NCBI GenBank assembly: GCA_016784965.1 | Contig: JADHTQ010000025.1 | Coordinates: 1 to 54,597, forward strand | Reading direction: 5' to 3' | Length of the DNA: 54,597 nt | Origin: Bacteriovoracaceae bacterium | GTDB lineage: Bacteria > Bdellovibrionota > Bacteriovoracia > Bacteriovoracales > Bacteriovoracaceae | Shown: in pieces, positions 1 to 54,597 of the stretch | How positions within the stretch are numbered: position 1 is the first letter of the stretch | Layout of the letters: each line of letters opens with the position of its first letter | Made by a program: the position numbers and the translations under genes | The notes under the pieces: model-generated | Told to the model about the DNA's origin: nothing | The model's database searches: none | Seen by the model: the letters and a program-made list of their open reading frames with translations, nothing else

Positions 1-108
1 GATTTCTGAGGAGTTTTGGGCCTAATCTCGGCCATTTGGGTACAAAAATAAGAAAATTATTATGATTTTTATTGATCATTTTAAATGGTTATCAATATTT
101 AATGGATG

Positions 109-606
109 CTATGCGATAGGTGAAAAGTTCAGGATAACCCTTAACATTTCTAAAATTGTCTCGGGGTTAATGGGAGTATTTTCAATGGTGATTCTATCGA
201 CGGTTTGATCCTCAAATGGCATGTTTTGGCCATAACCTTTCACCCAAAATGGAATGGGTCTTCTGGGCGTATCTGTGGTTACTCCCTGGGGATTTAGGTT
301 AATTGCATTTTTGTATCTTCCCTCTCCTCCAATATCAACATGGATAGGTAGACGGTGTTTGATCCTTTGATCGACCAATACTTTTGCCTGCATTGCAACT
401 GGGGGGACGGGACTTATAAATTTTTGCCCCAGAGGTCGGACTATATGGAATTGATATGCAAATTGATCTGTGGATGTTTTACAAGTTGGGATACTTGCAA
501 ATAAACTACCAGAAATTAAAAAAAACAAACCGATCATAAATAGATTTATTCTAGGCCTAGTTAAACTAAGCAATACTACCTTGAAATTGAAATTTTTAAA
601 AACCAT
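109..606 (-). CDS. Secreted methyltransferase-like domain protein, apparently C-terminally truncated
   Basis: The protein has 165 aa. Residues 20-38 form a hydrophobic signal-like segment ending FAS. The rest looks like the front half of a class I SAM-dependent methyltransferase: HVDIGGEG (residues 89-96) resembles motif I, INLNP (102-106) the following strand, and MPFEDQTVDRITIENTPI (129-146) the region around motifs II and III. I recall very similar stretches at the C-termini of Rhs and other polymorphic-toxin proteins, which is recognition and not a search result. The sequence stops right after EMLRVIL, where family members continue with a PGG loop and a further strand, so the fold would be incomplete. 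No clear Shine-Dalgarno precedes the ATG; Met24 is an alternative start. It could be a small secreted effector or a decaying fragment. Confidence 0.6.
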   Translation of the reverse strand: MVFKNFNFKVVLLSLTRPRINLFMIGLFFLISGSLFASIPTCKTSTDQFAYQFHIVRPLGQKFISPVPPVAMQAKVLVDQRIKHRLPIHVDIGGEGRYKNAINLNPQGVTTDTPRRPIPFWVKGYGQNMPFEDQTVDRITIENTPINPETILEMLRVILNFSPIA

Positions 607-723
607 AGGTATGGAGTATACTACGAAGCGTGCGCTGCAGCAATAACTGGTTGTAATTTATGTAATAACTTCATACTAAGGGGAGCGGGCCGCCTACCAA
701 AAACAGCTCACCTAACAAAAAAT

Positions 724-1701
724 CTACCAACTTATTTGATACTGAACCTCAGCAACATCGGCTCCACTATCTTTATCTCGCCGATATTGAATCAACATAT
801 TTCCATATTGCACTGATGTTTTAGAAAACGTTGTTTTAGTCGGTGAACTAGCATCGGCTTCAAGTATCGTTTGAATAACAAAACTAGTTTTTTCCGGTGA
901 GTCACCTGTACGCCCATTAACTGTAAAAGTAAAACTTTCTATTCGTGGAGTATCTATACTAGTCGGCTCCTGCTCCTCGAATTGCTCTTCAGATGGTACG
1001 AAACGATCAAGCCCAAATGGTATGGGAACATTTGTTTTTACCTGTGCCTTAAAACTTGTAAGATAAGTATCAGGTGCCACGGGTATTGCAACACTGTCTG
1101 AAAGATCAACAGTTTTACTAAAGATGACATCAGGTTTGGTCAGCTCCCCAGTAGGAGTTACTGCCAATTTAGACCTAAGAGGACCACCCTTTAGCCCATA
1201 TACAATGCCAGGTTCATCAGATAGGACTACTTGAAAACCTGAAGCATATGGATCGATCCTTTTTTTAAATTTATCAGTATCAGGAGGTGTAGGATTTGGC
1301 CCAATTAAAGACGACTCAACTAGCGTGGGGCGAACTGTTCTTCCAATATCTGCTCTAAATAGAACATGGGTGCCGGGAGCTTGCTTTTTGTTTATCAATT
1401 CTTTTTTCAATTTTGCAGCATCTTGGAGGTAGGCAGAACCACAGGGACCAGCAGTATCGTCATTTTGGGGATTCCGTATTGCTGAGGCCATGCTTGCCAG
1501 AGTATTGTCCAGCTTAAGAGAAGATCGATAAAATTGTAATTGTTTCTTTGTTGGCCGTTTTTTTGGAGTGGGCGTGGGTACAAGAACTCTAGTAATATTG
1601 TGGGCATCATCTGCTAAAGTGCCGAGCATTACAAGGTCACTATTGCCAGTTGCAAGGCCTGGACTTAAAAATATTACAAGCATAGAGATGAACAATATCA
1701 A
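724..1701 (-). CDS. Exported protein of unknown function
   Basis: This is a 325-aa protein that I do not recognise. It starts at a TTG supported by an AGGA six bases upstream. An N-terminal hydrophobic segment (residues 2-18, then ATGNSD) looks like a signal peptide. The mature part is hydrophilic and rich in Pro, Thr and Asp, with a basic Pro/Thr/Lys patch near residues 40-52. The last 80 residues alternate polar and apolar residues in a beta-strand-like way and end in YQISW. No catalytic motif is visible. It lies upstream of the methyltransferase-like gene on the same strand, about 117 bp away, with no visible terminator between them, so co-transcription is possible. It is probably periplasmic or surface-exposed. 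Confidence 0.75.
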   Translation of the reverse strand: MILFISMLVIFLSPGLATGNSDLVMLGTLADDAHNITRVLVPTPTPKKRPTKKQLQFYRSSLKLDNTLASMASAIRNPQNDDTAGPCGSAYLQDAAKLKKELINKKQAPGTHVLFRADIGRTVRPTLVESSLIGPNPTPPDTDKFKKRIDPYASGFQVVLSDEPGIVYGLKGGPLRSKLAVTPTGELTKPDVIFSKTVDLSDSVAIPVAPDTYLTSFKAQVKTNVPIPFGLDRFVPSEEQFEEQEPTSIDTPRIESFTFTVNGRTGDSPEKTSFVIQTILEADASSPTKTTFSKTSVQYGNMLIQYRRDKDSGADVAEVQYQISW

Positions 1702-1953
1702 TTTATTTCCTCTTCAACAGGTGGTCAGTAACTTATCGGAAATTGTAGAAATATTATTAATTTATGCCTTTTTTGAACTGGGGCAGGAGAGTGGACAAAA
1801 GGATATACCAAGTTAATTATAAAACACTATATCGTATGTCTTAATTCAATTATGAAAAGTTTGTAAGAAACCATTAAAAAAAACATGTAAGTTTACCCTA
1901 AATAGCTTTGATGCAATATAAAATGTGAAGCAAAGAGTATAACTATATATGAG

Positions 1954-1982
1954 TTGACAATAGGCACACATTAGGCTATAAT
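1954..1982 (+). promoter_or_regulatory. Perfect consensus sigma70 promoter of the toxin-antitoxin pair
   Basis: TTGACA (1954-1959) and TATAAT (1977-1982) are separated by exactly 17 bp. Both hexamers match the sigma70 consensus at all six positions. Predicted transcription would begin near 1989, only about a dozen bases before the ATG at 2001. The rest of the roughly 300 bp between this gene and the divergent gene starting at 1701 is AT-rich, and I see nothing else in it. Confidence 0.85.
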
Positions 1983-2000
1983 TGATAAGGTAGGATGTAG

Positions 2001-2276
2001 ATGGGCAAGCAGTTTTTGTGGCAAAAGGCCAAGGATCAATGGCTTCTAAAAAAGCGTGGTATTTCCTTCGAAGATGTATTGGAGGGTATTGCAAATAATT
2101 TACTAGATGTAAGGGAGAATACAAGTAAACATCATGGTGATCAAATGGTGTTTATTATAAACTTCAATAATTATCCTTGGGTTGTGCCATTTAAGGAGAC
2201 AGAAAAAGCAATAATTCTTCTTACCGCCTTCCCTGATCGTAGATTAACAAAGGAGTTCGGTTTTGAAAAAGAATGA
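2001..2276 (+). CDS. Putative BrnT-like (DUF4258-like) toxin of a type II TA system
   Basis: This is a 91-aa basic protein. The N-terminus FLWQKAKDQWLLKKRGISFE is reminiscent of BrnT-type RNase toxins (F-W-x-KA-x-x-x-x-x-KH/RG-I-SFE). The body then has a conserved-looking beta pattern (MVFIINFNNYPWVVPF) and ends in a DRRLTKEF-like segment. BrnT toxins are RelE-fold ribonucleases of about 90 aa encoded before a CopG/BrnA antitoxin, and the gene order here matches: the next gene overlaps by 14 bp and encodes a ribbon-helix-helix-like protein. Expression is driven by the consensus promoter just upstream, with a purine-rich ribosome site (AAGGTAGGA). The toxin family assignment is by pattern and context; an unrelated BrnT-sized toxin is possible. 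Confidence 0.7.
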   Translation: MGKQFLWQKAKDQWLLKKRGISFEDVLEGIANNLLDVRENTSKHHGDQMVFIINFNNYPWVVPFKETEKAIILLTAFPDRRLTKEFGFEKE

Positions 2277-2586
2277 CTTACTCAAAGAGGAAAAGACCAC
2301 TTCTGACCAGTTAGCTAAGGGGAAGTATAAATCGGTTTCCAAAAGAGAAAAAAGTAAGTATGCCCATGCGGCCAAGAGTGAGATTAACAGGAGGAAAGAG
2401 GTTCGCAAAGAAAAAAGAATAAATGTGCGACTAACAAATGAGGACCTTGTCCACTTAAAAGATAAAGCGCAACAAGAGGGGTTACCATATCAAACTCTTG
2501 TGACAAGTATCATACATAAGTACTTAAATGGATATTTAATCGATGTGAATAATGTGTCTGTCATAAAAAAATTATTAAAAGTATGA
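2263..2586 (+). CDS. CopG/BrnA-like ribbon-helix-helix antitoxin
   Basis: The protein has 107 aa and starts at TTG behind AAGGAG with seven-base spacing, inside the end of the toxin gene, so translation is probably coupled. The first 48 residues are very Lys/Arg/Glu-rich and probably disordered, which is where a toxin-binding tail is unusual (antitoxins more often bind through the C-terminus). Residues 52-90 (RINVRLTNEDLVHLKDKAQQ, then EGLPYQTLVTSIIHKYLNG) match the CopG/BrnA antitoxin pattern of a strand followed by two helices with the GLPYQTL turn. Such proteins neutralise the toxin and repress their own promoter as dimers. The gene is followed by a hairpin at 2604-2633. Confidence 0.8.
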   Translation: MKKNDLLKEEKTTSDQLAKGKYKSVSKREKSKYAHAAKSEINRRKEVRKEKRINVRLTNEDLVHLKDKAQQEGLPYQTLVTSIIHKYLNGYLIDVNNVSVIKKLLKV

Positions 2587-2603
2587 GAGATGATTTAAGT
2601 GCC

Positions 2604-2633
2604 TTTAGGGGAACAAATAATTGTCCCCCTAAA
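2604..2633. terminator. Hairpin between convergent genes, possible bidirectional terminator
   Basis: The 13-base arm beginning TTTAGGGG pairs with the arm ending CCCCTAAA, with one A/C mismatch and an ATAA loop. Neither side has a proper T-tract, so intrinsic termination is likely weak. Its position between the ends of the antitoxin gene and the peptidase gene fits a shared 3' end. Confidence 0.5.
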
Positions 2634-2646
2634 CTTAAAAAATATA

Positions 2647-4125
2647 TTAAGGATAAATCTTAGAGCCTAAAGACCCATCATTGCTGCCTGGGATGGCACC
2701 AGTTGCAATTGGGTTTTGGCTATTGTCATCATAATGAGGAGTTTCATTTGCTGTATCGTGGCTACGAGCATACTCATACACTTCTGCCATCGATATTTTG
2801 TTGTCTGAATTAGCGTCAACAACTAAGCTTTGAGAAGTATTATCAATTTTACTTCCATTTAATGCTGAGATCCACCAGTAGGTGAAAATGTTATAGGTTG
2901 TCCCGCCATAAGAAAATTCCTCTTCAGAGGCCGCTGACATCAAGACTCTTTTGCTATAGTTGCCAATCAATTGTCGTGAGTTTACTGCCCCTATTCTACG
3001 TGTTCCAATTGGCCCAAGCTCAATACGGGGACCAGCTCTTGGAACAGGAGGTAATCGAAGAGAGTAAGGCTTCATTAGATCATCGATAAACCCACCGCTA
3101 AAGCATTGCTCCATAACTATTGAGATTGACTTTATATGAGAAAGCTTATCAATTTCTTTGGCAAAATCATCATCTGTAATTTTACTTTGCCAAAGATATA
3201 AAACCTCATCGAAGCTAACGATATCATTTTTGTCACCGTCACCATTTAGATCCATGTTTAAGCTAGATTCAGAATAATTATCTTGCTCGTCACCATTAGT
3301 ATCTACAACACCACCCTCAATTGACTTGTTTTGAAGATGGAAACCACCGCCGTGGTTATTAGTCATAATTAATACTTCATCATTACTGGTTAAACTGGCC
3401 TTTAAGTCATTAAAGAGATCTTTAATTTCTGCCTTAGTAGCACCACCATCAACTGGCATGCTATTTGCCACTCTGGGGGTTCCATCAGCATACAATACAT
3501 GGATATTCTCTTCGCGGTAACATTTTTTGGTAACTAAAACTTCATAAGTTTTGGCCAGATCATTCCAATAACGAGCATGGTTATTTGTTGCATCGTAGCC
3601 GCCTGAGATCAAAATGGCATGTTTGTTGGCCTTTCTTATAATACAGTTACCTAGACCTACAAGCACGAAGTCAGGAATTTTTCTCCACAGATCTGCTCTG
3701 CTTATTTGAGTAACTCGAGTGACATTTCTTGGAGCTGGTTTTTTTAAACTTGGTACTCTTAGATTTCCTCGCATGCGTGAAAATTTCACTTGAGTTATAA
3801 CTTCAACTTTCTCACCATTTTTAACACCACTTAAAGGTGCAGCTAATCTAACAAATGAGTTTTTTGGCAGAAGTGTGTTTCTTTTAACTAAGTTAAAGTT
3901 ATCTAGTAACATGGGCACAGTCCCATCATAATAGAAGCCCCTGACTTTAACCGCTTGGCGAGCATTTCGCAAGTTGTGGACTGCTCTAACTGAGATAGGC
4001 CTAAGATTTATCTGCGGCAAGCGAGGGTTGTTTCCAACTCGTCGAATATTGTTTCGACTTTGTGCAAATACTAGAGGGGTAATTAGGAACATTAGGACAA
4101 TAATTGAAATTCGTTTGGTTTTCAT
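2647..4125 (-). CDS. Exported caspase/legumain-like cysteine peptidase with calcium-loop motifs
   Basis: The protein has 492 aa counted from the ATG at 4125, chosen over an in-frame GTG two codons upstream because AAGG sits at good spacing. A signal peptide ends at about FAQ. The catalytic pattern of clan CD peptidases is visible: a strand ending in TNNHGGG (His near 258), then MEQCFSGGF (Cys near 341), after a strand HAILISGGYD (about 169-178). Three acidic loops resemble EF-hand/thrombospondin calcium sites: DTNGDEQDN (about 275), DLNGDGDKNDIVSFDE (about 292) and DANSDNKISMAEV (about 437). I infer a calcium-dependent secreted peptidase resembling families C13/C14. The N-terminal 150 residues form a basic, beta-rich region of unknown role. 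Confidence 0.75.
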   Translation of the reverse strand: MKTKRISIIVLMFLITPLVFAQSRNNIRRVGNNPRLPQINLRPISVRAVHNLRNARQAVKVRGFYYDGTVPMLLDNFNLVKRNTLLPKNSFVRLAAPLSGVKNGEKVEVITQVKFSRMRGNLRVPSLKKPAPRNVTRVTQISRADLWRKIPDFVLVGLGNCIIRKANKHAILISGGYDATNNHARYWNDLAKTYEVLVTKKCYREENIHVLYADGTPRVANSMPVDGGATKAEIKDLFNDLKASLTSNDEVLIMTNNHGGGFHLQNKSIEGGVVDTNGDEQDNYSESSLNMDLNGDGDKNDIVSFDEVLYLWQSKITDDDFAKEIDKLSHIKSISIVMEQCFSGGFIDDLMKPYSLRLPPVPRAGPRIELGPIGTRRIGAVNSRQLIGNYSKRVLMSAASEEEFSYGGTTYNIFTYWWISALNGSKIDNTSQSLVVDANSDNKISMAEVYEYARSHDTANETPHYDDNSQNPIATGAIPGSNDGSLGSKIYP

Positions 4126-4395
4126 GGTCACCTTCGTTAATTAAAATGGTTAATAATAGGGAAATTGGTCACTTGGTACCTGAAAGTTATGTGGCACTGT
4201 AAATAAAATTTGTAAAGTTCGTTTTCACATTTTGAAAAAAATACAAAACGAAAAACAAAAACAGCTAACAGATAAAAATGGCATCTCAGTTGCAACAATA
4301 ACCATAACAACATTAAGTGCGTCCACAAAACGGTAAGTTGTGTGGTCAAAACGTGTAAACTATTTTTACAACTGTAAAAATATTGGGGCAAATTT

Positions 4396-5511
4396 ATGAA
4401 AAAATTACTAATTTTAAAGATGATGATGTTTAGCTTGTTCGCCCTATATTCAAATTTATTATTTTGTAAAACGATCAAGATCACCAAGGCACAAAACGCC
4501 CCAGTAAAAATTTGTAATCCACAACAAATTGCTAGCTGTTTTAGGGATAAATTAACTGCCAACCACCCATTTGAGATTTATCATGGGAAGAAGACGGAAT
4601 ATGTGGCACTTTTAATTCATGGGTTGAGTGATTCTCCTTACTTTTATAAAGATGTGGCCCCAATAATTTTTAATAAGGGGATTAATGTTTATAGTATCAG
4701 GTTAAAAGGGCATGGAACTAAGGTGGAGCATTTAAAACAGGTGAGTTATCTGGATTGGATAGAGGATGTAAAGTTTGGTATGAAAGAGGCCCTAAAGCGT
4801 GGAAAAAAGGTTATTATTGCTGGGTTTTCAACTGGAGGGGGCCTGGCCTCATACTTTGCTACAACTAAAAAAAATAATGCTCACATTCGTGGTTTGATTT
4901 TGTTTTCTCCGGCGATATCTTTGAATATGGATGCGCAAGTGCTGTGTGAGTTGAGTAATGAAAATAGGGAGCAGTTGGGTTATGAGTATGTATCCCCGAT
5001 AGAGCATAGCCATGGGGTGAAATATCAAAAAATTGCAGGTCATGCAGTTTGTGAGCTAGACAAGCTCAATCAGCAATTTGGTACTTTTTTAAATAGAGGA
5101 GGTCAAAGGGGACCAGTTTATAAAATTGGAAACTATCGAATTTTTCAAATTGATCACTTTGAATCTAAGTTTTTTGATATACTCTTTAATCACAATTTTA
5201 AGGAGTTAAAAGTTCCAAGCTTGACGGTAATTAGTGAGTATGATGATGCTGTTGATATTAATGGTGCTTTTTTAATGCTTGAAGCAGCAGTGGGCCCTGG
5301 GACTATTGTCCATTTTTCAGATGGAACCACTCGAGAGAGTGATCGCGATAATTTGCAGATTTTAAAATACACAGTTGATGAATTGCCACATGCTGAAATT
5401 TTAACTAAAAAGCAAAAAGATTCATTCACCCCAATAGGCAATCCACATTTTGCCAAAGTGGAAGCGGCGCTTACAGACTATTTAAATAAGTATTTTGTCC
5501 AATCCAATTGA
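4396..5511 (+). CDS. Exported alpha/beta hydrolase (lipase/esterase-like)
   Basis: This 371-aa protein has an N-terminal signal-like segment (residues 1-24). The alpha/beta-hydrolase core is clear: oxyanion HG in LLIHGLSDSP (about 72-81), the RLKGHG strand turn (102-107), the nucleophile elbow GFSTGG (Ser145), an acidic residue in SEYDDAVD (about 280-287) and His332 in ELPHAE. This arrangement is typical of monoacylglycerol-lipase or carboxylesterase-type enzymes, so it probably cleaves an ester in the envelope or outside the cell. A GGGG stretch precedes the ATG. The gene is divergent from the peptidase at 2647-4125 across about 270 bp without further recognisable features. The substrate cannot be told from sequence. 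Confidence 0.85.
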   Translation: MKKLLILKMMMFSLFALYSNLLFCKTIKITKAQNAPVKICNPQQIASCFRDKLTANHPFEIYHGKKTEYVALLIHGLSDSPYFYKDVAPIIFNKGINVYSIRLKGHGTKVEHLKQVSYLDWIEDVKFGMKEALKRGKKVIIAGFSTGGGLASYFATTKKNNAHIRGLILFSPAISLNMDAQVLCELSNENREQLGYEYVSPIEHSHGVKYQKIAGHAVCELDKLNQQFGTFLNRGGQRGPVYKIGNYRIFQIDHFESKFFDILFNHNFKELKVPSLTVISEYDDAVDINGAFLMLEAAVGPGTIVHFSDGTTRESDRDNLQILKYTVDELPHAEILTKKQKDSFTPIGNPHFAKVEAALTDYLNKYFVQSN

Positions 5512-5598
5512 GCTATTGATAAACAAGGGATCATTCTTTAGAATATATGCTTAGAATAGGTAAATTACTGCCCATTGTTTAAGGATGTAGGAAATAGG

Positions 5599-7674
5599 AT
5601 GACTAGCTGTACTCACAGAGAAAGTTTTTTAGACAGGTACAAAGATGAAGCGGTTCCCAATTTAATCAATCGCAAATTGCTAATTCACAAGCAGCTGGAG
5701 CGGCCATCTAGGTCTTATGTGGTCTACACTGACCTGCACGGCTCCTACGAGAAATTCCTGCACTGGCTTAAAAATGGTCTGGGTTACTATCGCATTGTGA
5801 TCAGAAAAATTTTAGGTGCCTCCTATTCTGAAGAGATTTGTGAGCACTACGAGAAGTTATTTCTTCTAGTTAATAGAACCAGAATTAAGGCCATCGAAAA
5901 GATTATAGCTGATGGCGATAAAGCTACAGATGGCTATCATTCCAAGGCGTTTTTTACGGAAAAAATTTCCAAAAAATTCATTGCAACTCTAAAAGATATC
6001 GAGAAATTTGGACTTTCTAAACAATGCATTTTTGAGGACTTGTTAGTCTTGTTGCGCAAAATTACCAAAGAGGATGAGCATCGCATTATTAAGGTGGTCC
6101 CGCCTGAATATTTAGAAAATACCTTGAAGTTATTTTTTAAAAAAGACAGACCTAGCTATGAATCTTTGATTCAAGGAATTGTTGGCAACGAACAGGTGTT
6201 TAATATTACAGCTTCTTTGATTGTTAAGTTAATCCTAATAAATGTGTACGATAAACACATAAACCTAGGTGATACCTTTGACCGTGGCAATGATGCTGAT
6301 AAACTGGTTCAACTCTATAAAATTTACTTCAGCTCAAAGACCAATTCAGCTCCACTACATTACATTTGGGGCAACCACGACATTTTGTGGATGGGGGCCT
6401 CAATTGGCAACCCCATTTTAGGCATTACCGCTTTGCGCGTCTCTTTGCGCTATAACAATACAGACTTTTTGGACCGCTACGGGTTTTGCTTAAATAAACT
6501 TCGCGACTATGCTCTAAAAACATATAAAGAGGTTCCAACAGGTGTCTATCTAAAGGGAAAAGAGTTCGGCAAGTACTCTAGAGAAGACGCGATTAAGATG
6601 ACTAAAGTCTTGTTGATCTTGGAAGCAAAACTGACTGTAATTTATTTAAAAGATACGATGGTCACGCCTGGAGATATTGATTACAAAGGCCCTCATGCTT
6701 ATTACTATCGGCTTTTGAAAATGCTTCCCACAGGTATTAAAGAGGATCCTGCCATATGGAAGGAGTATCAAAAAAAGAATCCTCTATTTTCTGATGTATA
6801 CTTTCCGACCATTGATCCAGAGTGTCCGGAAAAGTTAACAAAAGAAGAAGAGCAGATCGCCGCAGACCTCACTAGGCAATTTACCACTTTGCCAAAGCTG
6901 CAAGATGATATGCGCTGGCTTTTTGAAAATGGCGAGGCCTACCGGGTGGTTGACAATACCCTGTACTATCATGGGGCCCTGCCTGCCACTGACGATATGG
7001 AGCTTGCCTCAATTAAAGGAAACAAGGGCAAAGCGCTGCTGGATTATTTGCAACAAGACTTACGAAGAATTGCCAAGTCAATGAGAAGTGGCAAGCAGAT
7101 GAATTTGCGCGAGAAGATGCTTCTTTGGTATTTGTGGTGTGGTAAATATTCACCAGTGTTTTGTAAAAGCAAAATGGCGACTTTAGAGCGTGGTGTATTT
7201 AATCAAAAAGAGGCGAGCAAAGATCCCATTACAACGTGGACTGAAACTTCTAATCCCTATTACAAACATATCAGAAATGATGTGTTTTTAAGTAAAATTT
7301 TAGCTGAGTTTCATGCTGACAAACTCTGTATGGGACACACTCCGGTCAAGTCCGTAGAACAAGGGATTTTAAGTCAAAACTTGGGAGCTTTTATCATCGA
7401 TGGCGGAGCTTCAGATGCCTATGGAGACAGAGGTGCCGTTTTGATCAACACTCCGGAGTTTACCTATTTAACTTTGCATCCTCCACTAAATGAGTTAAAA
7501 AAAGCAGAGGAAGAAGACAGACTTCCCAATGTAGAGATTATCCCTTTAGAGGAGATGAAAACTTTGAAAATTCGTCACATGGATAAGGGATATTTTCTCA
7601 AAAAAGAGTTGTCAGTGATTAATGAGTTGCTTGAGACAAAGTTAGATGGCCTATGTGACCAGTACTTTTATTAG
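5599..7674 (+). CDS. fbp: Fructose-1,6-bisphosphatase, class III
   Basis: The protein has 691 aa counted from the ATG at 5599. A longer TTG start at 5575 has no ribosome site, whereas AGGA stands six bases before the ATG. Metallophosphatase motifs are present: YTDLHGSYEKF near residue 41, HINLGDTFDRGND near 220, IWGNHDILWMG near 256, and later MGHTPV and DGGASDAYGDRG. This is the class III FBPase of Firmicutes and scattered other phyla, usually about 640-670 aa, which hydrolyses fructose 1,6-bisphosphate to fructose 6-phosphate in gluconeogenesis and needs divalent metal. It acts in the cytoplasm. Its stop lies 2 nt from that of the convergent GH13-like gene. Confidence 0.95.
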   Translation: MTSCTHRESFLDRYKDEAVPNLINRKLLIHKQLERPSRSYVVYTDLHGSYEKFLHWLKNGLGYYRIVIRKILGASYSEEICEHYEKLFLLVNRTRIKAIEKIIADGDKATDGYHSKAFFTEKISKKFIATLKDIEKFGLSKQCIFEDLLVLLRKITKEDEHRIIKVVPPEYLENTLKLFFKKDRPSYESLIQGIVGNEQVFNITASLIVKLILINVYDKHINLGDTFDRGNDADKLVQLYKIYFSSKTNSAPLHYIWGNHDILWMGASIGNPILGITALRVSLRYNNTDFLDRYGFCLNKLRDYALKTYKEVPTGVYLKGKEFGKYSREDAIKMTKVLLILEAKLTVIYLKDTMVTPGDIDYKGPHAYYYRLLKMLPTGIKEDPAIWKEYQKKNPLFSDVYFPTIDPECPEKLTKEEEQIAADLTRQFTTLPKLQDDMRWLFENGEAYRVVDNTLYYHGALPATDDMELASIKGNKGKALLDYLQQDLRRIAKSMRSGKQMNLREKMLLWYLWCGKYSPVFCKSKMATLERGVFNQKEASKDPITTWTETSNPYYKHIRNDVFLSKILAEFHADKLCMGHTPVKSVEQGILSQNLGAFIIDGGASDAYGDRGAVLINTPEFTYLTLHPPLNELKKAEEEDRLPNVEIIPLEEMKTLKIRHMDKGYFLKKELSVINELLETKLDGLCDQYFY

Positions 7675-7676
7675 GC

Positions 7677-9236
7677 CTACTCCACCTTCATCCAAAGAGT
7701 TTCATGTGGTTTCAGTTTAATAGTGATATAGCTGCCATCTTCTGCTTTGTTGAAGTCAATATACTCATTTTGCTCAATTTCAAAAAGCTTAAAATTATCC
7801 TTGTAGGTTAGCTCATGAGTGCTGACATTAACTTCAGTTTTTCCATCATTGCCATTTTTTAAAACGGCAACTTCACCTTGAATATGGCCATACTCATTTC
7901 TAGTTCTTCTGACAAAGGAGCCAATGTTTTGTCTCATGGTGGATAAAGGCTCTTCTCTGGTTCCACAGCAGAGGACAATAGATTTGCTTTTGGCCTGAGA
8001 TAGCATCGTTAGGTATTTATAAATATCTTGAGCTAGACCCTTGGGCCAGCTATTGAGGTTAATGGTGCCATAATGAGCAAACAAAAACTTATAAAATGAT
8101 TTGATGCGCTCAGGGGATTTTTCCATCAAGTTTGTGACACTTGCTGTGGCACAATTGCCATTTTCGTATATTGTACCTTTTGCCTGGGTGATATGTGCTC
8201 TAAAATCCTCGCGGATAAACTCCACATGTCCATAGTCTGGGTAATAGGCCCCCAGTAGACTCAAAAAGATTTCATCGCGATAGTTTGTATTGTATATCAC
8301 ATCAACTGACCCCTTGGGTGTATATAAAAAAGCATTTTCTTTATAATGGTGGGTTAATGAGATAAAATTTCCAGATACGCAGGCGTAGAGAATTTCTATT
8401 GATTTGTTATAGTTAATCAGAGCATTAGAAATCAAAGGTGCTTTGCTGCCGTTTACAATACCCTCGCGACCTAAAAAGCGCACAGCATTTTGAGAGGCAT
8501 CTACTACCTCAGGCAAAAAGAGCAGGTCTTGGCGAAGCATCTTTAAAAAGCGATTTAAGTATTCCATTAAAGCAAAAGTTTCTTCGCGATGCTCGCCATA
8601 ATTATCATGTAACTGAATCCAGCGGTGGAGGGCGTTGGCCTTTATACCTTTTACCCCTCTAGTAGTCCAGAAGGCCAAAACTTTTAACAAATCTGAGACT
8701 ATATCTGGTTGCTGCAAGCTCTTATTGGTGGGGGTGAAGTCGATGAGAACCTGAATCTTTGCTTGGTTTGCCCTGTCCATAAAGGTTTCAAATGCACTCA
8801 CTCCTCCCATGACTTCCATGGACTGCAGACAATTTTCAATATCATAACCTTGGTTATTTGCTTGAGTGCAGCTGTAAAATGGCCGTACATAAAGAACATT
8901 TATACCTAAATCTTGGTAGTAGGGAAGTGATTCTGCTAGTTCCATAAAGTTAGTAAAACTGCTTTGGTTAGCTGATGGTTTTTTATCGGCATATACCGAA
9001 GCCCAAGTACCATTTGCCCAGCCCTGAGGGATAATATAACCATAAGTTTTTTTAAAGGATCTTTGGTATACGTTTAGAGCTTTTTTATGGATATCAAGCT
9101 GTCTAAAAAAGTCTAAAAATATGTCTTGTTGAAAATGGCCATTGATTTTGTGTGATAAGTAGGCAATGGCATCAACATCTTCCCCTTTATATTTTTTGAT
9201 GATATGTCTTAAAAAGACATCTCTGCCTGTATTCAC
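7677..9236 (-). CDS. GH13 (amylosucrase/sucrose-phosphorylase-like) protein with degenerate active site
   Basis: The protein has 519 aa and a GTG start behind GGAGG. A TATAAT box lies at 9275-9280 (minus strand) without a good -35. The TIM-barrel pattern resembles amylosucrase-type GH13: LPYYQDLGINVLYVRPFY (104-121) and QVLIDFTPTNKS (162-173) correspond to the first barrel strands, GVKGIKANALHRW (194-206) to region II and LLFLPEVVDA (238-247) to region III. The nucleophile Asp of region II is Asn201, the usual Arg two residues before it is Lys, and the region I His is Lys172, while the general acid Glu243 is kept. No signal peptide is seen, so it is probably cytoplasmic. It may be a sugar-binding pseudoenzyme or an enzyme with altered chemistry. 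Confidence 0.75.
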   Translation of the reverse strand: MNTGRDVFLRHIIKKYKGEDVDAIAYLSHKINGHFQQDIFLDFFRQLDIHKKALNVYQRSFKKTYGYIIPQGWANGTWASVYADKKPSANQSSFTNFMELAESLPYYQDLGINVLYVRPFYSCTQANNQGYDIENCLQSMEVMGGVSAFETFMDRANQAKIQVLIDFTPTNKSLQQPDIVSDLLKVLAFWTTRGVKGIKANALHRWIQLHDNYGEHREETFALMEYLNRFLKMLRQDLLFLPEVVDASQNAVRFLGREGIVNGSKAPLISNALINYNKSIEILYACVSGNFISLTHHYKENAFLYTPKGSVDVIYNTNYRDEIFLSLLGAYYPDYGHVEFIREDFRAHITQAKGTIYENGNCATASVTNLMEKSPERIKSFYKFLFAHYGTINLNSWPKGLAQDIYKYLTMLSQAKSKSIVLCCGTREEPLSTMRQNIGSFVRRTRNEYGHIQGEVAVLKNGNDGKTEVNVSTHELTYKDNFKLFEIEQNEYIDFNKAEDGSYITIKLKPHETLWMKVE

Positions 9237-9343
9237 TGTTGCCTCCGCGACAAATAAATTTTGGTGTGGTTAACATTATAGAACTTTTTTTTTAAATGGG
9301 GAGAAATATTTAAAGTTTTTTTAATATAGACCGAAATTTCCCA

Positions 9344-9371
9344 TTGACAATAACTTAAAGTCAGTTATATT
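9344..9371 (+). promoter_or_regulatory. Sigma70-type promoter of the ABC/DUF1854 operon
   Basis: TTGACA (9344-9349) and TATATT (9366-9371) have a 16-bp spacer. Transcription would begin near 9378, inside the palindrome at 9375-9397, and about 48 nt before the first small ORF. The region 9237-9343 carries only the GH13 gene's leader and a -10-like box on the other strand. Confidence 0.75.
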
Positions 9372-9374
9372 GAG

Positions 9375-9397
9375 AATTATTACTCACAGTAGTAATT
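9375..9397. promoter_or_regulatory. Operator-like palindrome at the transcription start
   Basis: AATTATTACT and AGTAGTAATT flank a CAC centre. Nine of ten positions are complementary as DNA, and all ten pair if one G-U pair is allowed in RNA. It lies directly after the -10 box, where either a repressor site or a 5'-mRNA stem could sit. Confidence 0.5.
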
Positions 9398-9425
9398 TGT
9401 TAAATCTAAAAAAAGGAGGTCAGCT

Positions 9426-9524
9426 ATGAACACATTAATCATTAATCAAATGATGAGTGGCGTACAAAATCTGATGGCCTCGTCTAAAAGTTTCTCTCTG
9501 TTATTTAGAGGGAGACTCTCTTAA
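9426..9524 (+). CDS. Small 32-codon ORF with near-ideal ribosome site, candidate leader or exported peptide
   Basis: The ATG is preceded by AAAAGGAGGT with a 5-base gap, the strongest Shine-Dalgarno site I see in the window. The 32-aa product has an aliphatic/Met N-terminus, then ASSKSFSLLFRGRLS; it has no acidic residue and a net positive charge. The segment SSKxFxxxFR (residues 19-28) recurs in the next ORF (residues 28-37), and QNL occurs in both about 15 residues from the start. The 3' part of the ORF forms an RNA hairpin (9490-9516). It could be substrate or precursor for the ABC exporter downstream, a regulatory leader peptide, or a toxin-like peptide. I do not recognise a family. Translation is predicted, not shown. 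Confidence 0.6.
   Translation: MNTLIINQMMSGVQNLMASSKSFSLLFRGRLS
9490..9516 (+). promoter_or_regulatory. Hairpin inside the 32-codon ORF
   Basis: GTTTCTCTCT (9490-9499) pairs over ten positions (two G-U) with AGAGGGAGAC (9507-9516) around a 7-nt loop. It overlaps the last third of the small ORF. That placement would suit attenuation or protection of an upstream mRNA end. No T-tract follows, so it is not an ordinary terminator. Confidence 0.45.
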
Positions 9525-9668
9525 CAAAATGGGCCATCACCCAAAATTTTAATTTATTATTTTAAAATTTGTTTGCCAGAGTCAAGGTTTATGCAACGTT
9601 TTTCGTTTGTGAAAAAAATGCATGTGTCGCCTGAAGCTTAAAAATTTATAAACCATAAGGAGTAAAAA

Positions 9669-9926
9669 ATGCTTTATCAAATTGAAAAAAATGTTTTTGA
9701 AAAAGAACTACAAAACCTAGCAAAGGGCAGCTTAGAGGTAATAAGAAGCAGCAGCAAACTGTTTGTTCATTCCTTTAGAGTTGCAAGTCTTGCATCTTCA
9801 TTTGTTCTGGGATGGTTTTTATCCCCAGTCCAGTTAGAACGGGCAGTAGCACCGGACAAATTTGAGATACTTGACAACAAAAAAGTTAACGATTTTGGTG
9901 CTTCACTGTCACCACCCGTTTTTTAG
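9669..9926 (+). CDS. Small 85-aa membrane-associated or exported peptide upstream of the ABC exporter
   Basis: The ATG lies behind AAGGAG at ideal spacing. The N-terminal 26 residues are a charged amphipathic helix (EKNVFEKELQNLAKG). A hydrophobic stretch follows (about 31-57, with VASLASSFVLGWFLS), then a polar tail ending SLSPPVF. It shares SSKxFxxxFR and QNL with the 32-aa ORF upstream, using different codons at most of these positions. There is no lipobox, Cys or double-Gly cleavage site. The gene is 61 bp ahead of the exporter start and must be in the same transcript unless there is an internal promoter. I infer a cargo, accessory or regulator of the exporter and do not know a family. 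The 145 bases between the two small ORFs are AT-rich without a clear signal. Confidence 0.75.
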   Translation: MLYQIEKNVFEKELQNLAKGSLEVIRSSSKLFVHSFRVASLASSFVLGWFLSPVQLERAVAPDKFEILDNKKVNDFGASLSPPVF

Positions 9927-9931
9927 GGATA

Positions 9932-9963
9932 GGTCCACAAGCGATTTAATTTACTTGTGGGCC
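9932..9963 (+). promoter_or_regulatory. Strong hairpin between the 85-aa ORF and the ABC exporter
   Basis: GGTCCACAAG (9932-9941) pairs with CTTGTGGGCC (9954-9963) over ten positions, one of them a G-U pair, with a 12-nt loop. It begins 6 nt after the stop of the 85-aa ORF and ends about 12 nt before the GGAG ribosome site of the exporter. No T-tract follows. A role in setting different levels of small peptides and exporter by mRNA processing or stability is plausible. Confidence 0.55.
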
Positions 9964-9986
9964 TTATCAAACGTTGGAGTTATAAA

Positions 9987-12266
9987 ATGAATACAATAAT
10001 TAAAAAAGAATATATTGAGAAGTTTTTACAGCAAGATTCATCTTTACCAAAAGAGGTAAGATCACTTATTGAACATACTGAAGAGATTATTCTCTATGGA
10101 TTATGTGATTTAAGTCACGATTATAAATTAGAGCATAGCTGGATAATCTTAACTCACAAATCTATTTTTGTGGCATCAATTGATCATAATGATAACTATA
10201 AAATAGATTTGCAAGTTGCAATTAACCGCATTCAAAAAGTTAAAGAAGTAACATCTCTTAGCGCAACTACTTATTTGTTTTTGACAAGTGATGATATGTC
10301 ACCACTTATGTCAGTGAGATTTACAAATAGGCAAAAAATTATCATGGGCCATATTAAATACCTCGTTGAGCAAATGATCGGCGAAGGGGATGTCGATCCA
10401 ACATTTGATGCCGATGTGGAGTATGGCAATGCCATTTTAAGGCCGCTTCTTGAAGCAAGAAACAATACCTCGGATAAAAAAAATGTGGTACTACTTAGGC
10501 TTCTTGCCTACTTGTTGCCCTATAAAAAGCAAGTCATAATTGGCACAGCAGGAGCCGTGATGACAACCATTATCAGTTTGGTGCCCGCCTATTTGTCGGG
10601 TTATCTCATTGACTCAGTCATTAGACCTTTTCAAGATGGTAAGCTTACAGTAGATGCCGCCAGCCATATTGCTTGGATTATAGTGGCGTCTATTGGTGCA
10701 ATTTTGATCTTAAGGGAATTATTTTCTTGGCTTAGATTAAATAAAATGTCCATTATGGGCGAGCTAGTGGCAAGAGACATTAGGGAGGAGCTTTATAGTC
10801 ACCTTCAAACCTTAAGCTTGGACTTTTTTTCCAATAAGCAAACCGGCAGTATTATTTCGCGGGTGAGTTCTGATACTGATCGAATTTGGGATTTTATTGC
10901 CTTTGGAGTTGTTGAAGTTGGTATTGCCCTTATTACCTTGGCAGGCCTTGGGAGTGTTTTGATTTACTTGGACCCATTGCTTGGACTACTTATGGTTTTG
11001 CCAGTGCCCATACTTCTTATTTCCATCTTTATTCACGGTGAGAAGATGAAAAAGATGTTTTTGAAGGCATGGAGAAAATGGTCAGATTTAACAAATGTTT
11101 TATCTGATACTATCCCAGGGATTTCTGTGGTTAAGGCATTTAATCAGGAGGACCGTGAGATTGGTAAATTTAACAACAGAAATAAACTAGTTACTTCTGA
11201 GTTTAATGACATTCACCGCTCTTGGACAAGTTTTTGGCCTTTGTTGATGTTGGGTGTGCATGCAGTTACTTTGGCGGTATGGTCTTTTGCAACACCGAGG
11301 CTTGTGAGTAGTACAAGTGAGGAAGCTTACTTAAGTGCGGGAACATTTGTTTCATTTTTACTATATATGACTATGTTTTCAACACCGATTGAAATTATTG
11401 GTCAAATGGCAAGAATGTTAAATAGAGCACTTAGTTCTGCCTATCGGATTTTTGAAATTTTGGATACAAAACCCACAATTTCAGTGATTAATAATCCGGT
11501 TAAGCTTAATGCACTTTCTGGTGAAGTAGAGTTTAGCAATGTTTCATTTAGCTATGATGGAGTTAGAAAAGTTATCCATAATATGAACTTTGTGGTTGGG
11601 CCAGGTGAGATGATTGGTCTTGTAGGAACATCTGGAGGAGGCAAGTCAACTTTAACTAAGCTGATTGCACGATTTTATGATGTAAATGAAGGATCAATTT
11701 TTATTGATGGAGTTAACATTAAGGACTTGGAGCTTGGAATGTATCGCAGGCAAGTTGGTATGGTACTGCAGGAGCCTTATTTATTCCATGGCAATATTAA
11801 AGATAATATTGGCTATGGGTTAGACAATGTGAGTTTAGATCAAATCATCGAAGCAGCAAAAATTGCAAATGCTCATGATTTTATTTTAAAACTGGCCCAC
11901 GGTTACGACACGATTGTAGGAGAGCGTGGACATACTTTGTCAGGAGGTGAAAGGCAGAGAGTATCAATTGCTAGGGCAATTTTACACGGTCCAAAAATTT
12001 TAATTTTGGATGAAGCAACTAGTGCTGTTGATACTGAAACAGAACATAAGATTCAAGAGGCCTTAGATAAGTTGATTAAGGGGCGCACCGTTTTTGCTGT
12101 TGCCCATCGCTTATCGACTTTAAGAAAGGCCAATAGAATTTTTGTGATAGATAATGGCAAAATTTGTGAACAAGGTACTCATAGTGAATTGTTGGCCAAA
12201 GTTGATGGGCAATACTCTAAGCTGTACACAATGCAGCAGCAAATGAGTGGCAATTTTGCCGTATAA
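9987..12266 (+). CDS. ABC exporter (TMD-NBD fusion) with extra N-terminal domain, DUF1854-associated type
   Basis: The protein has 759 aa counted from the ATG at 9987, which has GGAG seven bases upstream; an upstream in-frame GTG falls inside the hairpin. Residues 1-185 form an extra soluble domain with alternating strands (WIILTHKSIFVASID, YLFLTSDD), possibly PH-like. A six-helix exporter membrane domain covers about 190-480. The nucleotide-binding domain has Walker A GTSGGGKST (about 546), Q-loop VLQEPYLF, signature LSGGERQRVS (about 650), Walker B ILILDEATSAVD (about 672) and the H-loop VAHRLST (about 705). NCBI naming links exporters of this build with DUF1854 proteins and cyanophycin genes in proteobacteria. 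No cyanophycin synthetase is present here. It would export a substrate across the inner membrane as a homodimer; the substrate is unknown. Confidence 0.9.
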   Translation: MNTIIKKEYIEKFLQQDSSLPKEVRSLIEHTEEIILYGLCDLSHDYKLEHSWIILTHKSIFVASIDHNDNYKIDLQVAINRIQKVKEVTSLSATTYLFLTSDDMSPLMSVRFTNRQKIIMGHIKYLVEQMIGEGDVDPTFDADVEYGNAILRPLLEARNNTSDKKNVVLLRLLAYLLPYKKQVIIGTAGAVMTTIISLVPAYLSGYLIDSVIRPFQDGKLTVDAASHIAWIIVASIGAILILRELFSWLRLNKMSIMGELVARDIREELYSHLQTLSLDFFSNKQTGSIISRVSSDTDRIWDFIAFGVVEVGIALITLAGLGSVLIYLDPLLGLLMVLPVPILLISIFIHGEKMKKMFLKAWRKWSDLTNVLSDTIPGISVVKAFNQEDREIGKFNNRNKLVTSEFNDIHRSWTSFWPLLMLGVHAVTLAVWSFATPRLVSSTSEEAYLSAGTFVSFLLYMTMFSTPIEIIGQMARMLNRALSSAYRIFEILDTKPTISVINNPVKLNALSGEVEFSNVSFSYDGVRKVIHNMNFVVGPGEMIGLVGTSGGGKSTLTKLIARFYDVNEGSIFIDGVNIKDLELGMYRRQVGMVLQEPYLFHGNIKDNIGYGLDNVSLDQIIEAAKIANAHDFILKLAHGYDTIVGERGHTLSGGERQRVSIARAILHGPKILILDEATSAVDTETEHKIQEALDKLIKGRTVFAVAHRLSTLRKANRIFVIDNGKICEQGTHSELLAKVDGQYSKLYTMQQQMSGNFAV

Positions 12267-12281
12267 ATTGGAGGTTTAGTT

Positions 12282-12755
12282 ATGAAAAAAAATATTAAGC
12301 TCTTTATGGGCAAAAGTGGACAGTTACTGTTTAGTGATGCCCAAAGCAAAGTAGACTCAGTCGAAGTGTCGGCCAAGCAATGCTTTCCTTGGTCAGATCC
12401 CGACAAGTATATTTCACTCCAAAATCAATCAGGTGATGAAGTATACTTAATTAAGGATATGGCAAAGATGGAAGTGGCCACCCAGTATACACTACAAAAG
12501 CATCTAAAACAGGTGCAGTTTGTAATGGATGTAAATAAGCTTGTGGCAATTGAAGAGGATATCGAATTGCGCAAATATGACGTCGTGACCAAGCAGGGAC
12601 CAAGGGTCTTTCAAACACTGCTCGAGGATTGGCCCAAGGTAAGTCATGATGGACAAATTGTGCTCAAGGATATTGCCGGTGATATTTTTGTTATTGAATC
12701 GGTTGAATCTTTGGATAAAAAAAGTCAAAAGCTAATCAGTACCTACATTGACTAA
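12282..12755 (+). CDS. DUF1854-family protein, partner of the ABC exporter
   Basis: This 157-aa soluble protein has a start behind GGAGG and begins 15 bp after the exporter stop. Landmarks I associate with DUF1854 are QCFPWSDPDKYISLQNQSG near residue 36, then EVYLIKDMAKM, ALxxHL-like TLQKHLKQVQF, and a beta-rich second half ending in DGQIVLKDIAGDIFVIES (about 126-143). The family consistently travels with the large ABC exporter type found upstream and is described in databases as cyanophycin-associated, but its biochemical role is not known to me. It probably binds the exporter on the cytoplasmic side. The gene closes the operon, followed by an intrinsic terminator. Confidence 0.8.
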   Translation: MKKNIKLFMGKSGQLLFSDAQSKVDSVEVSAKQCFPWSDPDKYISLQNQSGDEVYLIKDMAKMEVATQYTLQKHLKQVQFVMDVNKLVAIEEDIELRKYDVVTKQGPRVFQTLLEDWPKVSHDGQIVLKDIAGDIFVIESVESLDKKSQKLISTYID

Positions 12756-12760
12756 CCACT

Positions 12761-12800
12761 GGAGGTGCTATCAAACAGTATTGGTAGCATCTCCTTTTTT
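12761..12800 (+). terminator. Intrinsic terminator of the ABC/DUF1854 operon
   Basis: GGAGGTGCTA and TAGCATCTCC form a 10-bp stem (one G-U), which can extend by two pairs around a loop of about ten bases, and TTTTTT follows at 12795-12800. The T-tract runs into the last codons of the convergent gene that ends at 12799. Confidence 0.9.
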
Positions 12801-13302
12801 AAAGGTAAGACTTTGCCAGTTTTAAATAGTTAAAGTAGTGGTTGCCATACTTTGTTTTTTCCTCTTTGGTTAAAGGCCTGTGGACTTTGGCCGGTGTTCC
12901 CAAAATGTAGCTGCCTGGAGGGTACTGCTTACCTGGAGGTACTAAGCTGCCAGCTGCGACTAAAGAGTTCGCTCCGATTTTGGCATTATTTAAAATTATT
13001 GCGCCCATACCTATCAGACAATTGTCGCCAATGTGACAGGCATGGAGGGTTGCTTTGTGTCCAACGGTTACATTATTTCCGATAATAAGTGGTCCATTGG
13101 TGTCAACGTGAAGCATGGAGAGGTCTTGGATGTTGGTATTTTCACCAATTGAAATTTGGGCCATGTCTCCGCGAAGCACACAGTTAAACCAAACACTTGC
13201 ACTTTTACCTATAATGATATCACCAATTAAGTCTGCACTGGGTGCTATGAAGCAGCCATCACTTACTCTGGGAGTGTGTCCGTCATATTGTAAAATCGTC
13301 AT
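12799..13302 (-). CDS. Gamma-carbonic anhydrase-like left-handed beta-helix protein
   Basis: This 167-aa protein starts at ATG behind GGAGG. It consists of imperfect hexapeptide repeats (IGDIIIGKSASVWFNCVLRG, IGENTNIQD, IGNNVTVGHKA) that build a left-handed beta helix, with a C-terminal helix. Candidate metal-binding His residues are in SMLHVD and VGHKATLHACH, spaced as in YrdA/PaaY/CaiE-type gamma-carbonic anhydrases, which bind Zn or Fe at trimer interfaces. The length fits the family. Many members have unproven activity, so carbonic anhydrase activity is inference. It lies 20 bp downstream of the zinc-ribbon gene and is probably co-transcribed with it. Confidence 0.9.
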   Translation of the reverse strand: MTILQYDGHTPRVSDGCFIAPSADLIGDIIIGKSASVWFNCVLRGDMAQISIGENTNIQDLSMLHVDTNGPLIIGNNVTVGHKATLHACHIGDNCLIGMGAIILNNAKIGANSLVAAGSLVPPGKQYPPGSYILGTPAKVHRPLTKEEKTKYGNHYFNYLKLAKSYL

Positions 13303-13322
13303 TTTACCTCCAAAAAATATTA

Positions 13323-13718
13323 TTATACTTCAACTGCACCTTCTGGTAGTTCACTTTCTTTATGAACAGGGGCCTTTAATACTTTATTATTGCCGCCTAC
13401 ATTACTGCTAATAGTTCCAACAACTGCACTGATAATCATGGTAGATAACACTATCATTGTCAGCAGTGAAAATTTTATATTAAGAGGTAGTATTTTAAAT
13501 CGCAAATAGAACGATTTTAAATTGTACCAAAAAGAATAGCCAGGATACCAAGTAAATAAATCTTGAAAAGGGGTTTGAAAGCGGATGTCAAAAGCGCACT
13601 TGCAACTATTGCAAGTTATGCGCAAAGTTTTTTTGGCCTTAATCGGCACGCGCAACTTTTGTCCACAGTTAGGACATTGGACAATTTTTTTTGTTAAGTT
13701 TTTAAATATGTTTTTCAA
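13323..13718 (-). CDS. Zinc-ribbon membrane protein
   Basis: The protein has 131 aa counted from a TTG at 13718 that has GGAGG four bases upstream; a GTG 16 codons earlier has no ribosome site. Residues 14-45 hold two Cys pairs (CPNCGQKLRVP and ITCNSCKCAFD) forming an MJ0042-type zinc ribbon. The middle is aromatic (WYPGYSFWYNLKSFY). A single membrane helix is at about 78-105 (FSLLTMIVLSTMIISAVVGT), followed by a short polar tail. It is likely an inner-membrane protein with the ribbon in the cytoplasm. Its function is unknown; similar ribbons occur in regulators and in envelope proteins of delta-proteobacteria-like groups. Confidence 0.75.
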   Translation of the reverse strand: MKNIFKNLTKKIVQCPNCGQKLRVPIKAKKTLRITCNSCKCAFDIRFQTPFQDLFTWYPGYSFWYNLKSFYLRFKILPLNIKFSLLTMIVLSTMIISAVVGTISSNVGGNNKVLKAPVHKESELPEGAVEV

Positions 13719-13789
13719 AGCGCCTCCAGTGCAACGCGTCGCGGTTTTTGGTCTGTAATTTAGCACAAATTAGTGAAAATGTTACATTT

Positions 13790-13800
13790 TGTACAGTACA
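13790..13800. promoter_or_regulatory. Short perfect palindrome in a divergent promoter region
   Basis: TGTAC-A-GTACA is an 11-bp perfect palindrome between the divergent starts at 13718 and 13885. It is in the right place for an operator, but it is short enough to be chance. Confidence 0.25.
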
Positions 13801-13884
13801 TCCTTGAAAAATGTAAAAAGGCTTACTAGGGTGTTAACTCCACTTGAAACAAAAAAAATATATTTAAATTACATAGGAGCTTCT

Positions 13885-15714
13885 ATGCCGCTAGTTTGCA
13901 AGATCATCTTGGGAATAACTTATTGTGCACTACTATTAAATAGTCAAGTGGTACAGGCAAAATACAAAATGGCCCCTTGTCTTAAGGATCTGGAGAAATT
14001 TACAGCTGACGTAAAAGTTGGTGACGATGATCCAAGGACAACCCAAGAGATTTTTCAAGCAAACGATATGGAGGCCTATTATACTCGCATAATGAGTCAG
14101 CCGCGTACTGCTTCAAAAATGTCACTGTATATGGATAAGTGGAGAGCTGCTTTAATGAGAAAAAGAGGCAACCAAACGATACCTTCACTTTATCAAAATT
14201 CGTATCAGGGGACCCCTGTACCAGATGATATTAGACAGGCCATTAAAACCCTTACTGATTATACCAAAATTGATGAAGAGGAAGTAGATGCGGCAATTTC
14301 CACTATTGAAGGTAGGTTAGATTTTAACTCAAATTTTGAAAACTTTGTTTGGACTGATTTGGAAGTGGGGTTTGATGCAAAAGCACAAATTGCCGAACTG
14401 ACACCTTTTATGAATAATGTGCAAAAAACAAAAAAACATTTTAAAAAGCACTCAAAGCTCAAAGTTAAATTGACTGATTTTGATAATAGGGGAGGGGTTA
14501 CAAAAATTAATCAGGAATTTAGTACCTTTGAGAAATTAGAAAAATATTTTAATGATCAGCTAAATGCATTCAGACATATTTTTACTCATACGATATTTGA
14601 TAGATGGTTTTTTAAATCTGAACTGGATGAAAAGTTTATGTTACAAGTTGCCAATTGGAGGATTATAAAGTCTGGACATAATCGTCTAACCCAACTGCCT
14701 GCTCCTCCTACCTTGCCAACCCCAGAAGCGCAACAGCTGCTTGACATCAAAGTTAAAAAGATTAAAAAGCTAGTTAAGAAGTTAAAAAAATATTGGGAGA
14801 ATCCTGTAAATGCTCCCACCCAAAGATATGTAGACTATATTGTAAAAAGAGAATTTATTACAGAAGTCACTGACATGTTTGGCGTTAATTTATTTCAAGT
14901 AGGTCGCTTATCCAATATTGCCAGACGCAGTAGCTCCAAATGGAGAATCACAGAAGAAGGTATGGCGCGTATAAAAAAGATATCCTATAGCTTTATGACT
15001 CTTTTGGCCCTTGGTGGTGGTTTTGGCATTTATCGCACTTGGGATACTGCTTACGAGTATGCCAGAGATACCAAAGGTTTTGGCGTTTGGTTGGCAGAGA
15101 CTGAAAATCAATATGATCAAATTCTAAGAGATATGGCCGGCAATACCGGCGAGCAAGATAGGTGTGGTGAGCAGCATAACCGGGAGCTTTTTATTGATTG
15201 TTATGTTGGGCTTACTCTGCGCTATATTCAAGAGCACATTGTAAAAAGCAAAGGATTAGATCCTGGGGTAGAAAAAGATAAAAAAACTGTGGATAGAATC
15301 GATAAATTTGCTACGGGCCTATTAATGTCTAGAAGAGAAGAAAACAGTGCCAAGGCAGCGGCATTAGTTAGAAAAAGGCTAACTGTGGCGGCAATTAAAA
15401 TTGTTAAAAAGGATCTAAGTGCACTTGTTGCCAAAACTTTCAATGGCCGTCATGCATCCTTTGAGAAGTTGTTTGTCGATTTAATTGCAGCAGAAAGTGG
15501 AAGTGATCTATATGATGAATTGATTGATCAAATTCTAGCGCAGCTTGGCCGAAGTAATAAACGTCAGGTGGAAGAATTGATTGAAAACAAATTATTAAAC
15601 TATGAACAGTTAGCATGGGATGTGATTATCACCGGCTACATTAGCGATGATATAAAAGTGTCTTTTGCTGCAGTGGTAGAAGAGCTCTTGTTAATTAATA
15701 AATTGGAAAAATAG
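13885..15714 (+). CDS. Large exported protein of unknown function
   Basis: The protein has 609 aa counted from the ATG at 13885, which has AGGAG five bases upstream. A longer frame starts at a TTG but loses the signal peptide context. The signal peptide covers residues 1-23 and ends VVQA. The body is helical, with Lys-rich helices (KVKKIKKLVKKLKKYW around 290-305). A second hydrophobic segment (FMTLLALGGGFGIY, near 370) may span a membrane, and Cys pairs appear in the C-terminal half (QDRCGEQHNRELFIDCY). I recognise no domain. The downstream gene for a C39-like protein starts 2 nt after the stop, so the two probably act together in the envelope. Confidence 0.75.
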   Translation: MPLVCKIILGITYCALLLNSQVVQAKYKMAPCLKDLEKFTADVKVGDDDPRTTQEIFQANDMEAYYTRIMSQPRTASKMSLYMDKWRAALMRKRGNQTIPSLYQNSYQGTPVPDDIRQAIKTLTDYTKIDEEEVDAAISTIEGRLDFNSNFENFVWTDLEVGFDAKAQIAELTPFMNNVQKTKKHFKKHSKLKVKLTDFDNRGGVTKINQEFSTFEKLEKYFNDQLNAFRHIFTHTIFDRWFFKSELDEKFMLQVANWRIIKSGHNRLTQLPAPPTLPTPEAQQLLDIKVKKIKKLVKKLKKYWENPVNAPTQRYVDYIVKREFITEVTDMFGVNLFQVGRLSNIARRSSSKWRITEEGMARIKKISYSFMTLLALGGGFGIYRTWDTAYEYARDTKGFGVWLAETENQYDQILRDMAGNTGEQDRCGEQHNRELFIDCYVGLTLRYIQEHIVKSKGLDPGVEKDKKTVDRIDKFATGLLMSRREENSAKAAALVRKRLTVAAIKIVKKDLSALVAKTFNGRHASFEKLFVDLIAAESGSDLYDELIDQILAQLGRSNKRQVEELIENKLLNYEQLAWDVIITGYISDDIKVSFAAVVEELLLINKLEK

Positions 15715-15716
15715 CA

Positions 15717-16430
15717 ATGGTAGCAACTAGAGTATATTGTATATTGTTACTTAGCTTGATCACCTTTTGTGCCTTGGCAGTAAATGGAGTGGACAATCAA
15801 AGTGATGTTCCCATCGCTTCTTTGGGGATAAGTCCACGGGCAAAATTTTTACTGTTACATTCCACTGCTGACGTAAGTTCAAAAAAAACAATCCCAGAAG
15901 CTGCAATAATTGATGATTTTTTGCCAGATGGATACGCTTTGGGCCAACAGACCAGCTTGGAAAATATAAACTGTGGAATTGCTACCTTGGAGCTGTTGTT
16001 GCAATTTTACTTGCCATCTCCACTAAGCAGCTACAATCTAGAATTTAAATTTCCAAATATAGCAAGAGGTCTGCCTCTTTCTGCTAGTCAGATGCAAACT
16101 GCACTTATCAATGTTTTTCAAAACAAAAAAAAGGTTAATCTCAAAAACAATTTTCAATATGGACTTCGTCCCATAAAAAGAAAAATAAGCCAGTACCAAC
16201 CAGTGGCCGCTGCAGTCTTTGAAGCAGCAAATATGGTGCCTTTTACATGGATTATAATTTATGGGTATCAAAATTCTGAGGTTGAGGGTGAGGGATTGTT
16301 ATATTTTGTGGATCCCTGCTTTGCTACAACACAAACAATTTCATATCATGATTTTTTAAAGCGTTGGAATACAAAAGGTGAAGAAGGCCTACAACAATTT
16401 ATCAAACCATTTACCATGCTTTGGTTTTAA
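15717..16430 (+). CDS. Exported papain-fold (C39-like) protein, likely inactive
   Basis: This 237-aa protein has a signal peptide at residues 1-23. A papain-like C39 pattern can be read: Gln77/78 and Cys86 in GQQTSLENINCGIATLELLL supply the oxyanion Gln and nucleophile Cys, and YFVDPC near 196 fits the Asp-Pro after the second strand. Where the family has a catalytic His before the hydrophobic strand (H-W-V/I-x-x-x-G-Y), this protein has Thr177 in FTWIIIYGYQ. It therefore lacks the expected His and may be a substrate-binding or inhibitory pseudo-peptidase. It starts 2 nt after the previous gene and is convergent with the acyltransferase gene. The fold assignment is tentative. Confidence 0.65.
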   Translation: MVATRVYCILLLSLITFCALAVNGVDNQSDVPIASLGISPRAKFLLLHSTADVSSKKTIPEAAIIDDFLPDGYALGQQTSLENINCGIATLELLLQFYLPSPLSSYNLEFKFPNIARGLPLSASQMQTALINVFQNKKKVNLKNNFQYGLRPIKRKISQYQPVAAAVFEAANMVPFTWIIIYGYQNSEVEGEGLLYFVDPCFATTQTISYHDFLKRWNTKGEEGLQQFIKPFTMLWF

Positions 16431-16452
16431 ACTGTAAACCATTGCTAAAACT

Positions 16453-17103
16453 TCAGTTTATGTAATTTTCAAAAACTTGTCTTTCGATCTCTTTTAAAGG
16501 AGTGCTGAGCTTTTCTTTGATTTTTTCAAATTCTTCTTTTTGGCAGCCTCTAGGCACGATAAACGGTTCGCCACACATGATATAGATTTTGCTAAAGGGC
16601 CTTGGGAGCCTAAAGTTATCCCATGACTTTTTTGATTGCCAGAAGCTGTGACCAATACTGATGTAGGGTAAAATGGGGACTTGAGTAATTCTTGAAATCT
16701 CTATGATTCCATTTTTTACTTGGTGAGGAGGGCCTTTTGGGCCATCAACGGTAATGGCGGCAGGTTGTCCTTCATTTCTAATTAGTCTAATCGTTTGCAT
16801 CATTGCCGCCCGGCCACCACGAGTGGAGCTTCCTCTTGCCGCGAGATGACCTAGCTTTTGCATGGTAAATGCTATTAGTTCCCCATCAGAAGATGGGCTT
16901 GTAATGCCCACAAAGGGTTCACTGACCCTCGATAAAACCATGGTGTATAAATTTTGATGCCAACACCCTATGATGTAGCTACCTTTGGGGCTCATTTTTT
17001 TTGCTTGTTCAATTACTTCTGGATTTAAAAAGCGATAGCGGTAGGTTAGATGCAAAAACCTGGTTACCAAATATATCAACCAACAAAGAATTTTGTTAAT
17101 CAT
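16453..17103 (-). CDS. DUF374 lysophospholipid acyltransferase-family protein
   Basis: The protein has 216 aa counted from the ATG at 17103, which overlaps the epmA stop as ATGA with GGAG upstream, so translation is coupled. There is an N-terminal membrane segment (about 3-20), then YIIGCWHQNL (His as catalytic candidate, near residue 49), SSDGELIAFTMQKLG, RGSSTRGG and ITVDGPKGPPHQVKNGI, the hallmark string of the DUF374 branch of LPLAT acyltransferases. Family members are of usual length (about 210-230 aa) and are thought to acylate lipid A or phospholipid precursors at the inner membrane. The exact acceptor is unknown. Confidence 0.9.
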   Translation of the reverse strand: MINKILCWLIYLVTRFLHLTYRYRFLNPEVIEQAKKMSPKGSYIIGCWHQNLYTMVLSRVSEPFVGITSPSSDGELIAFTMQKLGHLAARGSSTRGGRAAMMQTIRLIRNEGQPAAITVDGPKGPPHQVKNGIIEISRITQVPILPYISIGHSFWQSKKSWDNFRLPRPFSKIYIMCGEPFIVPRGCQKEEFEKIKEKLSTPLKEIERQVFENYIN

Positions 17104-18095
17104 AACTTGCTCCAAAATGGATGCTCTATAGTGGTAAGGGCCATCAGTAGCCTCTCAACCCCCAGAGCTATACCACTGGGAGAATTTATTCCGCGCTCAA
17201 GGGCCTCATATAATATTGTAGGTTCAGGCAGGCAATAATGATAGAGTTTTTTCTTAAGAGCACTTTGCATCTCAAAGCGATTTCGTTGGGTTTTTAAATC
17301 ACATAATTCGTTGAAGCAGTTACAAATTTCAACACCTGCTACATAGATCTCAAATCGTTGACAGACCCTGGGATCTTCCTTTTTTAAAGTAGAAAGAGCA
17401 CTTAGGTGATATGGAAATTCATACAATAATAGATAAGGAAACTGCTTAAGTTTGGGTTCAATTTTGTTTAAAAAAAGTAAAAAATAATAGTCATCCCACT
17501 CCATATCAGTTTCATTGCTTTTGGGTAGAGGGATATCGCAAAACTTATCTTTTATTAGCTTAGAAATTGAGTCGATTTCTAAATATTCTAAAATATCAAT
17601 TTGTAAAAATTTAAAAAATAACTCTTGAACGCTCATGCGAGTGAGTGTTGCATTTTTAAATTCATCTCGCATTCCAATACCTTTGTTTGCTAAATAGTCT
17701 TGGCAATGCACAAAGAGTTGCTCACAATCATCCATGATTTTTTCATATGTGGAGTTTGCTCGGTACCACTCCAACATGATAAATTGGTGGCGATGGTGGT
17801 CAGAGTCAATAGTTCCTTCATTTCTAAAGCAATATGACAGTGTAAAAATTTTTTCAAATCCCAGTGAGAGTAGTTGCTTCATATGGAATTCAGGAGATGT
17901 ATGGAGATACCACTTAGAGTCGATAACTTTGTAGGGGTGAATATGAGTTTCCATTCCCGGATTTTCGACCATCGGGGGAGTGAGCACATCAATAAAGTCA
18001 GATTTATTAAAAAAATTGCGGATGGCCGCAAGAAAATGGAATTGGGCCAAAAGGGCCTGCCTTTGTGCGCTTACTGGTTTTTGGATCGAAGTCAT
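17100..18095 (-). CDS. epmA: EF-P--lysine ligase EpmA (PoxA/GenX, LysRS-like)
   Basis: This 331-aa protein is a stand-alone class II lysyl-tRNA-synthetase catalytic core without the OB-fold anticodon domain. Visible are NPGMETHIHPYKV near the N-terminus, LHTSPEFHMKQLLS, motif 2 CFRNEGTIDSDHHRHQFIML followed by EWYR, and motif 3 GIALGVERLLMAL near the C-terminus. The length matches E. coli EpmA (325 aa). The enzyme activates lysine or beta-lysine and attaches it to a conserved Lys of elongation factor P, helping ribosomes through polyproline. EpmB (the lysine 2,3-aminomutase) is not in this window. No clear Shine-Dalgarno precedes the ATG. The gene overlaps the acyltransferase gene by 4 bp. 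Confidence 0.9.
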   Translation of the reverse strand: MTSIQKPVSAQRQALLAQFHFLAAIRNFFNKSDFIDVLTPPMVENPGMETHIHPYKVIDSKWYLHTSPEFHMKQLLSLGFEKIFTLSYCFRNEGTIDSDHHRHQFIMLEWYRANSTYEKIMDDCEQLFVHCQDYLANKGIGMRDEFKNATLTRMSVQELFFKFLQIDILEYLEIDSISKLIKDKFCDIPLPKSNETDMEWDDYYFLLFLNKIEPKLKQFPYLLLYEFPYHLSALSTLKKEDPRVCQRFEIYVAGVEICNCFNELCDLKTQRNRFEMQSALKKKLYHYCLPEPTILYEALERGINSPSGIALGVERLLMALTTIEHPFWSKL

Positions 18096-18210
18096 AGTTA
18101 TTTATTGCCGCATAGCAAGAGATTAGTCAAGTTGATTTTTCGGCAAGAGCATGCCATATAAGCTTCCAAGCAAATTAATATTAATGAATTTATATGAAAG
18201 GACAATTTTG

Positions 18211-19359
18211 ATGAATGTTGAAGCGATTATTAACTTGATACAAATGCTCTACAATTCTCTGGGAATGGATCGAAATGTCAATGTAGGAGACCTGTGGGGA
18301 ATTGCTTCCATTTTCTTTATGTTGGTTGTTATATTTATTACAATTTTTAAAAAGCGGCCAGAAATTGCCAAAGTAGAGGTCGAAGAAAAAAAGGTTCCTA
18401 CTAAACCTGTCGAAAAAGTCGAAGTTGTCCCTTGGCCTATAAGATTAAAAAATGGATTGGCGAGATCCCGTCAAGAAGTTTGGGGCAAGCTTGATAACTT
18501 ATTTTCGGGTGCAAAACTAGATGATGACATTTTAGAAAATATTGAGGAGTTGCTTTACGGGGCTGACATTGGTCCCACCATGGTTACTGAATTGATAGAT
18601 CAACTGCAGGAAAAGGCCAAAACAGAAGATATTGGGGCAGGGGAGTTTAAAAAGTTTCTGTATGATTTTTTATACAACAGATTAAAAGATGTGCAAGAAA
18701 AAATTGATCCATCCATTTATGAATACAGTGCTGATGGACCAAAAGGTACCAAAGTTATTATGGTGGTGGGAGTAAATGGCGCCGGTAAAACGACCACAAT
18801 CGGTAAGCTTGCGACCAAGTTGAAATTGCAGGGCGCCAAAGTGGTTGTTGGTGCCTGTGATACATTTAGGGCCGCTGCTGTGGATCAGTTGCAAGTTTGG
18901 TGTGATAGGGCAGGGGCACACATGATCCGTGCCAAAGAGGGAACCAACCCCAGTGGAGTTGCATATGAATCACTGCAAGAAGCATTAAAAATGGAAGCCG
19001 ACTATTGCATTTTAGATACTGCAGGTAGACTACACACTAAGGGCAACCTTATGGAGGAGCTCAAAAAAAATAAACGAGTTTTGCAAAAGCTTGATCCCAA
19101 AGCTCCTAATGAAGTATTTTTAGTAGTTGATGCCATAACGGGTCAAAATGCTATCAAACAAGCTGAAGAATTTAATAAGGCCTTGGATCTGTCGGGTCTC
19201 ATTTTTACAAAATGTGACGGTTCGTCAAAAGCAGGTGGAGCAGTGGGTATTGTGCAGCAGCTAAAAGTACCCATTGTATATATCGGAGTGGGCGAAACAG
19301 TTGATGACATCAATGTTTTTAATTTAGATGAGTACCTTGGAGCACTGTTAAATTTATAA
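18211..19359 (+). CDS. ftsY: Signal recognition particle receptor FtsY, membrane-anchored
   Basis: The protein has 382 aa counted from the ATG at 18211, supported by AAAGGA eight bases upstream; earlier in-frame ATGs lack this. A membrane helix at about 27-46 (LWGIASIFFMLVVIFITIFKK) anchors the protein instead of the acidic A domain of E. coli FtsY, followed by a short Lys/Glu/Pro linker. The NG domain is complete: GVNGAGKTTTIGKLA (G1, near 187), DTFRAAAVDQLQ, LDTAGRLHTKGNLM, FTKCDGSSKAGG and GVGE near the C-terminus. It targets ribosome-nascent-chain complexes with SRP to the Sec translocon. It is divergent from epmA. Confidence 0.97.
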   Translation: MNVEAIINLIQMLYNSLGMDRNVNVGDLWGIASIFFMLVVIFITIFKKRPEIAKVEVEEKKVPTKPVEKVEVVPWPIRLKNGLARSRQEVWGKLDNLFSGAKLDDDILENIEELLYGADIGPTMVTELIDQLQEKAKTEDIGAGEFKKFLYDFLYNRLKDVQEKIDPSIYEYSADGPKGTKVIMVVGVNGAGKTTTIGKLATKLKLQGAKVVVGACDTFRAAAVDQLQVWCDRAGAHMIRAKEGTNPSGVAYESLQEALKMEADYCILDTAGRLHTKGNLMEELKKNKRVLQKLDPKAPNEVFLVVDAITGQNAIKQAEEFNKALDLSGLIFTKCDGSSKAGGAVGIVQQLKVPIVYIGVGETVDDINVFNLDEYLGALLNL

Positions 19360-19415
19360 GAGGTAAGCTATATTAAATTGACGAATAGACATCTTTGATC
19401 TAATCTCAATTGCAC

Positions 19416-19745
19416 ATGAATGATGATAATAGAGAATTAGAATTTGAAGTTTTAGGATTTAAAGTTAAATTTAAATCTGAAAATATGACCGAATTTGCAA
19501 ACCAGGATGGGGATGATCATCTCACACCTGAAAAAATAGTGAAGTACGTTCAAACAGAAAGCCTTAAAATTAAAGAGAATTTTCCAATTTTAGAGGCCGG
19601 ACAAATTGCAGTGTTGTCAGCATTAAACATTGCAGCTTCCAAACTTAAGATACAAAGAGAACTAAAGCAAGGCATCGGTGAACTTCAAACATCTGCAAAA
19701 GGCGCATTATTGGCCATTGAAGAGATTTCTTCAATCTCGATGTAA
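19416..19745 (+). CDS. zapA: ZapA-like cell-division protein
   Basis: The protein has 109 aa counted from the ATG at 19416. Residues 5-20 (LEFEVLGFKVKFKSE) match the beta-hairpin head of ZapA, and residues 60-78 (QIAVLSALNIAASKLKIQRE) match its signature AVLAALNIADELLKL-like helix, which continues into a coiled coil. ZapA tetramers bind and bundle FtsZ at the division site. The gene lies just upstream of rny, an arrangement common in several phyla. No clear ribosome site is visible, and a TTG two codons earlier is an alternative start. Confidence 0.75.
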   Translation: MNDDNRELEFEVLGFKVKFKSENMTEFANQDGDDHLTPEKIVKYVQTESLKIKENFPILEAGQIAVLSALNIAASKLKIQRELKQGIGELQTSAKGALLAIEEISSISM

Positions 19746-19816
19746 TTGACCCTACAAACTGTAGCTAAAACTGCCTATCACTATTATCACAAGTGGAATT
19801 CTTTAGGAGTGAAAAA

Positions 19817-21376
19817 ATGGATGTTACTATAGTTTTAGCAAGCCTTTTATGTACGATATTAGGTGGATTTATTGGCTTTTTTGTGCGCAGTAGAATTGCG
19901 CTCGCAGAGCAAAACGAGAGAACCAAAAAAGGCGATCAAATTATTGCCAAGGCCCGGGATGATGCTTCTAACATTAAATATAATGCACGAAAAGAAGCAA
20001 AAGAGGTTATTAAAGAGGAGAGAAATAACTTAGAAAATGAAATACGTGTAAGGCAGCGCGAGGTCAAAGAGCAAGAAAAAGAAATCATCAAAAAAGAGGC
20101 CAATTTTGAGCAGGCAGTAAACCAACATCAACAAAATGTTAAAAGAATTGAAGAAAAAGAAGAAGACCTGCAAAAAAGAAAACTAAGAATTGATGAAGAA
20201 ATTGAAAAATACAAATCAAAGCAAAATGAAATATCCGAAAAGTTGAGTGCTGTTAGCAATATGTCCCGCGAGGATGCCAAGGAAGAGCTGATGAAAACAA
20301 TGGAGGATGAGGCGAAGCTTGGGTTTGCCAAAATGTATAAAAGGCTTGAAGAAGAGGCCAAAGAAGATGCAGAAAAAAATGCTAAACAGATTATGGGTAT
20401 AGCTATTGGCCGCTTTGCTGGAGAGTTTATTGCGGATAAAGCAATCGGCCCAGTAGAGTTACCTTCAGATGATATAAAAGGCAGATTAATAGGCAGGGAA
20501 GGTCGCAACATTCGTGCCTTTGAGCAAATTTGTGGCGTAGATTTAATTATTGATGATACCCCGGAAATGGTCGTTATTTCTTCGTATAATGTCGTAAGAA
20601 AAGAGATCGCTAGATTAACTATCGAAAAACTGATCGCTGACGGCAGAATTCATCCTGCAAAAATTGAAGAGTTTTATGAAAAATCTAAATTAGATCTAGA
20701 TAAAATGTTGAGAGATTTGGGCGAAAAGGCGCAAATGGAGATTGGAGTTCATGGCATTCATCCAGAAATTCTAAAGTTAGTGGGCGCTCTAAATTGGAGA
20801 ACTTCTTATACCCAAAATCAGTATCAACATGCATTGGAAGCAGCATTTATCTGTGGAGCTATGGCCGCTGAGCTTGGAGTTAACGTCAAGCAAGCAAGGC
20901 GTGCTGCTTTATTACATGATGTTGGAAAGGTCATAGATGCATCAGCTGGAGGATCTCACGCTCTAGTGGGTGCAAATTTTTTGAAAAAATATGGCGAGTC
21001 AAATGATATTGTACATGCAGTCAGGTCTCACCATGAAGATGAAAAACCACAATCGCTACTTGCCCATTTAGTTGCAGCGGCAGATGCTCTATCGGGTGCC
21101 AGGCCCGGAGCGCGCAAAGCGATGATGGAATCCTACTTGGCAAGACTCACTGACATTGAAGAAATCGTAAATTCGTTTGATGGTGTCTCCAACAGTTACG
21201 CCATCTCAGGTGGCCGAGAGGTCAGAGTGTTCGTGGAAAATGACACTGTCTCTGACGAGCAAACCATAATTTTATCCAGAGATATCGCTAAAAAAATTGA
21301 AAATGAGATGTCTTATCCTGGAACTATTAAAATAACTGTCTTAAGAGAAACCAAGGCCGTGGGAGTGGCAAAATAA
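19817..21376 (+). CDS. rny: Ribonuclease Y
   Basis: The protein has 519 aa counted from the ATG at 19817, behind AGGAG with eight-base spacing; an ATG eight codons earlier lacks a site. An N-terminal membrane helix (about 3-23, LASLLCTILGGFIGFFV) is followed by a long Glu/Lys-rich coiled coil (about 30-195), a KH domain around IKGRLIGREGRNIRAFEQ, and an HD domain with LLHDVGKVIDA near residue 365, then AAADALSGARPGARKA. The length equals the family norm. RNase Y is a membrane-bound endonuclease that initiates mRNA decay. It is absent from E. coli but common in Firmicutes and delta-type proteobacteria. Confidence 0.97.
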   Translation: MDVTIVLASLLCTILGGFIGFFVRSRIALAEQNERTKKGDQIIAKARDDASNIKYNARKEAKEVIKEERNNLENEIRVRQREVKEQEKEIIKKEANFEQAVNQHQQNVKRIEEKEEDLQKRKLRIDEEIEKYKSKQNEISEKLSAVSNMSREDAKEELMKTMEDEAKLGFAKMYKRLEEEAKEDAEKNAKQIMGIAIGRFAGEFIADKAIGPVELPSDDIKGRLIGREGRNIRAFEQICGVDLIIDDTPEMVVISSYNVVRKEIARLTIEKLIADGRIHPAKIEEFYEKSKLDLDKMLRDLGEKAQMEIGVHGIHPEILKLVGALNWRTSYTQNQYQHALEAAFICGAMAAELGVNVKQARRAALLHDVGKVIDASAGGSHALVGANFLKKYGESNDIVHAVRSHHEDEKPQSLLAHLVAAADALSGARPGARKAMMESYLARLTDIEEIVNSFDGVSNSYAISGGREVRVFVENDTVSDEQTIILSRDIAKKIENEMSYPGTIKITVLRETKAVGVAK

Positions 21377-21390
21377 CAAAGGTGCAAGCA

Positions 21391-21804
21391 ATGTCAAGGC
21401 GCCATCGTTACTATTTAAAAGGTCTTTTACCACTTCTTGTTCTAATTATTATACTCAATTACTACAGTGTAGATTTACTCAATATTTTCATTTTAGCATC
21501 ATCATACCTGTGGAAATACACATTGCTCACTCCAGGAATGCAGATACGGCTAGGCCAAAGAAAATATCGCTTTGCCTTTTTAAAAACTATGCAACGCATA
21601 GACGACCACATGATTGTCATCTTTCAAAACCTAAAATACCCCAAGCTGCGCCCCCTGTGTCGCCATCTACCACCACTTATACTAATGACCATAATCACCC
21701 TAACCCTCCAACAAGGAAACATAATCTACTCCCCCCTAGGCATTTTATTTTATGAAGGTGCCAGCAGACTTGTGGGACTGGGTGTGTTATCTGAGGAGTG
21801 CTAG
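21391..21804 (+). CDS. Small membrane protein of unknown function
   Basis: The protein has 137 aa counted from the ATG at 21391 (AAGG eight bases upstream), 14 bp after rny. Two hydrophobic segments are visible (GLLPLLVLIIILNYYS near 12-27 and PLILMTIITLTLQ near 96-108) with a basic middle. No family is recognised. The DNA has runs of C, for example around 21650-21740, and looks less AT-rich than its neighbours. The last 18 bp overlap the end of the dihydrouridine synthase gene on the other strand, an unusually long convergent overlap. It may be part of the rny operon. Confidence 0.65.
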   Translation: MSRRHRYYLKGLLPLLVLIIILNYYSVDLLNIFILASSYLWKYTLLTPGMQIRLGQRKYRFAFLKTMQRIDDHMIVIFQNLKYPKLRPLCRHLPPLILMTIITLTLQQGNIIYSPLGILFYEGASRLVGLGVLSEEC

Positions 21805-22752
21805 GATCCTCTGTTGGAATTCCTGTAAGGTCTTTGAGCGCAACACGAGATGTTTCATCTGCTGACCACCATCTAAATTGTCAAAGAGGTGATGGCAGAC
21901 CCCCTTTAATTTATTTAAGGTAACAATTGGGCCTTTGCTTGCCAATTCAAATGACTGGGTTAAAGTGTTGCAGTATTCTAGAATATTTTGTTTGATAGTA
22001 TCTTCAGATAGTGATTCAACATTATCTTTAATAGATTTTGCCAACCAAGGGGCAGCAACCCCGCAGCGACCAATCATAACCCCCTGGCATTTAGTTGAGT
22101 TTAACATTTGCTGCACCTGGGCCTTGCTACAAACATCACCATTGCCGATAATGGGGATATTGACGGTTTCCTGGGCCTGTTTGATATAATCCCAATTTGC
22201 AGCTCCTGTATACATTTGATCCTTTGTGCGACCATGAACTGTGATTGCATCAACCCCTTCACTCTCAAGTAGTTTTAATATTTTTAGAAAGTTTTTATCA
22301 TCATGTAGTCCTACTCTCATTTTGACTGAAAAAAATCCAGATAGGCCAGATCTAGCGGTTTTGATTATTTTACTTAAGGCCTGCATGTCACTTAATAGAT
22401 ATGAGCCACCACGGTGAGAGACCACTTTTTTTGACGGGCAACCCAAGTTTAAGTCAGTCCACTGAATTTTCAAATCAGAAATTTTTTTACACGTATCTAA
22501 GAGATTTGAGTTGGAGGAGGCCAGAATTTGCAGAATAGTTTTTTTGCGATAGGCCTCATCGGCCATGGTCCAAGCTCCAATATGCTCGATAATTTTTTTA
22601 GTTGACAAGGTTCCTTGTGAAGGGACGCGCAAAAATGAGCAACAGACAAAGTCCCATTGCGGGTAATACTTGAGTATAACTTGGCGATAGACACTATTTG
22701 TTATTCCCTCCATGGGGGCAAATAAAATCGTGCCTGGTTGTAATGAAGGCAT
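21787..22752 (-). CDS. tRNA-dihydrouridine synthase (Dus family)
   Basis: The protein has 321 aa counted from the ATG at 22752 with AGGA five bases upstream; a longer ATG start at 22815 would overlap the divergent gene. The TIM-barrel flavoenzyme pattern is clear: ILFAPMEGITNSVYR at the start, DLNLGCPSKKVVSHRGGSYLL with the catalytic Cys near residue 105, FSVKMRVG, ITVHGRTKDQMYTG and IIGNGDV, then MIGRCGVAAPW. The enzyme reduces specific uridines in the tRNA D-loop using NADPH and FMN. I cannot assign DusA, B or C with confidence; the length and the RGG after the Cys fit a DusC/DusB-like member. Confidence 0.9.
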   Translation of the reverse strand: MPSLQPGTILFAPMEGITNSVYRQVILKYYPQWDFVCCSFLRVPSQGTLSTKKIIEHIGAWTMADEAYRKKTILQILASSNSNLLDTCKKISDLKIQWTDLNLGCPSKKVVSHRGGSYLLSDMQALSKIIKTARSGLSGFFSVKMRVGLHDDKNFLKILKLLESEGVDAITVHGRTKDQMYTGAANWDYIKQAQETVNIPIIGNGDVCSKAQVQQMLNSTKCQGVMIGRCGVAAPWLAKSIKDNVESLSEDTIKQNILEYCNTLTQSFELASKGPIVTLNKLKGVCHHLFDNLDGGQQMKHLVLRSKTLQEFQQRILALLR

Positions 22753-22807
22753 ATTATTCCTATAATGGTAATAACTAACCCTAAGGCCTATTTTTAGAGC
22801 GTATTGC

Positions 22808-25324
22808 ATGTCCATGTATCATAAAATTTATCGTTTGGTTACAATTTTTGCCTGTCTTGGACTACTTAATTGGCACTTAAAACCAATTACGCTTTTGCAA
22901 AAACTATATGCAACTGAGGATCAAGCATTTAATATGGCAACTTTTTCACCAGAAAAACCAAGTGCCATGACTTCCGAAATGCTCTCTTTGGTGGTGATGA
23001 CCGGCGGAGTTTTTGTAATTAAACAGATAAAAAAGGCCTGTATCGGTTGGCCCAAGGATGTAATGCTTGCAGGAGTTGGCGCCGGCATCTATTTATATTC
23101 AGAATTTGATTCATTAGATTCATATAACGATTTAGACACATCCTCTATTACCTATAACAAATCTAATGTATCTAGTGCTCAAAGAGAGTCGCTAGTAGCT
23201 CAGAAAAAACATTTTGAAGAAGTAAGTAAAATTATCAAATCCAAAAAGCAAAAAATTGAGTGGGCGGCAATGGCGTGGGGAGGGGCCGCTGCATTTGGCC
23301 TATATGCTGCTACCAAATGGAAAAAGGCATCTAATGCTTGCCTGGAAGCGATTGAAGCAGCAAAAAAACAAGCCACAGCACAGGGAGATGAATACTCAAA
23401 CAAGTCACAAGTGGCAGCGACCTCAGGAAATTCCACTTTGGCCTCAAATTATAAAACTTCAGCTAATGCTTGTTATAATGTAGCAAAAGTACAATCTGAG
23501 GGACTCATTGATGAATTTAAATCGACCAATACTACTCAGGGCAAAATTGGTGCTTCGGCAGAAAAGGTAAAACTGGTAGATATGAAGGCCTCAGAAGTTA
23601 TTGCTACAATTGGGCAGATGGGACCTTCTTCTGGATGTGTTCCATCAGTGACTTCAATTTTACAAAGGCCATGCTCAAATTGGTACGACCAAATAACTAA
23701 ATACCACACAAAATGTAAGCCACCCAAGTTGTACATTGAGCCAGATCAAATTCCTGAGCGGCCACAAAAAACATCAATATATTTAAACTATGATCGACTT
23801 CTTCAGCATATGTCGCAGATGTTGCTTGAAAAAGCACAGGCCATGAACATAAAAGCTTTGATGGGACTTGGCAGTGTTGGATTTGCAGTAATGTCTAAAG
23901 TACAACATGAGTTTGGAAAAACCCTAGATAAGTGGATTGCAGCTCCCGGCAATCGCGCTATTGTTTGGGGGGCCTTGGGGGCAATGGCCTATATCTCTTC
24001 AAAACAGCTAGACAAAATGGCCAGCAAAATGGATGAAAATGTGGGCCATATTGATTCCATCCTTTCTAGTCCATCGATGGTTGCTTTGGCTTCTGATTCA
24101 TTCGGTGGTGAACAAAATGGAGAGGCTGGAGAGTCACAAACTCACAGTCCCGGCTATGATAAAGAGGCAATGGAGTGTTTTTCAAAGAAGCAAGGAAAAT
24201 GTGTTAGTGCAAAAGATGCATGTACTAAAGATAAATCAGCTGCTGCTTGTTCTGTGGCGGTTGTAAATATGAATAAAGACTGCCTGTACAAGGCAAAAAA
24301 TAAGCAGCTTAAAGATCAGTGCCAAAAGCATAAACAAAAGCTCGAGCAATGTTTACAAACGGCAAAAAAGCCAACTGATTCTAAAGCTTGCTTTAGCGAG
24401 CATGAAAAAGTTTTGGCCTTCAGGCGTACCACTGCTTTACAACACTCAGCAAGGAGCATTCCCGAGGATTCACTTAAAAAAGATGATGTCTCAAGTGATA
24501 GAAAAGGCATCACAGTATTGTCGCCAACTGCTAAAAGTATAAGAATTAAAAACAGAGGAATTCTAAATTGTACAGCAATGATTAACAGCAAGTGTGCAAC
24601 GGCCAGCACAACCATGGCCCATATCACCAGTGGTAGTACACCGATGGGGACGGAGTTTGTTGGTTCAATGAAGTCTTTAAAAGATTCTTTAGATACTGAT
24701 ATTGCAGCAAAAGGTCTAGTAATAGATACCTCCCAGCATGGCCAAAGTGCAAAAAGTGTACAAGGAGCTACCAAAAGATGGCAATTAAAGCTTAACAAAC
24801 AGTTAAGTCGGGCCAATGAGAAAAAATTTGAATTAGATACTGAAGCTTTGAAATTTACAGAACAAATCGGCCACAAAATTGATAAGGTATTACAAGAGTC
24901 TGGGACGGACGCTAAAAGCTTATTAGAAGAGATGGGACGAGGTTATTACTTTAATGAGTCAGATACATCACTTGATCCTATATCCGACATTATTCCTTTA
25001 AGTAGCAGTAAAAAAACTGCTAAAGATCCAAATAAAGTGATCCCTCTGCGTTTTAACAATAAAAATGTTAGGAGAAATTTTACAGGAGGCTTTAGAAGCG
25101 GTAGCAATTACGATCACAGTGATGATGATGAGGAGGAAGAGGCCGATGAAGATGATGACGGCAATGATGTAAGTGCCAATAAGGGAAAAAAGTACAAGTA
25201 TAAAGACGTTTGGGTTCATCCCGACAATGGTGTAAATATTTTTAAAACCATTTCAAGAAGATATATTCAGTCAGCTTTGCCGGTTTTGTCTACAGGGCGA
25301 AGAAAAGTAAAAAAGACCGATTAG
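22808..25324 (+). CDS. Large envelope protein of unknown function
   Basis: This is an 838-aa protein I do not recognise. The N-terminus has a hydrophobic segment (about 8-30), and two more membrane-like stretches follow (LSLVVMTGGVFVIKQ and VMLAGVGAGIYLYSE); further hydrophobic pairs lie near residues 155 and 390 (IVWGALGAMAYISSK). Between them are Ala/Lys/Ser-rich helices. A Cys-rich stretch around residues 450-535 holds about ten Cys (CFSKKQGKC, DACTKDKSAAAC, DCLYKAKNKQLKDQC, CLQTAKK), suggesting disulfides outside the cytoplasm. An acidic run DDDEEEEADEDDDG is at about 773-786. Its stop overlaps that of the regulator-like gene at 25321 by 4 bp. Confidence 0.7.
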   Translation: MSMYHKIYRLVTIFACLGLLNWHLKPITLLQKLYATEDQAFNMATFSPEKPSAMTSEMLSLVVMTGGVFVIKQIKKACIGWPKDVMLAGVGAGIYLYSEFDSLDSYNDLDTSSITYNKSNVSSAQRESLVAQKKHFEEVSKIIKSKKQKIEWAAMAWGGAAAFGLYAATKWKKASNACLEAIEAAKKQATAQGDEYSNKSQVAATSGNSTLASNYKTSANACYNVAKVQSEGLIDEFKSTNTTQGKIGASAEKVKLVDMKASEVIATIGQMGPSSGCVPSVTSILQRPCSNWYDQITKYHTKCKPPKLYIEPDQIPERPQKTSIYLNYDRLLQHMSQMLLEKAQAMNIKALMGLGSVGFAVMSKVQHEFGKTLDKWIAAPGNRAIVWGALGAMAYISSKQLDKMASKMDENVGHIDSILSSPSMVALASDSFGGEQNGEAGESQTHSPGYDKEAMECFSKKQGKCVSAKDACTKDKSAAACSVAVVNMNKDCLYKAKNKQLKDQCQKHKQKLEQCLQTAKKPTDSKACFSEHEKVLAFRRTTALQHSARSIPEDSLKKDDVSSDRKGITVLSPTAKSIRIKNRGILNCTAMINSKCATASTTMAHITSGSTPMGTEFVGSMKSLKDSLDTDIAAKGLVIDTSQHGQSAKSVQGATKRWQLKLNKQLSRANEKKFELDTEALKFTEQIGHKIDKVLQESGTDAKSLLEEMGRGYYFNESDTSLDPISDIIPLSSSKKTAKDPNKVIPLRFNNKNVRRNFTGGFRSGSNYDHSDDDEEEEADEDDDGNDVSANKGKKYKYKDVWVHPDNGVNIFKTISRRYIQSALPVLSTGRRKVKKTD

Positions 25325-25836
25325 ATGGCCTTAAAGGTCCCTTGGGTTACATCTAAGTAGTTGGATGCTCCCCAAAAGATCAATTTTTTTTCATGCATTT
25401 TATTGGTCTTTAGATTGGTTGGCTTCCTTTGCTCAATTTCAATATTTCTAACAAATTCTTCCAAGTTGCTTAAGTGGGCCTTTAGAATTTTTTCTTCAAA
25501 TGGTGTCAAATACACCTTTCTAACTCGTAAGAGAGTACCAATTTGATCCTCATCAAAATAATCATTGATTAAAGAGATAAATAGATCTTTGATCTCTTCT
25601 TGGATATTTTTTGTATCATTGATAATTGGTCGCCACTGATTTTCTTTACTTTTGTTAATACTATAATTTCCACAACGATAACGGATGATATTTCTAGTTA
25701 GTAGAATCGATAGGGTATTAGAGAGTAACGATTGAGAGAGTTTTGTATCTTTTTGAATTTCATCGAAGTTTTTTGCTTCACCTATTAGCGACTCTAAAAT
25801 AAAACGTTCGACTACTAATAGTCCTTTATTCATCAT
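25321..25836 (-). CDS. Winged-helix-like putative regulator
   Basis: This 171-aa protein starts at ATG behind AAGGA. Residues 1-60 read as a winged helix: two helices, then TKLSQSLLSNTLSILLTRNI as recognition helix and RYRCGNYSI as the wing. The rest is helical and charged, with LTPFEEKILKAHLSNLEEFV. The end, KKLIFWGASNYLDVTQGTFKAI, is more hydrophobic. There is no signal peptide. The gene follows another small HTH-like gene by 12 bp, so the two form an operon. The role is probably transcriptional, but the target and ligand are unknown; a MarR/ArsR-like or TIGR02147-related protein is the nearest comparison. Confidence 0.6.
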   Translation of the reverse strand: MMNKGLLVVERFILESLIGEAKNFDEIQKDTKLSQSLLSNTLSILLTRNIIRYRCGNYSINKSKENQWRPIINDTKNIQEEIKDLFISLINDYFDEDQIGTLLRVRKVYLTPFEEKILKAHLSNLEEFVRNIEIEQRKPTNLKTNKMHEKKLIFWGASNYLDVTQGTFKAI

Positions 25837-25848
25837 TATATCCTTTGT

Positions 25849-26199
25849 TTAAGATAGTGAAGGCACTAGGAGCTGACCCTCTTTTGGATCTTTTGGATCC
25901 TGTGGTTGCTTACTAAGTTCCCATAAATCTAACCTTCTTTGAATGTAATCTTCTAATTGTTTGACTGCAGGCTTTGATAGCTTATCTAAACATTGTTGAG
26001 CAAAGTCGATCAGCATTGTATGTTGTCTTTGTTTTTGTTTGATTAGTTTTTGAAAAACAATATATTCAGATAGCTTCATTTCGCTACCTTTTACTAATCG
26101 AAAGATTCGAGTCACTTGAATTCCCGTATCTTGAGCAATGGTTTTAAAAGTTGGGTAGTCGTATAGTTTGAGATATAGGTCAATTGTTTTTTGCTGCAT
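25849..26199 (-). CDS. Small HTH-like putative DNA-binding protein
   Basis: This 116-aa cytoplasmic protein starts at ATG with GGAGG nine bases upstream. Residues 14-45 (YPTFKTIAQDTGIQVTRIFR then LVKGSEMKLSEY) look like a lambda-repressor or Xre-type helix-turn-helix in which TIAQDTGIQVTRIFRLVKG is the HTH itself. The rest forms two helices (KLSKPAVKQLEDYIQRRLDL) and a Pro/Lys/Asp-rich tail. It is the first gene of a two-gene operon with the winged-helix protein. Both may regulate local secreted-protein genes. This is inference from the HTH pattern only. Confidence 0.6.
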   Translation of the reverse strand: MQQKTIDLYLKLYDYPTFKTIAQDTGIQVTRIFRLVKGSEMKLSEYIVFQKLIKQKQRQHTMLIDFAQQCLDKLSKPAVKQLEDYIQRRLDLWELSKQPQDPKDPKEGQLLVPSLS

Positions 26200-26362
26200 C
26201 TTTTTTTTCCTCCGTCTTGCACTTTATACTTTATTTGTACAATTGGTATTAACAGCAAGTTGCGTGCCAAATTGCATGGGTTGCTAAAGTATGGAAAATG
26301 CTAGGTATGTGGCATTTAAGTAGTATTTAAACTAGAACAAAGAATACAAAAAACAGAACGGT

Positions 26363-26935
26363 CTAGGCCATGTCTCCAAGAACCTGTTGTAGATGATTAA
26401 AATATTGTAGCAGCAGCTTAGTGTCATTATTATCAAAGGCATCTAAAATGGAGGTAGCAAGAATTTCTTCTGGTATCATCTTTTTGCTTTTTACATATGA
26501 TAAATATAAAGCTGTAGTTCTGGTAAAGGTTAGGTAATGAAGCACATTAGCGTCCATTTTTTTTAAGTGATCACCATAATATTCACGTAAGATATAAAAA
26601 GTTTGCTTGAGAGAATCATATTGAGCAACATATTCTTTTTTTAAGCGCAACATGATAATAAATAGCTCGCCTGAGGTAAATGAGTCACCCTGAAGTAGGG
26701 TAGAAAAATAAGAGCTAGCTTTTTGATATAGATCTGCTTCTTCTGCTGGTGGCCTATGAATTTTTCTCCATCTTGCTTGCCTTATTTGTTCTTTTTGTCC
26801 ATGAACCACTCTGTCTAAAAGTGAATGGCCACTTGTTATACATATTCTGGAGGCACGTTTATCATGTGCAAGTGTTGGATAAGTTTGTATGATAAGCAAT
26901 GCTACCACGGTGTTAGTAATGAGGTTAGGTCTCAA
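26363..26935 (-). CDS. Exported helical protein of unknown function
   Basis: The protein has 190 aa counted from a TTG at 26935 preceded by GGAGG at five bases; the longer frame from ATG 26971 has no such site. With this start the N-terminus is a good signal peptide (residues 1-23, ending TYPTLA). The mature part is helical and Lys/Tyr-rich, without Cys pairs or catalytic motifs I can name. It stands alone between the nuclease and regulator genes, without visible terminator hairpins. It is likely periplasmic. Confidence 0.6.
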   Translation of the reverse strand: MRPNLITNTVVALLIIQTYPTLAHDKRASRICITSGHSLLDRVVHGQKEQIRQARWRKIHRPPAEEADLYQKASSYFSTLLQGDSFTSGELFIIMLRLKKEYVAQYDSLKQTFYILREYYGDHLKKMDANVLHYLTFTRTTALYLSYVKSKKMIPEEILATSILDAFDNNDTKLLLQYFNHLQQVLGDMA

Positions 26936-27049
26936 AAGTGCCTCCAAAATATATATAGCAATCGATGACAATTAGCATAAGCTAACATGAGTCAATTAAG
27001 AATATATGAATAAAATGTTTTTATTTCTTAATAGTTTTGTCAATAAAAA

Positions 27050-27889
27050 TTATGGAACTATTTGAATGTCGACAGTGAGTGCTTTATGGTCGGAGCCCTG
27101 CAAGTCTTTCCAGACCTTGGCATTTGAAAACTTAATGCCCCTTGTGAAAATGTAATCCAAGATCATCCTTCTAAATTTAGTTCTGGTTCTAAGGTCCTTT
27201 TTAAAAGTTACTTCTGTAAGACCCAGCCGCTTGATAGTCTTTTTTAAATACTTTAATTTGCTCTTCTTTTTAGGATTGAAATCTCCTGCAAAAATGACAG
27301 GTCCTGTGTGCTTTACAATCACCTTTGCAATGCTTGCAAGTTGATGTTTATACTTTCTTTTGCTGACAAAGTTTAGAGCATGAATGTTAACTACTAGGAG
27401 CAGTTGATCAGATTCGGCAATTTCATATTTAGTAAACATGGTAACTTTTGGAGTTCTAATAAAGCGTTCTTTGTATTTACTGCGCTGGAAAAAGACATCT
27501 TGAGTTTTTGCTGTGGAGCCGGTAATAACACCAGTTGGATGGCCAAAATCTCTCAAATATTGGAACGAACTTGCCATAAAAAACTCGACATCACTTGTCT
27601 CATTTAAAATGGTTAGATAGCTGGGATTTAGGTATACTTCCTGCAGTAATATCAAATCTTTATCTTTAGTAAGCTTTTTAAAATCAGTTGCAAAATCTTG
27701 TTTTTTTCCCTTATAAGTGTTCCAAACAAGCATACTAAATTGTTTGGGAAGAGCTTGGGTAAAGCTTTCTCCGTGTTGAGATAGAACCTCACTGCTTTTG
27801 GGGATACCAAATTTTTTTGCAAAAAGAGCATTAGAGCATGATAGTAACGCGATAAGAAGTGGTAGCGTCAGCAGTCTTTTATAAAGCAT
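27050..27889 (-). CDS. Exported endonuclease/exonuclease/phosphatase-family protein
   Basis: This 279-aa protein starts at ATG behind GGGAG. The signal peptide (1-24) contains LLSCS, so lipidation at Cys18 is possible; otherwise cleavage is after LFA. EEP-fold motifs appear in order: LVWNTYKG (strand 1), LILLQEVYL (catalytic Glu), VNIHALNF (His-Ala), VIFAGDFNPKKK (GDFN), LDYIFTRG and GSDHKALTVDI (SDH). These are the metal and phosphate ligands of DNase I-like enzymes. A secreted member most likely degrades nucleic acid or hydrolyses a phosphoester outside the cytoplasm, which fits nutrient scavenging or prey digestion. Confidence 0.85.
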   Translation of the reverse strand: MLYKRLLTLPLLIALLSCSNALFAKKFGIPKSSEVLSQHGESFTQALPKQFSMLVWNTYKGKKQDFATDFKKLTKDKDLILLQEVYLNPSYLTILNETSDVEFFMASSFQYLRDFGHPTGVITGSTAKTQDVFFQRSKYKERFIRTPKVTMFTKYEIAESDQLLLVVNIHALNFVSKRKYKHQLASIAKVIVKHTGPVIFAGDFNPKKKSKLKYLKKTIKRLGLTEVTFKKDLRTRTKFRRMILDYIFTRGIKFSNAKVWKDLQGSDHKALTVDIQIVP

Positions 27890-28034
27890 TTTAACTCCCT
27901 TGAAACAAATTAAATGTATTAAACTACGAACGCTTTCTTATCGGTTCAAGACAGCAAAAACTTGAGCAAGAAGGTCTGGTATGAGTGTGTAGCTATATAA
28001 AAATTATTGAGCAAAAGAGGCTTGATAAGCTAGT

Positions 28035-28760
28035 TTAAACTTCATTCATAAGATAGTCGTACCAACGGGTCATCCCGTCACCGGTTTTGGCGCTAACTGG
28101 GATGATTAAAGCATTGGGATTGATCTTTTTGATATACTCATAGGCCTTATTTAGGTCCCAATCCAGATATGGAATAAGGTCAGTTTTAGTTATGATGATG
28201 ACATCCGCTGAATGGAATAATACGGGATATTTCAAGGGCTTATCTTCACCTTCGGTTGTGGATAATAGAGCAATTTTGATCTTTTCACCTAGTTTAAAGG
28301 CAGCAGGACAAACTAAGTTTCCCACATTTTCAATGATGAGCATATTTTCACTACCATCTACAAAACTGCCGAGTTCTTTTTGTATCATTGAGGCATCTAG
28401 GTGGCAGGAGCTTACAGTATTAATCTGTTTAACTTTGCCCTCTTTTAAAATTAATCTCTTGGCGTCATTGTCGGTTTGTTGATCGCCAATTAAAACGGCA
28501 ATTTTTTTTAAGTGGCCAAGTTTATCTAGTGTTTTTTCTAACAGATAGGTTTTGCCCGAGCCCGGTGAACTCATTATGTTGAGGGTTGCGATGTTTCTAT
28601 CTTGCAACCAGTGAGAGTTATGGTGAGCAATGTGATTGTTTTTATCTAAGATATCAGTTTCAATTTTGATAGTTTTTTGACTGGCATTCTCAACACTGTT
28701 TTCTAAAGAGTCAAAGTAAATTTTTTTATTACCTTCTTCGCATCCACAATCTTCACACAT
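28035..28760 (-). CDS. hypB: Nickel-binding GTPase HypB
   Basis: The protein has 241 aa. The N-terminus MCEDCGCEEG is the high-affinity CxxCGC-type nickel site of HypB. The GTPase core shows MSSPGSGKTYLLEKTL (P-loop, about residue 65), IENVGNLVCPAAFKLGE (switch/metal region with Cys) and ITKTDLIPYLDWDL (TKTD specificity loop). HypB inserts nickel into [NiFe]-hydrogenase precursors together with HypA. The gene overlaps the last base of the hypA stop codon, with GGAGG inside hypA, so the pair is translationally coupled. No hydrogenase subunits or other hyp genes lie in this window. Confidence 0.97.
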   Translation of the reverse strand: MCEDCGCEEGNKKIYFDSLENSVENASQKTIKIETDILDKNNHIAHHNSHWLQDRNIATLNIMSSPGSGKTYLLEKTLDKLGHLKKIAVLIGDQQTDNDAKRLILKEGKVKQINTVSSCHLDASMIQKELGSFVDGSENMLIIENVGNLVCPAAFKLGEKIKIALLSTTEGEDKPLKYPVLFHSADVIIITKTDLIPYLDWDLNKAYEYIKKINPNALIIPVSAKTGDGMTRWYDYLMNEV

Positions 28761-29101
28761 TATTCAACCTCCATACTTACTAAGGAAAACTCCTTGCCAC
28801 CAGTTATTCTGACATTAGTTGACTGACAATTTTGGCACAAAATGTAATAGTTATTAGGATATGTTGTTGCTTCACACTCACTACAGACAGTTGTAAGTGG
28901 TATTTCGTTAATTATAATTTTTGTAGAGGCCAAAAAAGTATCTTTTGTCGCCATGGGAAAACAAAACTCTAAGCTGTCTTTACTGACTCCGGACAAAGCT
29001 CCCACAGATATAGTAATGCTACTTACTTTTGTAGCATTTTCTTTTTTGGCCAAAGCAGTTACACTTTCTACCAGAGTCTGAGCAAGTGATAATTCGTGCA
29101 T
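28760..29101 (-). CDS. hypA: Hydrogenase nickel-insertion protein HypA
   Basis: The 113-aa protein has the invariant start MHELSLAQTLVESV with the nickel-binding Met1-His2-Glu3 motif. The second half has a zinc domain with two Cys pairs (VCSECEATTYPNNYYILCQNCQS) and a last strand ending SMEVE. Its length is typical (about 113-118 aa). It delivers nickel with HypB to the hydrogenase large subunit, or to urease in some bacteria. No clear ribosome site is seen before the ATG. Confidence 0.97.
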   Translation of the reverse strand: MHELSLAQTLVESVTALAKKENATKVSSITISVGALSGVSKDSLEFCFPMATKDTFLASTKIIINEIPLTTVCSECEATTYPNNYYILCQNCQSTNVRITGGKEFSLVSMEVE

Positions 29102-29146
29102 AGTGGCGCAATTTGTATCACAAATAATGATTATTGTAAGGCCAAA

Positions 29147-29605
29147 TTAGCTACATTCTTTGCGAATCATAGTTAATTTGGGAAATACCAGTATTCCTGC
29201 GCAGGGAAAACTCGATGATACTTTGGGATCGTGCAAAATGATTATGGAGAAATCGCCTTTAAATTTAAACTTGTTATCATCAGATATGCTAAATTTAATT
29301 TTGTAAGTGCCAAGCTCTGATGGTTTTACATTTAAAATTTTAATTTGATAATTTTTTCCAATATATCTATCTACACTTAGCGGCTCCTCTTGCCTGGGAG
29401 AGTGAGCAGCTGAGACATATTTGAATTTTTTTTCGCTCAAGCAGGGACTTTTTTTATGAAGCTGCCTACCGGCCAACTCTACTTCTAAAAGCTGAGTAGC
29501 AAGCTCCTTTACATCGGCAGTGCACTTTATTTGGGTCCAGTCTTTGGCGTGTGTGCGAGGGGGGATTGCAATCATTAATATAAATATGGTTAGTAGTATT
29601 TTCAA
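29147..29605 (-). CDS. Small exported protein of unknown function
   Basis: The protein has 152 aa counted from TTG 29605, with AGGAG five bases before it; ATG 29626 would overlap the upstream gene but has no ribosome site. The signal peptide runs to about THA. The mature part has four Cys (KCTADV, SPCLSEK, FPCAGIL, and ECS at the very end), suggesting two disulfides, and a beta-rich middle (NYQIKILNVKPSELGTYKIK) resembling an Ig-like or C2-like sandwich. It follows the NlpC/P60-like gene by 14 bp and is likely co-expressed with it. Confidence 0.65.
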   Translation of the reverse strand: MKILLTIFILMIAIPPRTHAKDWTQIKCTADVKELATQLLEVELAGRQLHKKSPCLSEKKFKYVSAAHSPRQEEPLSVDRYIGKNYQIKILNVKPSELGTYKIKFSISDDNKFKFKGDFSIIILHDPKVSSSFPCAGILVFPKLTMIRKECS

Positions 29606-29619
29606 AAAAGCTCCTTTGA

Positions 29620-31911
29620 CTAGCATTTGCAGTTGCCATCATTTTTTTTAAATGTTTTTTCAAAACAGTCTTCAATGCACTCGGCACCTTGTATTTTTAT
29701 GGGTTTGTCTGAAACACAACCCTCTTTATTTCTGCCTTGATGGCGCATTATGGTGAAATAGCGAGGTTTGGATGTCCCACGTTCTCCCTTTTTGGGGTGT
29801 TTCCATCCTATTAATACCCTTTTGTGTTTGTAGCTGTCACCTTTTGCAAATTTCTTATTACATAACCCTCTGGCCATCTTTGTAAATTGGCCGATGTGTC
29901 TTTGTGCTCTTAAGTCTTTAATATGTGTCGTTTGGACCCCTGAGGGGTTTCTAAGCTTATCACCACTTGTACTATGAGATAGACTAAAGTCAAAATTATC
30001 GGGACTTAAAAGCTTACACCCAGAAGCAGAAGTAACCTGGTTTAGACCAAATGGGTCATCTCCGACACCTTGAATTATCATTACATGGTCGTTGGTGCTA
30101 TTTATTAAATCACCTGGCTTCAGTGATGAATCCGGGGTCATGGATGGTTCTTCAAAACAGCTGTTTTTTCCTCTTGCAACACTGTCTATGTTAGCGGTAC
30201 CTCTACTTTCATATGCTCTTTTTTGTCCAGGACTCCAGTTAAGTCCACCAGCGGCCATGGAAGCTGATACAAAAGAGGAGCAATCTGTCTGCTTTAGAAC
30301 ATTTAGAGTATTTCTACTATAGCTAAATTTGCTCCCATAATCGTAGCGCAGATCTCTATCGTTTCTTTTTTTACACTTAGGATCTCTGGCCGCTTTTTTG
30401 TTTTGTTTTAAAATAGTTCTTGGGCTGGAAGTCGTTGGTGGCGTTTTAGGGGCAGATGGGTCACACTGATTTTTTTTATCCTGTTTGGCAAACTGAACGA
30501 CATCACATGATTGAAAGTGAGCGGCCATAACTTTTAGGCTACCTGAAACCATTCTATTTTGGTGCTCGGGTAACATCTCCTCCATGAGATCTACTGATTT
30601 GGTTATATAGTCAGAAGAGTCAGACTCAGCAGTTGAGACATTTTTTGCAACTGTTTTATATGTACACCATAGGGGAAATCTTGTTTTTGGATGCACAATA
30701 TCTGTATGTAATTCATTTTTATACACATCCTGGGCAATAGCATTGACATCGAACACTTGTGTGGGTGTTAGACCCAAAAAGTGGCCATCGATGGTCTCAA
30801 TTTTTAATTTTTTAGCAGCAGGTATTTTTTTTATAAGAGTGCTTTTATTATCTCGTTTAATATCCTTCATTACATTTTGCAGGCCTTCTATCTTTTTATT
30901 TATAGATGAGCTGTATCTCCTGCACCTGTTTCTAAACCTTGATCTAGTTTTATAAATAGACAATAGTTTTGGGCTTTTATCTTTGACTGAGTTCCAAGAC
31001 TCCTCTAGTTGTGTTAGTAAATCTAAAGCTTCTTTAAAGTCTTTTTCTTTATACTTTTTAAATTTTTCTTTTACTTTTTTTAGCTTCTTTGATTTTTTGA
31101 TAAGATTGTCTTCCGAAGAGGTTAACTTACTTTTAAAGTCGACAAGTTTGGGTAACAAGTTGTTTTCATACGTAGCTAGAGTTTGCTCTTCTTGCAGATA
31201 CTGCTTTTGACTAATTGCTAAGTATGCTTCATGTGCTTTGGCACGTCTGGCATATTTGTTATTGCGTCCTCTTGACCACTTTAAATTATTTTTAGCTTTT
31301 TTCTCATGGGCCTTAGAACGATTTGCTTGTTTTTTTACAAGCTTTTTTTGGCAGTAAATAAAGCTATTGATGATTTTTACAAGCACCTTGTGATCTTTGG
31401 CAATTTTTGTAAAATGTTGCGCTCGCGCCTTAGACCAACCTTCAATTTCTTTGCATTGTTTTTTAAGCTCACCTGCCACACTACTTGCTGCTTTTGCTCT
31501 TTTGTTTAGTTTCTCCGCAGCTTTTCTTTTTTGTTTGATTGACTCTCGAATGGCGGCATAATGATCTCCCTTGCAGGCCTTTTTATCTGTAGATTCTAAA
31601 TTGTTCTCATTGCCCTCTAACAGTTTGCTTGTAATGATGGCCATTTCTTCAAAGTATTTATTACATTGGGTCCCTATAGATTTTAGGTCTTTTGTAATTG
31701 CCTCTGCTTTTTTTTTCGTTTTTGCTTTTGACTTTTTTTTCTTTGAAGAGGCAGCATGCTCTAAACTAAGACATACTCCGTATAGCTTTTTAATGATACT
31801 GTCGCGCTTGGCGGCAAGCTCTTGTAAGGCCTTAGCTCTTTGATCTTTGGTCGTGGCCTCTGCAGTTAAACAAAGGCAGGTTAAAATAAGGCAAAAACAT
31901 ACTTTTTTCAA
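29620..31911 (-). CDS. Exported coiled-coil protein with NlpC/P60-like C-terminal domain
   Basis: The 763-aa protein starts at TTG; ribosome site support is weak. The signal peptide covers 1-19 (ends AEA). Residues 20-330 are extremely Lys-rich coiled coils, including poly-Lys stretches. The C-terminal part carries an NlpC/P60-like pattern: QTDCSSFVSASM (Cys near 542), then LKPGDLINSTNDHVMIIQG (His near 607), as in cell-wall peptidases that cut peptidoglycan peptides. About 15 Cys are present, clustered after residue 400. A secreted enzyme with a long cationic stalk that could bind anionic envelope material is one reading. It is divergent from the YciB-like gene across 140 bp. Confidence 0.75.
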   Translation of the reverse strand: MKKVCFCLILTCLCLTAEATTKDQRAKALQELAAKRDSIIKKLYGVCLSLEHAASSKKKKSKAKTKKKAEAITKDLKSIGTQCNKYFEEMAIITSKLLEGNENNLESTDKKACKGDHYAAIRESIKQKRKAAEKLNKRAKAASSVAGELKKQCKEIEGWSKARAQHFTKIAKDHKVLVKIINSFIYCQKKLVKKQANRSKAHEKKAKNNLKWSRGRNNKYARRAKAHEAYLAISQKQYLQEEQTLATYENNLLPKLVDFKSKLTSSEDNLIKKSKKLKKVKEKFKKYKEKDFKEALDLLTQLEESWNSVKDKSPKLLSIYKTRSRFRNRCRRYSSSINKKIEGLQNVMKDIKRDNKSTLIKKIPAAKKLKIETIDGHFLGLTPTQVFDVNAIAQDVYKNELHTDIVHPKTRFPLWCTYKTVAKNVSTAESDSSDYITKSVDLMEEMLPEHQNRMVSGSLKVMAAHFQSCDVVQFAKQDKKNQCDPSAPKTPPTTSSPRTILKQNKKAARDPKCKKRNDRDLRYDYGSKFSYSRNTLNVLKQTDCSSFVSASMAAGGLNWSPGQKRAYESRGTANIDSVARGKNSCFEEPSMTPDSSLKPGDLINSTNDHVMIIQGVGDDPFGLNQVTSASGCKLLSPDNFDFSLSHSTSGDKLRNPSGVQTTHIKDLRAQRHIGQFTKMARGLCNKKFAKGDSYKHKRVLIGWKHPKKGERGTSKPRYFTIMRHQGRNKEGCVSDKPIKIQGAECIEDCFEKTFKKNDGNCKC

Positions 31912-32053
31912 GGCAATAATCCAGGTTAAAAAAATTTTAAAATTTTAAGTAATGGTATTGTATCACCAACACAGGGATGACGCCAGGCAGAAAAGAGCTG
32001 TCGTTTTTAAAAAAAGCTTGTAAAAGATAGCTAAAAAGTAGTAATCAAAACCG

Positions 32054-32653
32054 ATGAAAAATGTTTCAAAGAGTTTTTTTATAATATCATTTCTGCCGGC
32101 ACTTGCTTATTGGTACCTAGAGTCTTATTACCCAATCAGGGTGGCAGTGACAGGTGGCCTAGTCCTTGCCTGTTTAGAAATGTTTTTAGAGAAAGTATTT
32201 ACAAAACATCTTCACTCTTTATCTAAGTTTAATTTTTTTCTCATAGCATTTTTAGGTGCCATTTCACTCATTGGAGATGAAGGAATCTGGTTTAAATTGC
32301 AACCGATGTTTACAGGTCTAGGTATTGGTGCGTACCTACTTTATAAAGTGAAAGTGGGCAAGGGGCTTCTTTATGAAATGATGGAATCTCTAAATCAAGT
32401 TGTACCACCTGTAGAGATTATCAGAAATTTAGAAACCCACTTGGGGTTTTTATTTGTCTTGTATGGTATGTTTATGGGCCTAATTGCAGGATTTGCTTCA
32501 ACTGATTATTGGTTATTTTTTAAGACAGCAGGTTTTTATATGGTCTTTTTTCTTTTTATGGCCTGTGAAATTATTTGGCTACGCTTAAGCTTGAGAAAAA
32601 AGTATATAGCTCCTACTGTCTTAAAAAGAGATGGTAGACGACCAAGGTTTTAG
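32054..32653 (+). CDS. YciB/septation-protein-A-like inner membrane protein
   Basis: The 199-aa protein is very hydrophobic, with about five or six membrane helices (FFIISFLPALAYWYLES, VAVTGGLVLACLEMF, FNFFLIAFLGAISLI, LGFLFVLYGMFMGLIAG, FYMVFFLFMACEIIW). The segment IWFKLQPMFTGLGIGAY near residue 80 and the strand of Phe/Pro at the N-terminus are reminiscent of YciB (IspZ) proteins, which interact with cell-shape and division machinery. The length fits (about 180-200 aa). No ribosome site is visible. The stop TAG shares the tetranucleotide TTAG with the stop of the convergent L,D-transpeptidase gene. Confidence 0.65.
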   Translation: MKNVSKSFFIISFLPALAYWYLESYYPIRVAVTGGLVLACLEMFLEKVFTKHLHSLSKFNFFLIAFLGAISLIGDEGIWFKLQPMFTGLGIGAYLLYKVKVGKGLLYEMMESLNQVVPPVEIIRNLETHLGFLFVLYGMFMGLIAGFASTDYWLFFKTAGFYMVFFLFMACEIIWLRLSLRKKYIAPTVLKRDGRRPRF

Positions 32654-34116
32654 AAGTCGTCCAAGTCATCACATGGATCATATCCAAAACTACCAAGGCC
32701 GCGATTTTCACACAACTCCTCTTGTGTTGGCTCAGGAATTTCATAAGCAGTTGTTGCCGGAGCTTCTACAAAGCTGGGAAATGGCTCATCTTCTAGGCCT
32801 CCACGCTTTAAACCACTTGGGTGTGAATAACCAACAAGCCTTCCCTCATCTACTAGAAGTACTCCACGCATTTGATCTTTAGAAACCCCATAGATGTTAC
32901 CATTTGTACCATATTTATCTACATCTTCACCTGTAAGCCTTACTAAGTCTGGGTGCCGGTCATAGACGTAAGTTCCCTCTTCTAACCATTGTGATCTGGG
33001 TGTTTGGGCCTCTAATACATCTGCTCTATCTGCTTTTTGACCGTCTTGCCTTACACCATTTGTGGTTAGGATATAGTTCCAACTACCGCTGTTTTGTGAG
33101 TATGCTTCTGCTGTTGATCCCTGTGCTTCTTGGGCGTAAACTTTTAAGACAGTAGAGCCAACTGGAAGAAGTTGCCTTATATAGGCAATGGTTTCATTTG
33201 ATACTCTTGAGCATCCATGGCTTCTAGGATCACTAAAGAGGTTGGCAAAAAAGCCACGGGTGGCACTGATAAACTCATCTTTGTCTTTACCCCATCCCAT
33301 TGTACCGTGAGTCCATTGAAATGCAGAGCGTGGACCAACTTTTGCTGTATACCAACCAAAAGCGCCGCGAACAGAACCTCGTCCACCAGGCAGCAAGTCT
33401 TTAGATGTCCAACTAAGAAGTGATGAGCCTGGCTTTGGAAGTTTAGGAGAAGATGGATCGTACCAAGATGGATAGAGCCCTTTGCCATCTTGGTAAAATT
33501 TATGCCAAGATGTAATAGCAAAGTGTCCCAAGATGGTCATTGTCGATCCACTTTTGGTATACTCACCAGCGGCCATGTCAGCTTCAAAAATGAGCTTATT
33601 GGGACAATCACTTGTATCACACCCTTTTTCATAAACTCGAAGTTTTTCTGTAGCGATATTTTGAATCATAAAGTATTTGGATACTTGGGCCTGGCCAGCA
33701 CCAGCACTTCTTTTGTGCGCAGCAAGGTACTTGTGGCTCGTATAGTATTTAGGGGCATCTAAGATTTTTGAGTTGGTTTTAACAATTTTGATCTCGACCA
33801 TGCTGTTGCCGTTTCCGATATGAGGATTAACAACTACAACTTTGTCATTCATTTTTAAAACACCGAGAATTGTAGACGTTGTACTGTCTTCTTGGCGTAC
33901 TCTAAGCCTGGAAGCGAATACATAGTAAGTTTTACCGGTTCTTAGTGACTCTTTTTTTGAGTTTTTATTAGTTGCTTGGTCTAAGTATACAAAACCGGTA
34001 TGTAGCTCAAGATCGCCGTCTCGGTCTATATTGTCGCTTTTTCCACAACCACTGATTATAAGCAATGTAACAAGCACTACTGATAGGGATAAAGTTTTGT
34101 CGCAAGTTAGGTTCAT
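32650..34116 (-). CDS. L,D-transpeptidase (YkuD-type) lipoprotein with SH3-like domain
   Basis: The protein has 488 aa counted from the ATG at 34116, which has GGAG six bases upstream; an ATG four codons earlier is the alternative. The lipobox ISGC (Cys24) predicts a lipoprotein. Residues about 60-115 look like a bacterial SH3 domain (YYVFASRLRVRQED, ILGVLKMNDKVVVV). The catalytic YkuD domain has FQWTHGTMGWG and the signature SHGCSRVSN with Cys302. Such enzymes form 3-3 crosslinks or attach lipoproteins and other amines to peptidoglycan, working from the inner face of the periplasm. The last 90 residues are an acidic, Pro-rich tail of unknown role. Confidence 0.9.
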   Translation of the reverse strand: MNLTCDKTLSLSVVLVTLLIISGCGKSDNIDRDGDLELHTGFVYLDQATNKNSKKESLRTGKTYYVFASRLRVRQEDSTTSTILGVLKMNDKVVVVNPHIGNGNSMVEIKIVKTNSKILDAPKYYTSHKYLAAHKRSAGAGQAQVSKYFMIQNIATEKLRVYEKGCDTSDCPNKLIFEADMAAGEYTKSGSTMTILGHFAITSWHKFYQDGKGLYPSWYDPSSPKLPKPGSSLLSWTSKDLLPGGRGSVRGAFGWYTAKVGPRSAFQWTHGTMGWGKDKDEFISATRGFFANLFSDPRSHGCSRVSNETIAYIRQLLPVGSTVLKVYAQEAQGSTAEAYSQNSGSWNYILTTNGVRQDGQKADRADVLEAQTPRSQWLEEGTYVYDRHPDLVRLTGEDVDKYGTNGNIYGVSKDQMRGVLLVDEGRLVGYSHPSGLKRGGLEDEPFPSFVEAPATTAYEIPEPTQEELCENRGLGSFGYDPCDDLDDF

Positions 34117-34254
34117 AAGTTTCTCCATTTGTTGCTTGGGTTATATATTTAATTTTTGGTATAATAGGCGACAACTCATTGACAAGCGCTTTTGCTGGGG
34201 TGTGCAAAAGTTACTCTTGCTGGGCGTTAAAGGTGGGAAGAGATTACAATTAAT

Positions 34255-34305
34255 AAAAAAAACCCCCGTGACTTTAGTCTTTAACCGACTGGGGTCACAA
34301 GGGGT
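34255..34305 (-). terminator. Intrinsic terminator after the DUF4360 gene
   Basis: Read on the minus strand, CCCC-TTGTGAC pairs with GTCAC-GGGG (small bulge), with an inner AGTC/GACT stem, and is followed by eight T. It lies about 22 nt after the stop at 34327. Confidence 0.85.
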
Positions 34306-34326
34306 AGTATGCTTTAACTATAAAAA

Positions 34327-34938
34327 TTATCTTCTACAACGTTTCCACTGAAATTTGTAGATAAGACCTGCATCGAAGTCAATAGTGTCAACAGTGGCCA
34401 TTGCTTCTTCTCTGCGGTTAGAATTTCTAACCATCATGCTAGTATTTACTCTCATGTTAACGTCAGCTCCACATCGTGACCATACTAAAGCACGTAGGCC
34501 TAGTGTATTGTCAATTACGTACTCATCGTCATGTGGACCTCTCCAATTTTTTGTATAACGAGGGCCCCTTCTTCCTGCAAAAAAGTATTCAGCTGTAAAA
34601 CGTGCTCTAGCGCTACGACTTGGAAGATAAACAAATCCACGGTAGTCAACTTCAACGATAGAAACACTAAAGCCTTGAGGAATGTGCACTGGGATTGCGA
34701 TATTACAAGTTTTTCGAGCAACACGTCGTCCAGTACTTCCACCAGCTTCAGCTAGAAACTCATCAAAGATTAAACTTAAAGATTTCTTATCGGGTGATAA
34801 GGTCGCAGAAGCCGTGCCAGCAGGGCAACCTGTTCCTCCATATCCGGGCTCACCTAAAGAAATGTCATTCATTGAACTTGCAAACGCACTTGTTGCAAGG
34901 GCAAAGAGTAAAAAAATTGCAAATGTAAACTTATTCAT
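34327..34938 (-). CDS. DUF4360-family secreted protein
   Basis: The protein has 203 aa counted from ATG 34938 behind AGGAG; the frame extends upstream without a ribosome site. The signal peptide ends at about FAS (residues 1-21). The body has the DUF4360 pattern: GYGGTGCPAGTASATLSPD near the N-terminus, LIFDEFLAE, KTCNIAIPVHIPQGFSVSI, VDYRGFVYLP and a closing WSRCGADVNMRVNTSMMVR. Four Cys suggest two disulfides. The family is widespread in predatory delta-type bacteria, cyanobacteria and fungi; its function is not established. The gene has its own terminator. It is divergent from a regulator gene. Confidence 0.85.
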   Translation of the reverse strand: MNKFTFAIFLLFALATSAFASSMNDISLGEPGYGGTGCPAGTASATLSPDKKSLSLIFDEFLAEAGGSTGRRVARKTCNIAIPVHIPQGFSVSIVEVDYRGFVYLPSRSARARFTAEYFFAGRRGPRYTKNWRGPHDDEYVIDNTLGLRALVWSRCGADVNMRVNTSMMVRNSNRREEAMATVDTIDFDAGLIYKFQWKRCRR

Positions 34939-35376
34939 GAAAATCTCCTGTGTTACAAAGTAGGCATTAATTGCCTGTTGGTTAACTCTTAAATTTAAGC
35001 TAAATTTATCTGTTAAATTTGGAAATAATTTTTTAGAAAACTCATCAGTATGTTTACCACTTGGTAAATTTTTAATAAAAAGTACAAAAAAAGTTGTCCA
35101 GGTGGTCAATAAATGCCTTCAAAAATGTGGATTACGCTTCATAACTTATAACTTTATGTGTAATTTCATTCTGATAGTACTGCTATGGAAAACTTGGACG
35201 ACTTTTTAGGTCCATTTCGATACTGCTTATGAGGAAATGAGGACGTGAATTTCTTACATTGTGTTACATTTGCGAGTTTGAACCAATATTTTAGGTGTGT
35301 TAGTACCGTGGTCCTCACTAATCGGATAGATTATCAATCAAGGGATAAATACTTATTTATTGTATTGGTAAAAAAA
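34939..35376. other. Intergenic region between divergent DUF4360 and regulator genes
   Basis: About 440 bp of AT-rich DNA, counted to the ATG at 35377, or about 300 bp to the alternative GTG at 35245. It contains the inverted repeat listed at 35053-35068. I find no good promoter hexamer pair, small ORF with a ribosome site, or RNA gene in it. Confidence 0.5.
35053..35068. promoter_or_regulatory. Inverted repeat upstream of DUF4360, candidate operator
   Basis: TTTACC-ACTT-GGTAAA is a perfect 6-4-6 inverted repeat about 115-130 bp upstream of the DUF4360 start and on the other side about 310 bp before the regulator. TTTTT follows on the plus strand, but the stem is short for a terminator. Confidence 0.35.
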
Positions 35377-36165
35377 ATGATCTCTCATGAAGAAAAATTA
35401 AGCGCAAATGTTCAGTTAAAACAGATGATAAATAATTATCTAACTGTTCACCCTAACATTACACTGAACGCATTTGCCAACAGATCAGGTATTAGCAATA
35501 CTACTTTGCGCAGAATTTTAGATGAATCTAGTAGTTCCATACCTGCTCCTCATACCATTTTGAATGTCGTCAGTTACTTACATAAAGAAAAAAGAGTATC
35601 AAAGCTCTTAGATAAAGTTGGTGGTGCTATAGGAGAGATTTTAAATAAGAGTTTTAATAAATTTATTTTTGATGAACACCAAACAAAATATTCAAATAAT
35701 TTAAATAAGTTATTACAAAATTTTAACTACTATATTGTTTACAAGTTAGCGGCAAATAAAAAGGGAACCAATGATTTGGAAATTCGGGGCATCTTGGGGG
35801 ATTTAGGCGAAAAAATTGTAAAGGAACTGCAACAATTTAAAGTCATCGAAAAAAATGAACAAGCACAATATCATGCCAAAGATAAAAACTTTGCCTTGGA
35901 GATACCCATTGCTATCAACCATCTAAAGGAGTTAATAAAGTTCTACAAGACAGAAGAGATTCATTTGGGGAATAACCTTTTTTACAGTTTATCAGAATCT
36001 TTAAATGAGCGTGCTATTGTTAAAGTCAAAAATATACAAAGAGAAGCGATAAAAGGCATTCACCAAGTAATGAGTGATGAGCAGTCTTTGGGTAACATTC
36101 CATATTTTTTGATTGCACTATCAGATAGCATGAATTACTCTTCAAATAGGGAGAATATACAATGA
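35377..36165 (+). CDS. Putative HTH regulator, TIGR02147-like organisation
   Basis: The protein has 262 aa counted from the ATG at 35377; a GTG at 35245 would add 44 residues and has GAGGA nine bases before it, so the start is uncertain. Residues about 10-45 contain a helix-turn-helix (NAFANRSGISNTTLRRILDE). The rest is helical, with LEIRGILGDLGEKIVKELQQ and a late segment LSESLNERAIVKVKN resembling the effector half of TIGR02147-type regulators common in Bdellovibrionota. The last codons overlap the start of the next gene as ATGA, so the small secreted protein is translated together with this cytoplasmic regulator. Confidence 0.65.
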   Translation: MISHEEKLSANVQLKQMINNYLTVHPNITLNAFANRSGISNTTLRRILDESSSSIPAPHTILNVVSYLHKEKRVSKLLDKVGGAIGEILNKSFNKFIFDEHQTKYSNNLNKLLQNFNYYIVYKLAANKKGTNDLEIRGILGDLGEKIVKELQQFKVIEKNEQAQYHAKDKNFALEIPIAINHLKELIKFYKTEEIHLGNNLFYSLSESLNERAIVKVKNIQREAIKGIHQVMSDEQSLGNIPYFLIALSDSMNYSSNRENIQ

Positions 36166-36590
36166 AGAAAATATTTTATTTTATAATCATTTTACTCACC
36201 TTGGTTAACATGGCAATTGCTACCAAAAATGCATTTGCAACTGATACATATGCAATAGATGAATTTGATACAGGGAAGAATCTTTCCATGCGCGAGCGCA
36301 ATGCAATCGTAAGACGGGTTTTGGCCCAGGAAAATCTAACCAGAAAAAAACTAAGTAATGCAGGCTTACGGGTTTTAATTGGTGAGTTAACCGGAGCGGG
36401 CAGAAAAGTTCCTGTCTCCCGGCTAAAAGGTATCATTATAGATGAAGAATTAATCCACGATCAACAGATCTCTCGGGTAATTCTAAACAACCCTAGAAGG
36501 CCGATGTTATCCAATGTCAAAGGTGTAAAAGTAGGAAGAGATTTTATTGCCGCCCAGGACATTGTTGGCGCTATTGTTCAAAGAAGATAA
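36162..36590 (+). CDS. Small secreted basic protein
   Basis: The 142-aa protein starts at an ATG overlapping the previous stop by 4 bp, with GGGAG eight bases upstream. The signal peptide is residues 1-27 (ends AFA). The mature part is Arg/Ile-rich without Cys and has helical segments (MRERNAIVRRVLAQENLTRKK). A C-terminal run VKVGRDFIAAQDIVGAIVQRR resembles a PRC-barrel or a hexapeptide-like strand pattern only weakly. I know no family. It abuts the 1655-aa lipoprotein gene tail to tail with no gap (TAATTA). Confidence 0.65.
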   Translation: MKKIFYFIIILLTLVNMAIATKNAFATDTYAIDEFDTGKNLSMRERNAIVRRVLAQENLTRKKLSNAGLRVLIGELTGAGRKVPVSRLKGIIIDEELIHDQQISRVILNNPRRPMLSNVKGVKVGRDFIAAQDIVGAIVQRR

Positions 36591-39500
36591 TTAATATCCA
36601 TCACATTTAATAAGGTGTAAATTTTCAGCTTCACTGGTGTTGGCCGGAACACAATATAAGTTATTATTCCAGCGAAGACCAGCATCGTAGAATTGAGCAA
36701 TACCATTGACGTTAGAAGCACGAGAGTCATTATCTATGTAACGCCTTATTTTTTTTCCGGAATCTTCTGCCCCTGGATAGAGTAGATTAGAGAGCACTAC
36801 TCCTTGGGCCATAGTGTTTGATGCACAGGCATGCTTTAGGCAAGCGATAGTTTGCAACTTTGTGGAGGGATTTTCAATGGTGCTAGTAAAGTAGCCTGAG
36901 TTGTCGAATAAATTATCGTGTAAATCCTTTGCCTCTGATGAGATATAACGGTTAAAGTAGAGTGAAACATTGGTGTAATCAGGCAGAGCACATCTTCCGT
37001 CTTGTGGGTTTTTAAAACCACTACAGCATTCATCATCACTGTTGGCAGTGGTCTCTCCGATACCAATGCAACAGCTGATGGTATCTTTAGAAAAAATCAT
37101 CTTTAAATTAGACCTGAAGTTAGTTTTATCAGTGGAAGAAAAATAAAAGTTTCCGCTGCTATCAAGATATTCAACATTGTCACTGGTTTTAGTTACGACA
37201 GTATCTGGTAGTGGATATTTAATACCTGCAGCTGTTGTAGAGACTGCCCCTGGACTAAATGCTTGATTGCTGGGATCTACGAGACATTCAATTTCTGAAA
37301 AAGAATCGGATTTAATAGCAATTTGAGGTACCCCTAAAAGTTCAAGCGTGTTGAGCCATTGAAAAACTTTTAAGGCCTCTCCATTACTGGTGGCCCGAGC
37401 TGTACATTTGGGATTATTGGATGGATCTAGTGGGGTATGAGAGCAGTCAAACTTAGATCCATCAGTTGGATCAGAGCAGTTATTGTCGCCTGCGCCGGTA
37501 GAGCTTTCTAAGTTGCACTTGAGCCAATTTAGACACTTGAAGGTAGTTTTGTCTATACTTTGGGTTTTTGTCGGCCCCCAGGTATGGCCACCACTGTTTT
37601 CATCTGAGTGAAAGTTTCTTATCCAGTGCTTCGAGCAGCAAGTTCTCTCGGCGATGGCCGCAAAAGTTTTATATTGTTTTGTTAAGCTGGTTGTATTTGC
37701 GCATCCACTGCTACTTCCACATTGGTTATCATCTGCATATACAAGAGGTGAAAACTCACCGTCTTGCAACTCTTTGTAGACAGTACTGATGCGACTATAT
37801 CTTTTGGGATCAGTAAGAGAGATTCCAATGCCTGGAACGTTTTGGTTATCAATAAGTGCAGTTTGGGCCTGAAAACTTGCAATGGACAGAGTCTTGCCCG
37901 TTTGACGACAACAACGATTTGCAGTGAGTGTAGAATTCTCTGAGGCACAAGTTAGCCCTTCTTGCCAAAATTTAATTTCATATTTATTTAATATAGAACT
38001 TAAAGAGGAATCATCTGCGTTTAGTGAGGTTAGTTTTTGACTGATAAACTCAGATGGAGCACAGTCCATATCAGTGTGGCAAGTAGCTCCTGGTGCTTTT
38101 AAACAGCGATTTTGTTGCACTATCGGACCAGTTAACCACGATGAGCGGTACTTAGTAATTATGTCGGTACCGGGACCTAGGACAGTTTCAAAGATTTTAA
38201 GTGAGTTAGAAGCAATGGCCTGACTGCCAGCTAGTCTGGTTAACTCAGAGTTATTTAGTTTTTTATCGAAATTTTTACTTTGTAAAAAGAAGTAGTTTTG
38301 GCCCGTATCAAAGATACCACAAGAGCTCAAGTACTCTGCAGTTAGATCCGTGGATGATGGAGTCATACCAATTCCTGAAAATTGATCACCTAAAAAATCA
38401 TTAGATGTTGGGTAGCTGCTGGCCTTTACTATTGTTTCACCTCTGTTGTTTGGTTCTCTGCCGGGAATGCATATTGAGCTAATCAAATTGTGGTAGAGAG
38501 AGGAGATCGTAGCGGAGTTTACAGGTTTTGTGCCGTTATAGTTGCTGGGCCTTCCAATAATGGGTGAGGACAGTCCAAATGTATTTTTTTCAGTACTATA
38601 TGTTGCATTTTGAAATTGAACAGATTTGCCAAAGCGGTTAATGCTGTCGTTAAATTTTGTAATTTGAATCCCGTTGTAAAACTCTTGACAGTAATTATTG
38701 GAGCTGCATGCATGAGCCTTAGGGTCTGTGATTTGTGCGTAACTGCTACTTGCACTTGATAAATTATAGTTTGGCAGGCAGGGAACTCCGGCACCTCGAT
38801 ATACACAGCGCTTGCTGCTTCCTCCTCTGATGCCCGATAAGATACTAAGGCGTGAAACTTGTTGGGCACCCGGTTGCTCGAGCCCATTATCATCAAAGAC
38901 AGGCCAAGGAGTAGTAATGGCACCAATATTTTGACAAAAGTAATCAGCACCAAACTTTGCATAACAATCGCTATCGGTATCACAGCTGTGTACTTTCTGG
39001 CATTGGGCCCCATCACTTTCATAATCAGTGGTCGCAACATCGCTGCCAACAGGTCCCGTTGCTTCTGAAACAGTTAATGTAAAATCACCTTGAGTATTTA
39101 AATCGTGAAAATAAGTGTTAACGGCAAGAAAAAGCTTATTGCTTTTTGCCTTGATTCTTCTTTTATTTCCTACTGAAAACCATAAAACACCATCAAAGGA
39201 ACCGATAATTGAGCCATAGTCAAAACCGTACCAATCTCTTTGGTAACCATTTGCAAACAAGAAGTGTTGGGCACTCAAACGATCCAGTCTTTGTTGTTGC
39301 CGATCAGCTGATGTGGGGTTGTGGGTCCAAGGTATCATGGTGGCAGGAACAAAACATGCTCTACCAAAGTTAAGATCATCCGCGCGGTAAGGCCCAGTGT
39401 GGTCGCGTTTGGTAGTCATTACATCGGGAGTGTATCCGCCACCTACACCATCAGAAGTGTTGGGAAAGAGCTTTAAAAAAGCAGAGTAGTAGTCATTACC

Positions 39501-41558
39501 ACAATAGTGACAGTTTTCTACCCCACCACTTATTGTGTAGATATCATAAGTGGTACCCTTTTTAACTGGAACCTCAGTAGCAGCTTGAGTACCAAGAGGT
39601 GAGCTTGAAATTGATCCATATATTTCATTAAAACCCACGTAGGTAGAAGTATTATTGGGTTTTAAAAGATCGCCATTTTGGTAAGAAAAAGGTAGACCCT
39701 CTTGTACAGACTCAGGTGTTAATACTTTCTGATAGACACCATTTCGGTCAAAAAATCTAACTGGTGCCGACCTCCCACTTACTAAAACTCTTTGGTACCT
39801 TGGAGCTATCGGCGTATCGGGCTCAGGATAGTCACATAGGTAGTTTATCACCTCTCCTGTTGTGCTTTTAACTGGTTTTAACTTACAGTTTGGTCCTCCG
39901 CAGTTGCAAAACTCATCAATTTTATTTAAGGCCTCCAGCTTTTTATTCATAACGGGGTTTATTTGTGTGTCCACATAAAAGGTAATTTTAACTTGTTGGG
40001 TGTCATAAACTGCCAAAGTCGCACCGGTAAACTGGATGGATGGAGGAGAACTGTAGAGCATGTTCCAGTGGGTGCCCATAAGCTTTGGATCTCCATCTAC
40101 TGTTATTCTGATGTTTTTTGAGACATCAGCATATTCGGGTAGTTTAAAGGTATTAGAGGCAGGGTAGTGGTCGTCTAACTCTCCTATGTTTTGTCCTTGA
40201 ATGTAGTACTTTGTACATTTGCTCATTTTTGAATTTATATATTCACAACTGCCATCAATTTTATAGCGAATGATCAAGTCAGTGTTTGCAGGATTGCCAG
40301 AAATTGGATGAGTTAGATTAAATATTTTTAAAGGATCCGACAAGACATCATTGCGATCTCCAATATCAAAACCAACGGGTGAAAATTTAAACTCTCTATC
40401 TTTATACAAAAATTCGGAGGCATAAATAATTTCTACAATACTGTGATTTGGAAGGGCACTAAAGGGTGCCTGAATGTACTCACTAACTCCAGAGTAAGTA
40501 TAGTTAAAATTTCTATCATCTGCAGAAGTGGTGTATACACCATTTGGGTCAGGGTTTTCATAGACAACGGTGCAAACTGACATTTCTGCTTTTTGGGTTG
40601 TGGTACAGTGATATAGATCGGTAAGCTCTTGCAGCCATTTTTGCGCTTCATCTTCAGAGTTTGGAGCGGGTGCTGGGGTGGGGGGGGGGATTATTGTTAT
40701 TGCGCAACTATAGTAAAAGTGAGGATACTCTGAAAACTTGGCACCGTTGTATTGAATATCCTGTCTGGATTGTAAGTACTCTGGCCCAGATTGATCTACC
40801 CCAAGCTTAACTTGGCCATCTATGACACATTGGCCTCCACTACAGCAGTGATAACCTTGAGCAATACAAGCGCTAGATTCACTACAACTGGTACCTATTG
40901 GGCGATCAACTGCAGCTGCCATGGTGATTTTTAGCTGCAAATAAGAGACTTCTACCGCCGAAATATCATGGCCGTCGGGGTTTAATAGTGAAACATTGTA
41001 ACTTGAAAGATATGAGCTAGTGGTGCAGCTTGGACATAACAAGCCTAGAGAATAGGCCACTGTGGCACCTGGATAGGTTTGTTCAACATAGTTGATTAAA
41101 CCTGTTTTTTGACAAAATTGTTGATTTGAGCTCTCTAGTGCCGGAGAAAATTTATAATAAAATTCTTCCGTAGATGCAGATGGGTCATTGAAGGATTCTG
41201 GGGCACCTGCAACAATGAGAAAATTTTTATTAAGTGAAGTGGGGAAATAAAAAGCAAGGCATTGGACGATATTTCTGTTGCCATTTCTGATAAATTTATC
41301 AACCGACTCTCCACGCAGGTAAAAGCTATCGTTGAAGTTAGCTGCAAGTGTAAACACATTAGAGCTTTTGATGGCCCCACTTTGCAAATAATTTAGTTGA
41401 TTGGCAAATGGAGGGGCATCTTCTGGAGTTGGGTTATTTGTGGAATTTGTGGAGTCAGATTCTAAGGTTTCGGGATTGTTTTTTGGGGTCATCATACAAG
41501 ATGAAAAATGTGTCCAGCAAAACAGTATGGTGAGTACAATTACAACGTGATTTATCAT
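36591..41558 (-). CDS. Giant Cys-rich putative surface lipoprotein
   Basis: This 1655-aa protein starts at ATG with AGGGA seven bases upstream. A signal sequence ends in FSSC (Cys21), a slightly atypical lipobox. A Thr/Asn/Pro-rich linker of about 30 residues follows. The body has dozens of Cys, often as CC or CxxxC: SCSESSACIAQGYHCCSGGQC (near 230), repeated DTDSDCYAKFGADYFCQN-like and DMDCAPSEF-like blocks, RTCCSKHW, and DDECCSGF near 1520. These resemble small disulfide knots (WAP/EGF-like) set in a long beta-rich protein. There are no repeats long enough to align by eye. It is likely anchored in the outer membrane and exposed. Its function is unknown; adhesion or prey contact is a guess. 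Confidence 0.8.
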   Translation of the reverse strand: MINHVVIVLTILFCWTHFSSCMMTPKNNPETLESDSTNSTNNPTPEDAPPFANQLNYLQSGAIKSSNVFTLAANFNDSFYLRGESVDKFIRNGNRNIVQCLAFYFPTSLNKNFLIVAGAPESFNDPSASTEEFYYKFSPALESSNQQFCQKTGLINYVEQTYPGATVAYSLGLLCPSCTTSSYLSSYNVSLLNPDGHDISAVEVSYLQLKITMAAAVDRPIGTSCSESSACIAQGYHCCSGGQCVIDGQVKLGVDQSGPEYLQSRQDIQYNGAKFSEYPHFYYSCAITIIPPPTPAPAPNSEDEAQKWLQELTDLYHCTTTQKAEMSVCTVVYENPDPNGVYTTSADDRNFNYTYSGVSEYIQAPFSALPNHSIVEIIYASEFLYKDREFKFSPVGFDIGDRNDVLSDPLKIFNLTHPISGNPANTDLIIRYKIDGSCEYINSKMSKCTKYYIQGQNIGELDDHYPASNTFKLPEYADVSKNIRITVDGDPKLMGTHWNMLYSSPPSIQFTGATLAVYDTQQVKITFYVDTQINPVMNKKLEALNKIDEFCNCGGPNCKLKPVKSTTGEVINYLCDYPEPDTPIAPRYQRVLVSGRSAPVRFFDRNGVYQKVLTPESVQEGLPFSYQNGDLLKPNNTSTYVGFNEIYGSISSSPLGTQAATEVPVKKGTTYDIYTISGGVENCHYCGNDYYSAFLKLFPNTSDGVGGGYTPDVMTTKRDHTGPYRADDLNFGRACFVPATMIPWTHNPTSADRQQQRLDRLSAQHFLFANGYQRDWYGFDYGSIIGSFDGVLWFSVGNKRRIKAKSNKLFLAVNTYFHDLNTQGDFTLTVSEATGPVGSDVATTDYESDGAQCQKVHSCDTDSDCYAKFGADYFCQNIGAITTPWPVFDDNGLEQPGAQQVSRLSILSGIRGGSSKRCVYRGAGVPCLPNYNLSSASSSYAQITDPKAHACSSNNYCQEFYNGIQITKFNDSINRFGKSVQFQNATYSTEKNTFGLSSPIIGRPSNYNGTKPVNSATISSLYHNLISSICIPGREPNNRGETIVKASSYPTSNDFLGDQFSGIGMTPSSTDLTAEYLSSCGIFDTGQNYFFLQSKNFDKKLNNSELTRLAGSQAIASNSLKIFETVLGPGTDIITKYRSSWLTGPIVQQNRCLKAPGATCHTDMDCAPSEFISQKLTSLNADDSSLSSILNKYEIKFWQEGLTCASENSTLTANRCCRQTGKTLSIASFQAQTALIDNQNVPGIGISLTDPKRYSRISTVYKELQDGEFSPLVYADDNQCGSSSGCANTTSLTKQYKTFAAIAERTCCSKHWIRNFHSDENSGGHTWGPTKTQSIDKTTFKCLNWLKCNLESSTGAGDNNCSDPTDGSKFDCSHTPLDPSNNPKCTARATSNGEALKVFQWLNTLELLGVPQIAIKSDSFSEIECLVDPSNQAFSPGAVSTTAAGIKYPLPDTVVTKTSDNVEYLDSSGNFYFSSTDKTNFRSNLKMIFSKDTISCCIGIGETTANSDDECCSGFKNPQDGRCALPDYTNVSLYFNRYISSEAKDLHDNLFDNSGYFTSTIENPSTKLQTIACLKHACASNTMAQGVVLSNLLYPGAEDSGKKIRRYIDNDSRASNVNGIAQFYDAGLRWNNNLYCVPANTSEAENLHLIKCDGY

Positions 41559-41905
41559 ATTATTATCCCTAACCCATTTTTCGGAAGTTACCGTCTATAA
41601 CTTAATTTTAAAGTGTAAATAAAGCTTTATGGTAGGGTATTGCCAAATTCGATATAGGTATTTGAAATTAGGAAAAGGCCATCAGCTGTTATTTGTCAAA
41701 AACAGCTGTGGGTAGCATATAAAATTGGCATACATAGAGGTAGGTGCGCATATTCCGGGAGTTGGGGGTAGTTTTTGCTTTGAAACTGAATCTACTTTTA
41801 TTCTATCAAACTTCATGTCACAATAATGTGTAGTAGTGATCAGTCTTTAAGGGATTACATTTATATAAATACTTTTTTCTTCCTAAGTTTTTAAGGAGAC
41901 TAACA
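41559..41905. other. Divergent intergenic region with a perfect 8-10-8 inverted repeat
   Basis: About 350 bp between the giant lipoprotein and Rhs-type genes. CAGCTGTT (41683-41690) and AACAGCTG (41701-41708) form a perfect inverted repeat with a 10-bp centre, placed where an operator could control either side. A TTGAAA at about 41778 with TATCAA 18 bp later is a possible weak promoter for the Rhs gene. Nothing else is seen. Confidence 0.45.
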
Positions 41906-43546
41906 ATGGGCCATAAATTTCACATTTTTCTAATCATGTTTTTCTTTGTTTGCACCACTAGTGGTTTTTCAAAAGTTAACCTGCAAAATGGTAATTATAG
42001 TTTTACCATGACAGACTTTGCCACCTCAAAAGATGGTAGCACTTTAAATTTTAATAGAGTCTATAATTCAAAATCAACAAAGCTTGATGGAATTTTTGGA
42101 GCAAAGTGGGGTAGTCCACTTGAAACACACCTGGAAGTAACTGTAAATCGCTCAGTAGTTGTCCATGAGTTTGGTAATGGCCTAAAAAAAGAGTATAGAG
42201 ACAGCGACTCTGATGTAAAAGTTATTGTTTCTAAACTTGTTGCAGAACTTAAAAAGCAAGGTAAAGCAATTTCAAAAAAGTTAATGAAAGATCTAGAAAA
42301 AAATGCAGATTTAAGAAATGAATACGCAAAAAAATATTCAGTAATGCCGGGTAAAATTGCAACAGGAGTGAGGTTTTATCTCTCTAATGGTAGTACTAGA
42401 GAATGGGTTCAGCGGACCAAGAGTGGTTATAAAAGAGTGGGACCAGTTAAAGATGATTATTTTACAAGCTCAGGTCTGTTGACAAAATCAAATTACCACA
42501 ATGGATATTCGTTTACCATTCACAGAAGCAAAAGTGGTATGATTGAGAAAGTAGTAGATTCTACTCGCAATATGTTCTTTTTTACTTTTAATTCAGATGG
42601 CCACGTAAAGTGTATTATAATGAGCAAACTTAAGTCTTGTTATGAATATAAAGGCAATGATCTGGTGGGACATACCGATTTTAAGGGCAGGATTTACGTG
42701 TTAAAGTATGACTGGAAAAGTTATCTGACTGAGATAGTTTATGGAAAACAAAAGATGATCACAGTGGCCTATGATGCAAAAACGAGATTTGCAACAAAAG
42801 TTATAGATCACTTAGATGGAAAAGTTGAAACCATGGAATATGGAGATACAGGTCGCTCCAAAATGAAGTACTGGACCGAGTACACTACCAACACCAAAGA
42901 AGGTATTCCTATCCATGAGAAGGTCGTCTACGAATATAAAAAAGATAAGCACGGTAGGCGTTACATCTATAAAGAAAGCAGCACAGCTGGTGACTCAAAA
43001 ACACAAGTGACGTTTAATAAAATGTCACTTCCCATTAAAATCACTGTGGGTGGTAAGTCCACAACTTTTGAGTACAATGACTATGGCCAATTGCTTGTCA
43101 AAAAAATGCATGATGGACGTGCTATTAAGTTTCAGTATAACAAGCAAAATAGAATGAGTCGCATTGAGCACTCTAAAGGCCATGTGATCAACTATACTTA
43201 TCATAAAAATGGACAAATGAAACAAGCAACCCACAGCGATGGTCGAAAAATCACACTACACTACGATAAAGATGTCAAAACTAGGTTAGTTAAAGCAATA
43301 GAAGACAATAAGCAAAGGGGTAAAAATATGTTTACGTTTGCTTATGACGACTTTAACAAAATAAAAGAAGTAGCAGTTAGCAATTTAGGAAAAATAGAGG
43401 TCTCATCAGTTCCAGGAGGAGTGTTAGAGTTTAAAAAAATTCATGCTACCAAGAATGCCAAAAAGCTCAAGCAGGTTGTAAGTCTGGGACTTACAAATAT
43501 TAGTGAGCTTAAAAATCCTGCAGATACAAAAATTTCTTTTAATTAA
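41906..43546 (+). CDS. Short secreted Rhs/YD-repeat protein
   Basis: The 546-aa protein starts at ATG behind AAGGAG. The signal peptide is residues 1-22 (ends GFS). An N-terminal DUF6531-like opening (LNFNRVYNSK, LDGIFGAKWGSP) leads into beta-hairpin repeats. Three consecutive YD-type units at about 387-455 start FEYNDYGQ, FQYNKQNR and YTYHKNGQ, each followed by a DGR or KGH turn. Full Rhs shells are about 1000-1500 aa and carry a self-cleaving DPxGL-like site and a variable toxin tip. Neither is present, and the protein ends KNPADTKISFN. It may form an open or partial shell, or a surface protein. Two secreted-protein genes follow in the same operon. Confidence 0.85.
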   Translation: MGHKFHIFLIMFFFVCTTSGFSKVNLQNGNYSFTMTDFATSKDGSTLNFNRVYNSKSTKLDGIFGAKWGSPLETHLEVTVNRSVVVHEFGNGLKKEYRDSDSDVKVIVSKLVAELKKQGKAISKKLMKDLEKNADLRNEYAKKYSVMPGKIATGVRFYLSNGSTREWVQRTKSGYKRVGPVKDDYFTSSGLLTKSNYHNGYSFTIHRSKSGMIEKVVDSTRNMFFFTFNSDGHVKCIIMSKLKSCYEYKGNDLVGHTDFKGRIYVLKYDWKSYLTEIVYGKQKMITVAYDAKTRFATKVIDHLDGKVETMEYGDTGRSKMKYWTEYTTNTKEGIPIHEKVVYEYKKDKHGRRYIYKESSTAGDSKTQVTFNKMSLPIKITVGGKSTTFEYNDYGQLLVKKMHDGRAIKFQYNKQNRMSRIEHSKGHVINYTYHKNGQMKQATHSDGRKITLHYDKDVKTRLVKAIEDNKQRGKNMFTFAYDDFNKIKEVAVSNLGKIEVSSVPGGVLEFKKIHATKNAKKLKQVVSLGLTNISELKNPADTKISFN

Positions 43547-43556
43547 GGAGTAATAA

Positions 43557-43886
43557 GTGAAACTATTAATTCCAATAATGTGTTTAATGATGGCCAGTTT
43601 TGCCTTCAGTGTGGAAAGTGTTCCAGATCCAACTACAAGTGTACAGACTCCATGTCCTGTACCTGATAGTGACAACGACAATACATCAAGACACGATGCA
43701 ACTGCTAGTGCACATAATCTCGCAGGTGTCAATTCCACTTCCGCGCCAAATGTTGCAACAGCACCAGCAGAAAATTGTGCCACCCCAGATAACAGTCAGG
43801 GAAGTGCTCCAAGAACAACCTCTTCTGAAGCCCCAGTAACAAGTCCTGGAGAGCAACAGGATGATACATCCACTGTGGGTATGTAA
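43557..43886 (+). CDS. Secreted low-complexity Ser/Thr/Ala/Pro-rich protein
   Basis: The 109-aa protein starts at GTG behind AAGGAG (six-base spacing), 10 bp after the Rhs gene. The signal peptide is residues 1-18 (AFS/VES). The mature region is disordered and rich in Ser, Thr, Ala, Pro, Asn and Asp, with only three Cys (TPCPVPDSD, ENCATPDN). It could be a linker-like or glycosylated surface peptide. Antisense frames over it are open only because of its composition. It is probably a co-product of the Rhs operon. Confidence 0.6.
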   Translation: MKLLIPIMCLMMASFAFSVESVPDPTTSVQTPCPVPDSDNDNTSRHDATASAHNLAGVNSTSAPNVATAPAENCATPDNSQGSAPRTTSSEAPVTSPGEQQDDTSTVGM

Positions 43887-43918
43887 TGAATTATAGCTTT
43901 TTAAAGGGAGTATTTAAG

Positions 43919-44593
43919 ATGAAAACAAAATCAATGCTTTTTATTATATTTTTAGTGCTGGGCAGTTTTGTTATAACAACAAACACATCATATGCATGTT
44001 CTAGTGAACTACTTGATAAATGCTGTAGTATGTGGGCAAGGCCTGCATTTATCGCGGGCAATTGTGGAGGATGTAACTGTTATAAAACTAAACCGCGAAC
44101 CACTACTTCAACAAGAGCAACTGGAACAAAAAGTAGGTGTTCAACTTGTGGTACATCGGGCAGGAAAAAACGTTTTCAAGATAGAGGCGGGGCCATCTAT
44201 GATGGCAATGTAAGAGGTGATAGCGGACTGATAGGTCTTGGGCGTGCCACTATCTCTAAGGGAAAACGCATAGGTAGAGCATTTAATCAACTTTGGAATG
44301 ACATTTTAGATCTGGCGGCATTTAACGGTATATCTACTGATGAGTTGACAAAGGGTAGTGCAACAGACCAAGACCATTTAAAAGATGCCCTTAAAAAGGC
44401 CCATAAAAAAGGTAAAATACGCTTAGATGTATATCAAAAAAACCAGTTTTGTATTTCTTCAATTGCCGAAGTCATAAATTTTGGGTCAATGTATAGACCA
44501 GCTAGTGAGAAGCGTGACATTCAGGTGAGTCAATATATGGAAGACGGTAAAAGAAGAACTACCATGTGTGTAAGAAATAAAAAGCGCACATAA
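43919..44593 (+). CDS. Secreted Cys-rich protein of the Rhs operon
   Basis: The protein has 224 aa counted from ATG 43919 with GGGAG eight bases upstream; an ATG at 43886 overlapping the previous stop is the alternative. The signal peptide ends TSYA. Residues about 27-110 hold clustered Cys (CSSELLDKCCSMW, GNCGGCNCYK, RCSTCGTSG), probably disulfides or metal ligands, followed by a Thr/Arg linker. The C-terminal half is soluble and alpha-helical (GRAFNQLWNDILDLAAFNG, LKDALKKAHKKGKIRLDVYQ) with FCISSIAEVINFG and ends MCVRNKKRT. I do not recognise the fold; in this position it could be the effector that accompanies the short Rhs protein. Confidence 0.65.
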   Translation: MKTKSMLFIIFLVLGSFVITTNTSYACSSELLDKCCSMWARPAFIAGNCGGCNCYKTKPRTTTSTRATGTKSRCSTCGTSGRKKRFQDRGGAIYDGNVRGDSGLIGLGRATISKGKRIGRAFNQLWNDILDLAAFNGISTDELTKGSATDQDHLKDALKKAHKKGKIRLDVYQKNQFCISSIAEVINFGSMYRPASEKRDIQVSQYMEDGKRRTTMCVRNKKRT

Positions 44594-44597
44594 TTTT

Positions 44598-46415
44598 TTA
44601 TATACGCCCAACCATTGATTTGGCAATTGTAAAGGCCTTTGGCATCATCGTTTTTGGATTAAAAAACTTGAAAGTCGCACCAGTATTTGCTGTAGTTTGA
44701 ATTTCATCAGAAGCTTCTAGTATGATTGATTTGATATTGGCGGCTAAAAGTTGTGGAAATTTTTCTTTAAGTAGAGTTGCCGCATACGTAATGCCAACTT
44801 GGGAACAAGATGTTCCCCAGTCGCATTTTGGATCAAAGCTCTCTAGGGTGTATACATCTACAAAATCCCCGTAATTTGAATATGGAGCGATTTGAATTTT
44901 GTTATTAATCAGCTGAGCTGATCCTACACATATTATGCGATCATCTGGGCGTTTACTTGCTTCTACATCGGCAAAACAACCAACCTGTTCATCACTGATG
45001 TTGGCCATATCCTCTTGCTGGTTACCTGCTGCCATAACCCACAACCAAGGAGTATTTAAAATTAGATTTGGGCGCCTGAGGTAATATGTTAGTGCATTAG
45101 ACATATCAAACGCGTGTAATGAGGTGGCAAGAATATCTGGAAAATTTTGTGTTATTTCTGAGTCAAGAAGCTGTCTTAGGCCATTTAAAAAAGGATGACT
45201 AACACTGCTAAATCGCCCTAGATCCTCTGGTAGGTTACCCTCTTTATCCATTGACAGTATATTTTTAGTAGACTCTACTTTCCACAATCCAAGATTTAAC
45301 TTATGTTTAGAGCGAATTTGTGGAGAAAATGTGTTTAAAAGGTTGTAAAATCCTGCCAAAACTTTTGTTCCATGGTCAAGTTCCTGTAAGGTAGGTGCCC
45401 ATGGAGATGGGTGTAAGTCAGAGTAGTCAAATGATCTAAGTCTTCCATTTTCACCACTTCCGATATCTTGAGCAAATTCAGGATTAGATAAAAAGTCAAA
45501 TCCACTGTCTACAAATAACACTTTAACAGCATTTGGATCGAGGTTGTTTAAATTTTGTTTTAAAAGTGGCCTTTGATTTCGCACTTTGCGGTAGGTACTT
45601 ATTGCTTGATTATGTGCCATGATAGGAGAGTTTAGAGTCTCTTTTTCATGTAATGCAGTGCGCAGTGGATTCTTCCAAGAAGACAGTAAGTGCAAATCGT
45701 CTCTATGGTCAGGTATTATGCCTTCAAGGGCAAAAGGGTACATATAATCAAAGACAAGTGGCATAGAAGATGTGTCAAAGAGATCATAGTCTTGTATTAT
45801 GCCCATAGTCCAAAAAGCAAAGCTTCTTCCACTTCTTCTTTGACTCTCCTGTTGCTCATTACATCTTTTGGCAAATTTTCTAAGGCCCAACAGGGTTTCA
45901 AGCCTAGGACTGTTACTGAAGTGTTTTAAAAAACCGACTCTTGCATCTATTGCATCAAAAACTTTAGAACCAATTGAATATAGCAGTTTTTGTCTTATGC
46001 TTTTTAAATTGATCAAAGTGTCCAGTTGTTCATCTAAGTATTGGCCTCGACGCAACAGTTTGTTGTTTTCATCAAAAACAAGCTCTACAAGTTGTTCAAC
46101 AGCAGTATTTTGGATATCTAGTTTTCTAGGTAGAGAGTACTGTTTAAAGATTCCAATTTTGGCATTGATCTCATCTATTGGTCTGTAGATTGTCTTTAAA
46201 CAGCCCCAAAACTCTTCGAGCTGTTGATTCATCAGAGTTTGGTCATCTGTCACAGTGTTTGAAATATTAGGGCATGGATCATGATTAAATGGTTGATAGC
46301 TAAATTTATCCATGCAGCGTTCAGTATCTTGCACGCCTGCCAAAGCGTTTAAAATGTAAAAAAATGACAAAATCGTAACTAAGGATTTGGTAAAATAAGT
46401 GATATCGTCGGACAT
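44598..46415 (-). CDS. Exported subtilisin-like (S8) serine peptidase
   Basis: The 605-aa protein starts at ATG with AGGA nine bases upstream. A signal-like hydrophobic segment is at 10-26. Residues 27-295 form a helical N-terminal region that may be a prodomain or inhibitor. The S8 triad pattern follows: VKVLFVDSGFD (Asp303), ELDHGTKVLAGFYN (His348), WVMAAGNQQED (oxyanion Asn465) and WGTSCSQVGITYAA (Ser536). The Ser block lacks the usual GTSxAxP proline but keeps GTS. Spacing is as expected for the family. It is probably an envelope or secreted protease. Its stop is 4 nt from that of the secreted Cys-rich gene. Confidence 0.85.
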   Translation of the reverse strand: MSDDITYFTKSLVTILSFFYILNALAGVQDTERCMDKFSYQPFNHDPCPNISNTVTDDQTLMNQQLEEFWGCLKTIYRPIDEINAKIGIFKQYSLPRKLDIQNTAVEQLVELVFDENNKLLRRGQYLDEQLDTLINLKSIRQKLLYSIGSKVFDAIDARVGFLKHFSNSPRLETLLGLRKFAKRCNEQQESQRRSGRSFAFWTMGIIQDYDLFDTSSMPLVFDYMYPFALEGIIPDHRDDLHLLSSWKNPLRTALHEKETLNSPIMAHNQAISTYRKVRNQRPLLKQNLNNLDPNAVKVLFVDSGFDFLSNPEFAQDIGSGENGRLRSFDYSDLHPSPWAPTLQELDHGTKVLAGFYNLLNTFSPQIRSKHKLNLGLWKVESTKNILSMDKEGNLPEDLGRFSSVSHPFLNGLRQLLDSEITQNFPDILATSLHAFDMSNALTYYLRRPNLILNTPWLWVMAAGNQQEDMANISDEQVGCFADVEASKRPDDRIICVGSAQLINNKIQIAPYSNYGDFVDVYTLESFDPKCDWGTSCSQVGITYAATLLKEKFPQLLAANIKSIILEASDEIQTTANTGATFKFFNPKTMMPKAFTIAKSMVGRI

Positions 46416-46631
46416 TTTTTTGTTTCCTAGTTAGTTATTTTTTATTGAACAAGTAATATATAAAGAATAAAGATTGAGAAATTATTAGAAAATTATTGAG
46501 TAATAATGAATATTTGAACACAATTTAGTGCAAAAGACGCGTCTATTAAACATACCCTATAGTATTACCTAAGATTATCCACTGATATTCCGATGAGTTA
46601 AGTGTAGTTTAAGTTACAAGGGGATAAACAA

Positions 46632-49600
46632 ATGAAATTGAGTAAGATCTATTTATTAATAGCGCTAACAATTAGTATAATCTGCAGTGGATATGCATTT
46701 GAGGAGCAAAGGCCTGTCTATTGCACAGATGAGATGGCAATTGAGTGTACCAACGCTCCAAAAATACTACCCTTAGAAAACTATTCTCTATCCCAAATAA
46801 TAAGAATTGATCAAAGTATTGATCAGCAGATGTTTAAAGAGCAATTATTTGCATTTTCTTTAAGTAGGTTATTCAGGCAAAGAGCAGAGCTTTTAAACAA
46901 CTTTGAGAATTTTAATCCATTTTTGGCACAAGTTAATTATTTTAATGCCTGTGCGGCCCAAGCTGGTATTGCCCCTTATAAAAACGACCTAGATGAGCAG
47001 ATACAAAAGAATAAGAGCAGGGAGCAGGAAAAAAAGATTGCCTTTTTGGCCGGGCATCTGCTGCACGCAATAGATGCTGATAAAAATTGGGATAAGCAGA
47101 TTCCAAAAATTAAAAAGATGGAAAAACAAGTTGAGCAGCTTAAACAAAAAGTAGATGACATTGACGATAAGATTGCAAAACATAGGCAGCAGATTATAAA
47201 AAGAGACAGAGCAAACTGTAAGGGTTATGCCAGAAGTAGAATGCACGCCCACATTCAAGCATTTCGAGTAGCACATTGTGGAATTGACCTAGAGGGAAAA
47301 ATTGCAAGTAAGCTAAAAGACAAAAAAGAACACCTTGCCAAGATCAATTCATTGCAAACAGAGCTTGGGCAACAAAGTGGTGTGCTTAAAAACCCCTACC
47401 TGTGGCAATTTGAAAAGAATAAGTGGTTAAAAGCAATAGATATTGATTTTGAAATGTCTGATTACCAAAAAACGCCGTTTTTTGAGCAGTCCATGGGGAT
47501 GCTAAAAGACAGAGGAAAAAATTTAATAAAAAATATTGAGCGAGTGCGTGCAAGTAATCCTGCCTTGGCCCAGGCCCTCTTAGAAGAGTTTTTAAAAGAA
47601 GATGCTAATAAACAGATCAAAGATAAGATGTTGCAGTTAATTGAAAATCAGACAGCGAAGAAACTTAAAAATTTAAATAGCGGAATCTCTGAGTTGTGCA
47701 CAAAAAGCAATAAAGGAAAAGATCTCTTTAAGTACAAACCTCTCGTTTTAGAATTTTTAAAAAGTCAGGCCCAAGCGGCCAGAGAAATGGGGGAAGAACA
47801 AGCGTTAAAACTAAATCCAAATTTTAAAAAATATCAAGCAGTCCACTGCTCTATGTTGGACAATGCACCCAGTGATGGTGGCAATATGGCAGTCACCTTT
47901 GGAGCAATGGGGGCGGTACTTTTGGGAGCTGCTTTAGCTCCAGTGACTTTGGGTGGGTCACTTGTAATTGCAGGCGCTGGTGGAGCAATTTTAACCGGTA
48001 TGGGCATTAAAGAAACAAATGCACTCTGGAGATCCAAAAATGAACTGGCCGGTTTGGCCCAGGTTGATTTAGTTACCAGGCAAAGGGTACATACTGCGGT
48101 CAAAGATTATCAGTACGGTATGGGAATGACCGCAACAGATATTTTGTTGGGAGTATCTGGGACTGGATCATTTATAAAATCTGCAAAAAAGCTACTTAAA
48201 GGCGGGGCAAAAGGTGGCAAACAGGCCGTAACTGCTGGATCAAAGGTTACAAATGTGGCAGACGCCGCAAGTAGCAGCAAAAAAACCATCAAGATAAGCG
48301 ATGAGCTTCGCAACAATGAAGCAGCAATGAAGCAGACTAACGCTTTTATCGATGAGTATAAAATGCGCTTTGAGCCTACCTCTGTAGCATCAGATGCTAG
48401 TGCTGATCGCTACATTGCCAGAGTAAGGGATGGTTACAAAACCGAGTCTCCTCAAACTATGTGGAGATTAGAAAACCAATTTCAAAAAATGTTAAACGAT
48501 AGTATCTTAGACAAAGAATTAGTTGATGCTTTAAATAATAGGTATCACAAAATGTTTAATGATGAGTTAATACAGGCCTTACAAAAACGTGGAGTAAAGA
48601 TTGAGGGCGTTGATTTTCGAGATTTTAAATCGATTGAAGGGTTGCTGCCAGATGGAGATGTAGCGGGATTATTAGAAGATGTTTCAAATATAACCGGTGC
48701 AAAATTTGAACGAGTTTTGCAGCAAGAGATTCCTGTGGTTTACAATCGACTAAAAGAAGTATGGAAGGGCAATCCCGTGGCCACTCCGTCTGATTGGTTT
48801 ATTGTAGAGTCAATAACAACTAGTGAGGTTGATTCTTTTAATCGTCAGCTTTTAACTAGAATCGCTAAAAAAAGAAGAGGGGGCAATAGAAGAATTGCTC
48901 CAAAAAGAAGAGAACCAAGAGATGGGGTGCCTGAGCGAAGAACTACAGGGGAGAGGAGACAAAACGATCCCGATAGTGCAAGAAAAGTTACAGAGGCCAT
49001 TGCTCAGTGGGGAGACGACTTTGATGAAGCTGAGAGTATTAGAAAATCAATTGTGGGTGGGCTAAAAAGAAAGCAAAAAAGCAAAGGTGTATTTGAAGTT
49101 GTCAAAGGGACAGGTGAGTGGACTATTTCAGAAGGGGCGGCCCATGTTATTCGCAAGGTGACTGATTTTACTTCAAAACAGGAGCGCATCGCTAAAGTGG
49201 CCAAAGAGATGAATGCATCATTTCAGTTAACTGGCAGAAATAAGTTATCGCATGAGCAGATAGAGCAGATGATTTTATTGTTTGATAAGCTGGATGCACT
49301 GACTTTGGGATTACTTAAAAAAGGTGGTATGCCGATAGGCCCCAGTGGGGAATTTATTCAAATGGCAGCTGATGTGAAAATGGCCGGAGCACTTAATGCT
49401 CGTATTGTGGGAGAAGAGCTTATTCGGGATGCTCAAAAAATTGCAAATGCAACTGACCCAACTCAAAAAGCCAAGGCCATCCATGAAGCGTCAAAAAGAG
49501 CAGAAGCATTGGCCACCAAAGAGATGAATAGGGCCAGTGATGGTGTAGAGGATGCACTAGTTGAGACCTTTGGCGCCCAAACTGGAAAACATGTAAAAAG

Positions 49601-50015
49601 TGTCTCCGAAAGTAGCGAGCAGTTCGCCCTTAGGTCGGGAGATGATTCGGTTATTTATTTTGATAAAAACACTAAACTAGAAACCATTCAAACATATGTT
49701 GAGACTGTTGGGAATAAAAAGCTAGGTTATCGAGCAAGGCTTGCCAGTGGAACTACCAAAGATTTGGCGGAAAAAGGTGAAAACGTTTCAAAAGAAATTG
49801 AAAAACTGGCGATGAAAAAATGGGGGCCTAGCTGGCAACAAGATAAAAGAATTGCGTTTGCACTACATTTGAGTAGGCGTGCTGATGGATCAGAGCACGC
49901 GTCTTTAATTCTGGGTGGTAGAGATGTCACACCTCGGCTGCAGCGTGAGTTAGAGCAAATGTTTAGAGGAGTTTCAAGGAATAATAATATTCAGGCAGGA
50001 AGAGTTCTGCCGTAA
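46632..50015 (+). CDS. Very large secreted protein with hydrophobic hairpin, unknown function
   Basis: This 1127-aa protein starts at ATG behind AAGGGG. The signal peptide is residues 1-22 (ends GYA). Long coiled-coil helices fill about 120-270 (KKMEKQVEQLKQKVDDIDDK). A Gly/Ala-rich hydrophobic pair of helices lies at about 418-458 (FGAMGAVLLGAALAPVTLGG then SLVIAGAGGAILTGMG), typical of a membrane-inserting hairpin. The region after 490 is soluble and charged, with a strongly basic stretch near 750-775 (KKRRGGNRRIAPKRREPRDG). The C-terminus from about 990 looks like a separate globular domain (DDSVIYFDKNTKLETIQTYV). The architecture recalls secreted pore-forming or polymorphic effectors, but no catalytic signature is visible. 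Confidence 0.75.
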   Translation: MKLSKIYLLIALTISIICSGYAFEEQRPVYCTDEMAIECTNAPKILPLENYSLSQIIRIDQSIDQQMFKEQLFAFSLSRLFRQRAELLNNFENFNPFLAQVNYFNACAAQAGIAPYKNDLDEQIQKNKSREQEKKIAFLAGHLLHAIDADKNWDKQIPKIKKMEKQVEQLKQKVDDIDDKIAKHRQQIIKRDRANCKGYARSRMHAHIQAFRVAHCGIDLEGKIASKLKDKKEHLAKINSLQTELGQQSGVLKNPYLWQFEKNKWLKAIDIDFEMSDYQKTPFFEQSMGMLKDRGKNLIKNIERVRASNPALAQALLEEFLKEDANKQIKDKMLQLIENQTAKKLKNLNSGISELCTKSNKGKDLFKYKPLVLEFLKSQAQAAREMGEEQALKLNPNFKKYQAVHCSMLDNAPSDGGNMAVTFGAMGAVLLGAALAPVTLGGSLVIAGAGGAILTGMGIKETNALWRSKNELAGLAQVDLVTRQRVHTAVKDYQYGMGMTATDILLGVSGTGSFIKSAKKLLKGGAKGGKQAVTAGSKVTNVADAASSSKKTIKISDELRNNEAAMKQTNAFIDEYKMRFEPTSVASDASADRYIARVRDGYKTESPQTMWRLENQFQKMLNDSILDKELVDALNNRYHKMFNDELIQALQKRGVKIEGVDFRDFKSIEGLLPDGDVAGLLEDVSNITGAKFERVLQQEIPVVYNRLKEVWKGNPVATPSDWFIVESITTSEVDSFNRQLLTRIAKKRRGGNRRIAPKRREPRDGVPERRTTGERRQNDPDSARKVTEAIAQWGDDFDEAESIRKSIVGGLKRKQKSKGVFEVVKGTGEWTISEGAAHVIRKVTDFTSKQERIAKVAKEMNASFQLTGRNKLSHEQIEQMILLFDKLDALTLGLLKKGGMPIGPSGEFIQMAADVKMAGALNARIVGEELIRDAQKIANATDPTQKAKAIHEASKRAEALATKEMNRASDGVEDALVETFGAQTGKHVKSVSESSEQFALRSGDDSVIYFDKNTKLETIQTYVETVGNKKLGYRARLASGTTKDLAEKGENVSKEIEKLAMKKWGPSWQQDKRIAFALHLSRRADGSEHASLILGGRDVTPRLQRELEQMFRGVSRNNNIQAGRVLP

Positions 50016-50018
50016 CTA

Positions 50019-50765
50019 CTAGCGGCGAGCTTTTTTTAGAGCATTTGAAATTCTAATTACTGTCAAGCTTAACTGATCATCTTTTTGCATATGAAGTGCG
50101 GCCTGTTTTGGGGGTAACTTTAAAAAATCTAAAAAGTCTTGTTTACTATCTAAAAAGCTCAAAGAAGAAGCCTCGTTTTTGCCTCCAAGTATTAATTGAT
50201 CCTCAATTAAGTCGTGCCAAGAATATCTATAATCCATATTTAAGTGGTAAACTCCAGAGATGCCAAGCAGTAGTGCAGAGGTGACAGTTAAAGCTATACC
50301 GCTTTGTCTTAGACTTCTTGTCTGAGCTAACGTCTCATCAAACTCCATCTCTGTGGCCGTTGATTGGCGCATTACTGATTGCCAGAAACTTGCTTGCTGC
50401 TTAGACACATCCTTATTAATTATTTGTTGTACTAAGGGTCTAGGTCTTTTATCGAGGATTAATTGAGTGTCTTTTCTTTTTTGTGATAGTCCTTTAACTT
50501 TATTGCTGGTTTTAAATCCTTTCATAAATTGATGGAGAGCGGCCCCACAAGTAGTGGCAGACAAGGCAATCGTAAAGATCAGGGACCAGTTTACTTCATC
50601 TTCTTTTTTGTTTACATAGTTTTGGATGTAAATTAATGATTGGTAGGCGTTTGTATCATCTCTGCGCCTGAGTGTGGCCTTTGTTGGGTTGGCATATACC
50701 ACACTGCATTGAGCGAGCATGATTGCCAAATAGGCCAAATAAATATAGTGCAATTTGTTAAACAT
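50019..50765 (-). CDS. Envelope protein with two to three membrane segments, unknown function
   Basis: The protein has 248 aa counted from the ATG at 50765, the Met with AAGGG four bases upstream; a longer ATG is at 50780. An N-terminal signal-anchor (YIYLAYLAIMLAQCSVVYA) and two later hydrophobic stretches (WSLIFTIALSATTCGAALH and GIALTVTSALLLGISGVYHL) flank charged helices. No motif is recognised. The gene ends 3 nt from the end of the 1127-aa secreted protein gene. Confidence 0.6.
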   Translation of the reverse strand: MFNKLHYIYLAYLAIMLAQCSVVYANPTKATLRRRDDTNAYQSLIYIQNYVNKKEDEVNWSLIFTIALSATTCGAALHQFMKGFKTSNKVKGLSQKRKDTQLILDKRPRPLVQQIINKDVSKQQASFWQSVMRQSTATEMEFDETLAQTRSLRQSGIALTVTSALLLGISGVYHLNMDYRYSWHDLIEDQLILGGKNEASSLSFLDSKQDFLDFLKLPPKQAALHMQKDDQLSLTVIRISNALKKARR

Positions 50766-50814
50766 AATACCCTTACTCATATAATAACATTTACAGCAAT
50801 ATCATGAAGCAATA

Positions 50815-50844
50815 ATCATTAAAATATTAATAAGCATTAATGAT
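50815..50844. repeat. AT-rich inverted repeat in an intergenic region
   Basis: ATCATTAA (50815-50822) and TTAATGAT (50837-50844) form a perfect 8-bp inverted repeat with a 14-bp centre. It is in an intergenic region of about 310 bp (50766-51074) that is otherwise very AT-rich with several ATTAAT copies. It may be an operator for the divergent genes or simply a product of composition. Confidence 0.3.
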
Positions 50845-51002
50845 AAGCACAAGTATTATTAATTTATGTTAATGTTCAATAAATATTAACTACAAATAGT
50901 GTCATCTTGGCTCCTTAGAATTTATTTATGTCGTGATTTTGCATAGATAAAAGATAAATTTCTTACATTTGTAAATTAATTCCAGCAAACATGCAAAAGC
51001 TG

Positions 51003-51032
51003 TTGACCACCCTTTTTGAGATATCTTATTAA
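51003..51032 (+). promoter_or_regulatory. Probable promoter of the small Arg/Cys-rich gene
   Basis: TTGACC (51003-51008) and TATTAA (51027-51032) are separated by 18 bp, and the gene starts at 51075. The match is decent but not perfect. Confidence 0.45.
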
Positions 51033-51074
51033 TTAATTATAACTTTAACATCCGTTAACAAAAGGAGCCTACAG

Positions 51075-51512
51075 ATGAAACATTTACTATTTGCCTTACT
51101 TATGCTTATGCCTCTAACACTTTTTGCCAGAAGAGGCAGGTACAACAATGATAATTGTATCGTAGAGATGCAAACTAGAAGAGGAAGATCTATTTTGGAA
51201 TTTAAGGCCAGAAACTGCAGACAAGCTAAGAGGCAATGTCGACGAATGTTAAGACGAAGACAAGACAGAGGTAGAAACCCCTACGCAAGCTGTAAAGTGG
51301 TAGATGGTGGTTACTGGGATGATAACCGTGGCGGCGACTATGACTATGATTACTCAACTTGGACTTGTAAAGCACAAGATGAGGGATGGGAAGAGCACAG
51401 AAGAGGACATTATGGAACAGGTCAAACAAGACGAAAAGCTCGTCGTCGTGCTATGAGAGAATGCCTTAGGCATCACGGAGAGTGTTATGTAACTGACTGT
51501 AGTCAGCGCTAA
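51075..51512 (+). CDS. Small secreted Arg/Cys-rich cationic protein
   Basis: The 145-aa protein starts at ATG with AAAAGGAG seven bases upstream. The signal peptide is residues 1-18 (ends LFA). The mature part is extremely Arg-rich with eight Cys in two related halves: CIVEMQTRRGRSILEFKARN then CRQAKRQCRRM and YASCKV in the first, and TWTCKAQDEGWEE, ARRRAMRECLRHHGECYVTDC in the second. A Gly/Asp/Tyr linker separates them. The two halves share a C...(A)R..C...C spacing, so the protein probably arose by internal duplication. Disulfide-bonded, nucleic-acid- or envelope-binding cationic peptides look like this. It stands alone between its own promoter and a strong terminator. Confidence 0.75.
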   Translation: MKHLLFALLMLMPLTLFARRGRYNNDNCIVEMQTRRGRSILEFKARNCRQAKRQCRRMLRRRQDRGRNPYASCKVVDGGYWDDNRGGDYDYDYSTWTCKAQDEGWEEHRRGHYGTGQTRRKARRRAMRECLRHHGECYVTDCSQR

Positions 51513-51532
51513 TAACAAAAAAACAAACTTCC

Positions 51533-51584
51533 AGCATGCTCTTAAAAAGTCTTTTCCAAGTCATTTTAGAGCATGCTTTTTTTA
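51533..51584 (+). terminator. Strong intrinsic terminator
   Basis: AGCATGCTCT-T-AAAA pairs with TTTTAGAGCATGCT (one bulged T) around a 16-nt loop, and a T-run follows at 51577-51583. It lies about 20 nt after the Arg/Cys-rich gene. Confidence 0.92.
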
Positions 51585-51660
51585 TATTCACCGCCTTAAT
51601 TGTTGTGTATGGTAGATAAATACTAAAAACCCTTTAAATTAATATGTAAAAACAATAATT

Positions 51661-53217
51661 ATGGGCAAAAAAGTTAATTTTCAAATTCCTTTTAATCAGG
51701 ATATAAACAATTTTGTTTTCAAACAGTTTCACCAATACGATGACTTTCGCATTATCAAGCAATCACTAGATGCTCGTGGTGCACCGTCTGGCAAAACACC
51801 CAGGTATAACTATACCATTGAGCTTATCAATAAAGGCGAGCAGTTTTGTACTTTCCAAGAAACATTTAAAACGGTGGAGCGCTCTACACCTGTACCCATA
51901 ATTGTGGGAATGGGACCTGCTGGACTGTTTTGCGCTCTTAGATTGTTGGAATATGGGATTAAGTCAATTCTAATTGAAAGGGGAGAGTGTGCTAGAAGGC
52001 GTATGGTGTCGATTGCAAAATATTGGCGCACAGGAGTTATTGATCTCGACAATAATGTTTGCTTTGGAGAGGGGGGAGCAGGGCTTTTTAGTGATGGCAA
52101 ACTTACTACCAGAGTTAAGTCGCCCTATATCCAATATATCATGAATACCTTGGTAAACTTTGGCGCTCCAAAAGAAGTGGCCTATTTATCAAATCCCCAC
52201 CTGGGTTCAAATAAAATGAAAAAACTGGTGAGCGAAATTACTAGTTTTTTAAAGATTAATGGTTGTGTTATACACTATAACACTCAAGTGACTAATATCT
52301 TGCTAGATCGAGCAGATGGACTTTCAGTACAAGGCGTACAAACAAAAGATGGAAAAAAAATTTACTCAAAGGAGGTAGTACTTGCTACGGGACATTCTGC
52401 CAGTGATATGTACACTCATTTAAGTGAGCAAAATATTGCTATGGCCCCAAAGAATTTTGCGGTGGGAGTAAGAGTTGAGCACCCCAGAAAGCTAATTGAT
52501 AGAGCACAATTTGGACAGTTTGCCGGCAATAAGCAGCTTGGTGCCTCTAACTATCGCCTAAGTTGTTTTAATAAAATAAAAAACAGAGGTGTGTATAGTT
52601 TTTGTATGTGTCCAGGAGGATACGTTTTATCCTCCGGTACAGATCAAGATGGAATTGTCGTAAATGGCATGAGCAATTATGATCGAAATTCTCCATGGTC
52701 GAACTCAGGGCTGGTGGTGACAGTAGAAGCTGGTAGAGATTTTGCATTAGGAGCTGATAATTTAGGTGGCATCAGATTTCAAAGGGAGATTGAAAATAAG
52801 GCCTTTTGTTTATCTAAGGCAAATGCATCCGCAAAAGAGGTACCAGCTTGTAATTTGATGGAGTTTTTAAAAGAGAAAAATAAATCTTCTGGATTGCTTA
52901 AATCCTCAGTACCATCTGGAATTTTTCATGCCCAAATGAACCAAATTTTGCCAGCTTTTGTTGTAGAGAATTTGCAAGAAGCTATGGTGCAGTTTGATAG
53001 AAAGATAAAGGGTTTTATTAGTAAAGAGGCCTTGATCTTAGCGCCAGAAACGAGAACATCAGCACCTGTGACCATCTTGCGCGACAGAGAGACGTTAGAG
53101 TCAGACTCGTGCAAAGGTCTCTATCCTTGCGGAGAAGGGGCAGGATATGCTGGCGGTATCACTTCTGCTGCCATTGATGGAGTAAAAGCTGCGATGTCAA
53201 TTGTTGGTCTACCTTGA
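51661..53217 (+). CDS. FAD-dependent oxidoreductase (COG2509-type)
   Basis: The protein has 518 aa. An N-terminal ferredoxin-like region (about 1-75) precedes the Rossmann FAD site PIIVGMGPAGLFCALRLLEY (about 77-96) and an ERG at the end of the second strand. Further conserved strings are VCFGEGGAGLFSDGKLTTR, LATGHSASDMY, FAVGVRVEHPR and the C-terminal FAD loop GLYPCGEGAGYAGGITSA followed by AIDGVKAA. This layout is that of the COG2509 'uncharacterised FAD-dependent dehydrogenase' group, about 510-540 aa. It is cytoplasmic; the substrate is unknown. No ribosome site is visible before the ATG. The last 9 bp overlap the end of the convergent gene. Confidence 0.9.
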   Translation: MGKKVNFQIPFNQDINNFVFKQFHQYDDFRIIKQSLDARGAPSGKTPRYNYTIELINKGEQFCTFQETFKTVERSTPVPIIVGMGPAGLFCALRLLEYGIKSILIERGECARRRMVSIAKYWRTGVIDLDNNVCFGEGGAGLFSDGKLTTRVKSPYIQYIMNTLVNFGAPKEVAYLSNPHLGSNKMKKLVSEITSFLKINGCVIHYNTQVTNILLDRADGLSVQGVQTKDGKKIYSKEVVLATGHSASDMYTHLSEQNIAMAPKNFAVGVRVEHPRKLIDRAQFGQFAGNKQLGASNYRLSCFNKIKNRGVYSFCMCPGGYVLSSGTDQDGIVVNGMSNYDRNSPWSNSGLVVTVEAGRDFALGADNLGGIRFQREIENKAFCLSKANASAKEVPACNLMEFLKEKNKSSGLLKSSVPSGIFHAQMNQILPAFVVENLQEAMVQFDRKIKGFISKEALILAPETRTSAPVTILRDRETLESDSCKGLYPCGEGAGYAGGITSAAIDGVKAAMSIVGLP

Positions 53218-54597
53218 TGCCTGAAATAGAGATGATAATCCACTTTCTATAGACGGAAGTTTGTTCTGTAGAGCAGAAAGCTCACTTAACTCACCTTCAA
53301 GAGGCCTAATTAATTTATCTTGCATAAACTTGATGGCCTTTAATTTTTGTTTTTTTGTAAACCACTTATTAATAAGAGGCCTTACACCTTCGCGTACGCA
53401 TTGCATTTGTGACTTATGAACCCTTCTGGTCATGAGCATTGCAAGGCCTTGAATGATCAAGATGCGCTCAATGCTCAGTAAGCTAAAAGCAGTATTGACA
53501 AAACCATCATTGGAAGTGGCCCAAGAAACAGCTGCCCCACTTGCTTGTAGACTAGGCCAAAGTCCTAATTTGATAAGCGTAAATACTTTTTCATTTAGAT
53601 GGCAGTCAACGCTTAAATTTTCTCGGACAAAATCAACCAGCTCTTTTTGAATCTCAGGTCGCTTTAAATCGGCAACTACCTGCTCTCCAGAGCGTTGTAG
53701 CTCTTTAACAAGGTTGGTCTTTTGTAATTCATTTTCATTTATCACTGACATCATTTTTTGATGGGCAAACCTTGAGTATTTGGCCAGCTCCGTTTGATCT
53801 TGAATCAATGTATCCGTTGATTGTGATAGCACATAACGCTGGTTTTCAAGGTCTCTAACAATTCCCTCAAGGCCTCTATTTACATCATCTCTCATCTCAC
53901 TTAGGTCTTTAGTAAATAGTGATTGATCAAGATTTCTATTTACCATCGGCATTTTAAATTCAAGCTTGATATTTGAATTTTTAAGCATTACCCCAAAGGC
54001 CCGCAGTTTTGAGATAATTGGATCAAGCCCCACATACTGCAGGAATTTTTCAAATTTTGTGCTAACCAGGGCATCCCACATGGATGGGTAGGCATTGATT
54101 CCTGAGACTTCGCTAAATTTTTCTAAGGCCCCCCGTAAGCTACCCATTTGTCGATACCAAATTGTTTCAAGTAACTCATCTGTAATGTGGGAGTTTAAAG
54201 TGCCAAACGCTTCATCAGTTTGCCTGTTTATGATTGATTGTGCTCCATCTATATATTGCCTAGAGGCACTAAGTGACATCTTAATACCATTAATAGTTTG
54301 AGAAGCACCCTCTGCTACCACTTTTAAAGAGTCTCTAAAGGTATCATCTTTAATCTGGTCTGCTTGGTTGTCTAGTTGTTGCATAAGTTGGTCAAACGGA
54401 ATGCTTTTTTTTCCGCCAACTGTTATTGGAAAGCTGTTTGGATGTACTATAGAATCATTGGTGGAAGTGGCCACTTTTGGCGATAGGGCCATGTTATAGC
54501 AACCAATGATTTGATGTGGCAGTTGATCAGTTCCAACAAATTCTTTAGCTCTTGGAAAGAGAGTGTGGGCGATTTGTAAAAAACCATCTGTTACTTG
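53209..54597 (-). CDS. Protein of unknown function, 5' end beyond the window
   Basis: The first in-window Met (54492) is not necessarily the start: the frame stays open from there to the right edge, and its 35 codons (for example TLFPRAKEFVGTDQLP, then HQIIGCYNMALSP) look coding. At least 462 aa are therefore present, with the N-terminus missing. The visible part is mostly helical and charged, with no Cys pairs. Segments near the C-terminus (FVNTAFSLLSIERILIIQGL) may be membrane-associated. I recognise no domain. Confidence 0.75.
   Translation of the reverse strand, partial: QVTDGFLQIAHTLFPRAKEFVGTDQLPHQIIGCYNMALSPKVATSTNDSIVHPNSFPITVGGKKSIPFDQLMQQLDNQADQIKDDTFRDSLKVVAEGASQTINGIKMSLSASRQYIDGAQSIINRQTDEAFGTLNSHITDELLETIWYRQMGSLRGALEKFSEVSGINAYPSMWDALVSTKFEKFLQYVGLDPIISKLRAFGVMLKNSNIKLEFKMPMVNRNLDQSLFTKDLSEMRDDVNRGLEGIVRDLENQRYVLSQSTDTLIQDQTELAKYSRFAHQKMMSVINENELQKTNLVKELQRSGEQVVADLKRPEIQKELVDFVRENLSVDCHLNEKVFTLIKLGLWPSLQASGAAVSWATSNDGFVNTAFSLLSIERILIIQGLAMLMTRRVHKSQMQCVREGVRPLINKWFTKKQKLKAIKFMQDKLIRPLEGELSELSALQNKLPSIESGLSSLFQASR

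Follow-up and report, generated by a model that had tools for sequence, protein, structure and literature searches.

Trehalose synthases (TreS) belong to subfamily GH13_16 of the alpha-amylase family, and amylosucrases and sucrose hydrolases to GH13_4; the loop-8 insertion of amylosucrases is a domain with a name of its own. In animals, 4F2hc is described in a passage of PMC8537225 as a GH13 fold that lacks domain B and from which the conserved catalytic site is absent. In plants, ISA2 is presented, in the part of PMC12510319 that deals with it, as a non-catalytic paralog in storage-glucan metabolism with at least four of its five catalytic residues varying, the nucleophile included, and the isoamylase type is assigned to GH13_11 in the abstract of PMC12516185.

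Here we describe a GH13-fold protein encoded in a 54,597-nucleotide stretch of Bacteriovoracaceae DNA (hereafter the window; its product, the window protein). By sequence, its domain composition is that of 4F2hc, a likeness for which we claim no common origin: as in the ectodomain of human 4F2hc (SLC3A2), domains A and C are present, domain B is missing and the catalytic site is lost. By contrast, 4F2hc is an extracellular, membrane-anchored partner of amino-acid transporters, and the window protein carries no export signal. Like ISA2, a non-catalytic GH13 protein, the window protein has its nucleophile and other catalytic residues changed; ISA2 differs in being of the isoamylase type, in another GH13 subfamily, in being retained across Chloroplastida and in having ISA1 as its partner, whereas the window protein is a single sequence whose locus points to no partner. 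From TreS and amylosucrases it differs in having neither the nucleophile nor domain B. As analogies, the ISA2 and 4F2hc precedents do not show the same role for the window protein. Among the papers listed in literature searches, titles and abstract openings name no domain-B-less non-catalytic GH13 protein of bacteria, which may still be in print, and those on Bacteriovoracaceae together with trehalose synthase, or on DUF1854 together with cyanophycin, name no such protein.

The GH13-fold gene and its homologs

The open reading frame called by the sequence-only reading was confirmed at its position; it lies on the minus strand and starts with GTG (Table 1). Its 519-codon frame contains no stop or frameshift, and upstream of the GTG no ATG, GTG or TTG is available in this frame. 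The sigma-70-like match ahead of the gene is one of nine in the whole stretch, a number not in excess of the mean of 8.0 in shuffled sequence. Codon usage of the gene is ordinary for its genome, the score being 0.083 in the true frame, 0.036–0.117 in 13 window genes taken as reference, and at most 0.013 in the other five frames of the gene. The Pfam model PF00128 matched at 42.1 bits, above its curated cut-off of 22, which identifies the product as a homolog of the GH13 (alpha-amylase) family; the match is confined to residues 81–168 because the remainder of the protein has drifted.

Table 1. Positions in the window of the GH13-fold gene, its parts and its neighbors.
Feature	Position	Strand	Basis
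Class III (Firmicute-type) FBPase, PF06874 283 bits	5575-7674	+	Pfam
Coding sequence (GTG start, 519 aa) of the putatively non-catalytic GH13-fold protein	7677..9236	-	ORF, PF00128, G037 homology, codon usage
C-terminal beta-rich domain C, residues 425-519	7677..7964	-	Model, aligns to G037 C-terminus
Residues 392-405, site where most of the loop after beta-8 is gone	8022..8063	-	Alignment, G037 model
Region IV, residues 318-322, NYRDE: His→Arg320, Asp321 kept	8271..8285	-	Alignment
Region III, residues 241-246, LPEVVD: acid/base Glu243 kept	8499..8516	-	Alignment
Region II, residues 194-204, GVKGIKANALH: Arg→Lys199, nucleophile Asp→Asn201	8625..8657	-	Alignment
Junction of residues 176/177, site of the 85-aa domain B loss	8706..8711	-	Alignment
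Region I, residues 163-173, VLIDFTPTNKS: Asp166 kept, His→Asn171	8718..8750	-	Alignment to G037
N-terminal part, three helices predicted at residues 4-54, pLDDT 25-39	9075..9227	-	Model
Shine-Dalgarno-like GGAGG, 5 nt ahead of the GTG start	9242..9246	-	Sequence
Sigma-70-like promoter match TTGTCA-16-TATATT, 10/12, upstream of the gene	9323..9350	-	Consensus match only
ABC transporter gene, then DUF1854 protein gene, divergent from the GH13-fold gene	9957-12755	+	NCBIfam, Pfam

The closest relative is a 720-residue protein encoded on SKIL01000020.1 of the Bacteriovoracaceae MAG CSBr16_61 (G037), from a family that NCBI assigns to the Bdellovibrionota. The two proteins are 38% identical (188 of 497 aligned residues) and 42% identical across residues 166–398 of the window protein, a stretch whose E-value of 3.2e-50 puts the homology beyond chance. 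They share the N-terminal part and the C-terminal domain; unlike the window protein, the G037 homolog begins with a hydrophobic stretch like a signal peptide, has both domain B and the beta-8 loop, and carries the full set of catalytic residues (D332, E374, D452, R330, H217 and H451), and its GH13 motifs are complete (DFIPGH, GVSGIRADA, PEVVD and NHHDE). Its best sequence match in the PDB is a trehalose synthase TreS (2.6e-38). The amylosucrase lead given by the sequence-only reading proved useful, in that the G037 model (mean pLDDT 56, pTM 0.56) resembles amylosucrases and sucrose hydrolases, and does so over their N-terminal part too (9isa: Z 22.4, 488 residues aligned, rmsd 3.9; several further GH13 enzymes reach an equal Z). 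The signal-like N-terminus, the TreS match in sequence and the amylosucrase match of the model suggest that the two proteins probably descend from a secreted GH13 enzyme that was built like an amylosucrase and resembled TreS in sequence. Both proteins fall below the cut-off of 678.35 bits of TIGR02456, the NCBIfam model for TreS (window protein, 58.3 bits; G037, 178 bits), and of the amylosucrase-like architecture the window protein has the N-terminal part and lacks domain B and most of the beta-8 loop. Adjoining the G037 homolog is an open reading frame (L002:2-463, minus strand) that runs off the contig end and has GIDVGGTKTE near its start, which we take to resemble the motif of ROK-type sugar kinases.

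A distant homolog in another genome (G113; L044:303-2729, minus strand) keeps most catalytic residues and contains one in-frame TAG, a sign either that the gene is decaying or that the assembly is wrong at this site. Used as a query, the G113 piece found only itself and G037 among 125 genomes, the genome of the window being unmatched at E 1e-6; its tie to the window protein thus runs via G037. Its branch is longer and deeper than that of the window protein (1.64 vs 1.01).

The AlphaFold2 model of the window protein, built from a six-sequence alignment, has a mean pLDDT of 49 and a pTM of 0.44, and its fold comparisons serve only as support for GH13 ancestry. In Foldseek the top matches were trehalose synthases (E 1e-11), and the 50 matches listed also include structures of 4F2hc, a protein without domain B; in VIA-align the low-confidence model matched GH13 structures best (Z up to 14.7, rmsd 7.0).

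To find further copies, genomes of relatives were searched with the window protein. Its own genome gave one match, to which a PF00128 search added two other GH13 genes. At E 0.001, four of 97 genomes of relatives, its own included, were matched (weakly and by general GH13 similarity in G036 and G064), as were five of 129 family genomes (likewise weak in G036, G130 and G157). At E 1e-8, only its own genome and G037 were matched among 368 genomes of the phylum, a set that overlaps the 129 family genomes. GTDB contigs were searched twice, with nothing found the first time and the G037 record alone the second time; IMG/VR held no match, and plasmids gave six records of weak, general GH13 similarity. 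With the G037 homolog as the query, eight of 129 family genomes were matched at E 1e-12 and two of 129 order genomes at E 1e-30; of the 630 plasmid records found with it, all below 60% identity, the 60 listed were of general GH13 type. A second sequence with the same changes was absent from the 129 family and 368 phylum genomes, and with the changes seen in a single protein, the altered site cannot be shown to be conserved.

Residues and segments lost relative to G037

Alignment to G037 bore out the sequence-only reading of region II, with Asn201 in place of the nucleophile and Lys in place of Arg, and of region III, with Glu243 retained. At beta-4, where catalytic GH13 enzymes have their nucleophile, Asp occupies this position in all 12 of the further sequences whose alignment covers region II. 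The acid/base Glu of beta-5 is present as Glu243 and the transition-state Asp of beta-7 as Asp321, though preceded by Arg320 instead of His. The same reading had assigned the region I His to Lys172, which is off by one position: with DFIPGHIS of G037 set against DFTPTNKS of the window protein, the His aligns with Asn171 and Lys172 is the next residue. A further change replaces Tyr182 of G037 by Cys136. Of the 11 active-site residues, five are retained (Tyr131, Asp132, Asp166, Glu243 and Asp321), compared with nine in the G113 homolog despite the longer and deeper branch of the latter.

The possibility of a better alignment, with another Asp as the nucleophile, was ruled out because the region II alignment to G037 is gapless, within a stretch that is approximately 40% identical, and no Asp lies within nine residues of Asn201. 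Asp at the position of Asn201 in orthologs had been named in advance as a sign of a local mutation. It is indeed present in the G037 (Asp332) and G113 homologs, so that the change to Asn is lineage-specific; yet, judged by the alignment, Asn201 is not a single local mutation but one of many losses. The earlier proposal that the nucleophile, and with it GH13 catalysis, has been lost is supported and extends further, to His→Arg320, Tyr→Cys136 and the loops described below.

Three parts of the G037 protein are absent from the window protein: residues 2–53, comprising the signal peptide and what follows it; residues 223–307, the 85 residues of domain B; and residues 515–579, 588–594 and 599–607, approximately 81 residues of the loop after beta-8. 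No signal peptide was found in the window protein, whose maximal hydropathy is 0.72, compared with 3.05 for G037. In the G037 model, with strands and helices numbered as we read its element list, the first large block sits between beta-3 (208–213) and alpha-3 (308–324) and the second between beta-8 (513–517) and alpha-8 (607–621), boundaries that rest on the pairwise alignment and on a model that is itself weak in those loops. Both large losses are, in this model, barrel loops on the catalytic face, and both preserve the reading frame. The barrel had been taken for full length and intact, a statement that is wrong since 85 residues after beta-3 and approximately 81 after beta-8 are missing, together with the signal peptide. 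In the model of the window protein, domain C has block means of pLDDT between 64 and 84, dipping to 43–55 at residues 481–500.

Neighboring genes and genome context

The tail-to-tail placement with the gene for a class III FBPase was confirmed, with 2 bp between the convergent genes. No NCBIfam family was assigned to this FBPase at E 0.01, and its distribution is patchy, with nine of the 125 Bacteriovoracaceae genomes searched, that of the window included, carrying it. Stretches of 7–14 kb around the FBPase gene in the eight other genomes, several of which stop at contig ends, contained no open reading frame of at least 120 residues matching the window protein.

On the other side lie the genes for the ABC transporter and the DUF1854 protein. 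The best NCBIfam model for the transporter is the cyanophycin-associated NF052233 (631.6 bits, below its cut-off of 880), and a cyanophycin synthetase is encoded on another contig of the same genome (G000:C11:3615-6185; 1086.6 bits, above its cut-off). The divergent arrangement of the transporter and DUF1854 genes proves no link to the GH13-fold gene. Between the GH13-fold gene and the transporter gene, two small open reading frames are present on the plus strand, one of 32 residues with a GGAGG ribosome site (9426-9524) and one of 85 residues (9669-9926).

Of the two further GH13 genes of the genome, one encodes a GlgB-like protein and the other a second GH13 protein with CBM48, which we read as pullulanase-like, so that alpha-glucan metabolism is likely present in the host. 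In the GlgB-like open reading frame (L018:487-2919, plus strand), approximately 190 residues precede the CBM48 domain, with YIIVGEGLFARLALDILEKR near the start, which looks like a dinucleotide-binding start.

Interpretation and alternatives

With the nucleophile, its Arg, both His and the roof of the pocket gone, GH13 catalysis by the window protein is very unlikely under the established GH13 mechanism. It seems reasonably likely, and is the reading we favor, that the protein is a cytoplasmic pseudoenzyme of the GH13 fold with a non-catalytic binding, regulatory or scaffold role. The ancestor would have been a secreted enzyme of the G037 kind, of amylosucrase-like architecture and nearest to TreS in sequence. 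Its lineage would then have lost the export signal, the nucleophile, one Arg, two His and one Tyr, as well as domain B and the loop after beta-8, which together would have formed a roof over the sugar pocket; what remains would be the core of the barrel along with the N-terminal part and domain C. Because the nucleophile is missing, the retaining two-step reaction of GH13 enzymes would no longer be possible, and the protein may instead serve in the cytoplasm as a subunit for regulation or scaffolding, by binding a sugar, a glucan or another protein. A role as a sugar sensor, as proposed from the residues alone, is possible.

The main rival, possible but doubtful, is a young pseudogene, in which the gene for a secreted enzyme like that of G037 would be decaying with no stop acquired so far. 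The rate of evolution bears on both readings. Branch lengths in the tree were 1.01 for the window protein and 0.35 for G037; over 30 bootstraps on a fixed tree the medians were 0.95 and 0.40 substitutions per site, and the difference was above zero in 30 of 30. Relative-rate tests between the two gave p < 0.05 with five of seven outgroups, uncorrected. The excess over 326 columns amounts to approximately 174 amino acid changes at the median, approximately 82 at the lower 5% bound and approximately 49 in the smallest bootstrap. At conserved positions, 18 of 49 were kept outside the active site and 5 of 11 inside (p 0.73). Loss specific to the active site, under which structural positions are expected to be better kept, is not borne out by these counts; the similar loss inside and outside looks like general relaxation, and since structural positions are no better kept than active-site ones, the pseudoenzyme reading is weakened.

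This accelerated and apparently unspecific loss speaks for the pseudogene, as do the missing signal peptide and two large segments and the occurrence of the changed protein in one genome only; the in-frame TAG in the G113 homolog adds that this rare gene may be dispensable. Against decay stand the intact frame of 519 codons, with its start codon and ribosome site in place, the ordinary codon usage, and the two large deletions, both in frame and on loops. In simulations, a neutral open reading frame survived to 82 changes in 0.4% of 5000 runs and to 174 in none, though to 40 in 6%, a test that presumes that the excess changes postdate the loss of catalysis. If the excess did follow that loss, the result speaks for a frame kept open during rapid change of the protein, as would be expected under continued selection.

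A more specific form of the pseudoenzyme reading, unlikely as it stands, casts the protein as a counterpart of ISA2 and 4F2hc in the bacterial cytoplasm. A GH13 enzyme that was once secreted and acted on sucrose or maltose would have been brought into the cell, and its pocket, now roofless, would have become less acidic through His→Asn, Arg→Lys, Asp→Asn and His→Arg; it might bind either a glucan or a negatively charged sugar, for example a sugar phosphate, and steer storage metabolism, for which the GlgB-like, second CBM48-bearing GH13 and cyanophycin synthetase genes elsewhere in the genome would provide the setting.

It is distinctly improbable that the window protein is a still-active enzyme, with altered chemistry via Glu243 and Asp321 in place of a canonical nucleophile, or with a different substrate. 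These two residues remain, as do Asp132, Tyr131 and Asp166, but the protein lacks the Asp nucleophile with its partner Arg, the two conserved His and the pocket-forming domain B and beta-8 loop, and the gapless region II alignment offers no substitute Asp. Least likely of all is a sugar sensor with a functional link to the class III FBPase and to gluconeogenesis, as envisaged by the sequence-only reading, for although the FBPase gene is a close convergent neighbor and the genome has two more GH13 genes, one of them GlgB-like, convergent genes do not form one operon, and the patchily distributed FBPase has no homolog of the window protein in the stretches compared around it at the eight other loci.

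The preferred reading, a GH13-fold pseudoenzyme, has consequences for annotation, as the label 'alpha-amylase family protein' would mislead for this gene. Non-catalytic GH13 proteins are already known from animals (4F2hc) and plants (ISA2), and the window protein would be a bacterial case. Paired with a relative from its own family whose catalytic motifs are complete, it would provide a tractable system for the transition from a sugar enzyme to a protein of binding or regulation, since more genomes could resolve the order in which the export signal, the nucleophile, domain B and the beta-8 loop were lost.
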